NCBI RefSeq assembly: GCF_021172145.1
Contig: NZ_CP089095.1
Location: 1,736,001 to 1,800,000, forward strand
DNA length: 64,000 nucleotides
Direction: 5' to 3'
Origin: Flavobacterium cyclinae
Lineage (GTDB): Bacteria; Bacteroidota; Bacteroidia; Flavobacteriales; Flavobacteriaceae
Every line of letters starts with the position of its first letter. Positions within the stretch are counted from its first letter, which is position 1. Made by a program: the position numbers and the translations under genes. Below are positions 1 through 64,000 of the stretch, piece after piece. The notes beneath the pieces were generated by a model. It ran no database searches, was not told the DNA's origin, and worked only from the letters and a program-made list of their open reading frames with translations.

Positions 1-1
1 A

Positions 2-1099
2 CTCCAATTGATGTTGCAAAGCGGGATTTTAATTCCAGTACACGAGCGTAGTGAAACCTTTTTATTCGATAGAATTTTAACCGATATTGGCGACAATCAA
101 TCCATTGAAAATCATTTGAGTACATACAGTTACCGATTAAAAAACATGAACTATTTTTTAAAGAAATGTAACGCCAAAACCTTATTCTTAATTGATGAAT
201 TTGGAACCGGTTCTGACCCAGAATTAGGAGGTGCTTTAGCGGAAACTTTCTTAGAAGAATTTTATGCTCGTGAAGCTTTCGGAATTATTACGACACATTA
301 TAGTAATTTAAAAATATTAGCAAACGAATTACCATACGCTACAAATGCCAACATGATGTTTGATGAGAAATCATTAGAACCCATGTACAAATTAATTTTA
401 GGTCAAGCCGGAAGTTCGTTTACCTTTGAAGTCGCACAAAAAAATGGTATTCCTTATGGCTTAATCAATCGTGCCAAAAAGAAAATCGAAGGCGGAAAAG
501 TTCGTTTTGACAAAACCATTGCAACCCTTCAAAAAGAACGTTCTAAATTAGAAAAAACGTCTTTAACTTTAAAAGAAGAAGAAGCAAAAGCACGTGAAGA
601 AAGCAAAAAAATGGAAACCATTAATGCTAAAATTCAGGATAAATTAGAACGTTATCAAGAATTATATGATGCGAATCAGCGTTTGATTTATATTGGACAA
701 AAAATTGATGATATTTCAGAAAGTTACTTCAATAATAAAGACAAAAAGACGCTAATTGGAGAATTTTTAAAAATGGTGGAAATTGAAAATTCGAAACGTA
801 GAAAACTTTCAGCAAAAGAAAAGAAAGTTAAGGAAGTCATTCAGAAAAAAGTAGCAGAAGAAGTAAAAGTTAAGGTAGAGGAAATTCGCACGGTTAAAAA
901 AGAAAAGAAAATCAAAGCTAAAATTGAAGAAGAAAATAAACCAAAAGTAATTCTCAAAGTTGGTGATCGTGTTCGAATGAAAGAAGGAAAAGCCATTGGA
1001 ACAATTGATGCTATTGAAAAAACAAAAGCTACCGTAAATTACGGAATTTTCACTTCAAAAGTTAGTTTAGACCAATTGGAATACGTGCAACATGTTTAA
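2..1099 (+). CDS. mutS2: MutS2-like DNA mismatch/recombination ATPase, C-terminal part (5' end outside window)
   Basis: The reading frame is open at the left edge, so the N-terminal half, including the Walker A motif, lies outside. The visible part begins in the MutS-type ABC ATPase. It has a Walker B motif LFLIDEFGTGSD about 60 residues in and a TTHY switch-histidine motif about 35 residues later. A long charged coiled coil follows (roughly residues 150-310), then a small KOW-like tail starting VGDRVRMKEG. MutS2 proteins bind branched DNA or collided ribosomes. The usual C-terminal Smr nuclease domain is absent, because the protein stops just after the KOW-like segment. The stop is real, as flanking sequence is intergenic in style. 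The family call is secure, but the exact role without Smr is not. Confidence 0.9.
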   Translation, partial: LQLMLQSGILIPVHERSETFLFDRILTDIGDNQSIENHLSTYSYRLKNMNYFLKKCNAKTLFLIDEFGTGSDPELGGALAETFLEEFYAREAFGIITTHYSNLKILANELPYATNANMMFDEKSLEPMYKLILGQAGSSFTFEVAQKNGIPYGLINRAKKKIEGGKVRFDKTIATLQKERSKLEKTSLTLKEEEAKAREESKKMETINAKIQDKLERYQELYDANQRLIYIGQKIDDISESYFNNKDKKTLIGEFLKMVEIENSKRRKLSAKEKKVKEVIQKKVAEEVKVKVEEIRTVKKEKKIKAKIEEENKPKVILKVGDRVRMKEGKAIGTIDAIEKTKATVNYGIFTSKVSLDQLEYVQHV

Positions 1100-1254
1100 T
1101 TTACACAGAGTTTCACTGAGTTTTTTTAATATGTTTGTTTTGATTAGAGTTGCATCGAGATTTTTTCAATTACTTAAATTTTAAAAATCGGTGTTCCTTT
1201 TTTAAAAAAATTGAAGCTTGACATTGTACTTGAATTTGAACTTGATATTGAAAT

Positions 1255-1677
1255 ATGGAAATACAAGATTTACCAAAAGATAAAAAAATCATCCTATTTG
1301 ATGGGGTTTGCAACTTATGCAATTCATCTGTTCAATATGTCATTAAACATGATAAAAAAGATATATTTCGATTTGTATCATTACAATCAGAATTAGGTCA
1401 AAAAATTGTAAAACATATCGGAATTAATCCAATTCACATTGATAGTATTGTATTGTATGAACCTGGAATCTCTTATTATTACAAATCAACAGCTGCTTTA
1501 GAAATCGCAAAAGGATTAAGCGGTGTATTTACTTTAGCCACTTTTTTTATTATTTTACCTACGAGAATAAGAGATTTAATTTATGATTATGTAGCAAAAA
1601 ATCGCTACAAATGGTATGGTAAAAAAGAGACATGTATGATTCCAACACCAGAATTAAAAGCAAAGTTCTTAGACTAG
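1255..1677 (+). CDS. DCC-family (DUF393) thiol-disulfide oxidoreductase-like protein
   Basis: This 140-residue protein opens with the family signature DGVCNLCN at residues 16-23, giving a DxxCxxC motif (D16, C19, C22). The middle reads FRFVSLQSELGQ, also typical. DCC proteins have a thioredoxin-like fold and are assumed to be redox active, but no substrate is established. A hydrophobic stretch around residues 90-105 could be membrane-associated. A different-frame opening starting at 1211 overlaps it and is not favoured. It is preceded by 155 bases of AT-rich spacer containing word repeats similar to those at other gene boundaries in the window. Confidence 0.85.
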   Translation: MEIQDLPKDKKIILFDGVCNLCNSSVQYVIKHDKKDIFRFVSLQSELGQKIVKHIGINPIHIDSIVLYEPGISYYYKSTAALEIAKGLSGVFTLATFFIILPTRIRDLIYDYVAKNRYKWYGKKETCMIPTPELKAKFLD

Positions 1678-1719
1678 ATTTACATGATATTTATCAGGTA
1701 TTAAACAAATGTTAACTTT

Positions 1720-1727
1720 TATCTTTG
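1720..1727 (+). promoter_or_regulatory. -7 promoter box for the 47-residue membrane protein
   Basis: TATCTTTG matches the Bacteroidota -7 consensus TAnnTTTG and lies 23 bases before the ATG at 1751. No convincing TTG is present at the -33 position, so this is a partial match. Confidence 0.45.
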
Positions 1728-1750
1728 TGTAAATTCTAACCTTTGTAACT

Positions 1751-1894
1751 ATGGCAAATTTATTATTACCACTTTATTCATGGGGAAATGGCGCTTTTAT
1801 TATGATCATTATATTTTTACTTGTAATAGTAGGCTTAGTTGGCGCAGTAATGCTTATGATGAACAGTGATAAAAAGAAAAAAAACGACCAGTAA
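1751..1894 (+). CDS. Small single-span membrane protein, 47 residues
   Basis: ATG at 1751 opens a 47-residue frame ending at TAA 1892-1894. Residues 15-38 form one hydrophobic segment (AFIMIIIFLLVIVGLVGAVM), followed by a lysine-rich tail DKKKKNDQ, predicting a cytoplasmic C-terminus. A -7 box lies 23 bases upstream, and a strong hairpin terminator begins inside the last codons. Promoter, short frame and terminator together support a real gene although it is below common size cut-offs. No family is recognised and the function is unknown. Confidence 0.7.
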   Translation: MANLLLPLYSWGNGAFIMIIIFLLVIVGLVGAVMLMMNSDKKKKNDQ

Positions 1895-1909
1895 TACTGG
1901 TCGTTTTTA
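1881..1909. terminator. Bidirectional hairpin terminator overlapping a stop codon
   Basis: A perfect 12-bp stem (AAAACGACCAGT paired with ACTGGTCGTTTT, loop AAT) is followed by T-rich sequence. It includes the stop codon of the small membrane protein and also lies just past the end of the convergent sorting-domain gene, so it can serve both strands. Confidence 0.85.
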
Positions 1910-1931
1910 GTTATTATGTACTTTAGAAATA

Positions 1932-3437
1932 TTATTGTTTAATAAATTTCTTAGTTGTTTTTCCTTCAGCAGCTTCAATTGTAACAAAGTAAGCACCTGA
2001 ATTTAAATCAGATACATTAATTTGAGTTAAAGCACCTTGTTGGTTTTTAACTACTCTTCCATTAATATCAGTAATAGTTACAGATTTAATTTCAATATTG
2101 TTAGTATTAGAAATAGTTAATACGTTTGAAACAGGATTTGGATAAATACTAAATACTGATAATTCATTGTCATTTGAAGATAAATTAGTAGTTAAACTAA
2201 TAGAATCTAGGAACAAGAAAGTTTCAGTAGTTGCTTGAGGTGTATTGTTATGAATACCAAAATAGTAAATTCCAGAAGTTGGAGCTGTAAATGTAGCTGT
2301 ATGAGTGGTATATGCAGCCGCACTTGAATTGGTATAACTTTGAACAACAGTTGCTTGTCCTGCAGCACTTTGACTATCTCCAACGGTTAAATTGAAAGAA
2401 ATTGGTTCAGGAACATCTGGTGCAAACGCAAAAAGTCTAGTTTTAAATTCAACTGTCACTTGTTCTCCTGCTGTTAAATTCATTCCTCTAAAATAAGCTC
2501 TAGCATTAGAAGCTGCAGTTGTACTATTAAAAGTATACATTGCAGTACCTGCTCCACCATCTGCATAGTTAGGTGGTGTAGAAGTTCCACTTGTAGTGAT
2601 TAATGCAAAATTGATAAAACCGTCTGTATAATTGTTAGCTGGATTTTCAAAATCATTACTATAAGGTAACGTTACAGGCAAATAAGCATAATACGGACCT
2701 GCCCATGCACTTAACTCTGGATTACAATTCGCTCTAACATAATATCTAAAATTAGAAGAAGCCGTAGCTCCTGAAATATTAGCCGTTGAATATGATAATG
2801 CTCCAGCTGGTGCTGAAATCATTGTTCCCGATCCTGCAGGCGTTGCAAAGTTATTACTCCAATCTACATCATAAGTTGAAGGTACTGGTGTAGATTGATC
2901 CCAATACAAATCAGCACTTGTAGTAGATAAATAATCTGGTAAATAAAATAACGGTGGTGCAAAACAAGACGCTCCGGTAAATGTTAAGTTAAATGTAAAT
3001 GCTGTATCATCCCATCTATTATCCCAAATAATGTAATAAGTTGTTCCTGCTGTAACTGGAAGATCAACAACAGCTGAACGATAATCTGAACCAGGTAAAT
3101 CATCATTAAAATCCTCACATGTCCATGGTCCGCCACAAGAACCTGATAAAATACTTAATCTAGTATCAATACCTGTTGTTCCTCCTGGATTAGCGGCAAT
3201 TGCAGATGTAACAGTTAAAATACCATCCGTTGGAGGCGTAAAAGTGTACCAAAGTGCAGCGGCAGGGCTACCAGCAGATGCAAAACATAATCCAGTTTCA
3301 CCTGTTGGAAAAGTACCATTAACAGTGCTTGTAACATAATCCCCATTAGTTGTAATATTAAATGCTGTTGCACAACTACCTTGTGAATAAGCATTAATAC
3401 CAGCAAAAGCTAATAATAAAAGTAAAGTTTTTTTCAT
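1932..3437 (-). CDS. Secreted T9SS cargo protein with type A sorting domain
   Basis: The preferred start at 3437 gives 501 residues beginning MKKTLLLLLAFAGINAYSQ, a clean Sec signal peptide. The longer frame to 3524 would add 29 residues ahead of the signal peptide and is rejected. The middle has a beta-sandwich region with WYTFTPPTDG and TTYYIIWDNRW (roughly residues 60-150), a fibronectin-like stretch, and a region resembling cleaved-adhesin/carbohydrate-binding modules. The last 75 residues carry the type A C-terminal signal: YPNPVSNVLTI, then DINGRVV and GAYFVTIE, ending TTKKFIKQ. This directs export by T9SS and cell-surface attachment or release. No catalytic motif is seen, so an adhesin-like role is inferred. 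A TAAATTTG box on the minus strand (3462-3469) is a likely -7 element. Confidence 0.88.
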   Translation of the reverse strand: MKKTLLLLLAFAGINAYSQGSCATAFNITTNGDYVTSTVNGTFPTGETGLCFASAGSPAAALWYTFTPPTDGILTVTSAIAANPGGTTGIDTRLSILSGSCGGPWTCEDFNDDLPGSDYRSAVVDLPVTAGTTYYIIWDNRWDDTAFTFNLTFTGASCFAPPLFYLPDYLSTTSADLYWDQSTPVPSTYDVDWSNNFATPAGSGTMISAPAGALSYSTANISGATASSNFRYYVRANCNPELSAWAGPYYAYLPVTLPYSNDFENPANNYTDGFINFALITTSGTSTPPNYADGGAGTAMYTFNSTTAASNARAYFRGMNLTAGEQVTVEFKTRLFAFAPDVPEPISFNLTVGDSQSAAGQATVVQSYTNSSAAAYTTHTATFTAPTSGIYYFGIHNNTPQATTETFLFLDSISLTTNLSSNDNELSVFSIYPNPVSNVLTISNTNNIEIKSVTITDINGRVVKNQQGALTQINVSDLNSGAYFVTIEAAEGKTTKKFIKQ

Positions 3438-3461
3438 ATTTAATTGGTTTAATAATTTTCC

Positions 3462-3469
3462 CAAATTTA
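3462..3469 (-). promoter_or_regulatory. -7 box of the T9SS cargo gene
   Basis: TAAATTTG on the minus strand matches TAnnTTTG and lies 24 bases before the chosen start codon at 3437, which also supports that start over the longer frame. No clear -33 TTG is visible. Confidence 0.5.
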
Positions 3470-3647
3470 GCAATAACATTTCATAATTAATTCTTAAAAT
3501 TTGTTTTTTTTTGAAATCAGACATAATTAACCTATTCGTATTTAGTTGAAAATAATTTAATTAGCATCATTTATCCTTTATTTTAATGAGTATTTTTAAT
3601 GTTTTTTTGAAAATTTGATTTTTTATTTCAGAACAAATTAAAATAAA

Positions 3648-3686
3648 AAAGCTATCCTAATTCAAACTAAATTAGAATAGCTTTAA
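3648..3686 (-). terminator. Terminator of proline dehydrogenase gene
   Basis: AAAGCTATCCTAAT pairs with ATTAGAATAGCTTT with a single C:A mismatch. On the minus strand the stem is followed by a T-run. It lies about 20 bases beyond the proline dehydrogenase stop. Confidence 0.75.
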
Positions 3687-3704
3687 AAGTATACTATTTA
3701 AAAA

Positions 3705-4871
3705 TTACAACTTTCTTCTTTCTTTTTCTTTTTTAATTAGAGTTAGCTCTCTACTTGTTTGTCCTGCTACCGAAGTGTTTTCTTCCGCTCTTCTAATTAA
3801 ATAAGGCATTACATCTCTAACTGGTCCAAATGGCAAATATTTAGCTACATTATAACCTTCAGCAGCCAAGTTAAAGCTTATGTTGTCGCTCATTCCTAAC
3901 AATTGACCAAAGAAAATACGTTTGTCATTTTTTGCAATTCCCTTTTCTTCCATTAATTGCATTAATTTATAAGAACTTTCTTCATTATGAGTTCCTGCAA
4001 ACACTGCCATGATATCTAAATGTTCTACCATATAAGATACAGCCGCATCATAATTTATATCCGTAGCCTCTTTAGAAACACAAATAGGAGATTTTTGTCC
4101 ACGTTCAGAAGCTCTTTCATTTTCTTTTTCCATGTAAGCTCCACGAACTAATTTCATTCCAATGTAAAACCCTTCTGCTTTTGCTTGTTCGTGAAGATTT
4201 TTTAAGTAATCCAATCGATCCCAACGATACATTTGCAATGTATTAAAAACAATCGCTTTTTGTTTGTTGTATTTACGCATCATATCTGCTACTATAGCAT
4301 CTGCAGCGTCTTGCATCCAACTTTCCTCAGCATCAATTAATAATAATACATCTTTTTCAAATGCTGTTTTACATGCAATATCAAATCTTTCGATTACTCT
4401 GTTCCATTCCTTTTGTTCGTTTTCAGTTAAATAGGCCTTCTCTCCTACTTTTTCATACAATGCTAAACGCCCAAAACCTGTTGGTTTAAAAACTGCAAAC
4501 GGAATTGCATCTCTTTCTTTAGCAAATTCAATTGTTTTTAATGTCATGTTTAGAGCAGCATCAAATTGCGCTTCTTCTTCTTTTCCTTCAACTGAGTAAT
4601 CTAAAACCGATGAAACGCCTTTAGTATACATTTTATCAACTACTCTAAGGCAATCATTTTCATTAACACCACCACAAAAATGGTCAAAAACTGTAGAACG
4701 AATTAATCCTTCTACTGGTAAATGAGCTTTTAAAGCAAAATTTGTAACAGCTGTTCCAATTTTAACTAAAGGTTGACTATCAATTAATTTGAATAAAAAA
4801 TAAGCTCTTTCTAACTCGGTGTCACTTTTTAAAGCAAAAGCAACTTCTGTATTATTAAATAGTGTATTCAT
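3705..4871 (-). CDS. Proline dehydrogenase (FAD-dependent)
   Basis: This 388-residue protein matches the stand-alone bacterial ProDH barrel, which oxidises proline to pyrroline-5-carboxylate and passes electrons to the quinone pool. Visible family motifs are KLVRGAYMEKE in the second half, then FGQLLGMSDN and the C-terminal YLPFGPVRDVMPYLIRRAEEN, which contains the substrate-binding RRxxEN. It is monofunctional, because no P5C dehydrogenase domain follows. A minus-strand TATATTTG box (4893-4900) precedes the start and a hairpin follows the stop, suggesting a single-gene transcript divergent from aroB. Confidence 0.93.
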   Translation of the reverse strand: MNTLFNNTEVAFALKSDTELERAYFLFKLIDSQPLVKIGTAVTNFALKAHLPVEGLIRSTVFDHFCGGVNENDCLRVVDKMYTKGVSSVLDYSVEGKEEEAQFDAALNMTLKTIEFAKERDAIPFAVFKPTGFGRLALYEKVGEKAYLTENEQKEWNRVIERFDIACKTAFEKDVLLLIDAEESWMQDAADAIVADMMRKYNKQKAIVFNTLQMYRWDRLDYLKNLHEQAKAEGFYIGMKLVRGAYMEKENERASERGQKSPICVSKEATDINYDAAVSYMVEHLDIMAVFAGTHNEESSYKLMQLMEEKGIAKNDKRIFFGQLLGMSDNISFNLAAEGYNVAKYLPFGPVRDVMPYLIRRAEENTSVAGQTSRELTLIKKEKERRKL

Positions 4872-4892
4872 TATATTTGAAATAAAGTACTA

Positions 4893-4900
4893 CAAATATA
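4893..4900 (-). promoter_or_regulatory. -7 box of proline dehydrogenase gene
   Basis: The minus-strand octamer TATATTTG matches TAnnTTTG, 22 bases before the start codon at 4871. The -33 element is not obvious. Confidence 0.5.
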
Positions 4901-4964
4901 CTGCACAGTTATCGAATAATAAATAAAAAATGACGTATTTTGCAGTCAAATTTTACACATTTTC

Positions 4965-6032
4965 ATGCAAACCATACAAGCAACTAATTATTCCGTATTT
5001 TTCAATGAAACAGGTTATGAAAAATTAGCTTCATATCTTGTTCCAACTCATTATTCTAAAATTTTCATTTTGGTTGACGATAATACTTCTCAGTATTGTT
5101 TACCCCATTTGTTGAACAATTTAGCTACTGAAGTTGAAATCGAAATTATCGAATTGGAATCAGGCGAAATTCATAAAAACATTGCTACATGTACTGAGGT
5201 TTGGGCAGCTTTATCAGAATTAGGAGCCGACAGAAAAAGCATTATTATAAATTTAGGTGGTGGCGTTGTATCGGATTTGGGTGGATTTGTTGCGTGTACT
5301 TTTAAAAGAGGAATTGATTTTATTAATATTCCAACAACTTTACTATCCATGGTTGATGCATCAATAGGTGGAAAAAATGGTGTAGATTTAGGGAATTTAA
5401 AAAATCAAATCGGAATTATTCGTGAACCAAAAGCGGTACTAATTGATACCGAATTTTTGAGTACATTGTCACAAAAAGAGATGCGTTCTGGATTAGCTGA
5501 AATGCTAAAACATGGATTGATTTTTGATAAAAAGTATTGGGATAAATTTAAAAACCTAAATAACTTAAATACAGAAGATTTAAATGAATTAATTCATCAA
5601 TCAATTGAAATAAAAAATACTATTGTTTGTGAAGATTTAACCGAAAATGGAATCCGAAAAGCATTAAATTTTGGTCATACTCTAGGTCACGGAATTGAAA
5701 GTTATTTTTTAGAAAATGAAAACAAAACTAACTTACTTCACGGTGAAGCAATTGCAGCAGGAATGATATTAGAAAGTTTTATTTCTAGAGAAAAAGGCCT
5801 AATTACTAACGAAGAATATCAAGAAATCAAGTATATAATCAACGATATTTTTGAACGAATTGAATTTGATGAAAATGATATCAATCAAATCATTGAATTA
5901 TTGATATACGACAAAAAAAATGAATTTGGAAAAGTTCAATTTGCCTTACTTGATGGTATTGGTAAAATTAAAATAAATCAATTTGCAGATAATGATTTGA
6001 TAATCAATGCATTTAAAGACTATATTTTATAA
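4965..6032 (+). CDS. aroB: 3-dehydroquinate synthase
   Basis: This 355-residue protein performs the second step of the shikimate pathway, converting DAHP to 3-dehydroquinate with NAD and a divalent metal. The NAD-binding core GGGVVSDLGGFVA and the strongly conserved IPTTLLSMVDASIGGKNGVD are present around residues 105-140. The metal-ligand region NFGHTLGHGIE is near residue 230, with a second histidine in LLHGEAIAAGM. Length and motif order are normal for the family. It starts about 90 bases from the divergent proline dehydrogenase start. Confidence 0.96.
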   Translation: MQTIQATNYSVFFNETGYEKLASYLVPTHYSKIFILVDDNTSQYCLPHLLNNLATEVEIEIIELESGEIHKNIATCTEVWAALSELGADRKSIIINLGGGVVSDLGGFVACTFKRGIDFINIPTTLLSMVDASIGGKNGVDLGNLKNQIGIIREPKAVLIDTEFLSTLSQKEMRSGLAEMLKHGLIFDKKYWDKFKNLNNLNTEDLNELIHQSIEIKNTIVCEDLTENGIRKALNFGHTLGHGIESYFLENENKTNLLHGEAIAAGMILESFISREKGLITNEEYQEIKYIINDIFERIEFDENDINQIIELLIYDKKNEFGKVQFALLDGIGKIKINQFADNDLIINAFKDYIL

Positions 6033-6075
6033 TTATTTTTTTGAATTTTGTTTTAATAATAGCCATTTTATTTTT

Positions 6076-6083
6076 TAACTTTG
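6076..6083 (+). promoter_or_regulatory. -7 box upstream of the arginine decarboxylase leader
   Basis: TAACTTTG matches TAnnTTTG and is followed by GCG as in many flavobacterial promoters. A TTTTG lies at 6046-6050, 25 bases upstream, which is longer than the usual 19-21. Transcription would start near 6090, giving a leader of about 240 bases before the decarboxylase. Confidence 0.5.
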
Positions 6084-6088
6084 CGCCA

Positions 6089-6268
6089 ATGAAAGAAAAC
6101 AACAATATAAATAACTACAACAGGATTCTTAACAATAGGAATGCTGATTTATCTATTATTGATCGTTTCTTTTTTTCGATTTATTGTTTTCATATAATTG
6201 ATTTATTCGCATCTTCGAAAACATTTAGTGAAAAGCTATTGATTCGATTCGCAAATATTAGGGTTTGA
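6089..6268 (+). CDS. Possible 59-residue leader peptide upstream of arginine decarboxylase
   Basis: An ATG at 6089 opens 59 codons, starting MKENNNINNYNRILNNRNAD, in the leader of the decarboxylase. It is asparagine-rich at the N-terminus and otherwise has no recognised domain. A longer version from a TTG at 6041 would begin upstream of the -7 box and is unlikely. The predicted transcription start coincides with this ATG, so it would be leaderless if translated. It may be a non-coding leader that is open by chance. Confidence 0.25.
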   Translation: MKENNNINNYNRILNNRNADLSIIDRFFFSIYCFHIIDLFASSKTFSEKLLIRFANIRV

Positions 6269-6269
6269 A

Positions 6270-6320
6270 AATTAAGATTTATACAAGAAACATAAAGCTT
6301 TGTAAATTTTAATCTTAATT
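6270..6320 (+). promoter_or_regulatory. Hairpin directly upstream of the arginine decarboxylase start codon
   Basis: AATTAAGATT at 6270-6279 pairs perfectly with AATCTTAATT at 6311-6320. Inside it TACAA (6282-6286) can pair with TTGTA (6300-6304). The stem ends seven bases before the ATG at 6328, so it could mask the initiation region. No known riboswitch class is recognised. Confidence 0.45.
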
Positions 6321-6327
6321 ATTCAAA

Positions 6328-7737
6328 ATGAACACTAAATATTACGACTTAATTAATCAGACTTTTTATTTTCCACAAGAAGAATTCACATTAAACAAAG
6401 ACAATCTTCAATTTCATGGTATAGACTTAATGAAATTAGTGGAAGAATACGGAACACCTTTAAAATTCACCTATTTACCTAAGATTTCTCAAAATATCAA
6501 TCGTGCTAAAATGTGGTTTAGAAATGCCATGGAAAAACACGATTATGATGCCAAATATTTTTATTGTTATTGCACTAAAAGTTCTCATTTTCAATTTATT
6601 TTAAATGAAGCCTTAAAAAACAATATTCACATTGAAACTTCTTCAGCTTTTGATATTAATATTGTAGAGAACTTAATGGAGCAAGGAAAAATCAATAAAA
6701 ACACTTTTGTAGTTTGCAATGGTTTTAAAAGAGCTCAATACATTACTAATATTGCAAGATTAATCAACAATGGCCATAAAAATACCATTCCTGTTATAGA
6801 TAACTTTGAAGAATTGGATTTATTACAAGAAGAAATTGATGGTAAATTCAAAATTGGTATTCGTATTGCTGCTGAGGAAGAACCAAAATTTGAATTCTAT
6901 ACCTCTCGTTTAGGTATTGGATATAAAGACATTGTTCCATTTTATAGAAAACAAATTCAAGACAATAAAAAAGTTGAGCTAAAAATGCTTCATTTCTTCA
7001 TTAATGCAGGTATTCGCGACACAGCGTATTACTGGAACGAACTTTTAAAATGTATGAAAGTTTATATTGCATTAAAAAAAGAATGTCCTTCACTTGATAG
7101 TTTAAATATAGGTGGTGGATTCCCAATTAAAAACTCATTAGCTTTTGATTATGATTACCAATACATGGTTGATGAAATTTTAAACCAAATTAAAATTGCT
7201 TGTGATGATGCTGAAGTTGCGGTTCCACACATTTTTACAGAATTTGGATCGTTTACTGTTGGTGAATCTGGTGGTGCTTTATACCAAGTTTTATATCAAA
7301 AGAAACAAAATGATAGGGAAAATTGGAACATGATTGATTCCTCTTTTATTACCACCCTACCTGATACTTGGGCAATCAACAAACGATTTGTAATGATGGC
7401 GGTTAATCGCTGGAATGATACTTATGAAAGAGTGTTATTAGGCGGATTGACTTGTGATGGTGATGATTATTACAACTCGGAACAACACATGAATGCTGTT
7501 TATTTACCAAAATACAACAAAGAAAAGCCTTTATACATAGGATTCTTTAACACAGGTGCTTATCAAGAAACCATTGGAGGTTTTGGTGGATTGAGTCACT
7601 GTATATTACCACAACCCAAACACATATTAATCGATAAAGATAAAAACGGAATTATTGCAACAGAAGTTTTTTCTGAACAACAAAAAGCAGAAGACGTTTT
7701 AGAAATTTTAGGTTACAACAACAAAAAAGAACAATAA
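6328..7737 (+). CDS. speA: Biosynthetic arginine decarboxylase (PLP, fold type III)
   Basis: This 469-residue protein belongs to the alanine-racemase-fold decarboxylases. The PLP lysine lies in YCYCTKSSHF near residue 90, the glycine loop LNIGGGFP near residue 265, and the FTEFGSFTVGESGGALYQ segment near residue 310. The C-terminal substrate loop contains GGLTCDGDD and FFNTGAYQ. It is expected to convert arginine to agmatine for polyamine synthesis. It is shorter than the E. coli SpeA type but is the common Bacteroidota form. Twelve bases separate it from the deoxyhypusine-synthase-like gene, so the two are probably co-transcribed from the promoter near 6076. Specificity for arginine over a related substrate is inferred from family and context. 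Confidence 0.85.
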   Translation: MNTKYYDLINQTFYFPQEEFTLNKDNLQFHGIDLMKLVEEYGTPLKFTYLPKISQNINRAKMWFRNAMEKHDYDAKYFYCYCTKSSHFQFILNEALKNNIHIETSSAFDINIVENLMEQGKINKNTFVVCNGFKRAQYITNIARLINNGHKNTIPVIDNFEELDLLQEEIDGKFKIGIRIAAEEEPKFEFYTSRLGIGYKDIVPFYRKQIQDNKKVELKMLHFFINAGIRDTAYYWNELLKCMKVYIALKKECPSLDSLNIGGGFPIKNSLAFDYDYQYMVDEILNQIKIACDDAEVAVPHIFTEFGSFTVGESGGALYQVLYQKKQNDRENWNMIDSSFITTLPDTWAINKRFVMMAVNRWNDTYERVLLGGLTCDGDDYYNSEQHMNAVYLPKYNKEKPLYIGFFNTGAYQETIGGFGGLSHCILPQPKHILIDKDKNGIIATEVFSEQQKAEDVLEILGYNNKKEQ

Positions 7738-7749
7738 AATAAAATTATA

Positions 7750-8724
7750 ATGAGCAAAGGACCAATTAGTCAGTTTATTGAAAAACATTATCTTCACTTT
7801 AACTCTGCTGCTTTAGTAGATGCTGCAAAAGGATATGAAGAACATTTATTAGACAACGGGAAAATGATGATAACTTTAGCTGGTGCAATGAGTACCGCTG
7901 AGTTAGGAAAATCATTAGCCGAAATGATTCGTCAAGATAAAGTACATATCATTTCTTGTACAGGAGCTAATTTAGAAGAAGATATCATGAACTTAGTTGC
8001 TCATAATTCTTACAAAAGAGTTCCAAATTATAGAGATTTATCACCTCAAGAAGAATGGGATTTATTAGAAAATCACTATAATCGTGTAACCGACACTTGT
8101 ATTCCTGAAGAAGAAGCTTTTAGAAGATTACAACAACATTTATATGATATTTGGAACAATGCTGATTCTAAAGGAGAACGTTATTTTCCACACGAATTCA
8201 TGTACCAAATGATTAATTCTGGAGTTTTAGAGCAATATTACGAAATTGACCCTAAAGATTCTTGGATGGTAGCTGCTGCTGAAAAAAACTTACCAATTGT
8301 TGTTCCAGGATGGGAAGATAGTACTATGGGTAACATCTTCGCTTCTTACTGCATTAAAGGTGAGTTCAAAGCTACAACTATGAAAAGTGGTGTAGAATAT
8401 ATGATGTGGTTAGCAGATTGGTACACAAAAAACTGTGAAGGAAAAGGAATTGGTTTCTTCCAAATTGGTGGAGGTATCGCAGGAGATTTCCCTATTTGTG
8501 TGGTTCCAATGTTGTATCAAGATATGGAAATGCACGATGTGCCATTCTGGAGCTATTTCTGTCAAATTTCAGATTCTACAACTAGCTACGGATCTTATTC
8601 TGGAGCTGTTCCAAACGAGAAAATTACTTGGGGAAAATTAGACATTACAACACCAAAATTCATTGTTGAGTCTGACGCTACGATAGTTGCACCCTTAATG
8701 TTTGCTTACGTTTTAGGCTGGTAA
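7750..8724 (+). CDS. Deoxyhypusine-synthase-like enzyme, probably polyamine biosynthesis
   Basis: This 324-residue protein has the deoxyhypusine synthase fold. The NAD-binding signature IISCTGANLEED is near residues 72-83, and the catalytic-lysine motif WGK is near residue 296 (W294, K296), followed by ESDATIVAPLMFA. In eukaryotes and archaea this enzyme aminobutylates eIF5A/aIF5A. Bacteria lack that target, and bacterial homologues act on free amines. Being 12 bases downstream of arginine decarboxylase, it probably uses agmatine or a derivative, or makes a homospermidine-like product. The exact reaction cannot be read from sequence. Confidence 0.85.
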   Translation: MSKGPISQFIEKHYLHFNSAALVDAAKGYEEHLLDNGKMMITLAGAMSTAELGKSLAEMIRQDKVHIISCTGANLEEDIMNLVAHNSYKRVPNYRDLSPQEEWDLLENHYNRVTDTCIPEEEAFRRLQQHLYDIWNNADSKGERYFPHEFMYQMINSGVLEQYYEIDPKDSWMVAAAEKNLPIVVPGWEDSTMGNIFASYCIKGEFKATTMKSGVEYMMWLADWYTKNCEGKGIGFFQIGGGIAGDFPICVVPMLYQDMEMHDVPFWSYFCQISDSTTSYGSYSGAVPNEKITWGKLDITTPKFIVESDATIVAPLMFAYVLGW

Positions 8725-8751
8725 AATTTTTAAAAAAATATTAAATTTTAC

Positions 8752-8782
8752 TTGAAAATATAAGTTAAGGATATTACATTTG
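8752..8782 (+). promoter_or_regulatory. Promoter of the acidic hypothetical gene
   Basis: TTG at 8752-8754 and TACATTTG at 8775-8782 are separated by 20 bases, an excellent match to the Bacteroidota -33/-7 consensus, 28 bases before the ATG at 8811. Confidence 0.75.
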
Positions 8783-8810
8783 ACGAAAATACAAGATTAA
8801 AACCTACCCA

Positions 8811-9185
8811 ATGAAAAGAGTTATTGTTGATTACGCTAAATTAACAAATGAAATCTTAACCTTATTAGTTGAGAAATTTCCTGATGGATATGATGATTCG
8901 GATGTTATTCGATTCAAAAATGCTAAGAATGAAACTGTTGAAGCTGTAGAAGTTCGTACAGAAGATACTATATACTTAGTAAAAGTAAGTACTAAACTTG
9001 CTGATAGAATTGAAAATTATGACGAAGATGACATTATTGAAGACGATGTTGTAGTAGTTCCAGATGAGAAAATCGCAGGTCTTAAAGACCTAGATATTGA
9101 TGAGGACGACGATGAAGACGATGATATCTCAAATGATTCAGATGATATTGAAGATGCTGAAGACGATGAAGATGACGAAGATTAA
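8811..9185 (+). CDS. Conserved-looking acidic protein of unknown function
   Basis: This 124-residue protein has an ordered N-terminal half (MKRVIVDYAKLTNEILTLL, then an ExVEVRTEDTIYLVKVST beta segment). From about residue 75 to the end it is almost wholly aspartate and glutamate. It has its own consensus promoter and a strong terminator, so it is a single-gene unit. No catalytic motif or signal peptide is seen. The acidic tail may mimic nucleic acid or bind basic proteins, but this is speculation. Confidence 0.75.
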   Translation: MKRVIVDYAKLTNEILTLLVEKFPDGYDDSDVIRFKNAKNETVEAVEVRTEDTIYLVKVSTKLADRIENYDEDDIIEDDVVVVPDEKIAGLKDLDIDEDDDEDDDISNDSDDIEDAEDDEDDED

Positions 9186-9190
9186 ATAAT

Positions 9191-9224
9191 AAAAGGGATT
9201 CAATTAATTTGAATCCCTTTTCAT
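9191..9224. terminator. Bidirectional hairpin terminator between acidic protein and DinB genes
   Basis: A 13-bp perfect stem (AAAAGGGATTCAA with TTGAATCCCTTTT, loop TTAAT) has A- and T-rich ends, placed between two convergent genes. Confidence 0.85.
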
Positions 9225-9225
9225 T

Positions 9226-9735
9226 TTATAAATATCGTTCTAAAATAATATTTTTATGATGTAATTCATGCCCCAACATGATATAACCAATTGCTCTAAC
9301 CGAAACATTATGATTTGAAGCCGTACCTAAACGAAGTAAATCTTCCATTGAAAAAGTTTCAAACAAACTAATGGTTGCATTTCTAACGATTTCATATTCT
9401 GCCAACAAACTTTCATACTCACGATCATTAGCATTTGCTGAAATAACATAATCATTTTCTTCAAATCCAGGTAAAGCCGTATTGTCATTTCTTGCAATTC
9501 GCAAAGCTCTATAAGCGAAAATTCGTTCAGCATCTATTAAATGTAATATAATATCTTTTACTGTCCACTTCCCTTCTGCATATTGAAATTCATGTTTAAA
9601 AACCGGAATTGATTTAAAAAAATGCAACATTTCTACTTTTTGCAAATTCAATCCTTTTACAATATCTTGCTCAGAAACAAGTTTTATATAGTTTGCATAA
9701 TAAGGCGCAAATTCATTAGTATCTAATATATTCAT
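9226..9735 (-). CDS. DinB/YfiT-like putative metalloenzyme
   Basis: This 169-residue four-helix protein has the DinB-family spacing of metal-binding histidines: one in KDIILHLIDAERIFAYRALR near residue 65 and two in the C-terminal GHELHHKNII segment. Homologues include bacillithiol-dependent transferases. This is of interest because bshB1 for bacillithiol synthesis is also in the window, but the substrate here is unknown. The start codon lies only 15 bases from the end of the IS element, so the native promoter may have been displaced. Confidence 0.82.
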   Translation of the reverse strand: MNILDTNEFAPYYANYIKLVSEQDIVKGLNLQKVEMLHFFKSIPVFKHEFQYAEGKWTVKDIILHLIDAERIFAYRALRIARNDNTALPGFEENDYVISANANDREYESLLAEYEIVRNATISLFETFSMEDLLRLGTASNHNVSVRAIGYIMLGHELHHKNIILERYL

Positions 9736-9750
9736 AACGTATAAATGAGT

Positions 9751-9770
9751 TGTCCTAAAAAAGGTTGACT
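9751..9770 (+). repeat. IS3 left terminal inverted repeat
   Basis: TGTCCTAAAAAAGGTTGACT matches the reverse complement of the other end at 18 of 20 positions (differences at positions 7 and 13). Confidence 0.85.
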
Positions 9771-9790
9771 CGTTAATAATCCAAATATAG

Positions 9791-10711
9791 TTAAATCGTA
9801 ACAGAATTAATTCTGTTACGATTTATTTTTTTCCATTGTTTTAAATGTATTATTTTTTGTTGATGTGCTTGGTTTGGAGTTATCATATTAATTGACATAT
9901 GTATTCTAAAATTGTTGTATAAAGTTATGGCCTGTGTAACTTGTTTGTTTAAATTTTGATAGTTTTCAAATATTTCATGTAAACCAAATTCTTCTTTTAA
10001 AATTCCATTTACTCTTTCTGCCACTGCATTTTCATATGGGTCGTATTCTTGCGTCATACTAATTAAAATATTGTTTTTCTTTAACAATTCGGTATACTCT
10101 TTACTACAGTATTGTAAACCTCTATCAGAATGGTGAATGAGTTGATTTTTTGTTTTCCTCTTAATCAAAGCCATTTCTAAAGCTTTTACAGTAGTTGAGC
10201 TCATTAAATTATCTGACAATTGATATCCTACAATTTTCTTGGAACACGCATCAGTGAGTAAATGCAAATAATATGTTTTCTCTTTTGTTCGTAAATATGT
10301 TATATCAGCAACCCAAACCTGCTCAGGTCTGTTAAGTACTAAATTGCTAATTAAATTTGGATAGCGTTTCATCCAATGTCTTGAATTTGTTGTTTTGTAA
10401 TATCTTCGAGCTTTAGGAACTTGTAAATATTCTGCTTTTAAAAAATCTAAAAAATTATCCCGACCAATTGATATATGGTGTTTTATAAATTCATCTTGTA
10501 ACATTACATGAAGTTTTTTACCACCTGTTCGGGGTAATTGCTTACGAATAGTAACTACCAAACTTCGTAATAATTCTGAGTTGTATTTAGGTGTTTTTAC
10601 CTTTGACTTTCGCTTGTAAAATGCTTGTTTTGTGTATCCAAACAGTTCGCATAACTCATAAATAGTCAATGAACTATTTATATTTATTTCTTCGACTGCT
10701 TGGAACCAGAC
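9791..10711 (-). CDS. IS3 transposase OrfB (DDE catalytic part), expressed by -1 frameshift
   Basis: The integrase core contains the catalytic triad. The first D is in VWVADITYL, the second in LIHHSDRGLQYCS, and the E is in ENAVAERVNGILKEEF. A stand-alone start would be a TTG at 10669. The frame, however, is open back to the stop at 10724-10726, and the -1 frameshift enters it at 10711 with VWFQAVEEIN, giving an OrfAB product of about 422 residues (116 from OrfA plus 306). No internal stop is seen, so the transposase looks intact. Confidence 0.9.
   Translation of the reverse strand, partial: VWFQAVEEININSSLTIYELCELFGYTKQAFYKRKSKVKTPKYNSELLRSLVVTIRKQLPRTGGKKLHVMLQDEFIKHHISIGRDNFLDFLKAEYLQVPKARRYYKTTNSRHWMKRYPNLISNLVLNRPEQVWVADITYLRTKEKTYYLHLLTDACSKKIVGYQLSDNLMSSTTVKALEMALIKRKTKNQLIHHSDRGLQYCSKEYTELLKKNNILISMTQEYDPYENAVAERVNGILKEEFGLHEIFENYQNLNKQVTQAITLYNNFRIHMSINMITPNQAHQQKIIHLKQWKKINRNRINSVTI
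9793..9824. repeat. Perfect 32-bp palindrome at the 3' end of the transposase gene
   Basis: AAATCGTAACAGAATT (9793-9808) is immediately followed by its exact reverse complement (9809-9824). It overlaps the last codons of orfB. No T-run follows on the transposase strand, so it is not a standard terminator. It may block read-through or translation into the element. Confidence 0.8.
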
Positions 10712-11058
10712 TTTTTTACAATATCAATTTTAAGTTCACGTTCAGCTATTTCAATAAATCGTTTAAATACTTTTAATTCTTCTTCTTTTTTCGCTAATTG
10801 AGCTTCTAGCTCTTTTATACGCTGTTGTTGAGGATCTTTCATAGGACGACCAATAGTTAATTTATCTTCATAGGTAAATTTACCATATTTTTTTAACCAT
10901 CTTGGTATACAACTACTACCTAAAATATTGTAACGTCTTCGAAGCTCTGCTTTTGTAAATAAACCCCTCTCAAATTCACTTACAACTTGACGTTTAAATG
11001 CTTCGCTGTAAATTTGTGGGACAGTTGGAATTTTTGAAATTTTCTTTTTTGTTGACAT
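10684..11058 (-). CDS. IS3 OrfA, helix-turn-helix DNA-binding subunit
   Basis: This 124-residue protein has an N-terminal helix-turn-helix (YSEAFKRQVVSEFERG, then TKAELRRRYNI). A leucine-zipper-like coiled coil follows (IKELEAQLAKKEEELKVFKR), as usual for IS3 OrfA, which binds the terminal repeats. It terminates eight codons after the slippery heptamer. Confidence 0.9.
   Translation of the reverse strand: MSTKKKISKIPTVPQIYSEAFKRQVVSEFERGLFTKAELRRRYNILGSSCIPRWLKKYGKFTYEDKLTIGRPMKDPQQQRIKELEAQLAKKEEELKVFKRFIEIAERELKIDIVKKSGSKQSKK
10711..10717 (-). other. Programmed -1 frameshift site of IS3
   Basis: On the transposase strand the heptamer A_AAA_AAG is read in the OrfA frame as GTA AAA AAG. Slipping both tRNAs back one base leads directly into the open OrfB frame. 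Phase and position are exactly those of known IS3-family signals. Confidence 0.88.
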
Positions 11059-11072
11059 ATTATGTGATTTTT

Positions 11073-11092
11073 AGTCAACTTTTTTCAGGACA
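11073..11092 (-). repeat. IS3 right terminal inverted repeat
   Basis: Read on the minus strand it is TGTCCTGAAAAAAGTTGACT, the partner of the left end. Confidence 0.85.
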
Positions 11093-11107
11093 AGACAAAA
11101 AATAAAA

Positions 11108-11131
11108 AAAGCCTCTAAAAAGAGGCTTTAT
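11108..11131 (-). terminator. Terminator of the Lrp/AsnC-type regulator gene
   Basis: AAAGCCTCT (11108-11116) pairs with AGAGGCTTT (11121-11129), loop AAAA. The minus strand runs into TTTTTTATT. It lies between the regulator stop and the IS end. Confidence 0.8.
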
Positions 11132-11139
11132 GATGTATT

Positions 11140-11619
11140 TTACAATTCTTTAAAAATAGTATGCATTAAACGTTTTTTGTCATTAATACTTTCTTCTAAA
11201 GAAATCATTGTTTCTGTTCTGTAAACACCTTCAATATCATCAATCATAAAGATAACCTCTTTTGCATGTTTCGTATCTTTTGCTCTAATTTTACAGAAAA
11301 TATTAAATTTTCCAGTAGTTACATGCGCAACCGTAACAAAAGGAATTTGATTGATTCTTTCTAATACAAATTTAGTTTGAGATGTATTATGCAAGAAAAC
11401 CCCAACATAAGCAATAAAAGAATATCCTAATTTCTCATAATCTAACGTTAAAGAAGAGCCTTGAATAATACCAGCATCTTCCATCTTTTTAACTCTAACA
11501 TGTACAGTTCCAGCAGAAATCAATAATTTTTTTGCAATATCTGTAAAAGGAACCCTCGTATTATCAATCAACATGTCCAAAATTTGATGATCTACTTCAT
11601 CTAAACGAAACTTACTCAT
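11140..11619 (-). CDS. Lrp/AsnC-family transcriptional regulator
   Basis: This 159-residue protein has an N-terminal winged helix-turn-helix (VDHQILDMLIDNTRVPFTDIAKKL, with GTVHVRVKKMEDAGII as the recognition region). A C-terminal RAM domain follows (IAYVGVFLHN, VTTGKFNIFCKIRA). These proteins regulate amino-acid metabolism by ligand-dependent oligomerisation. A minus-strand TAAATTTG (11669-11676) lies upstream, against the end of the carboxypeptidase gene, and a hairpin ends the transcript before the IS element. The target genes cannot be deduced here. Confidence 0.92.
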   Translation of the reverse strand: MSKFRLDEVDHQILDMLIDNTRVPFTDIAKKLLISAGTVHVRVKKMEDAGIIQGSSLTLDYEKLGYSFIAYVGVFLHNTSQTKFVLERINQIPFVTVAHVTTGKFNIFCKIRAKDTKHAKEVIFMIDDIEGVYRTETMISLEESINDKKRLMHTIFKEL

Positions 11620-11668
11620 AAGTGCTTATAATATTTGTTAATTTTTTGATTTTTATTTAAATCTGAAG

Positions 11669-11676
11669 CAAATTTA
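11669..11676 (-). promoter_or_regulatory. -7 box of the Lrp/AsnC-type gene
   Basis: Minus-strand TAAATTTG matches TAnnTTTG and is immediately adjacent to the carboxypeptidase stop. It is about 50 bases before the regulator start. No -33 TTG is seen. Confidence 0.4.
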
Positions 11677-12834
11677 TTAATTATTTTTTACACCATTGTT
11701 AAATTCTGTTAAATTATTGATAACAAAACTGGCTTTTTCATTAATTATCGGAAAATGACTTCCCTTACAATAAAACAAACCTTCTTCACAATCGTATTCA
11801 ATGTGGCCTTTACTATTTTTTTGCAAATCGTTTACATTAACAATCTTAGCAATAAATTTTAATTGACCATTTTCAATTTCTTCAGAATATTGAGCTGCAA
11901 AGTTAATTATTTTTTCAACATTATTATCAATAATTTTGACATTTTTATAAATAAAATCATAAAAACATTTATTATTTTGAGGAATATTCAAATAATCATC
12001 CAAATCTTTATCAACTATAACGTTTTCGTAACTTACATGAAATGAACTCAAAAGCGCTATAAAAATAAATTTCCTCACTAAATCTCTCCCATAATCATCA
12101 GCAAAATGACCCGCTTCAAAAAGTATTGTTGGAGTTTTTTGAGTTGTAAAGAAATCACCCGTACAATTTATATTATAACTATCATCAAAACGCCCCACTT
12201 GATTAGGAATATACGATTGCAACGTTTTATTCATTTTATTTATTATTCGAATAGCTTTCAATCTAACTTCATTAAAAGCCCTACTTTCATCAAAAGCAGG
12301 CGATAAAAAAGAAACCGTTGCAGGTAAATTAAATCCTTCTGTACCAAAAATAGTTCTTTGATCATGTAAATTATAACAATAATCGGGCTTAAAATCACTA
12401 TAAACTTGCTTCAATAGCTGCATTTCAGGCTGGGTAGCATCAAAAGCATCTCGATTCAAATCGACCTTATTCGCATTTTCTCTCGTATATAAGAAGGCTC
12501 CATCTGGATTCAACATAGGAATACACAATAAAGTATAGTCCGATTTAATTCGATTTGCAATTTCATTATTCGATTTTAAGAAATTGAAGAAATCAAATAA
12601 TCCTTTAGTGGTCGTAGATTCATTACCATGCATTTGTGACCACATTAAAATTTTTGTTTTACCTGAACCAATTTTAACTTGATGAATTGGACGAGATTGA
12701 ACAGAATTCCCAATTTCAATGATTTCGAAATGATTTTTTAAAGATTCTAACAAAGGCAAAATGGTATCCAAATGAATATATTTCCCTTTAAGATTTGACT
12801 CCAAATATTGTGTTGCTAATTGTAAATAATCCAT
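11677..12834 (-). CDS. M14-family zinc carboxypeptidase-like protein
   Basis: The preferred start at 12834 gives 385 residues (MDYLQLATQYLES). A longer frame to 12864 would place its start within an operator-like sequence. Zinc and catalytic motifs of M14 are visible: WSQMHGNEST with HxxE, then CYNLHDQRTIFG supplying the third zinc ligand, and ILFEAGHF with the general-base glutamate. No signal peptide is present, so it is probably cytoplasmic and acts on peptides or murein fragments. It is divergent from an XRE regulator, and the first of the repeated TTTACAnnTGTAAA sites begins 14 bases before its start codon, so regulation by that protein is likely. Confidence 0.87.
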   Translation of the reverse strand: MDYLQLATQYLESNLKGKYIHLDTILPLLESLKNHFEIIEIGNSVQSRPIHQVKIGSGKTKILMWSQMHGNESTTTKGLFDFFNFLKSNNEIANRIKSDYTLLCIPMLNPDGAFLYTRENANKVDLNRDAFDATQPEMQLLKQVYSDFKPDYCYNLHDQRTIFGTEGFNLPATVSFLSPAFDESRAFNEVRLKAIRIINKMNKTLQSYIPNQVGRFDDSYNINCTGDFFTTQKTPTILFEAGHFADDYGRDLVRKFIFIALLSSFHVSYENVIVDKDLDDYLNIPQNNKCFYDFIYKNVKIIDNNVEKIINFAAQYSEEIENGQLKFIAKIVNVNDLQKNSKGHIEYDCEEGLFYCKGSHFPIINEKASFVINNLTEFNNGVKNN

Positions 12835-12847
12835 ACATTTATTTTGA

Positions 12848-12861
12848 TTTACAAATGTAAA
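12848..12861. promoter_or_regulatory. Operator site S1 (TTTACAnnTGTAAA)
   Basis: TTTACAAATGTAAA is a complete match to the palindrome, 14 bases upstream of the carboxypeptidase start. Its minus strand contains TACATTTG, a potential -7 box for that gene. Confidence 0.7.
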
Positions 12862-12871
12862 CAACTTTAAA

Positions 12872-12885
12872 TTTACATTTGTAAA
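12872..12885. promoter_or_regulatory. Operator site S2
   Basis: TTTACATTTGTAAA is a complete palindrome match, centred 24 bases from S1. Confidence 0.7.
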
Positions 12886-12905
12886 CGTTAAGAATTTTAT
12901 TTTTA

Positions 12906-12919
12906 ATTACTTTTGTAAA
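12906..12919. promoter_or_regulatory. Operator-like site S3 (degenerate)
   Basis: ATTACTTTTGTAAA differs from the palindrome at two positions. The right half GTAAA is intact. Confidence 0.45.
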
Positions 12920-13059
12920 CACTTTAATTTAATTATTTCTTCAAGTTTTATAATTATTGTTTACAATATTAAAAAACTATTTAATATGAAATTAAATTAC
13001 ATTATATCAGTTATTTATAGTTACTTAAATAAAGTGATTGTTTATTATTATTTGTCGTA

Positions 13060-13073
13060 TTTACATCTGTAAA
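13060..13073. promoter_or_regulatory. Operator site S5
   Basis: TTTACATCTGTAAA is a complete palindrome match with a different central dinucleotide (TC), which supports the half-sites rather than the centre being selected. It lies just upstream of the -33 TTG of the XRE promoter. Confidence 0.7.
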
Positions 13074-13074
13074 C

Positions 13075-13105
13075 TTGTTTATTTGTTTGGTTTTGTTTAC
13101 ATTTG
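13075..13105 (+). promoter_or_regulatory. Promoter of the XRE regulator gene, overlapping an operator
   Basis: TTG at 13075-13077 and TACATTTG at 13098-13105 are spaced by 20 bases, a near-ideal Bacteroidota promoter. The -7 box lies inside operator S6. Confidence 0.75.
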
Positions 13106-13109
13106 TAAC
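13096..13109. promoter_or_regulatory. Operator site S6 overlapping the -7 box
   Basis: TTTACATTTGTAAC has one mismatch to the palindrome and contains the -7 element TACATTTG of the downstream regulator gene, so binding should block its transcription. Confidence 0.7.
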
Positions 13110-13130
13110 ATTGTTAATCCAAATAAACTA

Positions 13131-13144
13131 TTTACAATGGTAAA
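13131..13144. promoter_or_regulatory. Operator-like site S7 over the start codon
   Basis: TTTACAATGGTAAA has one mismatch and contains the ATG (13137) of the XRE gene. Centres of S5, S6 and S7 are 36 and 35 bases apart. Confidence 0.55.
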
Positions 13145-13598
13145 CATTGATGATTTTATAAAACGACTAGAAATTATACTTGATTATTATAACTTATCCG
13201 CTTCTGCATTTGCAGATAAAATCAATGTGCAACGTTCGAGTTTATCTCACCTACTCTCAGGAAGAAACAAACCTAGTTTAGATTTTATCATTAAAGTTAT
13301 AGAGGTTTTTCCTGAAGTAGATTTGTATTGGATTTTAAATGGAAAAGGGCAATTTCCTAAATCAGAAAATACTAAGACCAATATAGAAGTAAAAGAAATT
13401 AATGTTCCTGTAGCGACAATAGAAAATCCTTCCGGATCAGAACCCGATTTATTTTCAAATATTGAAAAAGCAATTCCCTCTACCCTTTCCAATAATAATC
13501 CTGTAGAATCGTTTAAAACAGAAAATAATTCACAAGAAGAAATTGAACGTATTGTCGTCTTCTTTAAAAACGGAACTTTTAAAAACTATCATCCATAA
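13137..13598 (+). CDS. XRE-family helix-turn-helix regulator, probably autorepressing
   Basis: The start at 13137 (MVNIDDFIKRLEIILDYY) gives 153 residues. A longer frame from 13038 would begin upstream of the promoter and is rejected. The N-terminal 65 residues form a lambda-repressor-like fold (SASAFADKINVQRSSLSHLLSGRNKP). A low-complexity linker and a short conserved-looking tail IERIVVFFKNGTFKNY follow. Its gene is preceded by three evenly spaced copies of TTTACAnnTGTAAA, one inside the promoter and one on the start codon, pointing to negative autoregulation and joint control of the divergent carboxypeptidase. Confidence 0.88.
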   Translation: MVNIDDFIKRLEIILDYYNLSASAFADKINVQRSSLSHLLSGRNKPSLDFIIKVIEVFPEVDLYWILNGKGQFPKSENTKTNIEVKEINVPVATIENPSGSEPDLFSNIEKAIPSTLSNNNPVESFKTENNSQEEIERIVVFFKNGTFKNYHP

Positions 13599-13599
13599 A

Positions 13600-13630
13600 A
13601 AAACTCTGAAAAAATTCAGAGTTTTATTTT
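13600..13630. terminator. Bidirectional terminator between XRE regulator and acyltransferase genes
   Basis: AAAACTCTGAA (13600-13610) pairs with TTCAGAGTTTT (13615-13625), loop AAAA, with T- and A-rich flanks between convergent genes. Confidence 0.85.
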
Positions 13631-14185
13631 TTAAATATCGGTAAAACTATATTCGGGAACTTTTCCAATGACACCTTTATAATACGCTTTTAAAAACTTT
13701 AAATCTGAATCAATATCACCTGTTGGATAGAAAGGTTCGTGATACACTACTTCTTTTTTTCCATAATCGAATGCTACTGGGATAATTGGTACATTAGCCT
13801 TCAAAGCAATATAATAAAAACCGGTTTTCCATTCGGTTACTTTTTTTCGTGTGCCTTCTGGTGAAATTGCCAATCTAAACACTTCTTTTTCATTAAAAAT
13901 TTTTGAAATTGAATCTACTTTGTTTTCATTTTTTTGACGATTTAAAGAAGAGCCTCCTGTCCAAGTGAAAAAATAATTAAACGGAAAAACAAATAGTTCT
14001 TTTTTTGCTACATAATTAATCTCTAAATTTAAGATTCCTCTAGAAAAAATTCCAAGGAAAAAATCCCACCAACTGGTATGTGGTACTGCGATAATTACAC
14101 ATTTTTTTAATTCTTGTGAAATGTTCCCAACAACTTTCCAACCAAAAATTTTACAAAAAATAAATTTGTATATAATTTGTTTCAT
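13631..14185 (-). CDS. Lysophospholipid acyltransferase-family (PlsC-like) protein
   Basis: This 184-residue protein carries the acyltransferase H(x)4D motif as HTSWWD (residues 36-41) and the glycerophosphate-binding motif SPEGTRKK near residue 108. The family transfers acyl chains to lysophospholipids or other lipids at the inner membrane. It is short for PlsC (about 240) but similar to compact Bacteroidota members. It is divergently transcribed from the spermidine-synthase-like gene. The lipid substrate is not determined. Confidence 0.87.
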   Translation of the reverse strand: MKQIIYKFIFCKIFGWKVVGNISQELKKCVIIAVPHTSWWDFFLGIFSRGILNLEINYVAKKELFVFPFNYFFTWTGGSSLNRQKNENKVDSISKIFNEKEVFRLAISPEGTRKKVTEWKTGFYYIALKANVPIIPVAFDYGKKEVVYHEPFYPTGDIDSDLKFLKAYYKGVIGKVPEYSFTDI

Positions 14186-14241
14186 TAGAGACTATTTTTA
14201 GACAAAAATAAAATTATATTTACGATTACAAACAAAATTAC

Positions 14242-14904
14242 ATGATTAAGCGTTTATTGAGTTTTTTAATCCCTATAAAAATTCATCAAAAAAAATCGGT
14301 TTACAGTAAAAACCTAGAAGTTACCTGGAATAATGGCTATTTAGTTTTAGACTCTGAGAACACCAATTATTCCTTTGGCAGTTTACAACGTGTATTAAAA
14401 AAAGGATTAAAATATATAGGTTACGAGAGAATTCAGAATTTTCAATCAATTCTTGTACTAGGAGTTGCTGGCGGTAGCGTTATTGAAACATTGAAAAAAG
14501 AAATTAAATTTGATGGTAAAATTACTGGTGTAGAAATTGACGCCGCTGTAGTTGAAATAGCAAAAAAATATTTCGGCCTTGAAAATTATAACAATGTTTC
14601 GATTGTAATAGATGATGCTTTTGAGTTTGTTTTAAAAACAAGAGAAAAATACGATTTAATCATTATTGATATATTTCAAGATACGAAAATGCCAAACTTT
14701 TTATACGAAGATTTTTTTATTAATCGTATTAACTTTTTACTTAATGTAAATGGATTTATTTTATTTAATACTATGGTGTTAGATTATAAAGATAGAAGAA
14801 GAAATGCATTATATAAGAGTAAATTTAACCATGATTATTCCGTACGTTTGTATCCAAAAATTGAGGTACATAACGAATTATTCACTATTAAAAAATTAGC
14901 CTAA
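14242..14904 (+). CDS. Spermidine-synthase-like SAM-fold protein
   Basis: This 220-residue protein has the Rossmann methyltransferase/spermidine synthase core. Motif I reads VLGVAGGSVIETL, the acidic loop is GVEIDAAVVEIAKKYF, then come VIDDAFEFV and DLIIIDIF. It lacks the N-terminal beta-hairpin domain of a full spermidine synthase and the canonical DxxD gate is not evident, so aminopropyl transfer is uncertain. It may be a methyltransferase. It is one base from the potassium channel gene, implying co-transcription. Confidence 0.75.
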   Translation: MIKRLLSFLIPIKIHQKKSVYSKNLEVTWNNGYLVLDSENTNYSFGSLQRVLKKGLKYIGYERIQNFQSILVLGVAGGSVIETLKKEIKFDGKITGVEIDAAVVEIAKKYFGLENYNNVSIVIDDAFEFVLKTREKYDLIIIDIFQDTKMPNFLYEDFFINRINFLLNVNGFILFNTMVLDYKDRRRNALYKSKFNHDYSVRLYPKIEVHNELFTIKKLA

Positions 14905-14905
14905 T

Positions 14906-15613
14906 ATGTCGTTTTTTAAAAAATTATTGGTTGGAAAAGTAGGGAAAATTTATCATCACAAAATAAGTCCAATCAAGAAAACGATTCTTAATATCAGAGC
15001 CATTTGGAACAATGATCATGAAGAAGATAATGGAATTGAAAAAATAGTCCGTTTGTTTTTATCCTCTTCTCAATTGCTATTTCCAGGTATTTACATAAAA
15101 CATATGGCCACTAAAATCGGTTATGAATACAAAGATTTAGCAATGGACTTTTATATTTTGGCCAAAGTTATTTTTCCAATTTTAATTCTAATAAACAATT
15201 GGCAAACCAACGACTATGTTGTTTTTGTATTGATTTACATTTTATTAGAAACTGTATTATACATTCCAACACTAATTTTTGCCTCTGATTTATTTTCTCA
15301 GCCTCGGTCTTATAAAAGATCAATGTTGTTACTGTTTTTTAATTATTTGGAATCTGTTTTATCTTTTGCTGTTTTTTACAGAACAGGAGATTACTTAAAT
15401 CAACCGTTAAATAGTTGGTTTGATGCAGTTTATTATAGTTTTGTTACATCTTCCACTATAGGATATGGTGATTACTATCCAGTTGAAACAGAAGGGAAAA
15501 TCTTTACTATTTTACAAGTATTTCTATTTTTATTTTTTGTAATTCTATTTATGAATTTCTTTTCTTCAAAAATTAAAACAAAAGGATATTTCAGTGATAA
15601 AAACGAATTTTAA
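14906..15613 (+). CDS. Potassium-channel family membrane protein
   Basis: This 235-residue protein has hydrophobic spans at about 85-99, 104-125, 138-158 and 198-217. A pore helix and selectivity filter TIGYGDYYP (184-192) lie just before the last span. The filter matches K+ channels. No cytoplasmic RCK domain follows, so gating is not by a fused nucleotide-binding module. The stop overlaps the convergent kdsB stop by four bases (15610-15613). Confidence 0.87.
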
Positions 15614-16335
15614 AGAAGTTTTCTAGCTTTTTCTAAATCTTCAGGTGTATCAATTCCGATACTTCCATGAGAAGTCTCAACCATTTTAATACGTTTCCCA
15701 TATTCTAAATATCGAAGTTGTTCTAATTTTTCAGAAGCTTCTAAAGATAACATAGGCAAATGGTAAAAATCCATCAAGGCTTCTTTTCTAAAAGCGTAAA
15801 TTCCTATATGTTTCATATAGCGGACTCCCACGTTTTCTTCTCTTGGATAAGGAATAACCGAGCGCGAAAAGTATAAAGCAAAACCTTGCTGGTCTGTAAT
15901 TACTTTTACATTATTTGGATTATTAATTTCCTCTTTATCTGTAATTTGAAACATTAAAGAACCTAAATCAACTTTTTTATCAATATCGTTTTTAAAGACT
16001 TCAATTAGTTCTTCTAATGGTTTTTTATTAATAAATGGCTCATCGCCCTGAACATTAATTACAACATCTACATTCATATGTTCTACGGCTTCTGCAATTC
16101 TGTCGCTTCCGCTTTCGTGTTCTTTTATCGACATGATGGCTTTTCCTCCATTCGAAATAATTTCGTTGTAAATTAAATCGGAATCTGTCACCACAAAAAC
16201 ATCATCAAATAAATTGGTAGAAATAGCTGCTTCGTACGTACGAAGAATTACAGTTTTGCCTCCCAAATCTTGCATTAATTTTGCAGGGAAACGTGTAGAA
16301 GCATATCGAGCGGGAATTACAGCTATTATTTTCAT
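15610..16335 (-). CDS. kdsB: 3-deoxy-manno-octulosonate cytidylyltransferase
   Basis: This 241-residue protein activates Kdo as CMP-Kdo for lipopolysaccharide core synthesis. The N-terminal nucleotide-binding signature [15 protein letters not shown] and the [10 protein letters not shown] metal/substrate segment near residue 95 are diagnostic. Length is normal. The upstream spacer has an AT-rich word repeat (ACAAAGACACTAAGGTG) of the kind scattered at gene boundaries in such genomes. Confidence 0.95.
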
Positions 16336-16375
16336 TTTTATTTGTTTACCACAAAGACACTAAGGTGCTAAGTTT

Positions 16376-16747
16376 CTAATTTTTATATATTAATTCAGTA
16401 CTTTTTTCTTCTTTCAAATGATTAGCTTCTTTTAAAGAAAATTTTGAATACGTTTTATTTACTCCAAATTTATAAACTTCAATATTAGTATTAGAATAAT
16501 TTAAAAGATGTTTCATACAATCATCAACCGTAACAAAAATTTCATCATCTAGCTTTTGTACAAAACCAACTTCTTTATTATCAATTATTACAAAATAATC
16601 ATTTGATTTATCAATTTTATAGTATAATTCTTGAAAGTCTCCATATTTATCTTCAACTTCCATCAAATTTAATCCATAAAGAATGAATAAAAAAAATAGG
16701 GATGTAACAACTGATAAACCAATAACAACTTTTATTATTATTTTCAT
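16376..16747 (-). CDS. Single-span membrane-anchored hypothetical protein
   Basis: This 123-residue protein has one N-terminal hydrophobic span (about residues 5-27), then a hydrophilic domain rich in charged and aromatic residues (FQELYYKIDKSNDYFVI). No lipobox or known motif is present. It lies between kdsB and the helicase gene on the same strand, with gaps of 28 to 40 bases. The function is unknown. Confidence 0.7.
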   Translation of the reverse strand: MKIIIKVVIGLSVVTSLFFLFILYGLNLMEVEDKYGDFQELYYKIDKSNDYFVIIDNKEVGFVQKLDDEIFVTVDDCMKHLLNYSNTNIEVYKFGVNKTYSKFSLKEANHLKEEKSTELIYKN

Positions 16748-16774
16748 GGTTGATTTTATTTGATTACAAAAGTA

Positions 16775-18199
16775 TTAATTTTCGAAAAACTCATCCTTAA
16801 ATCCTATTAAATATAATTTTTCCTCAGCACGGGTAATGGCAGTATATAACCATCGAACATAATCAACATCAATTCCGTCAGGTAAATAAGGTTGTTCTAC
16901 AAACACCGTTTTCCATTGTCCCCCTTGTGATTTATGACACGTTATCGCATACGAAAATTTCACCTGAAGTGCGTTGAAATAAGGATTTTCTTTTACTTTC
17001 TGAAGTTTTTTATATTGTTGGCGTTCTTCTTCATAATCAAACAACACTTCTTGATATAATTTATTCGATTCTTCATACGTCAAAGAAGGCGATTCGCTCA
17101 TAATAGTATCTAACATGATTACCGTATCAAAAGGGGTTTGATTAGGATAATCGACCATTCTAATTTTTACGGTTGCGAATTTGAATCCATACAATTCTTG
17201 AATTTTCCTTATTTCTAAGATTTCAATAATATCACCATTGGCAATAAATCCCGCTTCAGAATTTTCAGGTAACCAAAAATAATTGTTCTTAACTACCATT
17301 AAATAATCTCCGGTAGAAATTTCACTTTCTTTGGACAAAATGGAAGCTCTAATTTGTTGGTTGTATTGATTAGCTCTTTTATTAGAACGCAAAATAAAAG
17401 CGGTATCTTCAATACTATAATTATCATACGCTTGATGGATGGCATCTTGAATATCATACCCATCTTGTAATCGAACAATATCTTTAAATCCTTTTAATTT
17501 AAACTGAAAGGTATCAATAAAATGAGAATGTAGTAATTCTCGTAATTGAGTTGCGTTGTATAAAATTCCCGAATCTATTGCTTGACGCATAACTTCATCT
17601 AATTCAATATGATGCACATTTTTTTGATAATGAAGCGACAAGGTATCTACATCCAAAGCTGGACTAATCGTCATGTTTACAGGTGGTAATTGAGCGGTAT
17701 CTCCAATTAGTAACAATTTGCAATTTGTACCTGCATCTACATAAAAAAATAAATCATCAAGAAGCGAACCATTTTCATAAAATTTGGTTTCTTGATTAGT
17801 ATCTGAAATCATAGATGATTCATCAACAATAAAAAGCGTATTTTTAAATTTATTTTGTTGTAATGTAAAACTTACTCCACCTGATTTGTTTTTTTTAGGG
17901 AAATAAATACGTTTATGAATCGTGTATGCGGGTTTACCAGAATAATTACTAATCACTTTTGCAGCTCTACCTGTAGGAGCAAGTAATACTGCTTTCATAT
18001 TAACAGCAGCTAAATTATTGATTACAGTAGAAATTATAGTTGTTTTACCAGTTCCTGCAAAACCTTTTAGCACAAAAACATCATTTGTTGTTGAATTCAT
18101 AACAAAGTCGGCCATTTTTTGAAGAAAAATGTCTTGTTTTAATGTGGGTTGATGTGGAAAATTATTCTGTAATAAATTGTAAAACAGCTTATAAGTCAT
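16775..18199 (-). CDS. RecD-like / UvrD_C_2 superfamily 1 DNA helicase
   Basis: The ATG at 18199 (MTYKLFYNLLQ) is preferred over an upstream TTG at 18217, giving 474 residues. The Walker A motif is KGFAGTGKTT (45-54). VDESSMISD is the Walker B-like motif II, and LIGDTAQLPPV is motif III. The C-terminal UvrD_C_2 motif reads FSYAITCHKSQGGQWKTVF, and YTAITRAEEKLYLIG follows. It resembles the stand-alone RecD/Pif1-like helicases common in Bacteroidota, which act on DNA ends or stalled forks. A minus-strand TATATTTG (18229-18236) precedes the start. Confidence 0.9.
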   Translation of the reverse strand: MTYKLFYNLLQNNFPHQPTLKQDIFLQKMADFVMNSTTNDVFVLKGFAGTGKTTIISTVINNLAAVNMKAVLLAPTGRAAKVISNYSGKPAYTIHKRIYFPKKNKSGGVSFTLQQNKFKNTLFIVDESSMISDTNQETKFYENGSLLDDLFFYVDAGTNCKLLLIGDTAQLPPVNMTISPALDVDTLSLHYQKNVHHIELDEVMRQAIDSGILYNATQLRELLHSHFIDTFQFKLKGFKDIVRLQDGYDIQDAIHQAYDNYSIEDTAFILRSNKRANQYNQQIRASILSKESEISTGDYLMVVKNNYFWLPENSEAGFIANGDIIEILEIRKIQELYGFKFATVKIRMVDYPNQTPFDTVIMLDTIMSESPSLTYEESNKLYQEVLFDYEEERQQYKKLQKVKENPYFNALQVKFSYAITCHKSQGGQWKTVFVEQPYLPDGIDVDYVRWLYTAITRAEEKLYLIGFKDEFFEN

Positions 18200-18228
18200 A
18201 AAAATAGTTTTGGCCAATATTAATTTTT

Positions 18229-18236
18229 CAAATATA
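18229..18236 (-). promoter_or_regulatory. -7 box of the RecD-like helicase gene
   Basis: Minus-strand TATATTTG lies 30 bases before the ATG at 18199, and no -33 TTG is found at standard spacing. Confidence 0.4.
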
Positions 18237-18260
18237 CTGATGATTTTTACAAGAAATTCT

Positions 18261-18289
18261 TTTGAGTAGAAAAAAAAATTGTAGATTTG
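18261..18289 (+). promoter_or_regulatory. Promoter of the DUF3822-rsmD operon
   Basis: TTTG at 18261-18264 and TAGATTTG at 18282-18289 are separated by 17 bases, slightly short of the usual spacing. It would give a leader of about 25 bases before the ATG at 18323. Confidence 0.5.
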
Positions 18290-18322
18290 CGTACCTATTT
18301 TAACTAAAAAAATATAAATCTA

Positions 18323-19084
18323 ATGTTGTTATTATTATTGTACGTTGTAATCACCTGCGTTGTTGCAGTGGTTTTAGTAAAACTAATAGATAAATTTTTA
18401 CCAGCAAAAGCTAGAGTTTTTGTTTCTATAGCTTTATGGGCAGTTTGTTTTGGATTAGCATATATGATTTATGCATCAGTAATGAAACCTATTGAGTTCA
18501 AACAAGAAAAAGAAGCTCGTTATGAAATTGCTGTAAAAAAGATGCTTGACATTAAAAAACTTCAAACAGGTTACAAATCAGTTCATGGAAAATTTGCTGA
18601 TACTTTTGAAGAATTAGTAAAATTTGTTGAAACAGGAGAATTTGAAATTATTTCTAGAAAAGATACTGCTGTTATTGACCACGCTAAAAATGCTGCTTTC
18701 CGAATTGTAGTTGGACCTGATGGTGTTGGTGGTTTCTTCAAAGATGAAGTAATTATTACAAAATTAGGAACTGTAAAAGTTAAAGATTCATTATTTAAAA
18801 ACTCGGATCGTTACAAAAGATTAAATATTGTTAAATTTGGCGAAATTGAAGTTCCTGTGATAATGAAAACTGACGTTGTTTCAAGAAATGATATGAATAT
18901 TTCTGTTTTCCAAGCTACTATTGATAAAAATGCTTTATTAAAAGATTTAGATCAAGAATTAGTAAAACAAGAAAACAAAGTAGAATCTATTGATGAAATC
19001 AATGGAGATAAAATTATCTTAGGTTCATTAGAAGAAGTTACACTTACAGGAAACTGGCCTAAAAAATATGGTAATAACGAATAA
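18323..19084 (+). CDS. Membrane-anchored hypothetical protein, first gene of DUF3822-rsmD operon
   Basis: This 253-residue protein has two N-terminal spans (about 2-24 and 31-51), then a long soluble domain with a helical EARYEIAVKKMLDIKKLQTGYKS segment and several beta strands. The topology predicts a periplasmic or cytoplasmic C-terminal domain close to the membrane. Its 3' end overlaps the DUF3822 gene by 17 bases, so translation is probably coupled. No function is known. The YKSVHGKFADTFEEL pattern recalls pilin-like type II assembly proteins, but I would not assign that. Confidence 0.78.
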   Translation: MLLLLLYVVITCVVAVVLVKLIDKFLPAKARVFVSIALWAVCFGLAYMIYASVMKPIEFKQEKEARYEIAVKKMLDIKKLQTGYKSVHGKFADTFEELVKFVETGEFEIISRKDTAVIDHAKNAAFRIVVGPDGVGGFFKDEVIITKLGTVKVKDSLFKNSDRYKRLNIVKFGEIEVPVIMKTDVVSRNDMNISVFQATIDKNALLKDLDQELVKQENKVESIDEINGDKIILGSLEEVTLTGNWPKKYGNNE

Positions 19085-19880
19085 CGACATTACTCAAAAA
19101 ACATATAAAAAGTTGTCCATTCAGGTTTCCTTGAGTGGACTTTCTTTTTGTGTATTTGATTTACTTTCTCATAAGATTGTCAATTCTATGGCAATTGAAT
19201 TTGAAAAGCATAAAGTATTAGAAGAACAATTGTGGAAAGCATTTATAGAATTTCCAATTTTAACAAAATCATTTGATGAAATAATGGTTGTTCATGATAA
19301 CAATTTAAACACTTTTGTTCCCACTTCCCTATTTGATGTTCATTTTTTAGCCAGCTACTTACAATATAATACCAAGGTTTTTGAAACTGATTTTTTTACA
19401 CATGATGTTATTTTTCCTTATGAAATGAATAACGTTTATGTTCCTTTTGTAAATATTAATAATTTTTTATTGGATCAATTCGACACTTTTGAATACCAAA
19501 ATTCGAATTCAATTTTAGTAAAGCAACTATTAGATTTATCAAAAAACAATGATGAAAAGCAAGTTTTTGTTCATTTACAAAAAGAACATTTTGAAATTGT
19601 TATTGTTAAAAATCAGCAATTACTATTTTATAATTCATTTCATTACCAAACTCCAGAAGATTTTATTTATTATCTCTTATTTACTTGCGAACAATTACAG
19701 TTGAATCCCGAAACGATTTCTGTACAACTCCTAGGAAATTGTTCTGAACAAGACAACTTCTTTAAAATAGCTTATAAATACATTAGAAACTGTAATTTAT
19801 TAGATGTTAGTAATACTTCTGCTGTTTTAGATGTTTCTTCATCTGATTTGAGAAATCACTTTATACTTTATCATTCATGA
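19068..19880 (+). CDS. DUF3822-family protein
   Basis: This 270-residue protein resembles the Bacteroidota DUF3822 family, which has an actin-like ATPase-fold appearance and usually sits immediately before rsmD. It overlaps the upstream gene by 17 bases and rsmD by four (ATGA). No catalytic residues are assignable. The conserved placement suggests a link to ribosome or envelope biogenesis, which is inference. Confidence 0.8.
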   Translation: MVITNNDITQKTYKKLSIQVSLSGLSFCVFDLLSHKIVNSMAIEFEKHKVLEEQLWKAFIEFPILTKSFDEIMVVHDNNLNTFVPTSLFDVHFLASYLQYNTKVFETDFFTHDVIFPYEMNNVYVPFVNINNFLLDQFDTFEYQNSNSILVKQLLDLSKNNDEKQVFVHLQKEHFEIVIVKNQQLLFYNSFHYQTPEDFIYYLLFTCEQLQLNPETISVQLLGNCSEQDNFFKIAYKYIRNCNLLDVSNTSAVLDVSSSDLRNHFILYHS

Positions 19881-20455
19881 GAATAATCTCCGGAAAACAC
19901 AAAGGGCGCCGTTTGGTAGCTCCAAAAAACTTACCTGTTCGTCCTACAACCGACATGTGTAAAGAATCGTTATTCAATATATTGAATAATTACTTTAATT
20001 TTCATGGATTAAAAGTTTTGGATTTATTCTCAGGAACGGGTAATATTAGTTATGAATTCGCTTCTCGTGGTGCTGGACCAATTACAAGTGTTGATGGTGA
20101 TATGGGTTGTGTGAATTTCATCAAAAAAACTGCTACTGAATTAGATTTAGATATTAGTGTAATTAAAAGTGATGTTTTTAAATTCTTAGAAAAAAGCAAA
20201 GCAAGTTATGATATTATCTTTGCTGATCCACCATATGACTTGAGTCAGGAGAACTTTGAAAAAATAATCGAATTGATTTTCGAGAATGAGCTTTTAGACG
20301 AAGAAGGAATGTTGATAGTAGAACATTCAAAACACACTAAATTAGATCATTTAACTAATTTTTCATTTTCAAAAAGTTACGGAGGTTCTGTATTTTCGTT
20401 TTATGAATTTGAAAGCGACGAAGAAGAAGAATATGAAGAGGAAGACGAAGGATAA
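19877..20455 (+). CDS. rsmD: 16S rRNA (guanine966-N2)-methyltransferase RsmD
   Basis: This 192-residue protein has the N-terminal RIISGKHKGRRL, RPTTDMCKESLFNIL, the SAM-binding LDLFSGTGNISYEFASRGA and the catalytic DPPY (FADPPYDLS). These are all diagnostic for RsmD, which methylates a 16S rRNA guanine. The C-terminal tail SDEEEEYEEEDEG is an unusual acidic extension. It is last in a three-gene overlapping cluster, with RNase P RNA convergent downstream. Confidence 0.94.
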   Translation: MRIISGKHKGRRLVAPKNLPVRPTTDMCKESLFNILNNYFNFHGLKVLDLFSGTGNISYEFASRGAGPITSVDGDMGCVNFIKKTATELDLDISVIKSDVFKFLEKSKASYDIIFADPPYDLSQENFEKIIELIFENELLDEEGMLIVEHSKHTKLDHLTNFSFSKSYGGSVFSFYEFESDEEEEYEEEDEG

Positions 20456-20475
20456 AATCGTCATAAAATAAAAAA

Positions 20476-20788
20476 GCAGACCTATAAGCCGGATTCTGTC
20501 TCTAATAAATTAGAGCCTTATCATTTATCTAGTCTCGATATTACTATCGGGATCAAGCTGCCTACCCTTCAACATCGGACGAGTAGCCCTTATTTTGATT
20601 ACTCAAAAACTGCTGATATACTTGGCATTTCACCGCATAGAGTTTACCTGGTTTCACTACAGCATTACCTGTACATACTTTCTGTTGCACTTGTCCTCAC
20701 CTTTCGATGGATGGGCGTTACCCACTATGCTACTCTTTGGTGTCCGGACTTTCCTCTCCCGAAAATCGGGAACGATAAGGCGGTCTGC
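20476..20788 (-). ncRNA. rnpB: RNase P RNA, bacterial class A
   Basis: Read on the minus strand it begins GCAGACCGCC. It contains the P4 strand AGAGGAAAGTCCGGAC and the ACAGAAAGT / GGTAAACTC landmarks. It ends ACAGAATCCGGCTTATAGGT followed by CTGC, pairing the two termini. A T-run follows. This is the catalytic RNA that matures tRNA 5' ends. The plus-strand opening 20595-20801 over it is spurious. Confidence 0.96.
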
Positions 20789-20792
20789 GGTG

Positions 20793-20800
20793 CAAATTTA
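20793..20800 (-). promoter_or_regulatory. -7 box of rnpB
   Basis: Minus-strand TAAATTTG lies four bases before the RNA 5' end, the correct place for TAnnTTTG. Confidence 0.6.
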
Positions 20801-20891
20801 GACTATTGAATTTAGAATCTAGAACTAATTCAATAATATTTTAAATTGTGAATAACTTTTATAAAGATTCTTCTCAATTTGGATTTTGGAA

Positions 20892-20923
20892 TTTGCTTTT
20901 TGAAATATACAATCCTATATTTG
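20892..20923 (+). promoter_or_regulatory. Promoter of dnaX
   Basis: TTTG at 20892-20895 and TATATTTG at 20916-20923 are spaced by 20 bases, with the ATG 17 bases beyond. Confidence 0.75.
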
Positions 20924-20939
20924 TGATTCAATAGAAATT

Positions 20940-22013
20940 ATGGAACAATTTATCGTATCAGCTCGTAAATATCGTCCGCAAACATTTAAAGATGTTGTGG
21001 GGCAACAAGCTATTACCAATACGTTGTTGAATGCTATTGAAACCAATCATTTGGCACAAGCCTTATTATTTACAGGACCTCGTGGTGTTGGAAAAACAAC
21101 TTGTGCAAGAATTCTAGCCCGAAAAATCAATCAAGAAGGTTATGATGATCCGTTTGAGGATTTCTCATTTAACGTTTTTGAATTAGATGCGGCTTCTAAT
21201 AATGGTGTTGATGATATTAGAAGTATTATCGACCAAGTTAGAATACCACCACAAACTGGAAAATATAAGGTTTATATCATTGACGAGGTGCACATGCTTT
21301 CTCAAGCGGCTTTTAATGCTTTCTTAAAGACATTGGAAGAACCACCTAAGCATGCCATTTTCATTTTAGCAACAACCGAGAAACATAAAATTATTCCAAC
21401 GATTTTATCGCGTTGCCAAATTTTTGATTTCAAAAGAATTACGGTTAAAGATGCGAAAGAACACTTAGCCGAAATTGCGAAAGAACAAGGCATTACATTT
21501 GAAGATGATGCGCTTCACATCATTGCTCAAAAGGCTGATGGTGCTATGCGTGATGCTTTGTCTATTTTTGACCGAGTAGTTTCTTATTGTGGAAATAACT
21601 TAACCAGACAAGCCGTTACCGAAAATTTAAATGTTTTAGATTTTGAATATTACATCAAAATCACCGATTTAATTTTAGAAAATAAAATTCCAGATTTGCT
21701 TTTAGCTTACAATGACATTTTAGCAAAAGGTTTTGATGGGCATCATTTTATTGCTGGTTTGGCTTCGCATTTCAGAGATTTATTAGTGTGTAAAAATCCG
21801 GCAACTTTACCTTTATTGGAAGCTGGTGAACATGCTCAAAGTTTGTATGCAGCGCAATCACATAAAGCCATGCACGATTTCTTATTAAAAGGAATTGAAT
21901 TAGCAAATGAATGCGATTTGAAATATAAAGTCAGTCAAAATCAACGTCTTTTAGTCGAGCTTTGTTTGATGCAATTAGCCTCTATCACTTTTGATGGAGA
22001 AAAAAAAAAGTAG
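20940..22013 (+). CDS. dnaX: DNA polymerase III gamma-form (DnaX domains I-III), zero frame
   Basis: This 357-residue clamp-loader ATPase has the Walker A motif GPRGVGKTT near residue 45, the DEVHMLSQAAFNAFLKTLEEPP box around residues 112-134, and the sensor 1 / SRC motif TILSRC. The zinc-binding cysteine cluster of E. coli DnaX is absent, the segment after Walker A being ARKINQEGYDDPFEDF, as in other Bacteroidota. The frame ends GEKKK then TAG, straight after a run of ten A and a G. The product would stop at the end of domain III, like the gamma subunit. The rest of tau is encoded in the -1 frame. Confidence 0.92.
   Translation: MEQFIVSARKYRPQTFKDVVGQQAITNTLLNAIETNHLAQALLFTGPRGVGKTTCARILARKINQEGYDDPFEDFSFNVFELDAASNNGVDDIRSIIDQVRIPPQTGKYKVYIIDEVHMLSQAAFNAFLKTLEEPPKHAIFILATTEKHKIIPTILSRCQIFDFKRITVKDAKEHLAEIAKEQGITFEDDALHIIAQKADGAMRDALSIFDRVVSYCGNNLTRQAVTENLNVLDFEYYIKITDLILENKIPDLLLAYNDILAKGFDGHHFIAGLASHFRDLLVCKNPATLPLLEAGEHAQSLYAAQSHKAMHDFLLKGIELANECDLKYKVSQNQRLLVELCLMQLASITFDGEKKK
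22004..22010 (+). other. Candidate -1 frameshift site in dnaX (A_AAA_AAG within A10-G)
   Basis: The zero frame reads GAA AAA AAA AAG TAG. The heptamer A_AAA_AAG is in canonical phase and a stop follows at once. Backward slippage by one base enters the long open frame that encodes the tau C-terminus. The same result would follow from one extra A added by transcriptional slippage in the A10 run (22000-22009), or if an A was lost from the sequence. Confidence 0.65.
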
Positions 22014-22702
22014 CTAAATTTATCATTCCGGCTACATATTACAAGAACAACTCCTACTCTATTTCGGAAGTTTCTTCATTAAAAACTCAAGTTCCAACTG
22101 AAGAAATTCAACCTGTTGAAAAAACAGAACCAATCGTAAGCGAGCCTAAAGTATCTACAATTCCAGAAGTTCAAAATGAAGTAGTTGCTCCAATTGTGCC
22201 TGAAATTCCGAAACCTGTTTTAACGAATTTAAATCCGACAGGAACTAAAGTTTCAGCACTCTCATTAGCGAGTATTAAAGCAAAAAAAGAGTTGGAAGCC
22301 CAACAACAAACCGTTCAAAGACATCGCGAAGATTTACCTTCTGAAGCCTTTAACGAAACCGACATGTTGTTGCAATGGAATAAATTTGCCCAAAAAATGG
22401 TAGACAGTGGAAAACGTTTGATGGCAACGTATATGCAAATGAATGATCCTACATTAGATGGAACAAAAATCACGCTGGAACTTCCAAATCAAAGTACAAA
22501 AGAAGAGTTTTTATCAGGTTCGATTGAATTGTTAGGATATTTAAGAGGTAAATTACACAACCATGATATTACCATTGAAGTGGTTGTAAATGAAACTACC
22601 GAAAATAAATACGCCTTTACTCCACAAGAGAAATTTGAACGTTTAAAACAAATTAATCCAGCTTTAGATTTATTGAGAAAGACGTTTGATTTGGATGTTT
22701 AG
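22010..22702 (+). CDS. dnaX: DnaX tau-specific C-terminal extension in the -1 frame
   Basis: Starting VAKFIIPATYYK at 22010 the frame is open for 230 residues to the TAA-equivalent end at 22702. This is a proline/glutamate-rich linker (about 70 residues) followed by a folded C-terminal domain with DMLLQWNKFAQKM and KFERLKQINPALDLLRKTF, typical of Bacteroidota DnaX ends. Tau contacts the polymerase core and DnaB helicase. There is no plausible independent start, so expression must come from frameshifting, giving a 587-residue tau. The intact reading frame over 690 bases shows it is under selection. Confidence 0.85.
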   Translation, partial: VAKFIIPATYYKNNSYSISEVSSLKTQVPTEEIQPVEKTEPIVSEPKVSTIPEVQNEVVAPIVPEIPKPVLTNLNPTGTKVSALSLASIKAKKELEAQQQTVQRHREDLPSEAFNETDMLLQWNKFAQKMVDSGKRLMATYMQMNDPTLDGTKITLELPNQSTKEEFLSGSIELLGYLRGKLHNHDITIEVVVNETTENKYAFTPQEKFERLKQINPALDLLRKTFDLDV

Positions 22703-22703
22703 A

Positions 22704-23600
22704 CTATTGTTCTTCAAAGAAATCTTCATCTAATTGTTTGACTTCATAAACAGATTTAATTTGTACACCAACATTAAATTCGTGCATCAAATCAACCAAT
22801 TTAATTCCGTCAATCAATATTATTTTATGATGAGCGTTTTTAGCTTTTTCAACTGCTCCTTTGTCAAATAAGGAAGTAGTTACAAAAACACCTTTATTTG
22901 TATCGCCACTCATAGCACCAATAAAATTTCTGATATCTTTTTCTCTTACCTTATTTTCATTAAATCTTTTAGCTTGAATATAAATTTTATCCAAACCTAA
23001 TTTATCTTCATTTATGATTCCATCAATTCCACCATCAGAAGATTTAGAAGTTTCTATAAAATCTCCATAACCCATTTTCTTCAATAATATTAGAATGACT
23101 TTTTCAAAATAATATGGATTGATAACTTTTAACTTATCTAATAAATCATTCTTAACTTCTGTTTCAATTTTTGAAAAACCTTCATCAATTAAGTCTTGAG
23201 GTGAAGCATTATCAATTACTTTTATATCAGTTGCAGATTTATTTGACTTTAAATTCTCTTCTGTATAAAAATCAAGAATATTTGTACCTTGTTCAACGTC
23301 TTTTAATGTCAAACTTGACTTTTGACTTAAACCTTTTTCTGTAATTTTAACATGACCTCTTTCTGGATAAAAAATATATCCACCTTTTTTTAGATAAGAT
23401 TTTCCCCATGCAATTCTATTATTGATCAATACTTCTCCAGATTTTGTTTTCTCATTAAGCATTTCCTCAGGTAAATCTGAATAGTATTTCTCAATAACCA
23501 AATCCTGTAATTCTCTTGTATGAATCATTTCTCCATTGCTCAATATTTCTAAAATTGGATTAAATGTTTCATGGAATTTTGGTATTTCAATTTTTTTCAT
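22704..23600 (-). CDS. mrr: Mrr-type restriction endonuclease
   Basis: This 298-residue protein has an N-terminal winged-helix Mrr_N domain (IHTRELQDLVIEKYYSDL, then INNRIAWGKSYLKKGG, about residues 20-95). A C-terminal PD-(D/E)xK Mrr catalytic domain has DGGIDGIINED and IYIQAKRF supplying D and QxK. Mrr enzymes cleave DNA carrying foreign methylation (type IV restriction). Its stop is one base from the convergent dnaX stop. With the neighbouring RAYT gene it forms a small accessory patch between dnaX and the polyphosphate operon. Confidence 0.9.
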   Translation of the reverse strand: MKKIEIPKFHETFNPILEILSNGEMIHTRELQDLVIEKYYSDLPEEMLNEKTKSGEVLINNRIAWGKSYLKKGGYIFYPERGHVKITEKGLSQKSSLTLKDVEQGTNILDFYTEENLKSNKSATDIKVIDNASPQDLIDEGFSKIETEVKNDLLDKLKVINPYYFEKVILILLKKMGYGDFIETSKSSDGGIDGIINEDKLGLDKIYIQAKRFNENKVREKDIRNFIGAMSGDTNKGVFVTTSLFDKGAVEKAKNAHHKIILIDGIKLVDLMHEFNVGVQIKSVYEVKQLDEDFFEEQ

Positions 23601-23656
23601 GGGTTTAAAAAATCATTCTAGGTTAATAAAATAATAATATAAAACAAATTTTATAA

Positions 23657-23719
23657 ATCCCGTTAGGGATGAAATTTTGGTAACGTAAAACTGATACAGA
23701 CTTAAAATCCCGTAGGGAT
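23657..23719. repeat. Two REP-like hairpins on the left side of the RAYT gene
   Basis: ATCCCGTTAGGGAT (23657-23670) and ATCCCGTAGGGAT (23707-23719) lie 50 bases apart. Their complement reads CATCCCTACGGGAT, related to the GTCCCTACGGGAC units on the other side but with a compensating base-pair change. The second ends four bases before the RAYT stop codon. Confidence 0.8.
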
Positions 23720-23723
23720 GACA

Positions 23724-24185
23724 TCAAATAGGCTCTTTAAAAATATAACGTTCATCATAGTCCACTTCAAAAGCTTCTAAAAATTCTAAATATTCCTCTT
23801 GAAATGTTTTTATTTTATGACGTTCTTCCTGATTCTGAATATATTTAATTACATTTTGAACATTTGATTTTGAATACGAAAAAGCACCATAACCTTCTTG
23901 CCATTCAAATTTTACTTTCAAGAACTTTTTCTCATTAATCCATTTAGAGCTATTAGCTTTAATAATTTGCATCAATTCAGAAATGGATTGTGTTGGGCGC
24001 ATTCCAATTAGAATATGAATGTGGTCTGACATTCCATTAATGGCTAATAGTTTATGATTGTTGGCTTTAATTATTCCTGAAATATATTGGTATAATTCTT
24101 CTTTGAATGAAGAATGTATTAATCCGTCTCTATATTTTACTGCAAAAACAAATTGTATATGAATTTGTGTATATGTGTTTGCCAT
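23724..24185 (-). CDS. REP-associated tyrosine transposase (IS200/IS605 TnpA-like)
   Basis: This 153-residue Y1 transposase-fold protein has an HUH motif in GMSDHIHILI near residue 60. A C-terminal helix contains GAFSYSKSNVQNVIKYIQNQEERH, which holds the probable nucleophilic tyrosine. Hairpin repeats on both sides identify it as a RAYT domesticated transposase rather than a free IS. RAYTs cut single-stranded DNA at REP hairpins and are thought to spread them. The gene appears intact. Confidence 0.9.
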   Translation of the reverse strand: MANTYTQIHIQFVFAVKYRDGLIHSSFKEELYQYISGIIKANNHKLLAINGMSDHIHILIGMRPTQSISELMQIIKANSSKWINEKKFLKVKFEWQEGYGAFSYSKSNVQNVIKYIQNQEERHKIKTFQEEYLEFLEAFEVDYDERYIFKEPI

Positions 24186-24210
24186 AAATTAATATTATTT
24201 CCGATTATTA

Positions 24211-24490
24211 TCTACCAATATGTCGTCCCTACGGGACTCGATTAACCAATTGTTTTATTATCTACCGAGATACCGTCCTTCTGAATCTACCAATATGTCG
24301 TCCCTACTGGACTCGATTAACCAAATGTTTTTTTATCTACCGAGATACCGTCCTTCTGAATCTACCAATATGTCGTCCCGATGGGACTAAATAACGATAA
24401 TATTTTTTCTTTCTACCGAGATATCGTCCCTACGGGACTCGATTAACCAATTGTTTTTTTATCTACCGAGATACCGTCCCTACGGGACTA
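24211..24490. repeat. Array of seven REP-like units, partly in 75-bp tandem repeats
   Basis: Units start TCTACC at 24211, 24261, 24286, 24336, 24361, 24412 and 24462. Full units contain the palindrome GTCCCTACGGGAC or a variant (GTCCCGATGGGAC; GTCCCTACTGGAC). The second and fourth units lack the right arm (GTCCTTCTGAA). The block 24211-24285 is repeated at 24286-24360 with few changes, a 75-bp tandem duplication of one full plus one truncated unit. This fills the whole gap between the RAYT and ppx genes, and no gene is present. Confidence 0.9.
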
Positions 24491-24491
24491 A

Positions 24492-25382
24492 TTAAATCCT
24501 ACCATAATACATCGCTTTCACGATACCATCGGATAATCCAATTTTTGGTACGTAAATATGACGGGCTCCACTCCATTTCATGGCGTTAAGATAAATTCTT
24601 GTTGCTGGAATAATTACATCGGCGCGGTCTGGATTTAACCCTATTTCGGCAATTCTTTGCTCGTACGTCATGCTGTTCAATTTTTGGTATTGAGAGCTTA
24701 CATATACATACGAAAGTGGTTTATCTTGTTGTTTTTCAGATAATTTGAATAACTTATTGATATTTCCTCCGGAACCAATTAATGTAATATCTTCAAAAGG
24801 TTCGGTATTGGTTTTAATCCATTTTTCAATTTCTTGCCAAACGACTTCGTTTACCATGTTGTTTAATAAACGAACGGTTCCGTTTTTGAACGATTTTGAA
24901 GCTATGATTTTTCCTTCGTAGAATAAAGAAAATTCGGTACTTCCACCACCAACATCTACATATAAATACGCTTTATCGGTACTAATAAATTGTTTTAAAT
25001 CGGATGCTGCAATAATAGCTGCTTCTTTTTTTCCATCGATAATATCAATTTTTATATCAGCTTTCTTTTTGATGATTTCGACAACTTCTTTTCCATTATA
25101 AGCTTCTCGCATGGCAGATGTGGCACACGCTTGATATTTTTCCACCTTGTGAACTTTCATTAATAATTTGAAAGCTTTCATGGCGTCAATCATTCTATCA
25201 ATGTTTTCCTGCGTAATTTCACCAACGGTAAATGCATCTTGCCCCAATCGAATGGGTACACGAACCAAGGAACTTTTATTAAATTGTGTTGGATAACCTT
25301 CTTGCTCTACAATATTGGTAACCAATAACCTCATGGCATTGGAACCAATATCAATAGCTGCATATTTTTTTATTGTAATCAT
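24492..25382 (-). CDS. ppx: Ppx/GppA-family exopolyphosphatase
   Basis: This 296-residue protein has the actin-like ATPase fold: AIDIGSNAMRLLV at the N-terminus (phosphate 1 loop) and YVDVGGGSTEFSLF near residue 140 (phosphate 2 loop). It is the short form without the C-terminal HD domain. It releases phosphate from polyphosphate ends or hydrolyses pppGpp. It lies 9 bases after ppk, so synthesis and breakdown of polyphosphate are encoded in one operon. Confidence 0.93.
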   Translation of the reverse strand: MITIKKYAAIDIGSNAMRLLVTNIVEQEGYPTQFNKSSLVRVPIRLGQDAFTVGEITQENIDRMIDAMKAFKLLMKVHKVEKYQACATSAMREAYNGKEVVEIIKKKADIKIDIIDGKKEAAIIAASDLKQFISTDKAYLYVDVGGGSTEFSLFYEGKIIASKSFKNGTVRLLNNMVNEVVWQEIEKWIKTNTEPFEDITLIGSGGNINKLFKLSEKQQDKPLSYVYVSSQYQKLNSMTYEQRIAEIGLNPDRADVIIPATRIYLNAMKWSGARHIYVPKIGLSDGIVKAMYYGRI

Positions 25383-25391
25383 CTATATATT

Positions 25392-27488
25392 TTATTGCAC
25401 TTTTTCTGCAATTACATCTAATTTATTTTGGTAATAATTATACATTTCCTGTTGGGCTCTAAATGGTTTTGCATCTCCATTTTTTCTGTATTGATTAAGT
25501 AAATCGGCAGAATGTACTCGAGCTTTGACATTTGCTTTCCAACCTATTTCAAATGTATCAATTAATTCTTGTTTGATTTCTGGATCGTAAATTGGACACG
25601 TAACTTCTACTCTTGAATCTAAATTTCGAGTCATAAAATCGGCAGATGAAATAAATACTTCAGGATCGCCAGCATTTCCAAAAATATAAATTCGGGAATG
25701 TTCTAAATAATTATCTACGATACTAATTGCTTCGATATTTTCACTCAAACCTTTCACGCCTGGAATCAAACAGCATATTCCCCTGATAATCAATTGAATT
25801 TTTACACCTGCATTACTAGCTTCGTATAACTTATCTGTCATTTTAAAATCGGAAATACTGTTCATCTTTAGCTTAATATACGCTTCTTTTCCCGATTGTG
25901 CATTTGCAATTTCTCTATCAATTAATTTATTAAAACGACTTCTAGTGTAATGAGGAGAAACTATTAAGTGCTTGTATCTGTGAACACGATAATTTACATC
26001 GAAAAAGTCAAAAATCTTAGCCGCATCTTTTAGAATTTCATTCTTACTTGTGAATAAAGTAACATCGGTATATACTTTAGCCGAATTCTCATTAAAATTT
26101 CCTGTTGAAATAAATCCGTATCGTTTTACTTTGCCTTCTTCTAATCTCTCAATAAGACAAATTTTACTGTGAACTTTTAATCCTTTTACTCCAAAAATTA
26201 ATTCGATTCCTTCGGTTTGCATTTGTTCGGAATACGAAATATTACTTTCTTCATCAAAACGCGCTTGTAATTCGATTTGAACAGTAACTTTCTTTCCGTT
26301 TTTAGCAGCATTTATTAATGAACTCACGATTTGTGAATTTTTGGCCAAACGATAAAGTGTAATTTTAATAGAGGCCACTTTAGGATCTAAGGCTGCTTCC
26401 CTAAGAAACTTTATGATATAAGAAAAAGATTGGTAAGGTGCATAAAGCAAATAATCTTTCTTTTTAATTCTTTCTAAAATACTTCCTTCTAACGTTAATC
26501 CAGGAACAGGAAGTGGTAAATTTTCCTTATATAATAAATCATATCTTCCTAAATTAGGAAAATTCATATAATCTCTTCTGTTATGATATCTTCCACCAGG
26601 AATAATACTATCAGAACTATCAATTCCCATTCCTTTTAAAAAGAAAGCAAGTGTGTCATTTTCAATAGATTGATCATAAACAAATCGAACCGGCTCTCCC
26701 ACTCGTCTTTCTTTTACCGAATTTGAAATTTTTTCCATTAAACTCTTACTCAAATCACTATCAAATTCCAATTGGGCATCACGCGTAATCTTAATCATGT
26801 GTGCAGCAATGCTTTCATAGTCGAAAATATTAAATATATAATTCAAATTACAACGGATAACATCATCTAAAAGAATAATATATTGTTTTTCTGAGTTTGA
26901 CGGAAGAACCACAAAACGATTTATCGTGCTTGGAATTTCAACAACTGCATACTGAATTTCTTTAGAAGCAAATGGAAATATTTTTTTTGATTTCATCACA
27001 AGTTTAACTGCTAAATACCCCGAAGTATCCTTTAACAAAGGAAATTCTTCTAACTCATTTAACATGATGGTAACTACAGCCGGACTTACATTTTGGATGA
27101 AATAATCATGAATAAAAGCTTCTTGTTCTTTAGTAATTTGCTTTTCGTTAATGATAAATATATTTTCCTTTTCAAGTTTTTTTTCAATTTCACTTAAAAT
27201 ACGTAAACTTTCAGATTGTTGTTCAATAACAATTTCTGTAATTTCTTTCAGTAATTTTTCTGCAGGAACACCTAAAATTTTCTCGGTTTCATTCGTTTCT
27301 AAACTCATACGACGAATGGCTGCATAACGAACTCTAAAAAATTCATCTAAATTATTTGAAAAAATTCCAAGGAATCGAAATCGATCTAATAAAGGTACAT
27401 TTTCATCATTGGCTTCTTGTAATACTCTTGCGTTGAATGTTAACCAACTCTTCTCTCTATCTATATAACTATTAACTGTATTATTCAT
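25392..27488 (-). CDS. ppk1: Polyphosphate kinase 1
   Basis: This 698-residue protein polymerises ATP gamma-phosphate into polyphosphate. The N-terminal domain starts YIDREKSWLTFNARVLQEA. The catalytic region has KVHSKICLIER with the phosphorylated histidine, FISTGNFNENSAKVYTDV, and a second PLD-like domain with HSRIYIFGN and FISSADFMTRNLDSRVEV. Its start overlaps the SixA-like gene by eight bases. Full length and all motifs are present. Confidence 0.96.
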   Translation of the reverse strand: MNNTVNSYIDREKSWLTFNARVLQEANDENVPLLDRFRFLGIFSNNLDEFFRVRYAAIRRMSLETNETEKILGVPAEKLLKEITEIVIEQQSESLRILSEIEKKLEKENIFIINEKQITKEQEAFIHDYFIQNVSPAVVTIMLNELEEFPLLKDTSGYLAVKLVMKSKKIFPFASKEIQYAVVEIPSTINRFVVLPSNSEKQYIILLDDVIRCNLNYIFNIFDYESIAAHMIKITRDAQLEFDSDLSKSLMEKISNSVKERRVGEPVRFVYDQSIENDTLAFFLKGMGIDSSDSIIPGGRYHNRRDYMNFPNLGRYDLLYKENLPLPVPGLTLEGSILERIKKKDYLLYAPYQSFSYIIKFLREAALDPKVASIKITLYRLAKNSQIVSSLINAAKNGKKVTVQIELQARFDEESNISYSEQMQTEGIELIFGVKGLKVHSKICLIERLEEGKVKRYGFISTGNFNENSAKVYTDVTLFTSKNEILKDAAKIFDFFDVNYRVHRYKHLIVSPHYTRSRFNKLIDREIANAQSGKEAYIKLKMNSISDFKMTDKLYEASNAGVKIQLIIRGICCLIPGVKGLSENIEAISIVDNYLEHSRIYIFGNAGDPEVFISSADFMTRNLDSRVEVTCPIYDPEIKQELIDTFEIGWKANVKARVHSADLLNQYRKNGDAKPFRAQQEMYNYYQNKLDVIAEKVQ

Positions 27489-27972
27489 TTTTAAATTGGC
27501 TTGGAAATAATGTTGTTATCGTTTTGCCTTTACTTATTTTTTCCCAATTATCAGTTTCAAATTGTAAAACAACAACTCCAGATGTAGGGACATTATCTAT
27601 ATAAAGGTCTCCAAATTTATTAACAAAATTTGTAATTGCTTCATTATGTCCGAAAAGAATTAAATTATCATGTTCATTTTTACATTTTTTTATGATTTTA
27701 AGTAAATTAACATCATCAAATGTGTACAAATCTTCTTTAAAATATATGTTTTCAAAAGATATTGATAAATATTCAGAAAAAATATATGCCGTTTCAACTG
27801 CACGTTTTGCTTTACTACTCCAAACAATAAATGATTTAGGAATTAGCTTAACCAATCTTGAAGCAATTAAATGGGCATCTTTGATACCTCTTTGTGAAAT
27901 AGAACGATTAATGTCTTGCACTGGAGTATCCCAACTAGATTTTGCATGACGAATTAAAAATAAACTTTTCAT
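27481..27972 (-). CDS. sixA: SixA-like histidine phosphatase
   Basis: This 163-residue histidine-phosphatase-family protein has the RHG motif as LIRHAKSSWDTP at the N-terminus and a second catalytic histidine in FGHNEAITNF near residue 112. SixA homologues remove phosphate from histidine-phosphorylated proteins. Overlap with ppk by eight bases indicates one operon, sixA-ppk-ppx. The substrate here is unknown. Confidence 0.88.
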   Translation of the reverse strand: MKSLFLIRHAKSSWDTPVQDINRSISQRGIKDAHLIASRLVKLIPKSFIVWSSKAKRAVETAYIFSEYLSISFENIYFKEDLYTFDDVNLLKIIKKCKNEHDNLILFGHNEAITNFVNKFGDLYIDNVPTSGVVVLQFETDNWEKISKGKTITTLFPSQFKNE

Positions 27973-28145
27973 CCTTTACTTTTTTGAATCTATTAAATTA
28001 CAAAAATTATTTTAGGAGAATCGTTTTTATGTGAATTTTTATGGAAAATTAATAATTTCTAAACAATTTATAAGAGCTATTTATAAGATAATATATATTT
28101 ACTATATTAGTAAAAAAAATCTGTTATTTGTACAATACAAACAAA

Positions 28146-29054
28146 ATGAAATTTTATTTAGTAATCCTATTTACTTTTATATCTAGTATTTTGTGTTTCT
28201 CTCAACAAGATTCTCAATATACACAATATATGTACAATACGACATTAATTAATCCTGCTTATGCTGGTTCTAGAGAAGTACTTTCTGCTTTTATCTTACA
28301 TAGAAATCAATGGATGGGATTAGAAGGTGCCCCAGTTACCAATAATTTCTCGATAAATTCTCCAATTGGCGATTCAAATTTTGGTATTGGATTAAACTTT
28401 GTTAATGATAAAATTGGACCCGTTTCGGAAAATGAAATTTCAGTTGACTTAGCTTATTTTATACAAATTTCTGAAAATTATAAATTTTCTATTGGACTAA
28501 AAGGAACTGCCAATTTATTTGATTTAGATGTCAATAAACTACGAATATTTGATCCTTCAGATCCGCAATTTCAAAATGTAAAAACAGAGTTTTCTCCAAA
28601 CATTGGAGCTGGTGCGTATCTTTTTTCAGATAAAACCTATTTTGGCCTTTCGGTTCCTAACTTTTTTGAATCTTATCGATATAACGATAATAATATTGAA
28701 ATTTCGAAACAAAAATTACATCTATATTTTATTGCAGGACATGTATTTAAAATTAGTGATAATATCGATTTTAAACCTGCTCTCTTAAGTAAAATTGTTG
28801 AAGGAGCTCCAATTCAAGCAGATGTAACTGGAAATTTTCTATTCTTTGATAAATTAACTCTGGGTGCAGCCTATAGATGGAATGCAGCTGTAAGTGCTTT
28901 AGCTGGATTTCAAATTTCTGATTCTTGGTTTATTGGCTATGGATATGATTTAGAAACCACTAAGTTAGCTAACTATAATTCAGGTTCACATGAAATTTTC
29001 TTGCGATATGAGTTATTCAACAAAACGAAAATATCATCGCCTCGTTTCTTCTAA
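28146..29054 (+). CDS. PorP/SprF-family type IX secretion outer-membrane protein
   Basis: The start at 28146 (MKFYLVILFTFISSILCFSQ) gives a signal peptide and 302 residues. The longer frame to 28128 is rejected because it lengthens the signal sequence. The family signature is immediate: QDSQYTQYMYNTTLINPAYAGSRE, then LHRNQWMGLEGAP. These beta-barrel proteins help particular T9SS substrates, especially large gliding adhesins, reach the surface. It is 11 bases before an OmpA-family gene, the usual pair. No adhesin gene precedes it here, because the upstream gene is sixA on the other strand. Confidence 0.92.
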   Translation: MKFYLVILFTFISSILCFSQQDSQYTQYMYNTTLINPAYAGSREVLSAFILHRNQWMGLEGAPVTNNFSINSPIGDSNFGIGLNFVNDKIGPVSENEISVDLAYFIQISENYKFSIGLKGTANLFDLDVNKLRIFDPSDPQFQNVKTEFSPNIGAGAYLFSDKTYFGLSVPNFFESYRYNDNNIEISKQKLHLYFIAGHVFKISDNIDFKPALLSKIVEGAPIQADVTGNFLFFDKLTLGAAYRWNAAVSALAGFQISDSWFIGYGYDLETTKLANYNSGSHEIFLRYELFNKTKISSPRFF

Positions 29055-29065
29055 ACTATGAGATT

Positions 29066-30973
29066 ATGAAAACAATTTATACCATACTTTTTACACTTAT
29101 TTTTTGCTTAGGTAGTTTTAGCCAAATATCCAAATTAGCTAAGGCAGACAAAAAGTATGATAAATATTCCTATATAGATGCTATTGAACTTTATGAAAAA
29201 GTAGCCGAAAAAGGAATTAAATCAGTTGATTTATTTCAAAAATTAGGAAATGCTTATTATTTTAATGGAGAGTTAACTAAGGCTTCTAAATGGTATGGAG
29301 CGCTATTTGCTTTACAGCAAGAAGTAGAACCAGAATATTATTTTAGATATGCCCAAGCCCTAAAAGCAGAAGGAAATTATGAAAAAGCAAACCAATTTAT
29401 GGATATTTTCCTAACGAAAACTAATGATGCAAGAGGAAAATTATATGCGGAAAACAAAGATTATTTAAATAAAATTGATTCTGAATCAGGAAAATACCTT
29501 ATGGATACTACCTCAATTAATTCAGAATTTTACGACTATGGACCTTCATTTTACGGAGAAAACATTGTTTTTACATCTTCTAGAAGCGAAGGTAATCTTT
29601 ATGCAAAAATTCACGATTGGACCAAACAAAATTTTACCGATTTGTTTATAGCTCCTTTGAATACGGAAGGAAAACTTGGAAAAGTGACCAATTTATCCAA
29701 AGAAATAAATACCAAATTTAATGAATCATCACCCGTTTTTACTAAAGACGGAAAAACCATGTATTTTACCCGTAACAATTATAACAATGGTAAAAAGAGA
29801 AAAAGTGATGATAAAATTATCATGGAAAAAATTTACAAAGCAGAATTGGTAAATGGAAAGTGGTCAAATATTAAAGAACTTCCTTTTTGTAGTGATAATT
29901 ATAAAACAGCGCATCCAGCGTTAAGTCCAGATGAAAAAACATTATATTTTGCTTCTAACATGCCTGGAAGTTATGGAAATTCAGATTTATATAAAGTGAG
30001 CATTGATAAATATGGGAATTTTGGAACCCCTGAAAATCTTGGACCTACAATAAATACGGAAGGAAGAGAAACTTTTCCATTTATTGACAACAATAATCAT
30101 TTATTTTTTGCTTCAGATGGGCATCCTGGTCTAGGAGGCTTAGATATTTTTGAAGCCATTATTAACGAAAATTCGGTAGAAAAACCAATAAACATAGGCA
30201 AACCTATTAATAGTTCGAAAGATGATTTTGGTTATATTATAAACAATCAAAATTTTGGTTTTTTCTCCTCAAACAGAGAAGGCGGTTTAGGATTTGATGA
30301 TATTTATTCCTTTAAAATTTGCATGCAAAACGTGCAGGGAATTGTTTCAGATAGTGATACTAATGAAATTCTTTCTAATGCTAAAGTATTCTTATTTGAT
30401 GAAAATATGAATCTTATATCTGAAACTACAACTTCAGATAAAGGTGCTTATTTCTTTAAAATTCAATGCAATAAAAAATACATAATACGAGTAACTAAAG
30501 AAGAATACACAACTACTGAGAAAACCATAACATCTAATTCTCAATTAAATGATATAGAATTGGATATCACACTTAAACGAAATATTTTTCCAATAGAAGT
30601 TGGAATTGACTTAGCAAAATTATTCGATATTAGCGTCATTTATTTCAATCTAGACAAATGGGATATCCGACCAGATGCCGCTAATGATTTAGAAATAATA
30701 CTAACGGTTATGAATCAATATCCAAATATGGTTATCGATATTCGTTCGCATACCGATAGTCGTCAAACGCATGAATATAATGAAATCTTATCCGATAAAA
30801 GAGCAAAATCTACTCTTGAATATCTCGTAAGTAAAGGAATTGACAGAAGTCGATTGTCAGCTAAAGGTTATGGAGAAACACAATTAGTTAATGATTGTGC
30901 TGATGGTGTTCCTTGTAGCGAAGTTGAACATCAAAAAAATAGAAGAAGTGAATTTATCGTAATTAAAATGTAA
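29066..30973 (+). CDS. OmpA-family protein with TPR, PD40 and carboxypeptidase-like modules (PorE-like)
   Basis: This 635-residue protein is exported by an N-terminal signal (TILFTLIFCLGSFSQ). The order of domains is a TPR-like region (about 30-130) and PD40/WD40-like propeller repeats (about 160-390; NESSPVFTKDGKTMYFTRNN, HPALSPDEKTLYFAS). A carboxypeptidase-regulatory-like fold follows (about 425-500), then a C-terminal OmpA peptidoglycan-binding domain (about 520-635; IDIRSHTDSR, SDKRAKSTLEYL, GYGETQ). It should tether a PorP/SprF barrel to the cell wall, and the gene pair is co-transcribed. Confidence 0.92.
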   Translation: MKTIYTILFTLIFCLGSFSQISKLAKADKKYDKYSYIDAIELYEKVAEKGIKSVDLFQKLGNAYYFNGELTKASKWYGALFALQQEVEPEYYFRYAQALKAEGNYEKANQFMDIFLTKTNDARGKLYAENKDYLNKIDSESGKYLMDTTSINSEFYDYGPSFYGENIVFTSSRSEGNLYAKIHDWTKQNFTDLFIAPLNTEGKLGKVTNLSKEINTKFNESSPVFTKDGKTMYFTRNNYNNGKKRKSDDKIIMEKIYKAELVNGKWSNIKELPFCSDNYKTAHPALSPDEKTLYFASNMPGSYGNSDLYKVSIDKYGNFGTPENLGPTINTEGRETFPFIDNNNHLFFASDGHPGLGGLDIFEAIINENSVEKPINIGKPINSSKDDFGYIINNQNFGFFSSNREGGLGFDDIYSFKICMQNVQGIVSDSDTNEILSNAKVFLFDENMNLISETTTSDKGAYFFKIQCNKKYIIRVTKEEYTTTEKTITSNSQLNDIELDITLKRNIFPIEVGIDLAKLFDISVIYFNLDKWDIRPDAANDLEIILTVMNQYPNMVIDIRSHTDSRQTHEYNEILSDKRAKSTLEYLVSKGIDRSRLSAKGYGETQLVNDCADGVPCSEVEHQKNRRSEFIVIKM

Positions 30974-30998
30974 TTCTTGATATTACAACAAATGATTA

Positions 30999-31643
30999 TC
31001 AAGGCGATAAACGGTCAATTTTCCAATCATAATTGTCTTGAAGTTGGTAACGAATTCTATCGTGTAATCGATTAGGTCTTCCCTGCCAAAATTCAACTTC
31101 AACAGGACGAACTAAAAATCCTCCCCAATGTTTAGGGCGTAAAATTTCTTTACCCTCCCACTCTTTTTCTAATTGTTTTAAATTGTTTTCTAAAAATTCA
31201 CGATTAGGAATAACTTCACTTTGTGGCGAAACGATGGCACCAAGTTTACTTCCATCAGGACGAGAGGCAAAATAATTATCGGAAACATTTTCTTCGGTTT
31301 TTTCTGCTATCCCTTTTATAATAATTTGACGTTCAACACCAGGCCAAAAAAAAGATAAACAAACATTTGGATTATTAATTATGGCCTTTCCTTTTTCAGA
31401 ATTATAATTGGTATAAAAAATAAAACCTTCTTCATTAAATTTTTTAAGCAAAACTACTCTCGATTTTGGAAAACCATCCAAACCAATAGTGGCAACAGTC
31501 ATAGCATTTACTTCATCTGCCGCATTTAAATCTTCCGCTTCATAAAACCATCTATGAAATAAATTTATTGGATCTTCAGGAATTTGATTTTCCAATAATT
31601 CACTTTTCTCATAGGATTTTCTATAATTACTTAAATCTTTCAT
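30999..31643 (-). CDS. pdxH: Pyridoxamine 5'-phosphate oxidase
   Basis: This 214-residue FMN enzyme oxidises PNP/PMP to pyridoxal phosphate. The N-terminal LSNYRKSYEKSELLE, the FMN-binding SRVVLLKKFNEEGFIFYTNYNSEKGKAI region, and the C-terminal FWQGRPNRLHDRIRY are diagnostic. It is a stand-alone gene, convergent with the OmpA-family gene. PLP supply is relevant to arginine decarboxylase elsewhere in the window but there is no operon link. Confidence 0.96.
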   Translation of the reverse strand: MKDLSNYRKSYEKSELLENQIPEDPINLFHRWFYEAEDLNAADEVNAMTVATIGLDGFPKSRVVLLKKFNEEGFIFYTNYNSEKGKAIINNPNVCLSFFWPGVERQIIIKGIAEKTEENVSDNYFASRPDGSKLGAIVSPQSEVIPNREFLENNLKQLEKEWEGKEILRPKHWGGFLVRPVEVEFWQGRPNRLHDRIRYQLQDNYDWKIDRLSP

Positions 31644-31807
31644 AGGTTCTCTTTTCGATTAGTTTTCCAAATTAGCAATGCAATAAATAGAATGGTTACA
31701 GCATAAAAAGCAAAGTTACAAACTACAACTTGTTTTTTTTATAAAAAGAAAATTAAAATTAAACCTTTTTAAATATCTTTAGTCTTACTTATTATAAAGG
31801 ATATACT

Positions 31808-32350
31808 TTGCAAGACGAAAAAGCATTTGTTTTAGAATTACTAAATCCCAAAACGCAAAATGAAGCGTTTAGGAAGTTATTGCATTTGTATCAAAAACCG
31901 CTGTATAATCATATTAGAAATTTAGTTTTAAATCATGATGATACAGATGATGTCTTACAAAACACATTTATAAAAGTTTTTTCAAATATTAAAAATTTTA
32001 AAGGCGATAGTAAATTGTACTCTTGGATGTATAGAATTGCGACTAATGAAGCTTTAACATTTATGCAACAAAGAGCAAAAAAACAAGGTATATCTAATGA
32101 AGAATTACAACAAAAAACCATAAATAAATTAGAAAGCGATGTGTTTTTTGACGGAAATGAAATTCAACTTAAACTGCATAAAGCTATTGCTACTTTACCT
32201 GAAAAACAACAATTAGTTTTTAAAATGAAATACTTTGAAGAATTAAAATATGAAGAAATGTCAGAAATATTAATTACTTCTGTTGGAGCTCTTAAAGCAA
32301 GTTATCACATTGCAGCAAAAAAAATTGAAGATTATTTAAACTCAAATTAA
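31808..32350 (+). CDS. ECF-type RNA polymerase sigma factor
   Basis: This 180-residue protein starts at TTG 31808, because no ATG is found in frame between the preceding stop (31760-31762) and this point. Region 2 reads DDTDDVLQNTFIKVFSNIKNF and SKLYSWMYRIATNEAL. Region 4 reads LPEKQQLVFKMKYFEELKYEEM with SVGALKASYHIAAKKI as the recognition helix. It is followed by a membrane protein and a Spy-like periplasmic protein, an envelope-stress arrangement. Confidence 0.9.
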   Translation: MQDEKAFVLELLNPKTQNEAFRKLLHLYQKPLYNHIRNLVLNHDDTDDVLQNTFIKVFSNIKNFKGDSKLYSWMYRIATNEALTFMQQRAKKQGISNEELQQKTINKLESDVFFDGNEIQLKLHKAIATLPEKQQLVFKMKYFEELKYEEMSEILITSVGALKASYHIAAKKIEDYLNSN

Positions 32351-32380
32351 ACCTTTTACAGAATTTACAGTCATATAAAC

Positions 32381-32797
32381 ATGGGAAAAATTGATATTGA
32401 GAAAGAAAAAGTAACAACTGGATTTAAAATTCCTGAACATTATTTTGAGCAATTTGAAGCTAAAATGATGGAAAAGATTCCGGTTCAAAAAGAAGTTAAA
32501 GTTGTTTCTTTGTTTTATAAAAAACAAGTTTGGATAAGTAGCATTGCGGCCTTACTTTTGCTAACTATTGCAATACCTGTGTACTTTAATATGGCAAAAG
32601 AAAGCAGCTTAGATGCAATTACTATTGAGAATTATTTATCTCAACAAAACGTAGGAACAACCGAATTAACCCAACACCTTACAGATGAAGACATTAGCTC
32701 ACTAGAAAATAACTTATCACTAAATAGAATAAATTCAGATGCTTTAGAAGATTACCTTTCTGAATCTGAAAATTTAGAATACTATATTAACGAATAA
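32381..32797 (+). CDS. Probable membrane anti-sigma factor
   Basis: This 138-residue protein has a soluble N-terminal 45 residues, one span (about 50-70; VWISSIAALLLLTIAIPVYF) and an acidic periplasmic tail. There is no zinc HxxxCxxC motif. Position 30 bases after an ECF sigma gene and single-span topology support an anti-sigma role. The family is too diverged to name with confidence. Confidence 0.72.
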   Translation: MGKIDIEKEKVTTGFKIPEHYFEQFEAKMMEKIPVQKEVKVVSLFYKKQVWISSIAALLLLTIAIPVYFNMAKESSLDAITIENYLSQQNVGTTELTQHLTDEDISSLENNLSLNRINSDALEDYLSESENLEYYINE

Positions 32798-32809
32798 AAT
32801 TACTTAACC

Positions 32810-33259
32810 ATGAAAACTAAACATATATTTCCTTTACTATTAATATTTATTTCTTCAATCACTTTTGCACAGGGATTAAGGGATAGAAAAGAGAAAGTGA
32901 AAGCATTAAAAGTAGCTTATATTACAGAACAATTAAATTTAACTACTGAAGAAGCTCAAAAATTTTGGCCTATCTATAACGCTTTTGATGATAAACAAGC
33001 CGAATTAAGACATGAAAAAATGAGAGCAATTTTAGACCGATTTGAACCAGGAAGTGTAGATAAACTTTCTGAAAAAGAAGCTTCTAATTTATTAGTACAA
33101 ATGGAAGCTATTGAAGAAAATTTGTTTTCACTTAGAAAAAAGTTTATTAAAGATTTACAAGGTGTTATAAGTGCCAAGAAAATCATCAAACTCAAAAAAG
33201 CAGAAGAGGATTTTAATAGAGAGTTATTAAAACAAATTAGAGAAAAAAGAAGAGGTTAA
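32810..33259 (+). CDS. Spy/CpxP-like periplasmic protein
   Basis: This 149-residue protein has a signal peptide (LLLIFISSITFAQG) and an almost wholly helical, charged mature part including YITEQLNLTTEEAQKFWPIY. This LTxEEAxKFW motif is typical of Bacteroidota Spy/CpxP-like or sensor-of-ECF-41-type proteins found beside ECF sigma factors. It may chaperone unfolded envelope proteins or sense stress. It is third in the sigma/anti-sigma operon, which ends at the hairpin near 33274. Confidence 0.78.
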   Translation: MKTKHIFPLLLIFISSITFAQGLRDRKEKVKALKVAYITEQLNLTTEEAQKFWPIYNAFDDKQAELRHEKMRAILDRFEPGSVDKLSEKEASNLLVQMEAIEENLFSLRKKFIKDLQGVISAKKIIKLKKAEEDFNRELLKQIREKRRG

Positions 33260-33269
33260 TTATAATATC

Positions 33270-33301
33270 AAAGGCGTTCAGCAACAGTTGGACGCTTTTT
33301 T
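33270..33301 (+). terminator. Terminator of the ECF sigma operon
   Basis: GCGTTCAG (33274-33281) pairs with TTGGACGC (33288-33295) with two wobble pairs, followed by six T. Confidence 0.7.
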
Positions 33302-34322
33302 ATTGAATTTCAAATCGAACTAACTTATTTCTTCCAGTTGCATAAAACACCTTTTCTGATTCAAATCTGAAGGTATAAAAATCCTTATTATCAGAGAATT
33401 TTGTCCAACTTATGCCAAAATTATCCGAATAATACATTCCTGTTCCACCAACAGAAATTAGTTTTTTACCTTGTCCATTTGGAAGAAATTGTATACAAGA
33501 AGCATAACCAAAGGCTTCCTTTTCTGCGATTAATTTCCAAGTTTTGCCACCATTTTTAGTTATGGCTTTGTTGGCCCAATTCTGGTCTTGCTTTTCGTAA
33601 TTTCCACCGGCGATAATTCCTATTTTTTCATTGTAAAAATCGGCTGTAAAAATTCCAGTCATGGTTGCTCCTTGAACAATGGGTGTATCATAAACCTTCC
33701 AAGTTGTACCAAAATCCTTAGAAACAAAAACACGCGATTTCTTTCCACCTGAAACCATAAAAATCGATTTTCCTTTTACAATTAAGTTGGTATTACTGGA
33801 AGCAAAAGCGGCTTCCCCTTCTGAAATACTAGGTAAAATATCGCAACTTACTTTTTGCCAAGTTTTACCACCATCTGTAGTTTTTATGAAAGCTAGGCAA
33901 TTTTCAATTGGATCTCCCATAGCAAATCCGTTTAAATCATCTACAAACTGCATACTATCGTAAAACACTTTTTCGTGATCTTCTTTGTACACTACAGTTT
34001 CTTCTAATGTTTTCTTATTAATTCGAATCAGCATTGCTGGATTTCCAACCGATAAAATAAAAATCGATTCATTTGTAGATGCAATACTTCTAAATTCAGT
34101 ATTTCGGGTAACCGATTGAATTTCTTTTATGATAGTTGTATCTCTCTTTTTATCGTAAAATCCATATCGTCCCTTATCCATTCCCATCCATACTTTATCT
34201 TCATCAATCAAAATGGCTCTACAACTTAATTTAGATTCAAAAAGTATTTCAGATGTAATGGTAACTTTTTGAGAAAAACCAAATAAACCAATAAATAAAA
34301 GGATAACAACTATATTTTTCAT
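33300..34322 (-). CDS. Secreted YCF48/BNR-repeat propeller protein
   Basis: The start at 34322 (MKNIVVILLFIGLFGFSQ) gives a signal peptide and 340 residues. The longer frame to 34343 is less likely. Repeats of KTTDGGKTWQKV, SKDFGTTWKV, TKNGGKTWKL and SDNFGISWTK mark BNR/YCF48-like beta-propeller blades with T-x-D-G-G-x-T-W motifs. Annotated relatives are often called oxidoreductases without evidence. No sorting tail is seen, so it is probably periplasmic. Confidence 0.85.
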   Translation of the reverse strand: MKNIVVILLFIGLFGFSQKVTITSEILFESKLSCRAILIDEDKVWMGMDKGRYGFYDKKRDTTIIKEIQSVTRNTEFRSIASTNESIFILSVGNPAMLIRINKKTLEETVVYKEDHEKVFYDSMQFVDDLNGFAMGDPIENCLAFIKTTDGGKTWQKVSCDILPSISEGEAAFASSNTNLIVKGKSIFMVSGGKKSRVFVSKDFGTTWKVYDTPIVQGATMTGIFTADFYNEKIGIIAGGNYEKQDQNWANKAITKNGGKTWKLIAEKEAFGYASCIQFLPNGQGKKLISVGGTGMYYSDNFGISWTKFSDNKDFYTFRFESEKVFYATGRNKLVRFEIQ

Positions 34323-34480
34323 AAGAAATGGATTAAATACCAAATATAAGTTAAAAGTTTAGCAGAACAAAATTTGTTTTATATAATTGATTTTCAATTA
34401 CTTAATTAAGAAATATATTTTTTGGCACAATAATTGGTTTACATCAACTAAATAAATAAGAACCCTAAAACCATTATATT

Positions 34481-35596
34481 ATGAAAACGAGATTAATACA
34501 TTTGAGCTTAATAGCTACACTAACTATAGGTTCTCTTTTTGCACAAGAAAAAACAACAATAACAGCTAAAAATTCTGATATAAGCGACAACTTAGATTTG
34601 CGAGCAGTTGCAACCGTTTTTGGAGATGCAAAAGATTTGGAAGATTTTGAAAGAAGATTAAATGATCCTAAAACACAAATTTCAAATTTAGACTTGAATA
34701 ATGATAATTATGTTGATTATTTAAGGGTTATTGAAACAGTTGAAGGAAACGTACACTTAGTTGTTGTACAAGCTGTTTTAGATAAAGATGTCTATCAAGA
34801 TGTAGCAACAATTGAAGTAGAACGAGACCGCAATAACCGAGTTCAAGTTCAAGTTGTAGGTGATGTTTACATGTATGGAAGTAATTATATTTATGAACCC
34901 GTATATGTTCATACACCTATAATTTACAATACTTTTTGGGTAGGAAATTATCGCCCTTATTATTCAACATGGTATTGGGGGTATTATCCAAGTTATTACA
35001 CCTACTGGAACCCATTTCCAATTTTTAGATACCGCAATCACATTCATGTTCATATTAATTTTGGTCACAGTTATCAATATGTAACACATCGAAGATGTGC
35101 TGTAGTATATAACAATTACTATGGAAGAAGAGGAAATGGATATGAAAGAAGATATCCTAATCGTTCTTTTGCACATCGAAATTCAGGTTATTCAAATAGA
35201 TATGAACTAGATTCTAGAAGAAATATAAGTTCTCCAAGAAGTAGAAACGAAATGGCTTCAAATTCAACTAGAGGTAATCGAGAAACACGTTCTGTTACTC
35301 CTTCTACTACAAGAACTAGAACCACTACTGCAACAAGAAATAATAATGCTACTAGAAGTTCCGACACTAGAAGTTCAAATGCAACAAGAAGTAATCGATC
35401 TAATAATACAAGAGAATTTTCTGAAAATAGAAACAATTCTAGTAATAACAGATCTAATGCAACAAGATCTGAAAGTAGAGGTTCCTCAGAAGTAAGAGGA
35501 AATTCGTCAAGAGGAAATTCTCAGCAACGAAGTAGCTCTTCAAGAAGCGTTTCAACTTCTAGAAATTCAGAAGGAAGAGGGAATGGAAGAGGATAA
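34481..35596 (+). CDS. Secreted hypothetical protein with Tyr/Trp-rich segment and Arg/Ser/Asn low-complexity tail
   Basis: This 371-residue protein has a signal peptide (IHLSLIATLTIGSLFAQ). A folded region (about 25-130) contains DLRAVATVFGDAKDLEDFERRLNDP and LDLNNDNYVDYLRVIE, which resembles an EF-hand-like calcium loop. A Tyr/Trp/His-rich stretch follows (about 145-200), then 150 residues dominated by R, S, N and T. The tail has repeated TRSS/NATRS-type words. The basic tail may bind acidic polymers, which is only inference. A perfect hairpin terminator follows. Confidence 0.78.
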   Translation: MKTRLIHLSLIATLTIGSLFAQEKTTITAKNSDISDNLDLRAVATVFGDAKDLEDFERRLNDPKTQISNLDLNNDNYVDYLRVIETVEGNVHLVVVQAVLDKDVYQDVATIEVERDRNNRVQVQVVGDVYMYGSNYIYEPVYVHTPIIYNTFWVGNYRPYYSTWYWGYYPSYYTYWNPFPIFRYRNHIHVHINFGHSYQYVTHRRCAVVYNNYYGRRGNGYERRYPNRSFAHRNSGYSNRYELDSRRNISSPRSRNEMASNSTRGNRETRSVTPSTTRTRTTTATRNNNATRSSDTRSSNATRSNRSNNTREFSENRNNSSNNRSNATRSESRGSSEVRGNSSRGNSQQRSSSSRSVSTSRNSEGRGNGRG

Positions 35597-35601
35597 ATAT
35601 T

Positions 35602-35630
35602 AAAGCTGTCAAATTTGACAGCTTTTTTTA
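35602..35630 (+). terminator. Terminator of the low-complexity secreted protein gene
   Basis: AAAGCTGTCAAA and TTTGACAGCTTT (35602-35625) form a perfect 24-bp palindrome followed by more T. Confidence 0.85.
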
Positions 35631-35640
35631 TTTTTATTGC

Positions 35641-35648
35641 TATCTTTG
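35641..35648 (+). promoter_or_regulatory. -7 box of the RsmB-family gene
   Basis: TATCTTTG matches TAnnTTTG, 22 bases before the ATG at 35671. A TTTG at 35614-35617 is 23 bases upstream, slightly far. Confidence 0.5.
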
Positions 35649-35670
35649 TAGGCTTATTTAAAATTAAATA

Positions 35671-36885
35671 ATGAGATTACACAGAAATTTAGTATTCACC
35701 ACTATCGATTCGCTGATGGCGATTTTCAATGAAGAAGAATACGCTGACAAAGTGGTTGCAAGAGCCCTAAAAAAAGATAAACGATGGGGAAGTCACGATA
35801 GAAAATTCGTAGCAGAAACCATATATGAAATCGTAAGATGGAAACGATTATATGCCGAAATTGCAGAAGTAAAAGAGCCTTTTGATCGCGATAAAATTTG
35901 GAGAATATTTGCTGTTTGGGCAGTATTGAGAGGTTATAACCTACCCGATTGGAAATATTTTGAAGATACTCCCGTTAGAAGAATCAAAGGTAAATTTGAC
36001 GAATTATCAAAAATCAGAAAATATAGAGAATCTATTCCTGATTGGATGGATGATTTAGGAAGTAAAGAATTAGGCGAAGAAAAATGGACTAAAGAAATTG
36101 CAGCTCAAAATGAGCAAGCAAAAGTAATTTTGAGGGTCAATCGTTTAAAAACAACAAAAGAAAAATTAAGAGCTCTTTTGATGGACTTGAATATTGAAAC
36201 CGAATTTCACAAAGACTATCCTGATGCCTTAATTTTAAAAGAAAGAGCTAATGTTTTCTTAACAGATGCTTTTAAAGATGGATTATTTGAGGTACAAGAT
36301 GCTTCTTCACAATTAGTAGCTTATTTCTTAGATGTTCAACCTGGAATGCGAGTGGTTGATACTTGTGCTGGTGCTGGTGGTAAAACTTTGCATTTGGCCT
36401 CTCTAATGGAAAATAAAGGACAATTAATTGCTATGGATTTATATGAAAGTAAATTGAAGCAATTAAAGATTCGTGCCAAAAGAAACGGAGCCTTTAATAT
36501 TGAACCTAGAGTTATTGAAAGCACTAAAACAATCAAAAAATTACACGAAAAAGCAGATAGAGTTTTAATAGATGCTCCTTGTAGTGGATTAGGAGTTTTA
36601 AAAAGAAACCCTGATAGTAAATGGAAATTACAGCCTGAATTTGTAGATAATATCAGAAAAGTTCAAGCTGAAGTTTTAGAAAATTATTCTAAAATTGTTA
36701 AACCAGGCGGAAAATTAGTTTACGCTACTTGTTCTGTGTTACCCTCTGAAAATCAAGAACAAATTAAGCAATTCTTAAGTACAGAAATCGGAAAAGAGTT
36801 TAACTTTGTTAAAGACCAAAAAGTATTAGCCAGTGAAAGCGGATTTGATGGTTTTTACATGGCATTATTAGAACGAAAAAAATAA
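35671..36885 (+). CDS. RsmB/NOP-family rRNA (cytosine-C5) methyltransferase
   Basis: This 404-residue protein has an N-terminal NusB-like helical part (about 1-140) and a SAM-dependent core. Motif I reads DTCAGAGGKTLHLA near residue 230. Motif IV has the catalytic dyad cysteine in DAPCSGLG, and motif VI has the nucleophile in YATCSVLPSENQEQ. Both catalytic cysteines are present, so it should be active. It most resembles RsmB-like 16S m5C enzymes, but the exact target base is not determinable. Confidence 0.9.
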   Translation: MRLHRNLVFTTIDSLMAIFNEEEYADKVVARALKKDKRWGSHDRKFVAETIYEIVRWKRLYAEIAEVKEPFDRDKIWRIFAVWAVLRGYNLPDWKYFEDTPVRRIKGKFDELSKIRKYRESIPDWMDDLGSKELGEEKWTKEIAAQNEQAKVILRVNRLKTTKEKLRALLMDLNIETEFHKDYPDALILKERANVFLTDAFKDGLFEVQDASSQLVAYFLDVQPGMRVVDTCAGAGGKTLHLASLMENKGQLIAMDLYESKLKQLKIRAKRNGAFNIEPRVIESTKTIKKLHEKADRVLIDAPCSGLGVLKRNPDSKWKLQPEFVDNIRKVQAEVLENYSKIVKPGGKLVYATCSVLPSENQEQIKQFLSTEIGKEFNFVKDQKVLASESGFDGFYMALLERKK

Positions 36886-36892
36886 TTAATTT

Positions 36893-37990
36893 ATGAGAAA
36901 TAACTTTACCCTACTATTTTTTGCAATTACTTCAATTGTTTTCTCTCAAGCTGGCGCACCAGCAAATCCATATTATAATGGATTCAACTGGACATTAACG
37001 GGGATGAATTTAAAAAATGAATTAGCTACAAAAATTACAACAACTCACACTAATTTAATTCCTTATGTTTGGGATGCAGCGCAAGCAACTGATGTTGATC
37101 CAACAAACTCAAACAATGTATTACTGATTTATGGATCTAGTAACAACACATGTCCGGCTAGCCCTGCTGATGGTAACGAACATAGAAGTAGAGATAAATT
37201 CTTTAATGGAGGTGGAAATTCTTGTGAATGGAATAGAGAACACGTATATGCTAAAGCTCTAGGTACTCCTGCTCTTAATGATGGAGGTGCGAGTGATGCT
37301 GGAGAAGATGCACATCATATTAGATCTAGCGATGTTGATAAAAACGGAGCTAGAGGTAATTTAAAATTTGCCCCAGGTTCTGGAAATGCAGGTGCAGTTT
37401 CTGGAGGATGGTATCCTGGTGATGAATGGAAAGGAGATGTAGCTCGAATGATGATGTATATGTATTTGAGATACCCTACACAATGTTTACCAATTAATGT
37501 AGGTACAGGAACTACTGTTGCTACAGATACCAATATGATTGAATTATTTTTACAATGGAATGCTGAAGATCCAGTTTCTGAATACGAGGATAACAGAAAT
37601 ACCTATCATAACAATACATCTAATGCTTATGCGCAAGGTAATCGTAATCCTTTTATTGATAATCCTTATTTAGCTACTGTTATTTGGGGTGGACCAATTG
37701 CAGAAAATAGATGGCCAGGTATATTCTTATCATCTGAAGACTTTATTGCTTTAAATAGTGCTGTTATTTACCCAAATCCTACAGTAAATAATCAAATTTC
37801 TATTGCTACAGAAATTGATTTAACCTCAATTGTTTTATTCAATAGCAATGGACAAATTATTCAAGAAATAAAAAAACCTACAAAAATCAATAATAATTCA
37901 TACCAAGTTAAAGATTTACCTAATGGTTTTTATATGATTCAATTGAGCTCAGATCATGCAGTTACTACTAAAAAAGTAATTGTAAATTAA
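36893..37990 (+). CDS. Secreted endonuclease I-family nuclease with T9SS sorting domain
   Basis: This 365-residue protein has a signal peptide (TLLFFAITSIVFSQA). The nuclease core contains WNREHVYAKALG and AGEDAHHIRSSDVDKNGARGN, the EndA/endonuclease I active site with catalytic histidines and Asn metal ligand, between residues 100 and 170. The last 75 residues are a type A sorting domain (IYPNPTVNNQISI, NGQIIQEI, GFYMIQL, TTKKVIVN). It likely degrades extracellular DNA for nutrients or biofilm turnover. It starts seven bases after the methyltransferase gene, so the two may be co-transcribed. Confidence 0.93.
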   Translation: MRNNFTLLFFAITSIVFSQAGAPANPYYNGFNWTLTGMNLKNELATKITTTHTNLIPYVWDAAQATDVDPTNSNNVLLIYGSSNNTCPASPADGNEHRSRDKFFNGGGNSCEWNREHVYAKALGTPALNDGGASDAGEDAHHIRSSDVDKNGARGNLKFAPGSGNAGAVSGGWYPGDEWKGDVARMMMYMYLRYPTQCLPINVGTGTTVATDTNMIELFLQWNAEDPVSEYEDNRNTYHNNTSNAYAQGNRNPFIDNPYLATVIWGGPIAENRWPGIFLSSEDFIALNSAVIYPNPTVNNQISIATEIDLTSIVLFNSNGQIIQEIKKPTKINNNSYQVKDLPNGFYMIQLSSDHAVTTKKVIVN

Positions 37991-38010
37991 TTTAGAGAAA
38001 ATTATAAACT

Positions 38011-38043
38011 AAAAACCGACTTGTAATACAAGTCGGTTTTTTT
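38011..38043 (+). terminator. Terminator of the secreted nuclease gene
   Basis: A perfect 15-bp stem (AAAAACCGACTTGTA with TACAAGTCGGTTTTT) with a one-base centre is followed by more T. Confidence 0.88.
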
Positions 38044-38049
38044 ATATAA

Positions 38050-38079
38050 AAAAAGCTTCAAGAAATCTTGAAGCTTTAA
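38050..38079 (-). terminator. Terminator of tRNA-His
   Basis: AAAGCTTCAAGA pairs perfectly with TCTTGAAGCTTT (38052-38077). On the minus strand it is followed by seven T. Confidence 0.85.
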
Positions 38080-38087
38080 ATTGAAAG

Positions 38088-38162
<75 letters not shown>

Positions 38163-38259
38163 GTTTGTTATACAAAACAGTCTTATTCTGTTTTGCGAGT
38201 GCAAATATAGTGTAATTCTATACTTCTACAAACATTTTTTAGAAAAAATTACACCAATT

Positions 38260-38976
38260 TTATTTCAAATCTCCTAAGCTATTGACAGCCAAATACCTTT
38301 CAACGGTAAAACCTTCTGCATATTCTACCCCAACTAGCCTACCTAAGTCTAAAGCGCGGTATTTTACACTTTCAATAAAATTTTTTGAAGCTATTGGAGT
38401 AACTGGTTCATTTGATTTTGGATCATAAAATTGAGAACTATAGGCTAAAACAGAATCCATTTTTTTATCCATAAATTCCGAAATATCTACTACAAAATCA
38501 GGTTCAATATTTTGCCATTGGATATAATGATACACTAATTTTGGTCGCCAAGCTTCTTGCTCCACTCCATCACATACCGTTTTAATTTTTCGTAAACCCG
38601 ATAAAAAACAAGCATCGCTAACCAATTTACTTCCTTTTCCGTGGTCAATGTGTCTATCCGTAATCGCATTGCACAACACGATTTCAGGTTGGTATTTGCG
38701 AATCATTTCAATGACTTTCAATTGATGCGCTTCATCATTCACAAAAAAACCATCTCGCATATCCAAATTCTCACGCACCACAACACCTAAAATCTCAGAA
38801 GCCTTAGCCGATTCCGAATTACGAATTTCAACAGAACCACGAGTACCCAATTCCCCCCGAGTTAAATCGATAATCCCGACTTTTTTTCCAAGACTTACCT
38901 CTTTGGCAATCGTGCCACTACAACCTAATTCTACATCATCTGGATGTGCTCCAAAAGCTAATATGTCTAATTTCAC
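38260..38976 (-). CDS. bshB1: Bacillithiol biosynthesis deacetylase BshB1
   Basis: This 238-residue protein of the LmbE/PIG-L deacetylase family has the zinc motif AFGAHPDDVELGCSG at the N-terminus, with DLTRGELGTRG and a second histidine in DRHIDHGKGSKL near residue 110. It deacetylates GlcNAc-malate to GlcN-malate in bacillithiol synthesis. Its start codon abuts a heptanucleotide array that runs back into the upstream isochorismate synthase gene. No other bsh gene is visible in the window. Confidence 0.92.
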   Translation of the reverse strand: MKLDILAFGAHPDDVELGCSGTIAKEVSLGKKVGIIDLTRGELGTRGSVEIRNSESAKASEILGVVVRENLDMRDGFFVNDEAHQLKVIEMIRKYQPEIVLCNAITDRHIDHGKGSKLVSDACFLSGLRKIKTVCDGVEQEAWRPKLVYHYIQWQNIEPDFVVDISEFMDKKMDSVLAYSSQFYDPKSNEPVTPIASKNFIESVKYRALDLGRLVGVEYAEGFTVERYLAVNSLGDLK

Positions 38977-38977
38977 A

Positions 38978-40044
<1,067 letters not shown>

Positions 40045-40045
<1 letters not shown>

Positions 40046-40470
40046 TATTGTCTTCTCGATAATACCATATTTGTTAATTTACAAAGCGAAATTAACTTTC
40101 CTTCTTCGTCAACGATTCTAATTTCCCACAAGTGAATGCTTGCGCCTTTATGAATAATTTTTGCTGTTGCGGTAACCATTCCTTCACGTTTGCTCTTTAA
40201 ATGATTCGCCGATATTTCAATACCACGAACTTCTTGTTTTTCAGGATTTACAAACATTAATGAAGCGGCACTTCCTACACTTTCAGCTAAAGCTACGGTA
40301 GCACCACCATGCAATAATCCCATTGGCTGATGAACTCTAGGATTTACAGGCATTGTAGCGGTTAGGAAATCTTCACCTGCATCAGTGTAGACAATATCTA
40401 AGGTATTCATTAAAGTGTTTTTGCTCCAATCGTTACACAATTGCAACATTTTTTCTCTATCAAACATCAT
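40045..40470 (-). CDS. Hotdog-fold thioesterase, probably DHNA-CoA hydrolase (MenI-like)
   Basis: The start is ambiguous (40470, 40467 or 40497). The version from 40470 has 141 residues. The PaaI/ComA-type hotdog motif reads PMGLLHGGATVALAESVGSAAS, with RGIEISANHLKSKREG following. Coupling to isochorismate synthase suggests hydrolysis of 1,4-dihydroxy-2-naphthoyl-CoA in the menaquinone route, but the family includes many acyl-CoA thioesterases. Confidence 0.83.
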
Positions 40471-40604
40471 AACTTTATTTTTGGTAAAATTAAACATTCC
40501 TAATAGAATAATTCAACTGATTTAACGTTTTGATAGATATTTTAATCTGTTTTTGTTTTTATAGATTTAAAATTAATAATTACATTTACCAAAATTAACA
40601 TTAC

Positions 40605-42179
40605 ATGCGTCGTTTATTACTTTTAATATTAATAGGATTAGCTGCTACATTAACATCATGTCGAAATGATTTTGATTTTGAATCCAGAACTGGAGGTCTA
40701 GAATTTTCCAAAGACACGGTTTATTTAGATACAGTATTCACTAATATTGGTTCAAGTACTTATACTTTAAAAGTTTACAACAGAAGTGATAAAAACATTT
40801 CAATACCTTCATTAGGATTAAAAAAAGGAACCACATCTAAATACAGATTAATGGTTGATGGTATGGCGGGACAAGTATTTGAAAATGTAGAAATTTTGGC
40901 AAAAGACAGTATGTATATTTTTGTATCTGTAACTGCCGATGTTGCAGATGCTAATCCAACAGATTTTCTTTATACCGATAAAATATTATTTGGAGATGAA
41001 TTGAATCCGAATCATCAAGATGTAGATTTAGTTACGCTAATTCAAGATGCTTATTTTATTTATCCTGGAAGAGTTCAAAATCCAGATGATAGTTATACTT
41101 ATGATGAATTAAACCTTGGAGTGGACGGAGACGGAAATCCAGTTACCATTCGTGGACGATTTTTAGAAGAAACTCATCCGATTAATGGTGATGAGCTCCA
41201 TTGGACAAACACCAAACCTTATGTGATTTATGGATATGCTGCTGTCCCTTCAAATAAAACACTTGTTGTAGATGCAGGTGCAAGAGTCCATTTTCATGCT
41301 GAATCTGGCTTGATAGTAGCTAATAATGCTTCCCTTCAGGTGAACGGAAATACATCAACAACAGAAGCTTTAGAAAACGAAGTTATTTTTGAAGGCGATC
41401 GTTTAGAGCCAGACTTTTCGGAAGTTCCAGGTCAATGGGGAACTATTTGGTTAACACAAGGAAGTACTAATAATCAAATCAAAAATTTAACGATAAAAAA
41501 TGCAACTGTTGGGTTACTAATTTCAGGTAACGATGGTACTCCTACTCCAACACTGGATATAGAAAACACACAAATTTACAATTGTGCAAATGTTGGAATT
41601 TTAGCCCGAACTGGAAATATTGAAGGAAGAAATGTTGTCATAAATAACTGTGGACAAGCTGCTTTTGCAGGAAGTTATGGTGGTAGTTATGAATTTACAC
41701 ATTGTACCTTTGCAAATTATTGGTCAAGTCCTTCTCAAACTGTTGTTTTACTTGATGATTATATTCAAACAACATCTGGAAATATTACAGAACCGCTAAC
41801 GAAGGCAAATTTTAAAAATTGTATCATTTACGGAAGTTCTAATTTAGGAATTAACTTAAAAAAAGAAGGAAGTATATTTAATTATAATTTTGATCATTGT
41901 TTAATAAAATTTGCTGATTATAGTAATCAATTTACAACGAATCCTTTATATGATTTCTCTAATTCTGCTCTATTTGATAATTGTTTAATCGCTAGAAATA
42001 CAACTAATAACAATCCCGATTTTAAAGATGCTCGAAATAATGAATTAATTATTGGTGAAGATTCGGCAGCTAAAGGATCTGCAGATTATAATTTTTCTTC
42101 TGGAACATTTGATATTCTAAATAATTCTAGAACTAATCCTTCAGATATAGGCGCTTACAATTGGACAACTTTTGATTAA
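40605..42179 (+). CDS. Lipoprotein with right-handed beta-helix repeats
   Basis: This 524-residue protein begins with a type II signal peptide. The lipobox LTSC places the lipidated cysteine at residue 19. A short beta region is followed by many imperfect beta-helix rungs (NQIKNLTIKNATVGLLIS, IENTQIYNCANVGILAR, FKNCIIYGSSNLGINL), typical of pectate-lyase-like folds that bind or cleave polysaccharides. No catalytic residues can be assigned. Probable location is the outer membrane or periplasm. It lies upstream of purL, which has its own promoter. Confidence 0.82.
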   Translation: MRRLLLLILIGLAATLTSCRNDFDFESRTGGLEFSKDTVYLDTVFTNIGSSTYTLKVYNRSDKNISIPSLGLKKGTTSKYRLMVDGMAGQVFENVEILAKDSMYIFVSVTADVADANPTDFLYTDKILFGDELNPNHQDVDLVTLIQDAYFIYPGRVQNPDDSYTYDELNLGVDGDGNPVTIRGRFLEETHPINGDELHWTNTKPYVIYGYAAVPSNKTLVVDAGARVHFHAESGLIVANNASLQVNGNTSTTEALENEVIFEGDRLEPDFSEVPGQWGTIWLTQGSTNNQIKNLTIKNATVGLLISGNDGTPTPTLDIENTQIYNCANVGILARTGNIEGRNVVINNCGQAAFAGSYGGSYEFTHCTFANYWSSPSQTVVLLDDYIQTTSGNITEPLTKANFKNCIIYGSSNLGINLKKEGSIFNYNFDHCLIKFADYSNQFTTNPLYDFSNSALFDNCLIARNTTNNNPDFKDARNNELIIGEDSAAKGSADYNFSSGTFDILNNSRTNPSDIGAYNWTTFD

Positions 42180-42200
42180 ATAAACTAGTCTTATTATTAT

Positions 42201-42231
42201 TTTGTTTGTTCTAATTTTTAGAATAAATTTG
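42201..42231 (+). promoter_or_regulatory. Promoter of purL
   Basis: TTTG (42201-42204) and TAAATTTG (42224-42231) are spaced by 19 bases, a full consensus match, with the ATG 32 bases later. Confidence 0.78.
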
Positions 42232-42262
42232 CACTTTCAACAACACACAAACAACACATACA

Positions 42263-45200
42263 ATGATTCATTTCTTCGGAAACCAATCCAATACCGTATT
42301 TGCGGTTCAAACGCAAAACGAATTATCGACTGAAGACATCAACAAATTAAATTGGCTTTTTGGCAACGCACATAAAATAGAAAAATCCGTATTGTCGGAT
42401 TTTTTTGTTGGACCTCGTGCCGCTATGGTTACACCTTGGAGTACCAATGCTGTAGAAATCACTCAAAACATGGGGATTTCAGGAATTATTCGAATTGAAG
42501 AATTCCAAAAAGTGGAAAGTGCTTTTACTGATTTCGATCCGATGTTATCTCAAAAATATTCGGAATTAAATCAAGAAATTTACACTATCAACATTCAACC
42601 TGAACCTATTTTAGAAATTGATGATATTGATGCATATAATCAAAAAGAAGGTTTGGCTTTAAGTTCTGAAGAAGTTGAATATTTACATAACTTATCAAAC
42701 AAAATCGGAAGAAAATTAACGGATTCTGAAATTTTTGCTTTTTCACAAGCCAATTCAGAACACTGCCGTCATAAAATTTTCAACGGAACGTTTGTTATTG
42801 ATGGTGAAGAAAAACCAACTTCCTTATTCAAATTAATCAAGAAAACATCGGAAACACATCCAAACGATATTGTTTCGGCTTATAAAGATAACGTAGCCTT
42901 TGTAAAAGGACCTAAAGCAACTCAGTTTGCTCCTAAAAGCGCTGATAAACCCGATTTTTATCAAGAAAAAGAATTTGATTCGGTTTTATCATTAAAAGCA
43001 GAAACACACAACTTCCCTACTACTGTTGAGCCATTCAATGGTGCTGCAACAGGTTCAGGTGGTGAAATTCGTGACCGTTTAGCAGGTGGACAAGGTTCGT
43101 TACCATTAGCAGGTACTGCCGTTTACATGACGTCTTATTCTCGTTTAGAAGAAACACGTCCATGGGAAAAAGGAATGGAGGAAAGAAAATGGTTGTACCA
43201 AACTCCAATGGACATCTTAATTAAAGCTTCAAATGGAGCTTCTGATTTTGGAAATAAATTCGGGCAACCGTTGATCACAGGTTCTGTTTTAACTTTCGAA
43301 CATGAAGAAGAGGCTCGTAAATTAGGTTTCGATAAAGTAATCATGTTAGCTGGTGGTGTGGGATACGGAAAATTAGATCAAGCCATAAAACACGAACCTA
43401 AAGAAGGCGATAAAATCGTTATTTTAGGCGGTGAAAATTATAGAATTGGTATGGGTGGAGCTGCGGTTTCATCTGCAGATACAGGTGCTTTTGGTTCTGG
43501 AATTGAATTAAATGCAATTCAACGTTCGAATCCTGAAATGCAAAAACGTGCTGCTAATGCTATTCGTGGTTTAGTGGAAAGTGATAACAATCCTATTGTT
43601 TCAATTCACGATCACGGTGCTGGTGGACACTTAAACTGTTTATCGGAATTAGTAGAAGCTACTGGAGGTTTAATCGATTTAGATAAATTACCAGTTGGTG
43701 ACCCTACCCTTTCGGCTAAAGAAATTATTGGTAACGAATCGCAAGAAAGAATGGGATTGGTTATCGGTGAAAAAGATATTGATACCTTACAAAGAATTGC
43801 TGAAAGAGAGCGTTCTCCAATGTATACTGTTGGTGATGTTACTAACGATCATAGATTTACATTTGAATCGAAAACTACAGGTGCAAAACCTATGGATTAT
43901 GCTTTAGAAGATTTCTTCGGAAGTTCTCCTAAAACCATTATGAACGACAAAAATGTAGCTCGTAATTATGCAAATCCTGATTATTCGATTTCAGAAATTC
44001 CAAATTACTTAAACCAAGTTTTACAATTAGAAGCGGTAGCTTGTAAAGATTGGTTAACGAATAAAGTAGACCGTTGTGTTGGTGGTCGTGTTGCTAAACA
44101 ACAATGTGCCGGTCCATTACAATTACCATTAAATAACGTAGGTGTAATGGCTTTAGACTTCAAAGGAAAAGAAGGAATTGCTACAACTATTGGACACTCA
44201 CCTGTTTCTGCTATTGTTGATCCAGTTGCGGGTTCTAAAAATTCAATTGGTGAAGCATTATCTAACTTAGTTTGGGCGCCATTAAAAGATGGTTTACAAT
44301 CAGTTTCGTTATCCGCAAACTGGATGTGGCCTTGTAAAAACGAAGGCGAAGATGCTCGTTTATACGATGCAGTTCAAGGTTGTTCAGAATTTGCTATTGA
44401 ATTAGGAATTAATATTCCAACAGGAAAAGATTCATTATCAATGAAACAAAAATATCCAAATGATGAAGTAATTGCACCTGGAACGGTTATTATTTCTGCT
44501 ATTGGAAATTGTTCAAATATTACTAAAGTAGTTGAGCCTGTTTTAAAAAGAAATGGTGGCAACATTTACTACTTAAACTTATCACAAGATTCTTTCAAAT
44601 TAGGTGGAAGTTCATTCTATCAAATTTTAAATAAAGTGGGTTCGGAAGTTCCAACCGTAAAAAATGCTGATTATTTCAAAAAAGCTTTCAATACGTTACA
44701 AGATTTAATTAAAGAAAGAAAAATTAAGGCTGGACATGATATTGGAAGTGGTGGTTTAATTACAACTTTATTAGAAATGTCGTTTGCTGAAGTTGGTGTA
44801 GGTGCTAATTATGATTTATCAGTTTTAGGAGAATCGGATTCTGCGAAAGCTTTATTTAATGAAAATATTGCAGTTGTTTTCCAAGCAGATGCAGAAGTAG
44901 AAGCCACTTTCAAAGCAAACGGAATTGAAATTTTCAATATTGGTTCGGTTGTAGAAGGTGATTTCGTTGCTATTAAAAACGGAAATGATAACTTTAATTT
45001 CTCAGTTACTGAAACTAGAGATACTTGGTACAAAACATCCTATTTATTGGATACAAAACAATCTCGTAATGGTATGGCAGAAGCGCGTTATGCGAACTAT
45101 AAAAACCAACCATTAGAATTTACATTCCCTAAAGATTTTACAGGTGCTAAACCTGTCATCTCGAGCGGAGTCGAGAGACCAAAAGCAGCTATTATTCGTG

Positions 45201-45928
45201 AAAAAGGAAGTAACTCGGAACGCGAAATGGCAAATGCTATGTATTTAGCTGGATTTGATGTAAAAGACGTTCACATGACGGATTTAATTTCAGGTCGTGA
45301 AACTTTAGAAGACATTCAGTTTATTGGAGCTGTTGGTGGTTTCTCTAACTCTGACGTTTTAGGTTCGGCTAAAGGTTGGGCTGGTGCTTTCTTATACAAC
45401 GAAAAAGCCAACACAGCTTTGAAAAACTTCTTCAAAAGAGAAGATACACTTTCTGTTGGAATTTGTAATGGATGTCAGTTATTAATGGAATTAGAATTGA
45501 TTAATCCAGAACACGAAATTCATGGAAAAATGCATCATAATACTTCAAACAAACACGAGAGTGGCTTTACTTCAGTAAAAATTCAAAAGAATAATTCTGT
45601 AATGCTATCTTCTTTAGAAGGATTAACGTTAGGGGTTTGGATTTCGCACGGAGAAGGTAAATTTAAATTACCTTATACTGAAGATAAATACAACATTGTA
45701 GCAAAATATGCTTACGAAGGATATCCTGCAAATCCTAATGGATCAGATTTTAATACGGCTATGATGTGCGATACTACTGGAAGACATTTAGTTATGATGC
45801 CGCATATTGAACGTTCAACTTTCCCTTGGAACTGGGCGCATTATCCAGAACGTGGACAAAAAGACGAAGTTTCTCCTTGGTTAGAAGCATTTGTAAATGC
45901 TAGAAAATGGATTGAAAATCAAAAATAA
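42263..45928 (+). CDS. purL: Phosphoribosylformylglycinamidine synthase (large single-chain form)
   Basis: This 1221-residue enzyme converts FGAR to FGAM in purine synthesis using glutamine. The FGAM synthetase region has SQANSEHCRHKIFNG near residue 160, ETHNFPTTVEPFNGAATGSGGEIRD and GNESQERMGLV. The glutaminase domain carries the nucleophile in GICNGCQLLMEL and the C-terminal catalytic H and E in MMPHIERS. Between the two parts (45153-45180) the linker PVISSGVERP is encoded by a REP-like sequence shared with flavobacterial intergenic repeats. The frame remains intact. Confidence 0.97.
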   Translation: MIHFFGNQSNTVFAVQTQNELSTEDINKLNWLFGNAHKIEKSVLSDFFVGPRAAMVTPWSTNAVEITQNMGISGIIRIEEFQKVESAFTDFDPMLSQKYSELNQEIYTINIQPEPILEIDDIDAYNQKEGLALSSEEVEYLHNLSNKIGRKLTDSEIFAFSQANSEHCRHKIFNGTFVIDGEEKPTSLFKLIKKTSETHPNDIVSAYKDNVAFVKGPKATQFAPKSADKPDFYQEKEFDSVLSLKAETHNFPTTVEPFNGAATGSGGEIRDRLAGGQGSLPLAGTAVYMTSYSRLEETRPWEKGMEERKWLYQTPMDILIKASNGASDFGNKFGQPLITGSVLTFEHEEEARKLGFDKVIMLAGGVGYGKLDQAIKHEPKEGDKIVILGGENYRIGMGGAAVSSADTGAFGSGIELNAIQRSNPEMQKRAANAIRGLVESDNNPIVSIHDHGAGGHLNCLSELVEATGGLIDLDKLPVGDPTLSAKEIIGNESQERMGLVIGEKDIDTLQRIAERERSPMYTVGDVTNDHRFTFESKTTGAKPMDYALEDFFGSSPKTIMNDKNVARNYANPDYSISEIPNYLNQVLQLEAVACKDWLTNKVDRCVGGRVAKQQCAGPLQLPLNNVGVMALDFKGKEGIATTIGHSPVSAIVDPVAGSKNSIGEALSNLVWAPLKDGLQSVSLSANWMWPCKNEGEDARLYDAVQGCSEFAIELGINIPTGKDSLSMKQKYPNDEVIAPGTVIISAIGNCSNITKVVEPVLKRNGGNIYYLNLSQDSFKLGGSSFYQILNKVGSEVPTVKNADYFKKAFNTLQDLIKERKIKAGHDIGSGGLITTLLEMSFAEVGVGANYDLSVLGESDSAKALFNENIAVVFQADAEVEATFKANGIEIFNIGSVVEGDFVAIKNGNDNFNFSVTETRDTWYKTSYLLDTKQSRNGMAEARYANYKNQPLEFTFPKDFTGAKPVISSGVERPKAAIIREKGSNSEREMANAMYLAGFDVKDVHMTDLISGRETLEDIQFIGAVGGFSNSDVLGSAKGWAGAFLYNEKANTALKNFFKREDTLSVGICNGCQLLMELELINPEHEIHGKMHHNTSNKHESGFTSVKIQKNNSVMLSSLEGLTLGVWISHGEGKFKLPYTEDKYNIVAKYAYEGYPANPNGSDFNTAMMCDTTGRHLVMMPHIERSTFPWNWAHYPERGQKDEVSPWLEAFVNARKWIENQK
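45153..45180. repeat. REP-like hairpin element embedded in frame in purL
   Basis: The sequence contains TCTCGA and TCGAGA separated by GCGGAG, with GTCA before and GACC after. This is a palindromic word that I recognise from flavobacterial intergenic repeats. Here it encodes VISSGVERP in the linker before the glutaminase domain. Confidence 0.6.
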
Positions 45929-45944
45929 AATTAATAAAATTTTA

Positions 45945-45980
45945 TAAAAAAGCATCTTTTCAATAAGATGCTTTTTTTGT
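45945..45980 (+). terminator. Terminator of purL
   Basis: AAAAAAGCATCTT pairs with AAGATGCTTTTTTT (45945-45957 with 45965-45978), loop about seven bases. Confidence 0.85.
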
Positions 45981-46004
45981 ACTATTGTGTCAAAATAAAA
46001 GAAT

Positions 46005-46865
46005 ATGTGGTTTGTTATTTTAAGTGTAATTTGTAGTGTATCGGTCGGTATTTTTTTAAAAGTAGCCAAAAGATATAATTTAAATATTTTTCAATTGATT
46101 ACATTTAATTATCTATCGGCTTTACTCCTAACCTATTTTACATACCAACCTGAATTATCATTTGAAGAAAAAACAATTCCTTACTCACTCTTTTTTGGAT
46201 TAGGAATAATTTTGCCAATTGTTTTTTTAATTCAAGCAAAATCTATTAAAAAAGTTGGAATCGTAAAAACGGATATAGCCCAACGATTATCTTTATTCAT
46301 CCCGTTAACTGCTTCTTACTTTTTATTTAACGAAACGTTTAGTCAATTAAAAATTGTTGGTTTTATTGTTGGATTTTCAGCGATATTCTTCACATTAAAT
46401 AAAAAGTCAGATAAAAACTCTTCAAATTGGACACTTCCATTATTAGTTTTATTGGGATTTGGAACAGTAGATATTCTATTTAAAAAGATTGCTGTAATTA
46501 AGGATTATAATTTTACAACATCGCTTTTTATAATTTTTTGTGTATCGTTTATAATTTCGATTTTGTATTTAACATTTAAAGCAATAAAACAAAAAGAGAA
46601 AATAGAATTAAAAAGTTCTTTTCTTGGATTAATATTAGGTTTATTAAATTTTGGAAATATTTTATTTTATCTAAAAGCACACAAAGCATTAGCTGAAAAT
46701 CCATCAACAGTTTTTGCTGGAATGAATATGGGTGTCATTATACTTGGCAGTTTAGCTGGAATATTGATTTTTAAAGAAAAAATAACAAAATGGAATTATT
46801 TTGGAATATTTTTAGCACTAATTTCAATTATTTTAATAACATATTCACAATTCTTCATGAATTAG
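46005..46865 (+). CDS. EamA/DMT-family transporter-like membrane protein
   Basis: This 286-residue protein is hydrophobic throughout, with about ten predicted spans and the internal duplication typical of EamA proteins. The end of the second half reads GMNMGVIILGSLAGILIFKEKITKWNYFGIFLALISI. Substrate is unknown. Members move amino acids, nucleotide sugars or metabolites. A diverged copy of the fad operator overlaps its stop codon. Confidence 0.85.
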   Translation: MWFVILSVICSVSVGIFLKVAKRYNLNIFQLITFNYLSALLLTYFTYQPELSFEEKTIPYSLFFGLGIILPIVFLIQAKSIKKVGIVKTDIAQRLSLFIPLTASYFLFNETFSQLKIVGFIVGFSAIFFTLNKKSDKNSSNWTLPLLVLLGFGTVDILFKKIAVIKDYNFTTSLFIIFCVSFIISILYLTFKAIKQKEKIELKSSFLGLILGLLNFGNILFYLKAHKALAENPSTVFAGMNMGVIILGSLAGILIFKEKITKWNYFGIFLALISIILITYSQFFMN

Positions 46866-46886
46866 TAGGTATGCATAGTATTTTTT
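46863..46886. promoter_or_regulatory. Predicted MarR-type operator upstream of fadD (diverged)
   Basis: TAGTAGGTATGCATAGTA (46863-46880) matches the 18-bp core of the palindrome in front of marR at 15 of 18 positions. The right half plus T-run TGCATAGTATTTTTT is identical over 15 bases. It lies about 100 bases before the fadD start. Confidence 0.7.
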
Positions 46887-46981
46887 TTCTTTAAAAAAGT
46901 TAATTACTAGATTTTCAACATTTTAAAAAATTGCTTAATTAATTTTAATTTTATAATTTGCATAAAAAATAATTGCGAATT

Positions 46982-48757
46982 ATGAAAAATATAACACGTT
47001 TATTTGACTTTCCTTATTACCAATTAGAAAAGTATAATTTAAAGGATGCTTTAGTAACTAAATATGGGGATAATTGGGTAAAAACTTCCACTCAGGAATA
47101 TTTAGATAAAGCCAACGCTATTTCAAGAGGTTTACTAAGATTAGGAGTAAATAAAAATGATAAAATTGCTATCATTTCTTCTAATAACAGAACAGAATGG
47201 CATATTACAGATATTGGCGTTTTACAGACGGGTGCTCAAACAGTTCCAATGTATCCCACTATTTCTGCTGAAGATTATGAGTACATTTTGAATCACTCTG
47301 AATCGCAATATGTTTTTGTTTCAGACATTGAGGTGTATGAAAAATTACAAAGTATAAAAGCAAATGTAGCTTCATTAAAAGATATATATTCTTACAATGA
47401 CATTGATGGTTGTAAAAGTTGGAAAGAAGTTTTAGAACTAGGAGCAGATAATTCTAATCAGGATGAAGTTGAAGATAGAAAAAACAATGTAAATACAACC
47501 GATTTAGCAACAATTATCTATACTTCTGGTACTACAGGAAGACCAAAAGGTGTTATGTTAAGTCATCAAAATATTGTTTCCGATGTATTAATGAGTGCTC
47601 CAAGAGTTCCCCTAAGAGCTGGTGACACAAGAGCGTTGAGTTTCTTACCTATTTGTCACATCTTTGAAAGAATGTTGACGTATTTATACCAATATTATGG
47701 TATATCGATTTACTTCGCAGAAAGCATCGAAAAAATTTCTGATAACTTAAAAGAAGTAAAACCACATGTAATGTCGGTTGTACCAAGATTATTAGAAAAA
47801 GTATACGACAAAATCTATGCAAAAGGAGCCGATTTAACTGGAATCAAAAAAGCGCTTTTCTTCTGGGCATTAAATTTAGGAATGGAATACAAACCTTATA
47901 AACAAAATGGTGCCTTCTACGAATTCAAACTAAAAATTGCACGTAAACTAATCTTTTCTAAATGGCAAGAAGGACTTGGTGGCGAATTAGAATTATTGGT
48001 TTCTGGTAGTGCAGCATTACAAACTAGATTAACTAAAGTTTTTTGTGCGGCTAATATTCCAGTAATGGAAGGTTATGGTTTAACTGAAACTTCTCCTGTA
48101 ATTTCTGTTAATGACATGAGAAATTCTGGCTTCAGAGTAGGAACTGTTGGAAAAGTTTTGGACGGAGTTGAAGTTAAAATTGCTGAAGATGGTGAAATCT
48201 TATGTAAAGGTCCAAACGTTATGATGGGCTATTACAAAGATGAAACTCAAACAGCTGATGTACTAAAAGATGGTTATTTCCATACAGGCGATATTGGTGA
48301 AATCGATACAGACGGATTTTTAAGAATAACAGATCGTAAAAAAGAAATGTTTAAAACTTCAGGTGGAAAATATATTGCTCCTCAAGTTTTAGAGAATACT
48401 TTCAAACAATCAAGATTTATCGAGCAAATTATGGTAATTGGGGATGGCGAAAAAATGCCAGCTGCTTTTATTCAACCTAATTTTGAATTTGTTAGAGAAT
48501 GGGCGCACCGTCACCATGATATAAATGTAGGATCTACAAATGAAGAGTTATGTTCAAACAAAATGGTTATCGATAGAATTCAAGAAGAAATTGATCATTG
48601 CAACGAAAAGTTTGGTAACTGGGAAAAAGTGAAGCGTTTTGAATTAACTCCAGATGTTTGGTCTATTGATGCAGGACACTTAACACCTACTATGAAATTA
48701 AAACGTAAAATAATTAAAGAAAAATATTCTGATTTATATCAAAAAATTTATGGATAA
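46982..48757 (+). CDS. fadD: Long-chain acyl-CoA synthetase (AMP-forming)
   Basis: The ATG at 46982 (MKNITRLFDFPYYQ) is preferred over a TTG at 46973, giving 591 residues. AMP-binding motif IYTSGTTGRPKGVMLSH is near residue 178. GYGLTETSPV, GYFHTGDIGEIDTDGFLRITDRKKEMFKTSGGKYI and the C-terminal lysine domain (LTPTMKLKRK) complete the family pattern. It activates fatty acids as CoA esters for beta-oxidation. A sequence matching the marR operator lies upstream, tying it to the downstream oxidation operon. Confidence 0.93.
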   Translation: MKNITRLFDFPYYQLEKYNLKDALVTKYGDNWVKTSTQEYLDKANAISRGLLRLGVNKNDKIAIISSNNRTEWHITDIGVLQTGAQTVPMYPTISAEDYEYILNHSESQYVFVSDIEVYEKLQSIKANVASLKDIYSYNDIDGCKSWKEVLELGADNSNQDEVEDRKNNVNTTDLATIIYTSGTTGRPKGVMLSHQNIVSDVLMSAPRVPLRAGDTRALSFLPICHIFERMLTYLYQYYGISIYFAESIEKISDNLKEVKPHVMSVVPRLLEKVYDKIYAKGADLTGIKKALFFWALNLGMEYKPYKQNGAFYEFKLKIARKLIFSKWQEGLGGELELLVSGSAALQTRLTKVFCAANIPVMEGYGLTETSPVISVNDMRNSGFRVGTVGKVLDGVEVKIAEDGEILCKGPNVMMGYYKDETQTADVLKDGYFHTGDIGEIDTDGFLRITDRKKEMFKTSGGKYIAPQVLENTFKQSRFIEQIMVIGDGEKMPAAFIQPNFEFVREWAHRHHDINVGSTNEELCSNKMVIDRIQEEIDHCNEKFGNWEKVKRFELTPDVWSIDAGHLTPTMKLKRKIIKEKYSDLYQKIYG

Positions 48758-48764
48758 CAATTTT

Positions 48765-48790
48765 AATGCCCACATGTAGTGGGCATTAGT
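48765..48790 (+). terminator. Hairpin after fadD
   Basis: AATGCCCAC pairs with GTGGGCATT (48765-48773 with 48779-48787). The following sequence is only moderately T-rich, so it is a weak terminator or an mRNA-end hairpin. Confidence 0.6.
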
Positions 48791-48821
48791 TTATTAAAAT
48801 GTTAAATTTTCCAAAAAACTT

Positions 48822-48851
48822 AAAAAATACTATGCATGCATAGTATTTTTT
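48822..48851. promoter_or_regulatory. Perfect 30-bp palindromic operator upstream of marR
   Basis: The 30 bases are an exact inverted repeat. The core is TACTATGCATGCATAGTA (48827-48844), flanked by six A on the left and six T on the right. It occupies the -33 region of a promoter whose -7 box TATATTTG is at 48855-48862. This is a strong candidate for binding by the MarR protein encoded next. Confidence 0.85.
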
Positions 48852-48854
48852 TTT

Positions 48855-48862
48855 TATATTTG
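48855..48862 (+). promoter_or_regulatory. -7 box of the marR-fad operon
   Basis: TATATTTG matches TAnnTTTG, 24 bases before the ATG at 48886 and just downstream of the palindrome, which would cover the -33 position. Confidence 0.65.
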
Positions 48863-48885
48863 AAAAAGTTTTGATTTATTCCAAT

Positions 48886-49326
48886 ATGAAAGATAAAACA
48901 ATTGATTATGCATTAAGAACAACATGGCAAGCTGTTGCACGTATGTATAATGAAGAAGCAGCAAAATATGGAGCAACTATGGCTACTGGATTTGCATTAT
49001 TAAGTATTGATAGAGAAAAAGGCTCTCCATCAACAACTTTAGGACCAAAAATGGGAATGGAAGCAACAAGCTTAACTCGAACCTTAAAATCAATGGAAGA
49101 AAGAGGATTAATTACACGCAAAAAGAACCCAACAGACGGTCGAGGTGTAATCATCCAGCTTACAGAAGATGGTAAAGAAAAAAGAGAGTTATCAAAAGAA
49201 ACTGTACTTCGTTTTAATGAAGCGATTAAACAACATGTAAGTGAAGAAAAACTTCAACATTTCATGGAAGTTGCCGAAATAATCAACGAATTAATTTCTG
49301 ATAAAAAAATCTACAACGACAAATAA
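48886..49326 (+). CDS. MarR-family regulator of the fad operon
   Basis: The ATG at 48886 (MKDKTIDYALRTTWQAVARM) gives 146 residues. The upstream start at 48871 is less likely. It has the winged helix (TTLGPKMGMEATSLTRTLKSMEERGLITRKKN, with the DGRGVIIQLTEDG wing). MarR proteins bind palindromes and release on a ligand, often an acyl-CoA in such operons. It lies first, 19 bases before the FadN-like gene, behind the 30-bp palindrome. Confidence 0.92.
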   Translation: MKDKTIDYALRTTWQAVARMYNEEAAKYGATMATGFALLSIDREKGSPSTTLGPKMGMEATSLTRTLKSMEERGLITRKKNPTDGRGVIIQLTEDGKEKRELSKETVLRFNEAIKQHVSEEKLQHFMEVAEIINELISDKKIYNDK

Positions 49327-49344
49327 AACAACAAACCTATAAAC

Positions 49345-51735
49345 ATGAAACGTACTATTAAAAAAGTTGCTGTTATTGGTTCCGGAATTATGGGAAGTGG
49401 AATCGCTTGCCATTTTGCAAATATTGGGGTTGAAGTCTTATTATTAGACATCGCGCCAAACGAACTAACCGAAGCCGAACAGAAAAAAGGACTAACTCTA
49501 GAAAGTAAAGCCGTTAGAAACCGATTAGTGAATGATCATTTAGCTAACGCTTTAAAATCGAAGCCTTCTCCTATTTATCATCCAAGTTTTGCCTCAAGAA
49601 TTTCTACTGGTAACACTACTGATGATATGTCAAAAATCGCAACTGCCGATTGGATTATTGAAGTTGTAGTGGAACGATTAGACATCAAAAAAATTGTTTT
49701 CGAACAAGTTGATAAATATAGAAAACCAGGAACTTTAGTAACTTCAAATACGTCTGGTATTCCAATTCAGTTCATGAGCGAAGGAAGAAGCGATGATTTC
49801 CAACAACACTTCTGTGGAACGCACTTCTTTAACCCAGCTCGTTACTTAAAATTATTTGAAATCATTCCAGGTCCAAAAACCTCAAATGAAGTTTTAGATT
49901 TCTTAAATGGCTATGGTGAAAAATTCTTAGGAAAAACTTCAGTGGTTGCCAAAGATACTCCAGCTTTTATCGGAAATAGAATCGGAATCTTCGGTATTCA
50001 AAGTTTATTCCATCAGGTAAAAGAAATGGGATTAACAGTTGAAGAAGTTGATAAATTAACGGGACCAGTTATTGGTCGTCCAAAATCAGCTACTTTTAGA
50101 ACGGTTGATGTAGTTGGTTTAGATACTTTAGTTCATGTGGCTAACGGAATTTATGATAACTGTCCAAAAGACGAAGCGCATGAATTATTCAAACTTCCTG
50201 AATTTGTTAACAAAATGATGGAAAACAAATGGTTAGGAAGTAAAACCGGACAAGGTTTCTACAAAAAAGAAGGAAAAGACATTCTAACTTTAGATTTAGA
50301 TACTTTAACTTACAGACCAAATAAAAAAGCATCTTTCGCAACTTTAGAATTAACCAAAACGATTGAAAAACCAATCGATAGATTCAAAGTTTTAGTTACT
50401 GGAAAAGACAAAGCTGGAGAATTTTATAGAAAAAACTTCGCTTCAATGTTCCAATATTGTTCAAACAGAATTCCTGAAATCACAGACGCGTTCTACAAAA
50501 TCGACGATGCTATGAAAGCTGGTTTCGGTTGGGAAAACGGTCCATTCGAAATTTGGGATGCTATCGGAGTTGAAAAAGGAATCGAATTAATGAAAGCGGA
50601 AGGTTATCAACCTGCTTCATGGGTAACCGATATGTTAGCTTCTGGAAATACTTCTTTTTATTCGATTAAAGATGGAGCAACGCACTTCTACTCTATCACG
50701 AATAAAAAAGTAGAAAAAATTCCAGGTCAAGATGCCTTCATTATCTTAAATAACATTCGCGAAAGCAAAAAAATATGGAACAACAGCGACGCTGTTATTA
50801 CCGATTTAGGTGATGGAATCATCAACTTAGAATTTACTTCAAAAATGAATTCTATTGGTGCTGGTGTTTTACAAGGAATCAACAAAGCAATAGATATAGC
50901 TGAGAAAGAATACAATGGTTTAGTAATTGGAAACCAAGGTGCTAATTTCTCTGTTGGAGCAAACTTAGGAATGATTTTCATGATGGCTGTCGAGCAAGAA
51001 TATGACGAATTAAACATGGCGATCAAAATGTTCCAAGACACGATGATGCGTTGTCGTTATTCTGCAATTCCAGTTATCGCTGCACCTCACGGAATGACAT
51101 TAGGTGGTGGTTGCGAATTAACCATGCACGCCGACAGAGCTGTTGCTGCTGCTGAAACTTACATCGGATTAGTAGAATTTGGTGTTGGGGTAATTCCTGG
51201 AGGTGGTGGTTCTAAAGAAATGGCGTTAAGAGCTTCAGATTTATTCCGCAAAAACGATGTTGAATTAAACGTTTTACAAGAATATTTCTTAACGGTTGGA
51301 ATGGCAAAAGTAGCTACTTCTGCTTATGAGGCATTTGATACTGGCGTTTTACAAAAAGGAAGAGATATGGTGGTTGTAAATAAAGACCGTCAAATTGCAA
51401 CTGCTAAACAAGTAGCGTTACAAATGGCAGAACAAGGTTACACCCAACCAGTAAGAAGAAAAGACATCAAAGTATTAGGTAAACAAGCTTTAGGTATGTT
51501 CTTAGTAGGAACTGACCAGATGGAAGCAGGAAAATACATTTCTGAACACGATAAGAAAATTGCAAACAAACTGGCTTATGTAATGGCTGGTGGTGATTTA
51601 TCAGAAGCAACTTTAGTTTCTGAACAATATTTATTGGATTTAGAAAGAGAAGCATTTTTATCATTAACTGGAGAAAGAAAATCTTTAGAAAGAATTCAGT
51701 ACATGTTAACCAAAGGGAAACCGTTAAGAAACTAA
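49345..51735 (+). CDS. 3-hydroxyacyl-CoA dehydrogenase / enoyl-CoA hydratase, FadN-like
   Basis: This 796-residue bifunctional enzyme has an N-terminal NAD-binding Rossmann motif VAVIGSGIMGSGIACHFANIG and the HFFNPARYLKLFEIIPG dehydrogenase signature near residue 160. A C-terminal crotonase domain carries HGMTLGGGCELTMHADRAVAA and GLVEFGVGVIPGGGGSKEMALR, supplying the catalytic glutamates. Domain order (dehydrogenase first) is that of Bacillus FadN rather than E. coli FadB. It catalyses the hydration and oxidation steps of beta-oxidation. Confidence 0.92.
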   Translation: MKRTIKKVAVIGSGIMGSGIACHFANIGVEVLLLDIAPNELTEAEQKKGLTLESKAVRNRLVNDHLANALKSKPSPIYHPSFASRISTGNTTDDMSKIATADWIIEVVVERLDIKKIVFEQVDKYRKPGTLVTSNTSGIPIQFMSEGRSDDFQQHFCGTHFFNPARYLKLFEIIPGPKTSNEVLDFLNGYGEKFLGKTSVVAKDTPAFIGNRIGIFGIQSLFHQVKEMGLTVEEVDKLTGPVIGRPKSATFRTVDVVGLDTLVHVANGIYDNCPKDEAHELFKLPEFVNKMMENKWLGSKTGQGFYKKEGKDILTLDLDTLTYRPNKKASFATLELTKTIEKPIDRFKVLVTGKDKAGEFYRKNFASMFQYCSNRIPEITDAFYKIDDAMKAGFGWENGPFEIWDAIGVEKGIELMKAEGYQPASWVTDMLASGNTSFYSIKDGATHFYSITNKKVEKIPGQDAFIILNNIRESKKIWNNSDAVITDLGDGIINLEFTSKMNSIGAGVLQGINKAIDIAEKEYNGLVIGNQGANFSVGANLGMIFMMAVEQEYDELNMAIKMFQDTMMRCRYSAIPVIAAPHGMTLGGGCELTMHADRAVAAAETYIGLVEFGVGVIPGGGGSKEMALRASDLFRKNDVELNVLQEYFLTVGMAKVATSAYEAFDTGVLQKGRDMVVVNKDRQIATAKQVALQMAEQGYTQPVRRKDIKVLGKQALGMFLVGTDQMEAGKYISEHDKKIANKLAYVMAGGDLSEATLVSEQYLLDLEREAFLSLTGERKSLERIQYMLTKGKPLRN

Positions 51736-51738
51736 GAA

Positions 51739-52923
51739 ATGAGAACAGCATATATAGTAAAAGGATATAGAACAGCAGTTGGAAAAGCTCCAAAAGGCTT
51801 ATTCCGATTCAAAAGACCTGACGAATTAGCAGCAGAAACCATCGAACACATGATGAAGGATTTGCCTGATTTCGACAAAGCACGCATTGATGATGTAATG
51901 GTAGGAAACGCCATGCCAGAAGCTGAACAAGGTTTGAACGTTGGGCGTTTAATTTCATTAATGGGATTAAAAATCACCGATGTTCCTGGAGTTACCGTGA
52001 ACAGATATTGTGCTTCTGGAGTTGAAACTATTGCTATGGCAACAGCAAAAATTCAATCAGGAATGGCAGATTGTATCATTGCAGGTGGTGCCGAAAGTAT
52101 GAGTTATATTCCAATGGGAGGTTACAAACCAACACCAGATTACAAAGTTGCCGCTGCAGGTCACGAAGATTATTATTGGGGAATGGGATTAACTGCAGAA
52201 GCAGTTGCAAAACAATTCAATGTATCTCGTGCTGATCAAGATGAGTTTGCGTATCATTCACATATGAAAGCTTTAAAAGCGCAAGCAGAAGGTAAATTCG
52301 ATAAACAAATTGCTCCTATCACAGTGGAACAAACGTTCATCAACGAAAATGGTAAAAAAGAAACAAAATCTTACGTTGTAAATAAAGACGAAGGTCCAAG
52401 AGCTGGAACTTCTGTAGAAGCTTTATCAGGATTACGACCTGTATTCGCTGCTGATGGTTCAGTTACAGCTGGAAACTCTTCTCAAATGAGTGATGGAGCA
52501 GCTTTCGTTTTAATCATGAGCGAAGAAATGGTGAAAGAATTAAACTTAGAACCAATTGCAAGAATGGTTAGCTACGCAGCTTCAGGAGTAGAACCAAGAA
52601 TCATGGGAATTGGACCAGTTACAGCAATTCCAAAAGCATTAAAACAAGCGGGACTAAAACAAGAGCAAATTGATTTAATTGAGTTAAACGAAGCTTTCGC
52701 AGCACAATCTTTAGCTGTTGTGAGAGAATTAGGTTTAAATCCAGAAATCGTAAACGTTAATGGTGGAGCTATCGCTTTAGGTCACCCTCTAGGTTGTACT
52801 GGTGCTAAACTATCAGTTCAATTGTTTGACGAAATGCGCTTGAGAAACAGCAAATACGGAATCGTTTCAATGTGTGTGGGAACTGGTCAAGGAGCTGCCG
52901 GAATTTTTGAATTTTTGAAATAA
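51739..52923 (+). CDS. fadA: Acetyl-CoA C-acyltransferase (thiolase)
   Basis: This 394-residue protein has the acylated cysteine in VNRYCASGVETIAMA near residue 90, then the HPLGCTGA and CVGTGQGAAGIFE signatures at the C-terminus holding the catalytic His and Cys. It cleaves 3-ketoacyl-CoA, the last step of the cycle. It is three bases after the FadN-like gene. Confidence 0.95.
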   Translation: MRTAYIVKGYRTAVGKAPKGLFRFKRPDELAAETIEHMMKDLPDFDKARIDDVMVGNAMPEAEQGLNVGRLISLMGLKITDVPGVTVNRYCASGVETIAMATAKIQSGMADCIIAGGAESMSYIPMGGYKPTPDYKVAAAGHEDYYWGMGLTAEAVAKQFNVSRADQDEFAYHSHMKALKAQAEGKFDKQIAPITVEQTFINENGKKETKSYVVNKDEGPRAGTSVEALSGLRPVFAADGSVTAGNSSQMSDGAAFVLIMSEEMVKELNLEPIARMVSYAASGVEPRIMGIGPVTAIPKALKQAGLKQEQIDLIELNEAFAAQSLAVVRELGLNPEIVNVNGGAIALGHPLGCTGAKLSVQLFDEMRLRNSKYGIVSMCVGTGQGAAGIFEFLK

Positions 52924-53032
52924 GATAATAGAACAAAGAAAATAGAATATTGATAAACTGAAAATGAAAATATTGAATCCTGAAAAGTCTCTTTTCTATT
53001 CTTTAATTTCTTTTCTCTAAAAAATATAAGTT

Positions 53033-54823
53033 ATGTCAGATATCATCAGAGGAGGACAATTCCTTGTAAAAGAAACAAAATGCGAAGATATCTTCACACC
53101 AGAAGATTTCAATGAAGAGCAAATCATGATGCGTGATTCGGTTATCGAATTCGTAGATAAAGAATTATGGCCAAACAAAGAGCGTTTCGAAAAGAAAGAT
53201 TACGCCCTTACCGAAGAAGTAATGCGTAAAGCGGGTGAACTTGGTTATTTAAGCGTTGCCGTTCCTGCAGCTTACGGTGGTATGGAAATGGGATTCGTAA
53301 ATACAGTTTTAGTTTGTGATTATATTTCGGGAGCAACGGGTTCGTTTTCAACAGCTTTTGGAGCGCATACTGGAATTGGAACCATGCCAATTACCTTATA
53401 CGGAACGGAAGAACAAAAACAAAAATATGTACCAAAATTAGCTTCTGGCGAATGGTTTGGTGCTTACTGTTTAACAGAACCAGGGGCTGGATCAGATGCA
53501 AATTCAGGAAAAACAAAAGCCGTTCTTTCAGAGGATGGAACACATTATAAAATCACTGGAGGAAAAATGTGGATTTCTAATGCTGGATTCTGTAATTTAT
53601 TTATTGTGTTTGCTCGTATCGAAGATGATAAAAACATCACAGGTTTCATCGTTGAAAATGATCCATCAAACGGAATTTCTTTAGGAGATGAAGAACACAA
53701 ATTAGGTATTCGCTCTTCTTCTACTCGTCAGGTTTTCTTTAATGAAACTAAAGTTCCTGTAGAAAATATGTTAGCTGGTCGTGGTGAAGGATTCAAAATT
53801 GCAATGAATGCTTTGAATGTTGGTCGTATTAAATTAGCTGCTGCTTGTTTAGAAGCACAAAGAAGAACAATTACTGGAGCAGTAAACTATGCTAATGAAA
53901 GAGTTCAGTTTAAAACGCCAATTTCAAGTTTTGGAGCAATTCAAGCTAAAATTGCTGAAATGGCAACAAATGCTTATGCAGGTGAAAGTGCAACTTACAG
54001 AGCGGCTGCAGATATTGAAAATAGAATCAACATTAGAGTTAGTGAAGGAAATTCACACCAAGAAGCTGAATTAAAAGGTGTTGAAGAATTCGCTATCGAA
54101 TGTTCTATTTTAAAAGTAGCAGTTTCTGAAGATGTGCAAGCTTGTACTGACGAAGGAATTCAAATTTTTGGTGGAATGGGATTCTCTGAAGATGCACCAA
54201 TGGAAAGTGCTTGGAGAGACGCTCGTATCGCAAGAATTTACGAAGGAACTAATGAAATCAACAGAATGTTATCGGTGGGCATGTTAGTGAAAAAAGCAAT
54301 GAAAGGTCACGTTGATTTATTAGGTCCAGCAATGGCTGTGGCTGAAGAATTAATGGGAATTCCATCATTTGACATTCCAGATTATTCTGAATTGTTTGCT
54401 GAAGAAAAAGAAATGATTGCTAAATTGAAAAAAGTATTCTTAATGGTTGCGGGTGCTGCGGTTCAGAAATATGGACCAGAGCTAGAATCACACCAACAAT
54501 TATTAATGGCTGCTTCTGATATCTTAATCGAAATCTACATGGCTGAAAGTACTATTCTTAGAACGGAGAAATTAGCCAAAAAAGTAGGTGAAGACAAAGC
54601 GCAAGAGCAAATTGCAATGGCAAAATTATACTTATATCATGCCGTGGATATCGTGAACCAAAAAGGAAAAGAAGGAATCGTTTCTTTTGCAGAAGGCGAT
54701 GAACAACGTATGATGTTAATGGGATTAAAACGTTTTACAAAATATACGAACATGCCAAATGTAATTGGTCTTCGTGAAAAAATTGCTGCAAAAATTATTA
54801 GCGAAAACAAATACGCTTTCTAA
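53033..54823 (+). CDS. fadE: Acyl-CoA dehydrogenase, FadE-like
   Basis: This 596-residue FAD enzyme has an N-terminal helical domain. The FAD/substrate region is YCLTEPGAGSDANSGKTKA near residue 148, then KMWISNAGFCN. Toward the middle the dehydrogenase signature is QIFGGMGFSEDAPMESAWRDARIARIYEGTNEINR with the catalytic glutamate. A further C-terminal helical extension brings it to the Bacillus FadE length of about 594. It performs the first oxidation of beta-oxidation. The operon ends at a strong hairpin. Confidence 0.93.
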   Translation: MSDIIRGGQFLVKETKCEDIFTPEDFNEEQIMMRDSVIEFVDKELWPNKERFEKKDYALTEEVMRKAGELGYLSVAVPAAYGGMEMGFVNTVLVCDYISGATGSFSTAFGAHTGIGTMPITLYGTEEQKQKYVPKLASGEWFGAYCLTEPGAGSDANSGKTKAVLSEDGTHYKITGGKMWISNAGFCNLFIVFARIEDDKNITGFIVENDPSNGISLGDEEHKLGIRSSSTRQVFFNETKVPVENMLAGRGEGFKIAMNALNVGRIKLAAACLEAQRRTITGAVNYANERVQFKTPISSFGAIQAKIAEMATNAYAGESATYRAAADIENRINIRVSEGNSHQEAELKGVEEFAIECSILKVAVSEDVQACTDEGIQIFGGMGFSEDAPMESAWRDARIARIYEGTNEINRMLSVGMLVKKAMKGHVDLLGPAMAVAEELMGIPSFDIPDYSELFAEEKEMIAKLKKVFLMVAGAAVQKYGPELESHQQLLMAASDILIEIYMAESTILRTEKLAKKVGEDKAQEQIAMAKLYLYHAVDIVNQKGKEGIVSFAEGDEQRMMLMGLKRFTKYTNMPNVIGLREKIAAKIISENKYAF

Positions 54824-54852
54824 TACAGCAATTAATTGGTTTAGTTTGTATA

Positions 54853-54886
54853 AAAAAACCATCCGTTGTAGCGGATGGTTTTTTAT
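54853..54886 (+). terminator. Terminator of the fad operon
   Basis: A-run plus CCATCCG (54859-54865) pairs with CGGATGG plus T-run (54872-54878 onward). It also sits just before the convergent apt gene end. Confidence 0.87.
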
Positions 54887-54887
54887 T

Positions 54888-55400
54888 TTAATACGTTAAG
54901 GCCGCAAAAATTTCCTTATCTCTTAACTTTTCTCTTCCGTTTAGAAACGATAATTCCATTAAGAAATTCATTTGCACAATTTCGCCACCTAATTGCTCTA
55001 CTAATTCACAAACCGCTTTTGCCGTGCCTCCTGTGGCCAAAACATCATCGTGAATTAATATTTTATCACCAGGTTGAATAGCATCTACATGCATTTCTAA
55101 TGTATCAGTTCCATATTCCAATTCATAAGATGCGCTAATGGTATCAAAAGGTAATTTTTTAGGTTTACGCACTGGAATAAAACCCGCGTTTAACTTTTGC
55201 GCCAATAAAATTCCAAAGAAAAAACCACGACTCTCCACTCCTATTACCTTATCAATTTTTTGATTTTGCAACGAATTGACTAATGTTTCTAAGCAAATAG
55301 CAGTCGCTTCAGGTGAAAGCAACAACGGAGTTATATCTTTAAAGCCTATTCCAGGTTTCGGAAAATCTTGAATATCACGAATATAGTCTTGTAAGTTCAT
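54888..55400 (-). CDS. apt: Adenine phosphoribosyltransferase
   Basis: This 170-residue protein has the PRPP-binding motif ILIHDDVLATGGTAKAV near residue 118 and GVESRGFFFGILLAQKL near residue 55, diagnostic for APRT in purine salvage. Length is normal. Confidence 0.96.
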   Translation of the reverse strand: MNLQDYIRDIQDFPKPGIGFKDITPLLLSPEATAICLETLVNSLQNQKIDKVIGVESRGFFFGILLAQKLNAGFIPVRKPKKLPFDTISASYELEYGTDTLEMHVDAIQPGDKILIHDDVLATGGTAKAVCELVEQLGGEIVQMNFLMELSFLNGREKLRDKEIFAALTY

Positions 55401-55427
55401 TTTTATTTACATTTTTTCTTGTTAGGG

Positions 55428-55458
55428 TTTGCAATTTACACAATTATATCTATATTTG
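55428..55458 (+). promoter_or_regulatory. Promoter of tRNA-Arg
   Basis: TTTG at 55428-55431 and TATATTTG at 55451-55458 are spaced by 19 bases, a perfect consensus match. The tRNA starts 14 bases later. Confidence 0.8.
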
Positions 55459-55471
55459 CACTCACAAAATC

Positions 55472-55545
55472 GGCGTCGTGGCGCAACTGAATAGCGCATC
55501 TGATTACGGCTCAGAAGGTTACAGGTTTGAATCCTGTCGACGTCA
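55472..55545 (+). tRNA. tRNA-Arg (ACG)
   Basis: The acceptor stem is GGCGTCG/CGACGTC with one G:T pair. The anticodon stem TCTGA/TCAGA encloses the loop TTACGGC (anticodon ACG). The T arm contains GGTTTGAATCC and the discriminator is A. CCA is not encoded. Confidence 0.95.
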
Positions 55546-55547
55546 CT

Positions 55548-55577
55548 AAAGCTCTGCAAATGCAGGGCTTTTTTATT
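55548..55577 (+). terminator. Terminator of tRNA-Arg
   Basis: AAAGCTCTGCA pairs with TGCAGGGCTTT (one G:T wobble), followed by T. Confidence 0.8.
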
Positions 55578-56085
55578 TTAAATACTTTTCTCCTATTACT
55601 TTTCTAATTGAAACAAAACCAATTTTATCCAATTCAATTTCTGAGCGTTTTAACCAAATTAAATCCTGAATTTCATCTTCAGCAGCTACATTGATAATAT
55701 CAGAAGTTAATTTACATTCATAAAATATATCCATCGTTCGATAGGGAACATTTTTGTACAAATAATTATTTGGTGAAGTTGTAATGTATTTTAAATCGTT
55801 GTTTGAAATTTCAATTCCCAATTCTTCTCTAATTTCTCTACAAGCTGCTTCTTCTGCAGTTTCATTCGGATCGATAAATCCGCCTGGTAAATCCCATTTT
55901 CCTTTATCTGGGTCCACATTCCTTACTGTAAACAACACTTTGTCTTCAAAGGTAAAAACAAGCGCTACAGCCGCAGCAATATTGTGATAATAAGTAAACC
56001 CACAATCCTCACATAAAAACCGACGATTATCAGGAAACATAAAATGCGTTGAGGCGCAACTTGGGCAAAATTTGAAAAAACTCAT
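55573..56085 (-). CDS. NUDIX hydrolase with N-terminal zinc ribbon
   Basis: This 170-residue protein has four cysteines as FCPSCASTH and FLCEDCGFTYYH (residues 6-30), then the Nudix box GGFIDPNETAEEAACREIREELGIE near residues 68-92. The arrangement resembles NudC-type or related pyrophosphatases acting on nucleotide derivatives. The substrate is unknown. The start codon lies five bases from a heptanucleotide array. Confidence 0.9.
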   Translation of the reverse strand: MSFFKFCPSCASTHFMFPDNRRFLCEDCGFTYYHNIAAAVALVFTFEDKVLFTVRNVDPDKGKWDLPGGFIDPNETAEEAACREIREELGIEISNNDLKYITTSPNNYLYKNVPYRTMDIFYECKLTSDIINVAAEDEIQDLIWLKRSEIELDKIGFVSIRKVIGEKYLK

Positions 56086-56090
56086 TTTTA

Positions 56091-56118
56091 AGTGATTAGT
56101 GATTAGTGATTAGTGATT
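56091..56118. repeat. Heptanucleotide array (AGTGATT)x4 before the NUDIX gene
   Basis: Four exact 7-bp units begin five bases upstream of the NUDIX start codon (minus-strand gene). Confidence 0.9.
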
Positions 56119-56129
56119 AGTGCAAATTT

Positions 56130-56157
56130 ACTTTTTACTTTTTACTTTTTACTTTTT
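56130..56157. repeat. Heptanucleotide array (ACTTTTT)x4 before the glycosyltransferase gene
   Basis: Four exact units lie 11 bases after the AGTGATT array and end ten bases before the -7 box at 56168. The expected -33 region is inside the array and has no TTG. Confidence 0.9.
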
Positions 56158-56167
56158 ACTTAATACC

Positions 56168-56175
56168 TATATTTG
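56168..56175 (+). promoter_or_regulatory. -7 box of the glycosyltransferase gene
   Basis: TATATTTG is five bases from the ATG at 56180, so the transcript would be leaderless or nearly so if this box is used. Confidence 0.45.
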
Positions 56176-56179
56176 CCTC

Positions 56180-57394
56180 ATGAAGCATTTAGTAATCATT
56201 GGAGCCGTATGGCCAGAACCCAATTCAACAGCAGCAGGAAGCAGAATGTTGCAACTCATTGCCTTGTTTCAAAAGCAAGACTATGACATAACGTTTTTGT
56301 GTTCGGCTATGCCATCGGATTTCTCTTTTGATTTAAGTACCATTTCAGTTAAAACGCAAGCAATTCAATTAAATGACAGTTCGTTCGATACCCTCATAAA
56401 AGAATTATATCCAGATGTAGTACTCTTTGACCGTTTTATGATCGAAGAACAATATGGCTGGCGTGTAATGGAAAACTGCCCAAATGCTTTACGAATTTTA
56501 GATACCGAAGATTTACATTTCCTAAGAAAAGCCAGAGAAGTGGCGTTCAAAAAAAATCGTGAATTAATATTTGAAGATTACATTTCCGATACTTTCAAAC
56601 GTGAAATGGCTTCTATTTATCGCTGTGATTTGACGTTGTTGATTTCCGAATACGAAATGCAGTTGGCTACTGAAACGTTTAAAATTGATGCTTCACTTTT
56701 GCATTATTTGCCTTTTTTATCGGAAGAAATTAATCCGAATGTTCCAAATTTTGAAAAACGAAACCATTTTGTAAGCATCGGCAACTTTTTGCACGAACCC
56801 AATTGGCAAACCGTTTTGCAATTAAAAAAACAGTGGAAATCCATCAAAAAACAACTTCCCGAAGCTGAACTTCACGTGTACGGCGCTTATGTTTCGGAAA
56901 AAGCCAAACAATTGCATAACGAAAAAGAAGGGTTCTTAATCAAAGGGAGAGCTGAAAGTGTTGTTGATGTTTATTCAAAAGCAAAAGTGTTGTTAGCCCC
57001 AATTCCCTACGGAGCAGGCTTGAAAGGAAAATTATTTGAAGCCATGCAATTGGGATTACCGTCTGTAACGACCAAAATGGGCGCCGAAGGAATGAATGGA
57101 AATTTAGATTGGAACGGATTTATTTCTACCGATGAAAATGATTTTATTGAGAAAGCAGTAGAATTGTATAACGATAAATCGCTTTGGGAAACCGCTCAAA
57201 AAAACGGTTATGAAATCATTGAAAATCGTTTCAAAAAAGAATTATTTGAAAGTGATTTCATGAATCAAGTAGCAAATCTTCAAGAAAATTTGAAAACACA
57301 CAGAAACCAAAACTTCTTCGGACAAATCTTGCAACATCAAAGTCTACAGAGCACGAAATATATGAGTAAATGGATTGAAGCGAAGAATAGTTGA
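56180..57394 (+). CDS. Glycosyltransferase, GT1/GT4-like
   Basis: The ATG at 56180 (MKHLVIIGAVWPEPNSTAAG) gives 404 residues. The frame from 56120 would include the repeat array and is rejected. The C-terminal GT-B pattern is present: SIGNFLHEPNWQTV, then AKVLLAPIPYGAGLKGKLFEAMQLGLPSVTTKMGAEGM, with the E-x-glycine-rich nucleotide-sugar region. It probably acts in surface polysaccharide synthesis. It is isolated, with no neighbouring polysaccharide cluster. Confidence 0.88.
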   Translation: MKHLVIIGAVWPEPNSTAAGSRMLQLIALFQKQDYDITFLCSAMPSDFSFDLSTISVKTQAIQLNDSSFDTLIKELYPDVVLFDRFMIEEQYGWRVMENCPNALRILDTEDLHFLRKAREVAFKKNRELIFEDYISDTFKREMASIYRCDLTLLISEYEMQLATETFKIDASLLHYLPFLSEEINPNVPNFEKRNHFVSIGNFLHEPNWQTVLQLKKQWKSIKKQLPEAELHVYGAYVSEKAKQLHNEKEGFLIKGRAESVVDVYSKAKVLLAPIPYGAGLKGKLFEAMQLGLPSVTTKMGAEGMNGNLDWNGFISTDENDFIEKAVELYNDKSLWETAQKNGYEIIENRFKKELFESDFMNQVANLQENLKTHRNQNFFGQILQHQSLQSTKYMSKWIEAKNS

Positions 57395-57450
57395 CAGTCT
57401 CAGTTGACAGTCGCAGAATATCTGAACACTGAGACTGAGACTGCAAACTT

Positions 57451-58032
57451 TTACCCATGAATCGTTTCCGATTTTCCGTAGCTTGCAATCACTTTTGCTT
57501 CGTACTCTAACCATTCTTCCCAACGTTTTTTAACGTCGTAACCTTCTTCCGCTAATTCGTTAGCAAATTGCAAGAAAGAAGTATAATGATTGGCTTCTGA
57601 AATCATTAATTCTCTGTAGAAAACAGCCAATTCTTCGTCTTTGATATTATCTGATAACACTTTGAATCGCTCGCAACTTCTGGCTTCAATCATGGCGGCA
57701 AATAACATGCGTTCCACAATTAAATGCTTGCGATTTCCAGGCTTCATGAACTTGAATAAATCGTTTACATAACTATCTTTTCGCTCGCGACCTAAGACCC
57801 AACCACGCGTTTTGATGATTTCATGCACTTGCTCAAAATGATCCATTTCTTCTTTCGCGATTTTAGTCAACTCGGTAGTAATTTCAGTAAACTCAGGCAA
57901 CATATTGATTAACATAATAGCATTAGAAGAGGCTTTCAATTCACACCAAGCGTGATCGGTTAGAATTTCTTCTAAATTTTCTTCGGCTATGTTGGCCCAT
58001 CTTGGGTCAGTTGGTAATTTTAAACGAAACAT
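57451..58032 (-). CDS. miaE: tRNA-(ms2io6A)-hydroxylase MiaE-like
   Basis: This 193-residue ferritin-like di-iron protein has ELKASSNAIMLIN near residue 35, EEMDHFEQVHEII near residue 65, and EARSCERF and EANHYTSFL further on, providing E and ExxH metal ligands. MiaE hydroxylates the modified A37 of tRNAs. Its start codon lies six bases from a 7-bp array. The 57-base spacer after the glycosyltransferase contains repeated AGTTGACAGTC and ACTGAG words. Confidence 0.9.
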   Translation of the reverse strand: MFRLKLPTDPRWANIAEENLEEILTDHAWCELKASSNAIMLINMLPEFTEITTELTKIAKEEMDHFEQVHEIIKTRGWVLGRERKDSYVNDLFKFMKPGNRKHLIVERMLFAAMIEARSCERFKVLSDNIKDEELAVFYRELMISEANHYTSFLQFANELAEEGYDVKKRWEEWLEYEAKVIASYGKSETIHG

Positions 58033-58038
58033 ATTTTC

Positions 58039-58066
58039 AAGTAAAAAGTGAAAAGTGAAAAGTAAA
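58039..58066. repeat. Heptanucleotide array (AAGTAAA/AAGTGAA)x4 before miaE
   Basis: The four units are AAGTAAA, AAGTGAA, AAGTGAA and AAGTAAA, starting six bases upstream of the miaE start codon (minus-strand gene). Confidence 0.88.
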
Positions 58067-58130
58067 AAGTTGATTTTAAAAACTTTAAAACTATCACTTA
58101 CACCAAATTAATAGTGCAAAATTATTGTAT

Positions 58131-59180
58131 TTAAAGTGAAATTCCTAAATTAGAAATATCCCATTGTTTATCGATATTAAACTGAATATGTCCGTTATCA
58201 ATTTCTAATGGACAATCGAAGTTATTCGTATACAAACCACCAGTTCCTAAACCTTGCGGCATGGGATTATGTAAGGTGAATGTAAATTGGGTAATTGCGT
58301 TTAATCCGATGTTGCTTTCTAATGCGGAAGTAATCCACCAACCGATATTTAAACTTTCTGCAATCGAAATCCATTCTAAAGTTCCTTTGAAACCACCAAC
58401 TAAACTTGGTTTTAAAATAATATATTGGGGCTGAATTTCTTCTAGTAATTTTCGTTTATTCTCAACACCAAAAACACCAATTAGCTCTTCGTCTAACGCG
58501 ATTGGAAAAGGTGTTTGTTGACAAAGTAATTTCATTTCTTGGAACTGATTAGCTTTGACTGGTTGTTCAATACTATGTAATTCAAATTCAGCTAATTGAT
58601 TTAATTTACTTAAAGCTTCTTTTGAATCAAAAGCACCGTTCGCATCTACTCGAATTTCAATGGTTTTAGCATCAAAATTTTGACGAATAAATCGCAATAA
58701 TCCTAATTCTTTTTCGAAATCAATCGCTCCAATTTTCAGTTTGATACACGAAAATCCTTGTGCTAATTTATCTTCGATTTGGGTTTTCATGAAGTGCTCC
58801 TCTCCCATCCAAACCAAACCGTTGATTAACATATTCTTTTTTCCTGAAGTAAATTCCGAAGGAAATAAATCAAAAGGTGTTTTAGATTGCAACGACAAAA
58901 ACGCCATTTCTACTCCAAATTGAATCGAAGGAAACTCCATCAATTCGTCCCATAATTTATCTTTACCCAAATGAATGTTCTGACAAACCCATTGCAATTT
59001 TTCTTCATAATCGGGTCGATCATCAATGGAAAGGGTTCGTAAAATACCACATTCACCTATTCCGATTTTCCCATCTTCTTCTAAGATTAAAAACCAAGTT
59101 TCTTTCACCGTCATTATGCCGCGAGAAGTGCCACTTGGACGTTTGAAATTGAGAATGTATTTTTTGCAAGTTGCTTTCAT
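58131..59180 (-). CDS. menC: o-Succinylbenzoate synthase
   Basis: The ATG at 59180 (MKATCKKYILNFKRPSGTSRG) gives 349 residues. The start at 59210 would lie in a repetitive tract. It is an enolase-superfamily enzyme with KxK (IKLKIG), metal ligands in RVDANGAF and IEQP, and LDEELIG, then the second lysine in LKPSLVGG. It dehydrates SHCHC to o-succinylbenzoate for menaquinone. It lies apart from menA and menF in the window. Confidence 0.93.
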   Translation of the reverse strand: MKATCKKYILNFKRPSGTSRGIMTVKETWFLILEEDGKIGIGECGILRTLSIDDRPDYEEKLQWVCQNIHLGKDKLWDELMEFPSIQFGVEMAFLSLQSKTPFDLFPSEFTSGKKNMLINGLVWMGEEHFMKTQIEDKLAQGFSCIKLKIGAIDFEKELGLLRFIRQNFDAKTIEIRVDANGAFDSKEALSKLNQLAEFELHSIEQPVKANQFQEMKLLCQQTPFPIALDEELIGVFGVENKRKLLEEIQPQYIILKPSLVGGFKGTLEWISIAESLNIGWWITSALESNIGLNAITQFTFTLHNPMPQGLGTGGLYTNNFDCPLEIDNGHIQFNIDKQWDISNLGISL

Positions 59181-59259
59181 ATTCAAGTGCAAGAGCAAAT
59201 TCAAGAACAAATTTCAAAGTTTGAAGTTGATTTTTGTACATGAACTTGTAATTGATATT

Positions 59260-60456
59260 TTATTCTAAAATTCTCAAGATTTTCTTGAAGTTATCGGTTG
59301 GTAATCTGTGTTTTTCGAATTCCTTGAAATCGGATTTTGTTTGTGCTATCCAGGTTTTCCCATTGGATAAGCTTTCGTGAGCATATTTTTTGTGAATATC
59401 TTTGGCTTCTGAAATTCTATCAATAAACAAATAAACGTGGGCCAAACTCAACTGAAAATGGATTTCGGATGGATTTAATTTTAAACCTTTGTTATAGGTT
59501 TCTTCGGCTTTTGTGAACTGTTTGGAATACAAATAATAATCGCCTAAAATTCGATAATCGAGATAAGTCGCTCTATTTTTGGCAAACATTTCAGTGGAAA
59601 TAATGGAAATGGCTTCTTCATAATTTCCTTTTTGAAAAGCAGCGTTTGATTTCTCTCGGATGATATCATAATAGGCTTTTACTTCTCCCGTTCCTTTTAA
59701 ACTTTCTTCAGTAAGTTTTTCAATTGCACTGTTTTTCTCTACTGCTAAAAGTTGGGCATATTCTCTATACGTGTACTTTTTACTGATATTTTCAATAAAA
59801 GCAGCATAAAACGCGTCTTTTTTGGTCAATTTTGAAACAACTGGAAGCTTTTTAGCCAAGTTTAAAATTTCATTTTTAGTGATTTTATCCCAACCTCTGC
59901 TTGCTTTATAATCGACCCAAGGCACCACTTCTAAAACAATTTTTTGATTCATGACCCAATTTTGACTTTCAAATCCGAACCATAAATTAGGTAAATTGGT
60001 CAAACATAACGAAGAAGACGAAATCAACTTGGCATCTTTGTTAACCTTTTCTTTTTGTTCCCAGCACGCTCTATCGGTTTTACCTTCTTTTAAAAACAAA
60101 TTAGCTGCATTTGCTTCTTGGAACAAAGCAAACGTACATTTGTCATCACCTGAAATAGCCGATGTTAAATGAATCGCCCCGGCAGTTCCCTGACTAATTC
60201 CACTTGGATCAGGAATAGCTTTCAATACCGAAACCAAACTCGAAGTTAACTTTTGATTTTCGTCTAAAACGGTAATTCTGTATACAAATTCTGTGGTTCC
60301 AACAGGCAAATCCTCTGTTTTGATTAAAGCGCGTTTTCCAGCTGAAAGTGTAATTTCTTTTGTGGTTGCGCGTTCTTTATCCCAAAAACCATCTTTCTGA
60401 GAAAAAGTTGATATCGAAAATAATAAGGCAGATACGAAGTGAACTATTTTATTCAT
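59260..60456 (-). CDS. Secreted TPR-containing hypothetical protein
   Basis: This 398-residue protein has a signal peptide (IVHFVSALLFSISTFSQ) and an N-terminal domain of unknown fold. TPR-like repeats follow in the last third (KGNYEEAISIISTEMF, ADYYLYSKQFTKAEETYNKGLKLNPSEIHFQLSLAHVYL). It probably mediates protein contacts in the periplasm. It sits between menC and a metallo-hydrolase and has no known role in menaquinone synthesis. Confidence 0.82.
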   Translation of the reverse strand: MNKIVHFVSALLFSISTFSQKDGFWDKERATTKEITLSAGKRALIKTEDLPVGTTEFVYRITVLDENQKLTSSLVSVLKAIPDPSGISQGTAGAIHLTSAISGDDKCTFALFQEANAANLFLKEGKTDRACWEQKEKVNKDAKLISSSSLCLTNLPNLWFGFESQNWVMNQKIVLEVVPWVDYKASRGWDKITKNEILNLAKKLPVVSKLTKKDAFYAAFIENISKKYTYREYAQLLAVEKNSAIEKLTEESLKGTGEVKAYYDIIREKSNAAFQKGNYEEAISIISTEMFAKNRATYLDYRILGDYYLYSKQFTKAEETYNKGLKLNPSEIHFQLSLAHVYLFIDRISEAKDIHKKYAHESLSNGKTWIAQTKSDFKEFEKHRLPTDNFKKILRILE

Positions 60457-60561
60457 TTTGATTTATTAATTTAAACACAAATTGCACAAATTTTCACCAA
60501 TTTGAAGAGTAAAATCTAAGTCTCTATGTGTTTAATCCAGATTCCAATTTTTGTACCAAAT

Positions 60562-61239
60562 TTACAATTCAATACTTGCTCCAATTTCTAATAACATCAA
60601 ATCTTTTCCTTTATCGAAAAATTTGCGTTTCGCTTCTTCATGATTGATTTCGATATAACCAAACGTATCGAAATGATAGCCTAGCACTTTATCACACTCT
60701 ACAAAATCAGAAGCAATAATAGCATCTTCAATGTCCATAGTGAAGTTATCGCCAATTGGTAAAATGGCTAAATCTAATTTGGTTCGCGTTGGAATTAACT
60801 TCATATCCATCGTTAAAGCCGTGTCACCTGCAATATAAATGTTTTTGTGTTCACCTTCAATAACAAACCCACCTGGTTGACCACCGTAGCTTCCATCAGG
60901 AAAAGAAGACGTGTGATGTGCGATTACATATTTCACGGTTCCGAATTCAAAATCCCAACTTCCGCCGTGATTCATGGGATGGTAATTAAAACCTTTGTTT
61001 CCGTAATATGAGGCAATTTCGTAATTAGAAACAATAACAGCTTCGGTACGTTTTGCAATTGCTTCCACATCTAAAATATGGTCTTGATGCGCGTGAGTTA
61101 ATAATATATAATCGGCTTTTAACTTATTCATATCAATATGAGAAGCCTTTGGATTTCCTGAAATGAAGGGGTCAACTAAAATGTGAACTTCATTTACTTC
61201 AATTCCGATACAAGCGTGTCCGTAAAATGTAATTTTCAT
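60562..61239 (-). CDS. Metal-dependent hydrolase of the UPF0173 (metallo-beta-lactamase fold) family
   Basis: This 225-residue protein begins MKITFYGHACIGIE with the metallo-beta-lactamase histidine, then LLTHAHQDHILD giving HxHxDH, IAGDTAL and the C-terminal HFDTFGYIEIN. The family has unknown physiological substrate. It lies 24 bases after menA, a common Bacteroidota neighbour. Confidence 0.92.
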   Translation of the reverse strand: MKITFYGHACIGIEVNEVHILVDPFISGNPKASHIDMNKLKADYILLTHAHQDHILDVEAIAKRTEAVIVSNYEIASYYGNKGFNYHPMNHGGSWDFEFGTVKYVIAHHTSSFPDGSYGGQPGGFVIEGEHKNIYIAGDTALTMDMKLIPTRTKLDLAILPIGDNFTMDIEDAIIASDFVECDKVLGYHFDTFGYIEINHEEAKRKFFDKGKDLMLLEIGASIEL

Positions 61240-61263
61240 AGTTTATTTTTTATTAAAAAATGA

Positions 61264-62154
61264 TTAGTTTAAAAACACTAAAGTTAACCAAAATAATATA
61301 CTTAATGCAAATGTACTTAAAGCCACTTTCTTTAGTTCTGGGTCGAAATCTTGATATTTTTCCGATTTATTCACTTTGTTCATATTCATAATTATTGGGA
61401 TATTAACTAATAAAACAGGAAGTAGTGAAGATTTAATCAGCATTAAAAACACCATAAAAGACAACATACCTGTTACTAAAATAATTTCATGATATTTTTT
61501 TGCCCATTTTAAACCCATTTTCACTACCAACGTATTTTTTCCTGCAATTTTATCGTTTTCAATATCGCGCATATTATTCAAATTCAGTACCGCTACACTT
61601 AATAATCCGATGGCAGTTGCGGGTAAGAACAATTTCCAATCGATAAAATGAGTAAACAAAAAGTTAGAACCAACTACAGAAACCAATCCGAAGAAAATAA
61701 ATACAAATACATCTCCAAAACCGCTATATCCATAAGCGCTTTTTCCTACGGTATATTTAATGGCTGCTCCGATGGAACCGATTCCTAATAAGATAAATAT
61801 CAAACTCAAAGCAAAATTTTCTTTTCCAAAAGCTATATAAATCAATAACAGAGCAATAATGAAAGTCAAAATGGCTGTGATAATTACTGCTTTTTTCATT
61901 TGCTCGGCTGTGATAACTCCGGCAGCAACTAAGCGTTTTTCGCCTATTCTGTTAGCGTCGGTTCCTTTCACACCATCTCCGTAATCGTTGGCGTAATTTG
62001 ATAATACTTGTAATCCTAATGTAGTTAACAATGCCAAAACCACAATTCTCCAATCGGAATATCCTTGGTAATGGGCATAAGCGCTTCCCACGATAATTCC
62101 AGAAACAGAAAGTGGTAAGGTTCGTAATCGTGCGGCTTGTATCCAGTGTTTCAT
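61264..62154 (-). CDS. menA: 1,4-Dihydroxy-2-naphthoate polyprenyltransferase
   Basis: This 296-residue UbiA-family membrane enzyme has about eight spans. The first aspartate-rich motif NYANDYGDGVKGTDANR is near residue 55, and the second is NLNNMRDIENDKIAGK near residue 193. It attaches the polyprenyl chain in menaquinone synthesis. It is probably co-transcribed with the downstream hydrolase. Confidence 0.95.
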   Translation of the reverse strand: MKHWIQAARLRTLPLSVSGIIVGSAYAHYQGYSDWRIVVLALLTTLGLQVLSNYANDYGDGVKGTDANRIGEKRLVAAGVITAEQMKKAVIITAILTFIIALLLIYIAFGKENFALSLIFILLGIGSIGAAIKYTVGKSAYGYSGFGDVFVFIFFGLVSVVGSNFLFTHFIDWKLFLPATAIGLLSVAVLNLNNMRDIENDKIAGKNTLVVKMGLKWAKKYHEIILVTGMLSFMVFLMLIKSSLLPVLLVNIPIIMNMNKVNKSEKYQDFDPELKKVALSTFALSILFWLTLVFLN

Positions 62155-62196
62155 TATTTTATTTGTTTCAAGTTTCAGGTTTCAAGTTTGTTGAAA

Positions 62197-62586
62197 TCAT
62201 TGCATAATTGCAACAAATATTAATAAACCAAAAACTATAGAAAATGGTGCACAAATTCTCAAGTATATTGGTTTTAATGTTTGAGCTGCTTTTGTTGAAA
62301 ATTTATGATGCGTTTTCATTGGTGTAAGCATCAAAATTACTGCAGAAATGATTAAAAAGTAACCAAAAATGGTGAAATATTGTTCATGAGAATTCGTTTT
62401 AGATGTAATAACAAAACTTATTCCTAATACTAAACGAATAATCAATTCACCATAATTAATTGCAAATGTACTTCCTGCTTTACCAATTATTACCCTCACT
62501 TTTTCGGGGTTTAAAAACATAAGAAACCCGGAGTATATTAAAAACAACCCAAAACAAATGATGATATATTTTGAAACCAACTCCAT
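62197..62586 (-). CDS. Four-span membrane protein of unknown function
   Basis: The start at 62586 (MELVSKYIIICFGLFLIYSGF) gives 129 residues with four predicted spans. It overlaps the stop of the upstream PH-domain gene by one base (TGATG), indicating coupling. Longer starts within the upstream gene are rejected. No family motif is recognised. Confidence 0.75.
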   Translation of the reverse strand: MELVSKYIIICFGLFLIYSGFLMFLNPEKVRVIIGKAGSTFAINYGELIIRLVLGISFVITSKTNSHEQYFTIFGYFLIISAVILMLTPMKTHHKFSTKAAQTLKPIYLRICAPFSIVFGLLIFVAIMQ

Positions 62587-64000
62587 CACATCCAATTCTT
62601 TTCCCATGATTCCACTTGATACAACCAATAATTCACTAATTGCTTAATTTCGGTGAAATTTCCTGTGGTAAAACTTACGGTTCCTCCCGCTGTTGATAGC
62701 GTAACCGAACCAATATTTGTTGCTTTTTGCCAAAAAAATTGTTGGGTTTCGATGGCTTGAATTTTATAGGGTTCAATAAATGTCGTATCGATATCCCATG
62801 CGCCATTTTGTTTGATGACAAATTCATTAGATACGAAAAGTCTATAATTTTTAAAAGAATACCAAAGTAAAATACTTGTAAAAACCGTAAATATAGAAGT
62901 ATATAAAATCCATTCTTTCCATGTAACAAATTCTGTTATTTGGTTTAAAAATAAAGTAATGACTATTGGAAGCAGAAGAAAGAAAAATGAATTTACGGCT
63001 AATTTTCTCCAATTAGGTAAATACATTTTTTCTTTTTGTGGCAATTGCCCTAATAACAATTTTAAAATAGCATCACGTTCGTTTTCAGTACAACCTGGAA
63101 CTTCAATTTGGTCTTTTTCTTTTACTTTTTGCACATCACTAGATGCTTGATGAATCCCAATAGTTGTAACGTCTAATTTCTTTTGGAAGTAGTTTTGCGT
63201 AACTTTAATTTTTTGAACTTTATTCGGATTCAATAAGGTGTTTTTTGTTGAAAGCAATCCGTAAGATAAAATAATTGCTTGTTTACTTTTTTGAATGGTG
63301 AAATCGAAATATTTAAGAATCGTTCGAACTAAATTCACTACTAAAATTAGTCCGATGAAAAATCCAACAACTAATAAAAATGAATAAATAATAGGCAGTG
63401 TGTCAAGGTAATTAGTAACTTTATCTTCATCAATTACTTCAGTATTTAACTGTTGGAGATTCTCAATAATTGTGGTAAAAAAGACAAAAATTAATGCAAA
63501 ACTTTTAATGTAGTTTGATGTAAAACCAATTTTAATTAAGCTTGGTAATCCTATTTTTATAAAAGATATTGGAATAATATCTTCCCTATTTTCATCAGTA
63601 AAATCAGAAGTTTCTTGTTGGGAATGATTAATTAATCGTTCTTTTAAAATTGTTGCTAACTCGTGAGAAATAGCACTAATTGAGGCTTCTTTTTTATCGC
63701 TTCCAGCCGTGTCAATTTCTAATTTATGTACACCAACTATACGTTGAATCAAACTTTGATTGATGTTAACTTGCTGAATTTTATGCAACTGTATCGTAAT
63801 TCTAGTTTTATTTAATACGCCTTTCTGAATTACAAATTCGCCATTTTCTTCATCTATGTGAAAGGTAAAAAACAAATATTGCAAGTACGAAATAATTGCA
63901 ATTATCAAAACAACACCCGCTACACTTCCGAAGAAAACCAATTTATTAAGCGAATCAAACTTAACTAACCAAATCAACAACATAGGCCACAAAGCACGAA
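62586..64000 (-). CDS. Membrane protein with bacterial PH (bPH2/DUF304, YdbT-like) domains, N-terminus outside window
   Basis: The frame is open at the right edge, and the TTG at 63992 is not a real start. About 470 residues are visible, with paired spans followed by three bPH2-type segments (beginning around FHIDEENGEFVIQKGVLNKTRITIQLHKIQQVNI, IILSYGLLSTKNTLLNPNKVQKI and FVIKQNGAWDIDTTFIEPYKIQAIETQ). This is the YdbT-like architecture. The function is not established; it may act in envelope protection. It is coupled to the small membrane gene downstream. Confidence 0.85.
   Translation of the reverse strand, partial: RALWPMLLIWLVKFDSLNKLVFFGSVAGVVLIIAIISYLQYLFFTFHIDEENGEFVIQKGVLNKTRITIQLHKIQQVNINQSLIQRIVGVHKLEIDTAGSDKKEASISAISHELATILKERLINHSQQETSDFTDENREDIIPISFIKIGLPSLIKIGFTSNYIKSFALIFVFFTTIIENLQQLNTEVIDEDKVTNYLDTLPIIYSFLLVVGFFIGLILVVNLVRTILKYFDFTIQKSKQAIILSYGLLSTKNTLLNPNKVQKIKVTQNYFQKKLDVTTIGIHQASSDVQKVKEKDQIEVPGCTENERDAILKLLLGQLPQKEKMYLPNWRKLAVNSFFFLLLPIVITLFLNQITEFVTWKEWILYTSIFTVFTSILLWYSFKNYRLFVSNEFVIKQNGAWDIDTTFIEPYKIQAIETQQFFWQKATNIGSVTLSTAGGTVSFTTGNFTEIKQLVNYWLYQVESWEKNWM

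Follow-up and report, generated by a model that had tools for sequence, protein, structure and literature searches.

A conserved A-run at a frame break in Flavobacterium dnaX, with RNA-polymerase slippage as the candidate route to gamma and tau

The window, the whole 64,000-nucleotide stretch analysed here (RefSeq contig NZ_CP089095.1; coordinates 1736001–1800000), is from the Flavobacterium cyclinae genome, which is 100% complete in one contig of 3.0 Mb. The zero frame of dnaX (window coordinates 20940–22013, forward strand) was found to encode a gamma-like product of 357 amino acids (aa), which matched NCBIfam model NF011531 (DNA polymerase III gamma/tau) over model positions 1–369 (E 2.8e-186; 621 bits, also below the model cut-off of 685) as well as TIGR02397, and the profile search also returned matches to DnaX clamp-loader models. 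This frame reads GGA GAA AAA AAA AAG TAG across a run of ten A's (22000–22009, forward strand) that is flanked by GATGGAG on the 5' side and GTAGCTAAATTT on the 3' side, and it ends at the TAG at 22011–22013. The tau-specific C-terminal region of DnaX was found in the -1 frame, which is open for 230 codons plus a stop (22010–22702, forward strand) and in which the first ATG, GTG or TTG is a GTG at 22196. The 230-residue translation matched NF011531 at model positions 398–613 of 614 (E 3.9e-27), with a whole-protein score of 95 that is under the cut-off of 685, as expected for a fragment, and a Pfam search matched no family. An A_AAA_AAG heptamer, a possible site for a ribosomal shift, lies in canonical phase at 22004–22010 with the zero-frame stop directly after it, and the third frame is closed by a TAA at 22015–22017, two codons past the run. 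The 357-residue gamma-like frame ending GAA AAA AAA AAG TAG, the DnaX C-terminal frame without its own start and the in-phase heptamer followed directly by a stop had all been described in an earlier reading of the same DNA (the original prediction), and each was confirmed.

Among the best 120 database hits to the zero-frame product, 112 entries were of 357–412 aa without the tau part, and the other 8, of 568–598 aa, were alone in carrying Pfam family PF28557. The tau C-terminal part is therefore absent from most of the listed Flavobacterium DnaX entries. Flavobacterium celericrescens and F. aquaticum are among the nearest named relatives, each with 97% identity over 357 aa, in a set from which records of the same or very near genomes may be absent. 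Among the matches listed from 199 genomes of the genus, the open frames were of 360–414 codons, except for 11 of 588–614 codons.

A total of 299 dnaX loci was gathered, the end of domain III was located in all of them, and removal of 14 duplicates left 285 distinct loci. The genus sample consisted of 60 loci picked by place and deliberately included 10 listed unbroken genomes and others with odd frame lengths. The family sample consisted of 40 loci picked by place, 13 of them broken, and omitted one listed broken locus at a contig end (G236), and 60 loci from the order, class and phylum were picked by hand. A set of 74 loci at 85–97% identity (L223–L296) was assigned to Flavobacterium by similarity, several of the MAG titles giving other genera or only the family.

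Between 8 and 12 A's were found at the site in 278 of the 285 distinct Bacteroidota loci of this hand-picked sample, exactly ten in 248 of them, with lengths of 9, 11 and 12 also occurring. The run was absent from four distant loci, all outside the class, and three further loci had just 6–7 A's; these seven loci were omitted from the frame counts, which cover 278 loci. Tau was either in frame with the upstream part (94 loci), reached by one extra A or a -1 shift ('+1A'; 176 loci) or reached by one A fewer ('-1A'; 8 loci: L021, L125, L129, L133, L135, L164, L170 and L271), shares that are not frequencies, as sampling was purposive and unbroken Flavobacterium loci are over-represented. The 94 and 278 loci still include L182, which is truncated by a contig end, has a void 'in frame' state and is absent from the tree described below. 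In the 151 distinct Flavobacterium or Flavobacterium-like loci, the break seen in the window was present in 137, tau was in frame in 12 and the opposite shift was needed in 2. The 74 loci of other Flavobacteriaceae genera with a run of at least 8 A's were made up of 59 with tau in frame, 11 '+1A' and 4 '-1A'. With the same minimum run length, the respective numbers were 14 (the void L182 among them), 18 and 2 for 34 loci of other Flavobacteriales, 7, 6 and 0 for 13 loci of other Bacteroidia, and 2, 4 and 0 for 6 further loci of the phylum. In the 176 '+1A' loci the tau frame was open for a median of 224 codons past the run. The codon phase of the run was 1 in all 151 Flavobacterium loci and 0, 1 or 2 elsewhere.

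The state of the tau frame changed at least 32 times on a FastTree tree of 277 rows, which is approximate and unrooted, with 22 changes when the family alone was counted and 9 inside Flavobacterium. The run persists regardless of which frame encodes tau, also beyond the genus. The original prediction had named a comparison with close relatives as a check on whether run and break are kept, and the 137 of 151 loci with the same break bear it out. It had also stated that relatives lacking the A-run but having an uninterrupted frame would speak against its claim; many relatives are indeed uninterrupted, yet they have the A-run. The reversal of the E. coli logic that it had proposed holds in that tau requires recoding in the window. 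However, this is a local state, as 59 of the 74 loci from other genera of Flavobacteriaceae combine the A-run with an in-frame tau, and the 'reversed' state is most likely one of three interchangeable states of a slippage switch.

Both frames that do not encode tau were found to be closed within 10 codons past the run in 273 of the 278 loci, and in the window they are shut by the TAG at 22011 and the TAA at 22015. The mean distance to a stop in the non-tau frames was 3.3 codons (556 frames) versus 12–14 codons at control places in the same genes, and a stop was present within 6 codons in 96.4% of the 556 frames versus 42% at control places. Shortly past the run, the tau protein usually has the sequence F/Y-I/V-I-P, and in family loci with tau in frame an ATA or GTA codon for the I/V residue, together with the next base, creates a TAA in the '-1A' frame. 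Codon choice at this residue was examined in 209 of 225 family loci, the other 16 being without the motif; the loci are related and not independent, and counts rather than probabilities are given. Where tau was in frame and the '-1A' frame contained no stop before this point, the codon was ATA in 52 of 56 and GTA in 4 of 56, against a background in which ATA makes up 21% of the Ile codons elsewhere in these genes (a figure for Ile alone, with no Val counterpart). Two in-frame loci in which an earlier stop was already present had GTA and GTT.

In loci of the window's type the same I/V codon provides the gamma stop, and where no earlier stop was present it was ATA in 132 of 134 and GTA in 2 of 134. 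Where that frame had an earlier stop, the codon was ATC in 9 of 12 loci and ATA in 3 of 12. Eight of the nine ATC loci are L004–L011, which are the window and its nearest relatives, the codon in the window being the relaxed ATC (Ile) of F-I-I-P at 22022–22024 (forward strand). All five '-1A' loci that carry the motif have ATA. The sequence is thus maintained so as to terminate non-tau products in both other frames, as would be expected if transcripts with 9, 10 and 11 A's all occur. Changes past the run relative to the nearest relatives, from ungapped and mixed comparisons, numbered 1/4/6 for L005 and 27/27/28 for L010 at codon positions 1/2/3, and no conclusion was based on these counts.

The 20 bases preceding the run (CTCTATCACTTTTGATGGAG; coordinates 21980–21999, forward strand) form an inverted repeat with an 8-bp stem and a 4-nt loop (CTCTATCA CTTT TGATGGAG), with no spacer between the stem and the first A. 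The segment from 21974 to 22020, which includes the run, gave a folding z-score of -3.35. The 24 nt directly 5' of the run had a mean folding energy of -8.4 kcal/mol in Flavobacterium and -7.3 kcal/mol in other Flavobacteriaceae, compared with -1.4 and -1.6 kcal/mol at control places, and 98% and 84% of loci, respectively, were under the 5th percentile of controls. This held for 15%, 23% and 0% of loci beyond the family, and the hairpin is weak or absent there. A hairpin of -5 kcal/mol or lower was found in all three frame states, and in 6 of 11 '+1A' loci of the other genera of the family.

Synonymous constraint and covariation were assessed only where the run is in codon phase 1 (151 and 68 loci; 57 distinct 20-mers). 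Over the last 100 codons, 6 of the 7 most strongly constrained columns in Flavobacterium were at codons -7 to -1, and in other Flavobacteriaceae genera 9 of the top ten were at -7 to +2. Within the hairpin of Flavobacterium, ATC was used in 95% of loci with Ile (14% expected) and GCC in 96% of loci with Ala (20% expected), and one constrained codon, ACT, which is mostly in the loop, is unexplained by the stem. Two-sided changes were seen at pair 5-16 (A-T to C-G and to G-C) and pair 7-14 (C-G to T-A). Cells with two-sided changes numbered 18 among the 57 distinct sequences (shuffles, mean 7.4 and maximum 14), and 80% of cells were paired versus 76% in shuffles. Pairs that showed two-sided changes numbered 3, which was not above shuffles (3.7), and the covariation is therefore modest, with kinship uncontrolled. 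When the seven codons of the window were recoded synonymously, all 8 pairs were retained in 6% and 7 pairs in 22% of weighted codings, and a single sequence is therefore insufficient as proof of the hairpin. The hairpin probably raises or tunes slippage, and it may push in either direction; tau needs a change of +1 or -2.

With the break, its conservation, the three frame states, the closed non-tau frames, and the hairpin with its codon constraint all present in the DNA itself, it is likely that one dnaX gene directs the synthesis of both gamma and tau through programmed RNA-polymerase slippage on the A10 run, with slippage as the main route. Messenger that is unslipped (10 A's) or one short (9 A's) would meet a stop within 3 codons past the run and yield a gamma-like protein of 357–358 aa, and the gain of one A, or the loss of two, would join the frames in the messenger and yield tau of ~587 aa. 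In Flavobacteriaceae, the hairpin in the nascent RNA would end at the base immediately preceding the run, placing it just behind the 9–10 bp RNA-DNA hybrid once the polymerase is at the end of the run. Because slippage would supply every frame, indels that swap the templated frame would be tolerated and the frame in the DNA could flip often in evolution. We infer from the sequences that slippage occurs in vivo, together with its rate, the production of both proteins and the effect of the hairpin.

The original prediction had favoured a -1 frameshift at A_AAA_AAG. In such a scheme, shifting ribosomes in Flavobacterium would make tau and non-shifting ribosomes gamma, either alone or on top of slippage. 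The original prediction was right that tau needs recoding and that the heptamer is in phase, as it is in 134 of 137 Flavobacterium '+1A' loci. Furthermore, tRNA-Lys(UUU) was the sole lysine tRNA that ARAGORN called across the loci and stretches of the same genome with the 47 Rfam tRNA hits, a condition under which slippage at A_AAA_AAG is efficient in E. coli according to the available text of PMC5009743. However, programmed ribosomal frameshifting is unlikely and is less well supported than the Thermus-like transcriptional slippage that the original prediction had listed as an alternative. The in-phase heptamer is absent from 31 of the 39 '+1A' loci outside Flavobacterium, and it is therefore the run rather than the heptamer that the phylum keeps. 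Seven bases are enough for a -1 shift, yet ten are maintained. The eight '-1A' loci require the loss of one A, an outcome that a -1 shift cannot supply, and the '-1A' frame, which is out of its reach, is held closed where tau is in frame; slippage would explain both the kept stop and these loci, and a -1 ribosomal shift neither. The window itself has a weak stem directly past the run (z -1.84, matched by 9 of 200 shuffles), but a downstream stem-loop stimulator of the E. coli type is not conserved across the family, as 0 of 151 and 0 of 74 family loci had 3' structure under the 5th percentile of controls. GGAG is located 3 nt 5' of the heptamer in the window. This spacing differs from that in E. 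coli. An upstream stimulator like that of E. coli is probably not to be expected, as Bacteroidia ribosomes fail to recognise Shine-Dalgarno sequences according to PMC9976891. Within Flavobacterium, ribosomal frameshifting could nevertheless contribute alongside slippage. Stable stems, with -11.8 and -13.6 kcal/mol over 45 nt, were observed 3' of the dnaX A-run in L177 and L178, which belong to another family of the order, and other lineages may use a different stimulator of this kind.

Two other explanations each have a very low probability. Homopolymers are error-prone and mutable, and the lengths of 9, 11 and 12 found among relatives could be taken to indicate a sequencing error, a pseudogene or a run that undergoes phase variation in the DNA. 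However, the identical break in 137 of 151 distinct Flavobacterium or Flavobacterium-like loci, from many assemblies, excludes the one-base sequence error raised in the original prediction and likewise a pseudogene, and the tau frame is open well past the run in the '+1A' loci. As the gamma and tau frames adjoin, the C-terminal part of tau could also be a separate protein made by re-initiation past the gamma stop, but a tau-frame ATG, GTG or TTG within 30 nt of that stop was present in just 7 of 184 broken loci and was never ATG, and re-initiation was rejected on these numbers. The first tau-frame ATG in broken loci is at a median of 107 codons past the run, and in the window the earliest start codon of any kind is the GTG at 22196.

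Transcriptional slippage on the A10 run remains the preferred route, and a wider reading is about evenly poised. This is that Bacteroidota dnaX carries an old, phylum-wide slippage switch in which slippage would be efficient enough to make the templated frame near-neutral, with at least about 30 flips in the sample (also into '-1A'), selection would hold the run near the length of the hybrid and keep stops in both other frames, and a terminator-like hairpin abutting the run in Flavobacteriaceae would set the ratio of gamma to tau during transcription. The probability given to this reading was lowered slightly, since around half of the few '+1A' loci from the family's other genera lack the hairpin. 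If it is correct, a seemingly broken gene would become evidence for phylum-wide decoding of a replication gene through polymerase slippage, with its DNA frame free to drift. The loci also provide a natural series (in frame, '+1A' and '-1A', with and without the hairpin) in which the action of a 5'-adjacent RNA hairpin on homopolymer slippage could be tested.

The split dnaX architecture and the idea of reversed roles have been known since 2013, when Antonov et al. described, in the portion of the report available (PMC3711429), a new dnaX type that needs recoding for tau, comprising 17 genes from 12 genera, nine of them with ten A's, and proposed slippage. The window resembles these two-ORF genes, with gamma in the zero frame, the two ORFs separated in the DNA by a -1 (or +1A) transition and a run of ten A's at that point, and the ten-A species of that study may include Flavobacteria. 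Whereas the 2013 study, as far as its available text goes, dealt with a cluster of 17 genes, the Bacteroidota loci span the phylum and show three frame states, a stop maintained in the third frame and a hairpin directly 5' of the run. In the literature on dnaX with Flavobacterium, Bacteroidetes or slippage, of which coverage was incomplete and did not extend to the list of ten-A species in the 2013 supplement, no account was found of the conservation across the phylum, of the recurrent frame flips, of the maintained stop in the third frame or of the hairpin.

Transcriptional slippage on nine A's has been shown for the dnaX gene of Thermus thermophilus, where gamma and tau are made from mixed messengers (PMC1088944 and PMC5009743, from the text available). 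The Thermus type is marked by messengers that vary in A number and by gamma and tau at about 1:1. The window shares with it a long A-run, of at least nine, near the end of the gamma part, and nearby stops in both non-tau frames, the latter as in the 273 loci above. However, in T. thermophilus tau is in frame and slippage produces gamma, whereas gamma is in frame in the window, and the 5' hairpin present in the window is not mentioned for T. thermophilus in the available portions of those two reports. E. coli dnaX, with -1 ribosomal frameshifting at A_AAA_AAG, has the same gene, heptamer and two products as the window but with the roles swapped, and in the family of the window no downstream stem is conserved and a Shine-Dalgarno stimulator is not to be expected. 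A stem-loop in a Roseiflexus insertion sequence stimulates slippage at T5C5 with a specific one-base deletion (Penno 2015, as cited in the available text of PMC5009743). An inverted repeat 5'-adjacent to the slippery motif is common to that element and to dnaX in the window, where the hairpin would lie at the upstream edge of the 9–10 bp hybrid. However, dnaX has an A10 homopolymer in place of T5C5 and tau would need +1 or -2 rather than a deletion of one base, with a putative effect of the hairpin.

Runs of at least ten A's or T's were found at 30 distinct places in the same genome and, apart from that in dnaX, 23 of 29 lay outside any ORF of at least 80 aa in the stretches read. About 92% of the window lies in ORFs of at least 100 aa. 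The scarcity of long runs in ORFs, based on 30 runs, fits avoidance within genes of slippage-prone runs, or of indel-prone DNA. One 305-aa ORF with no Pfam match (L313, 1304–2218; run at C1:856904–856913) has a sense-strand A10 ~200 nt from its start, which is possibly another slippage site. A 392-aa ORF with a match to O-antigen ligase (Wzy_C) (L339, 1366–2541, reverse strand; run at C1:2463743–2463752) has a sense-strand T10, for which slippage or phase variation is conceivable.

Just upstream of dnaX in the window, the opposite strand encodes a bacterial class A RNase P RNA (RF00010, 197 bits; coordinates 20469–20791, reverse strand). A 68-aa ORF at 20595–20801 is almost entirely inside this RNA and is probably not a gene. 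Two genes past dnaX is a 153-aa ORF (coordinates 23724–24185, reverse strand), which from its motifs we take to resemble an IS200/IS605-type transposase.
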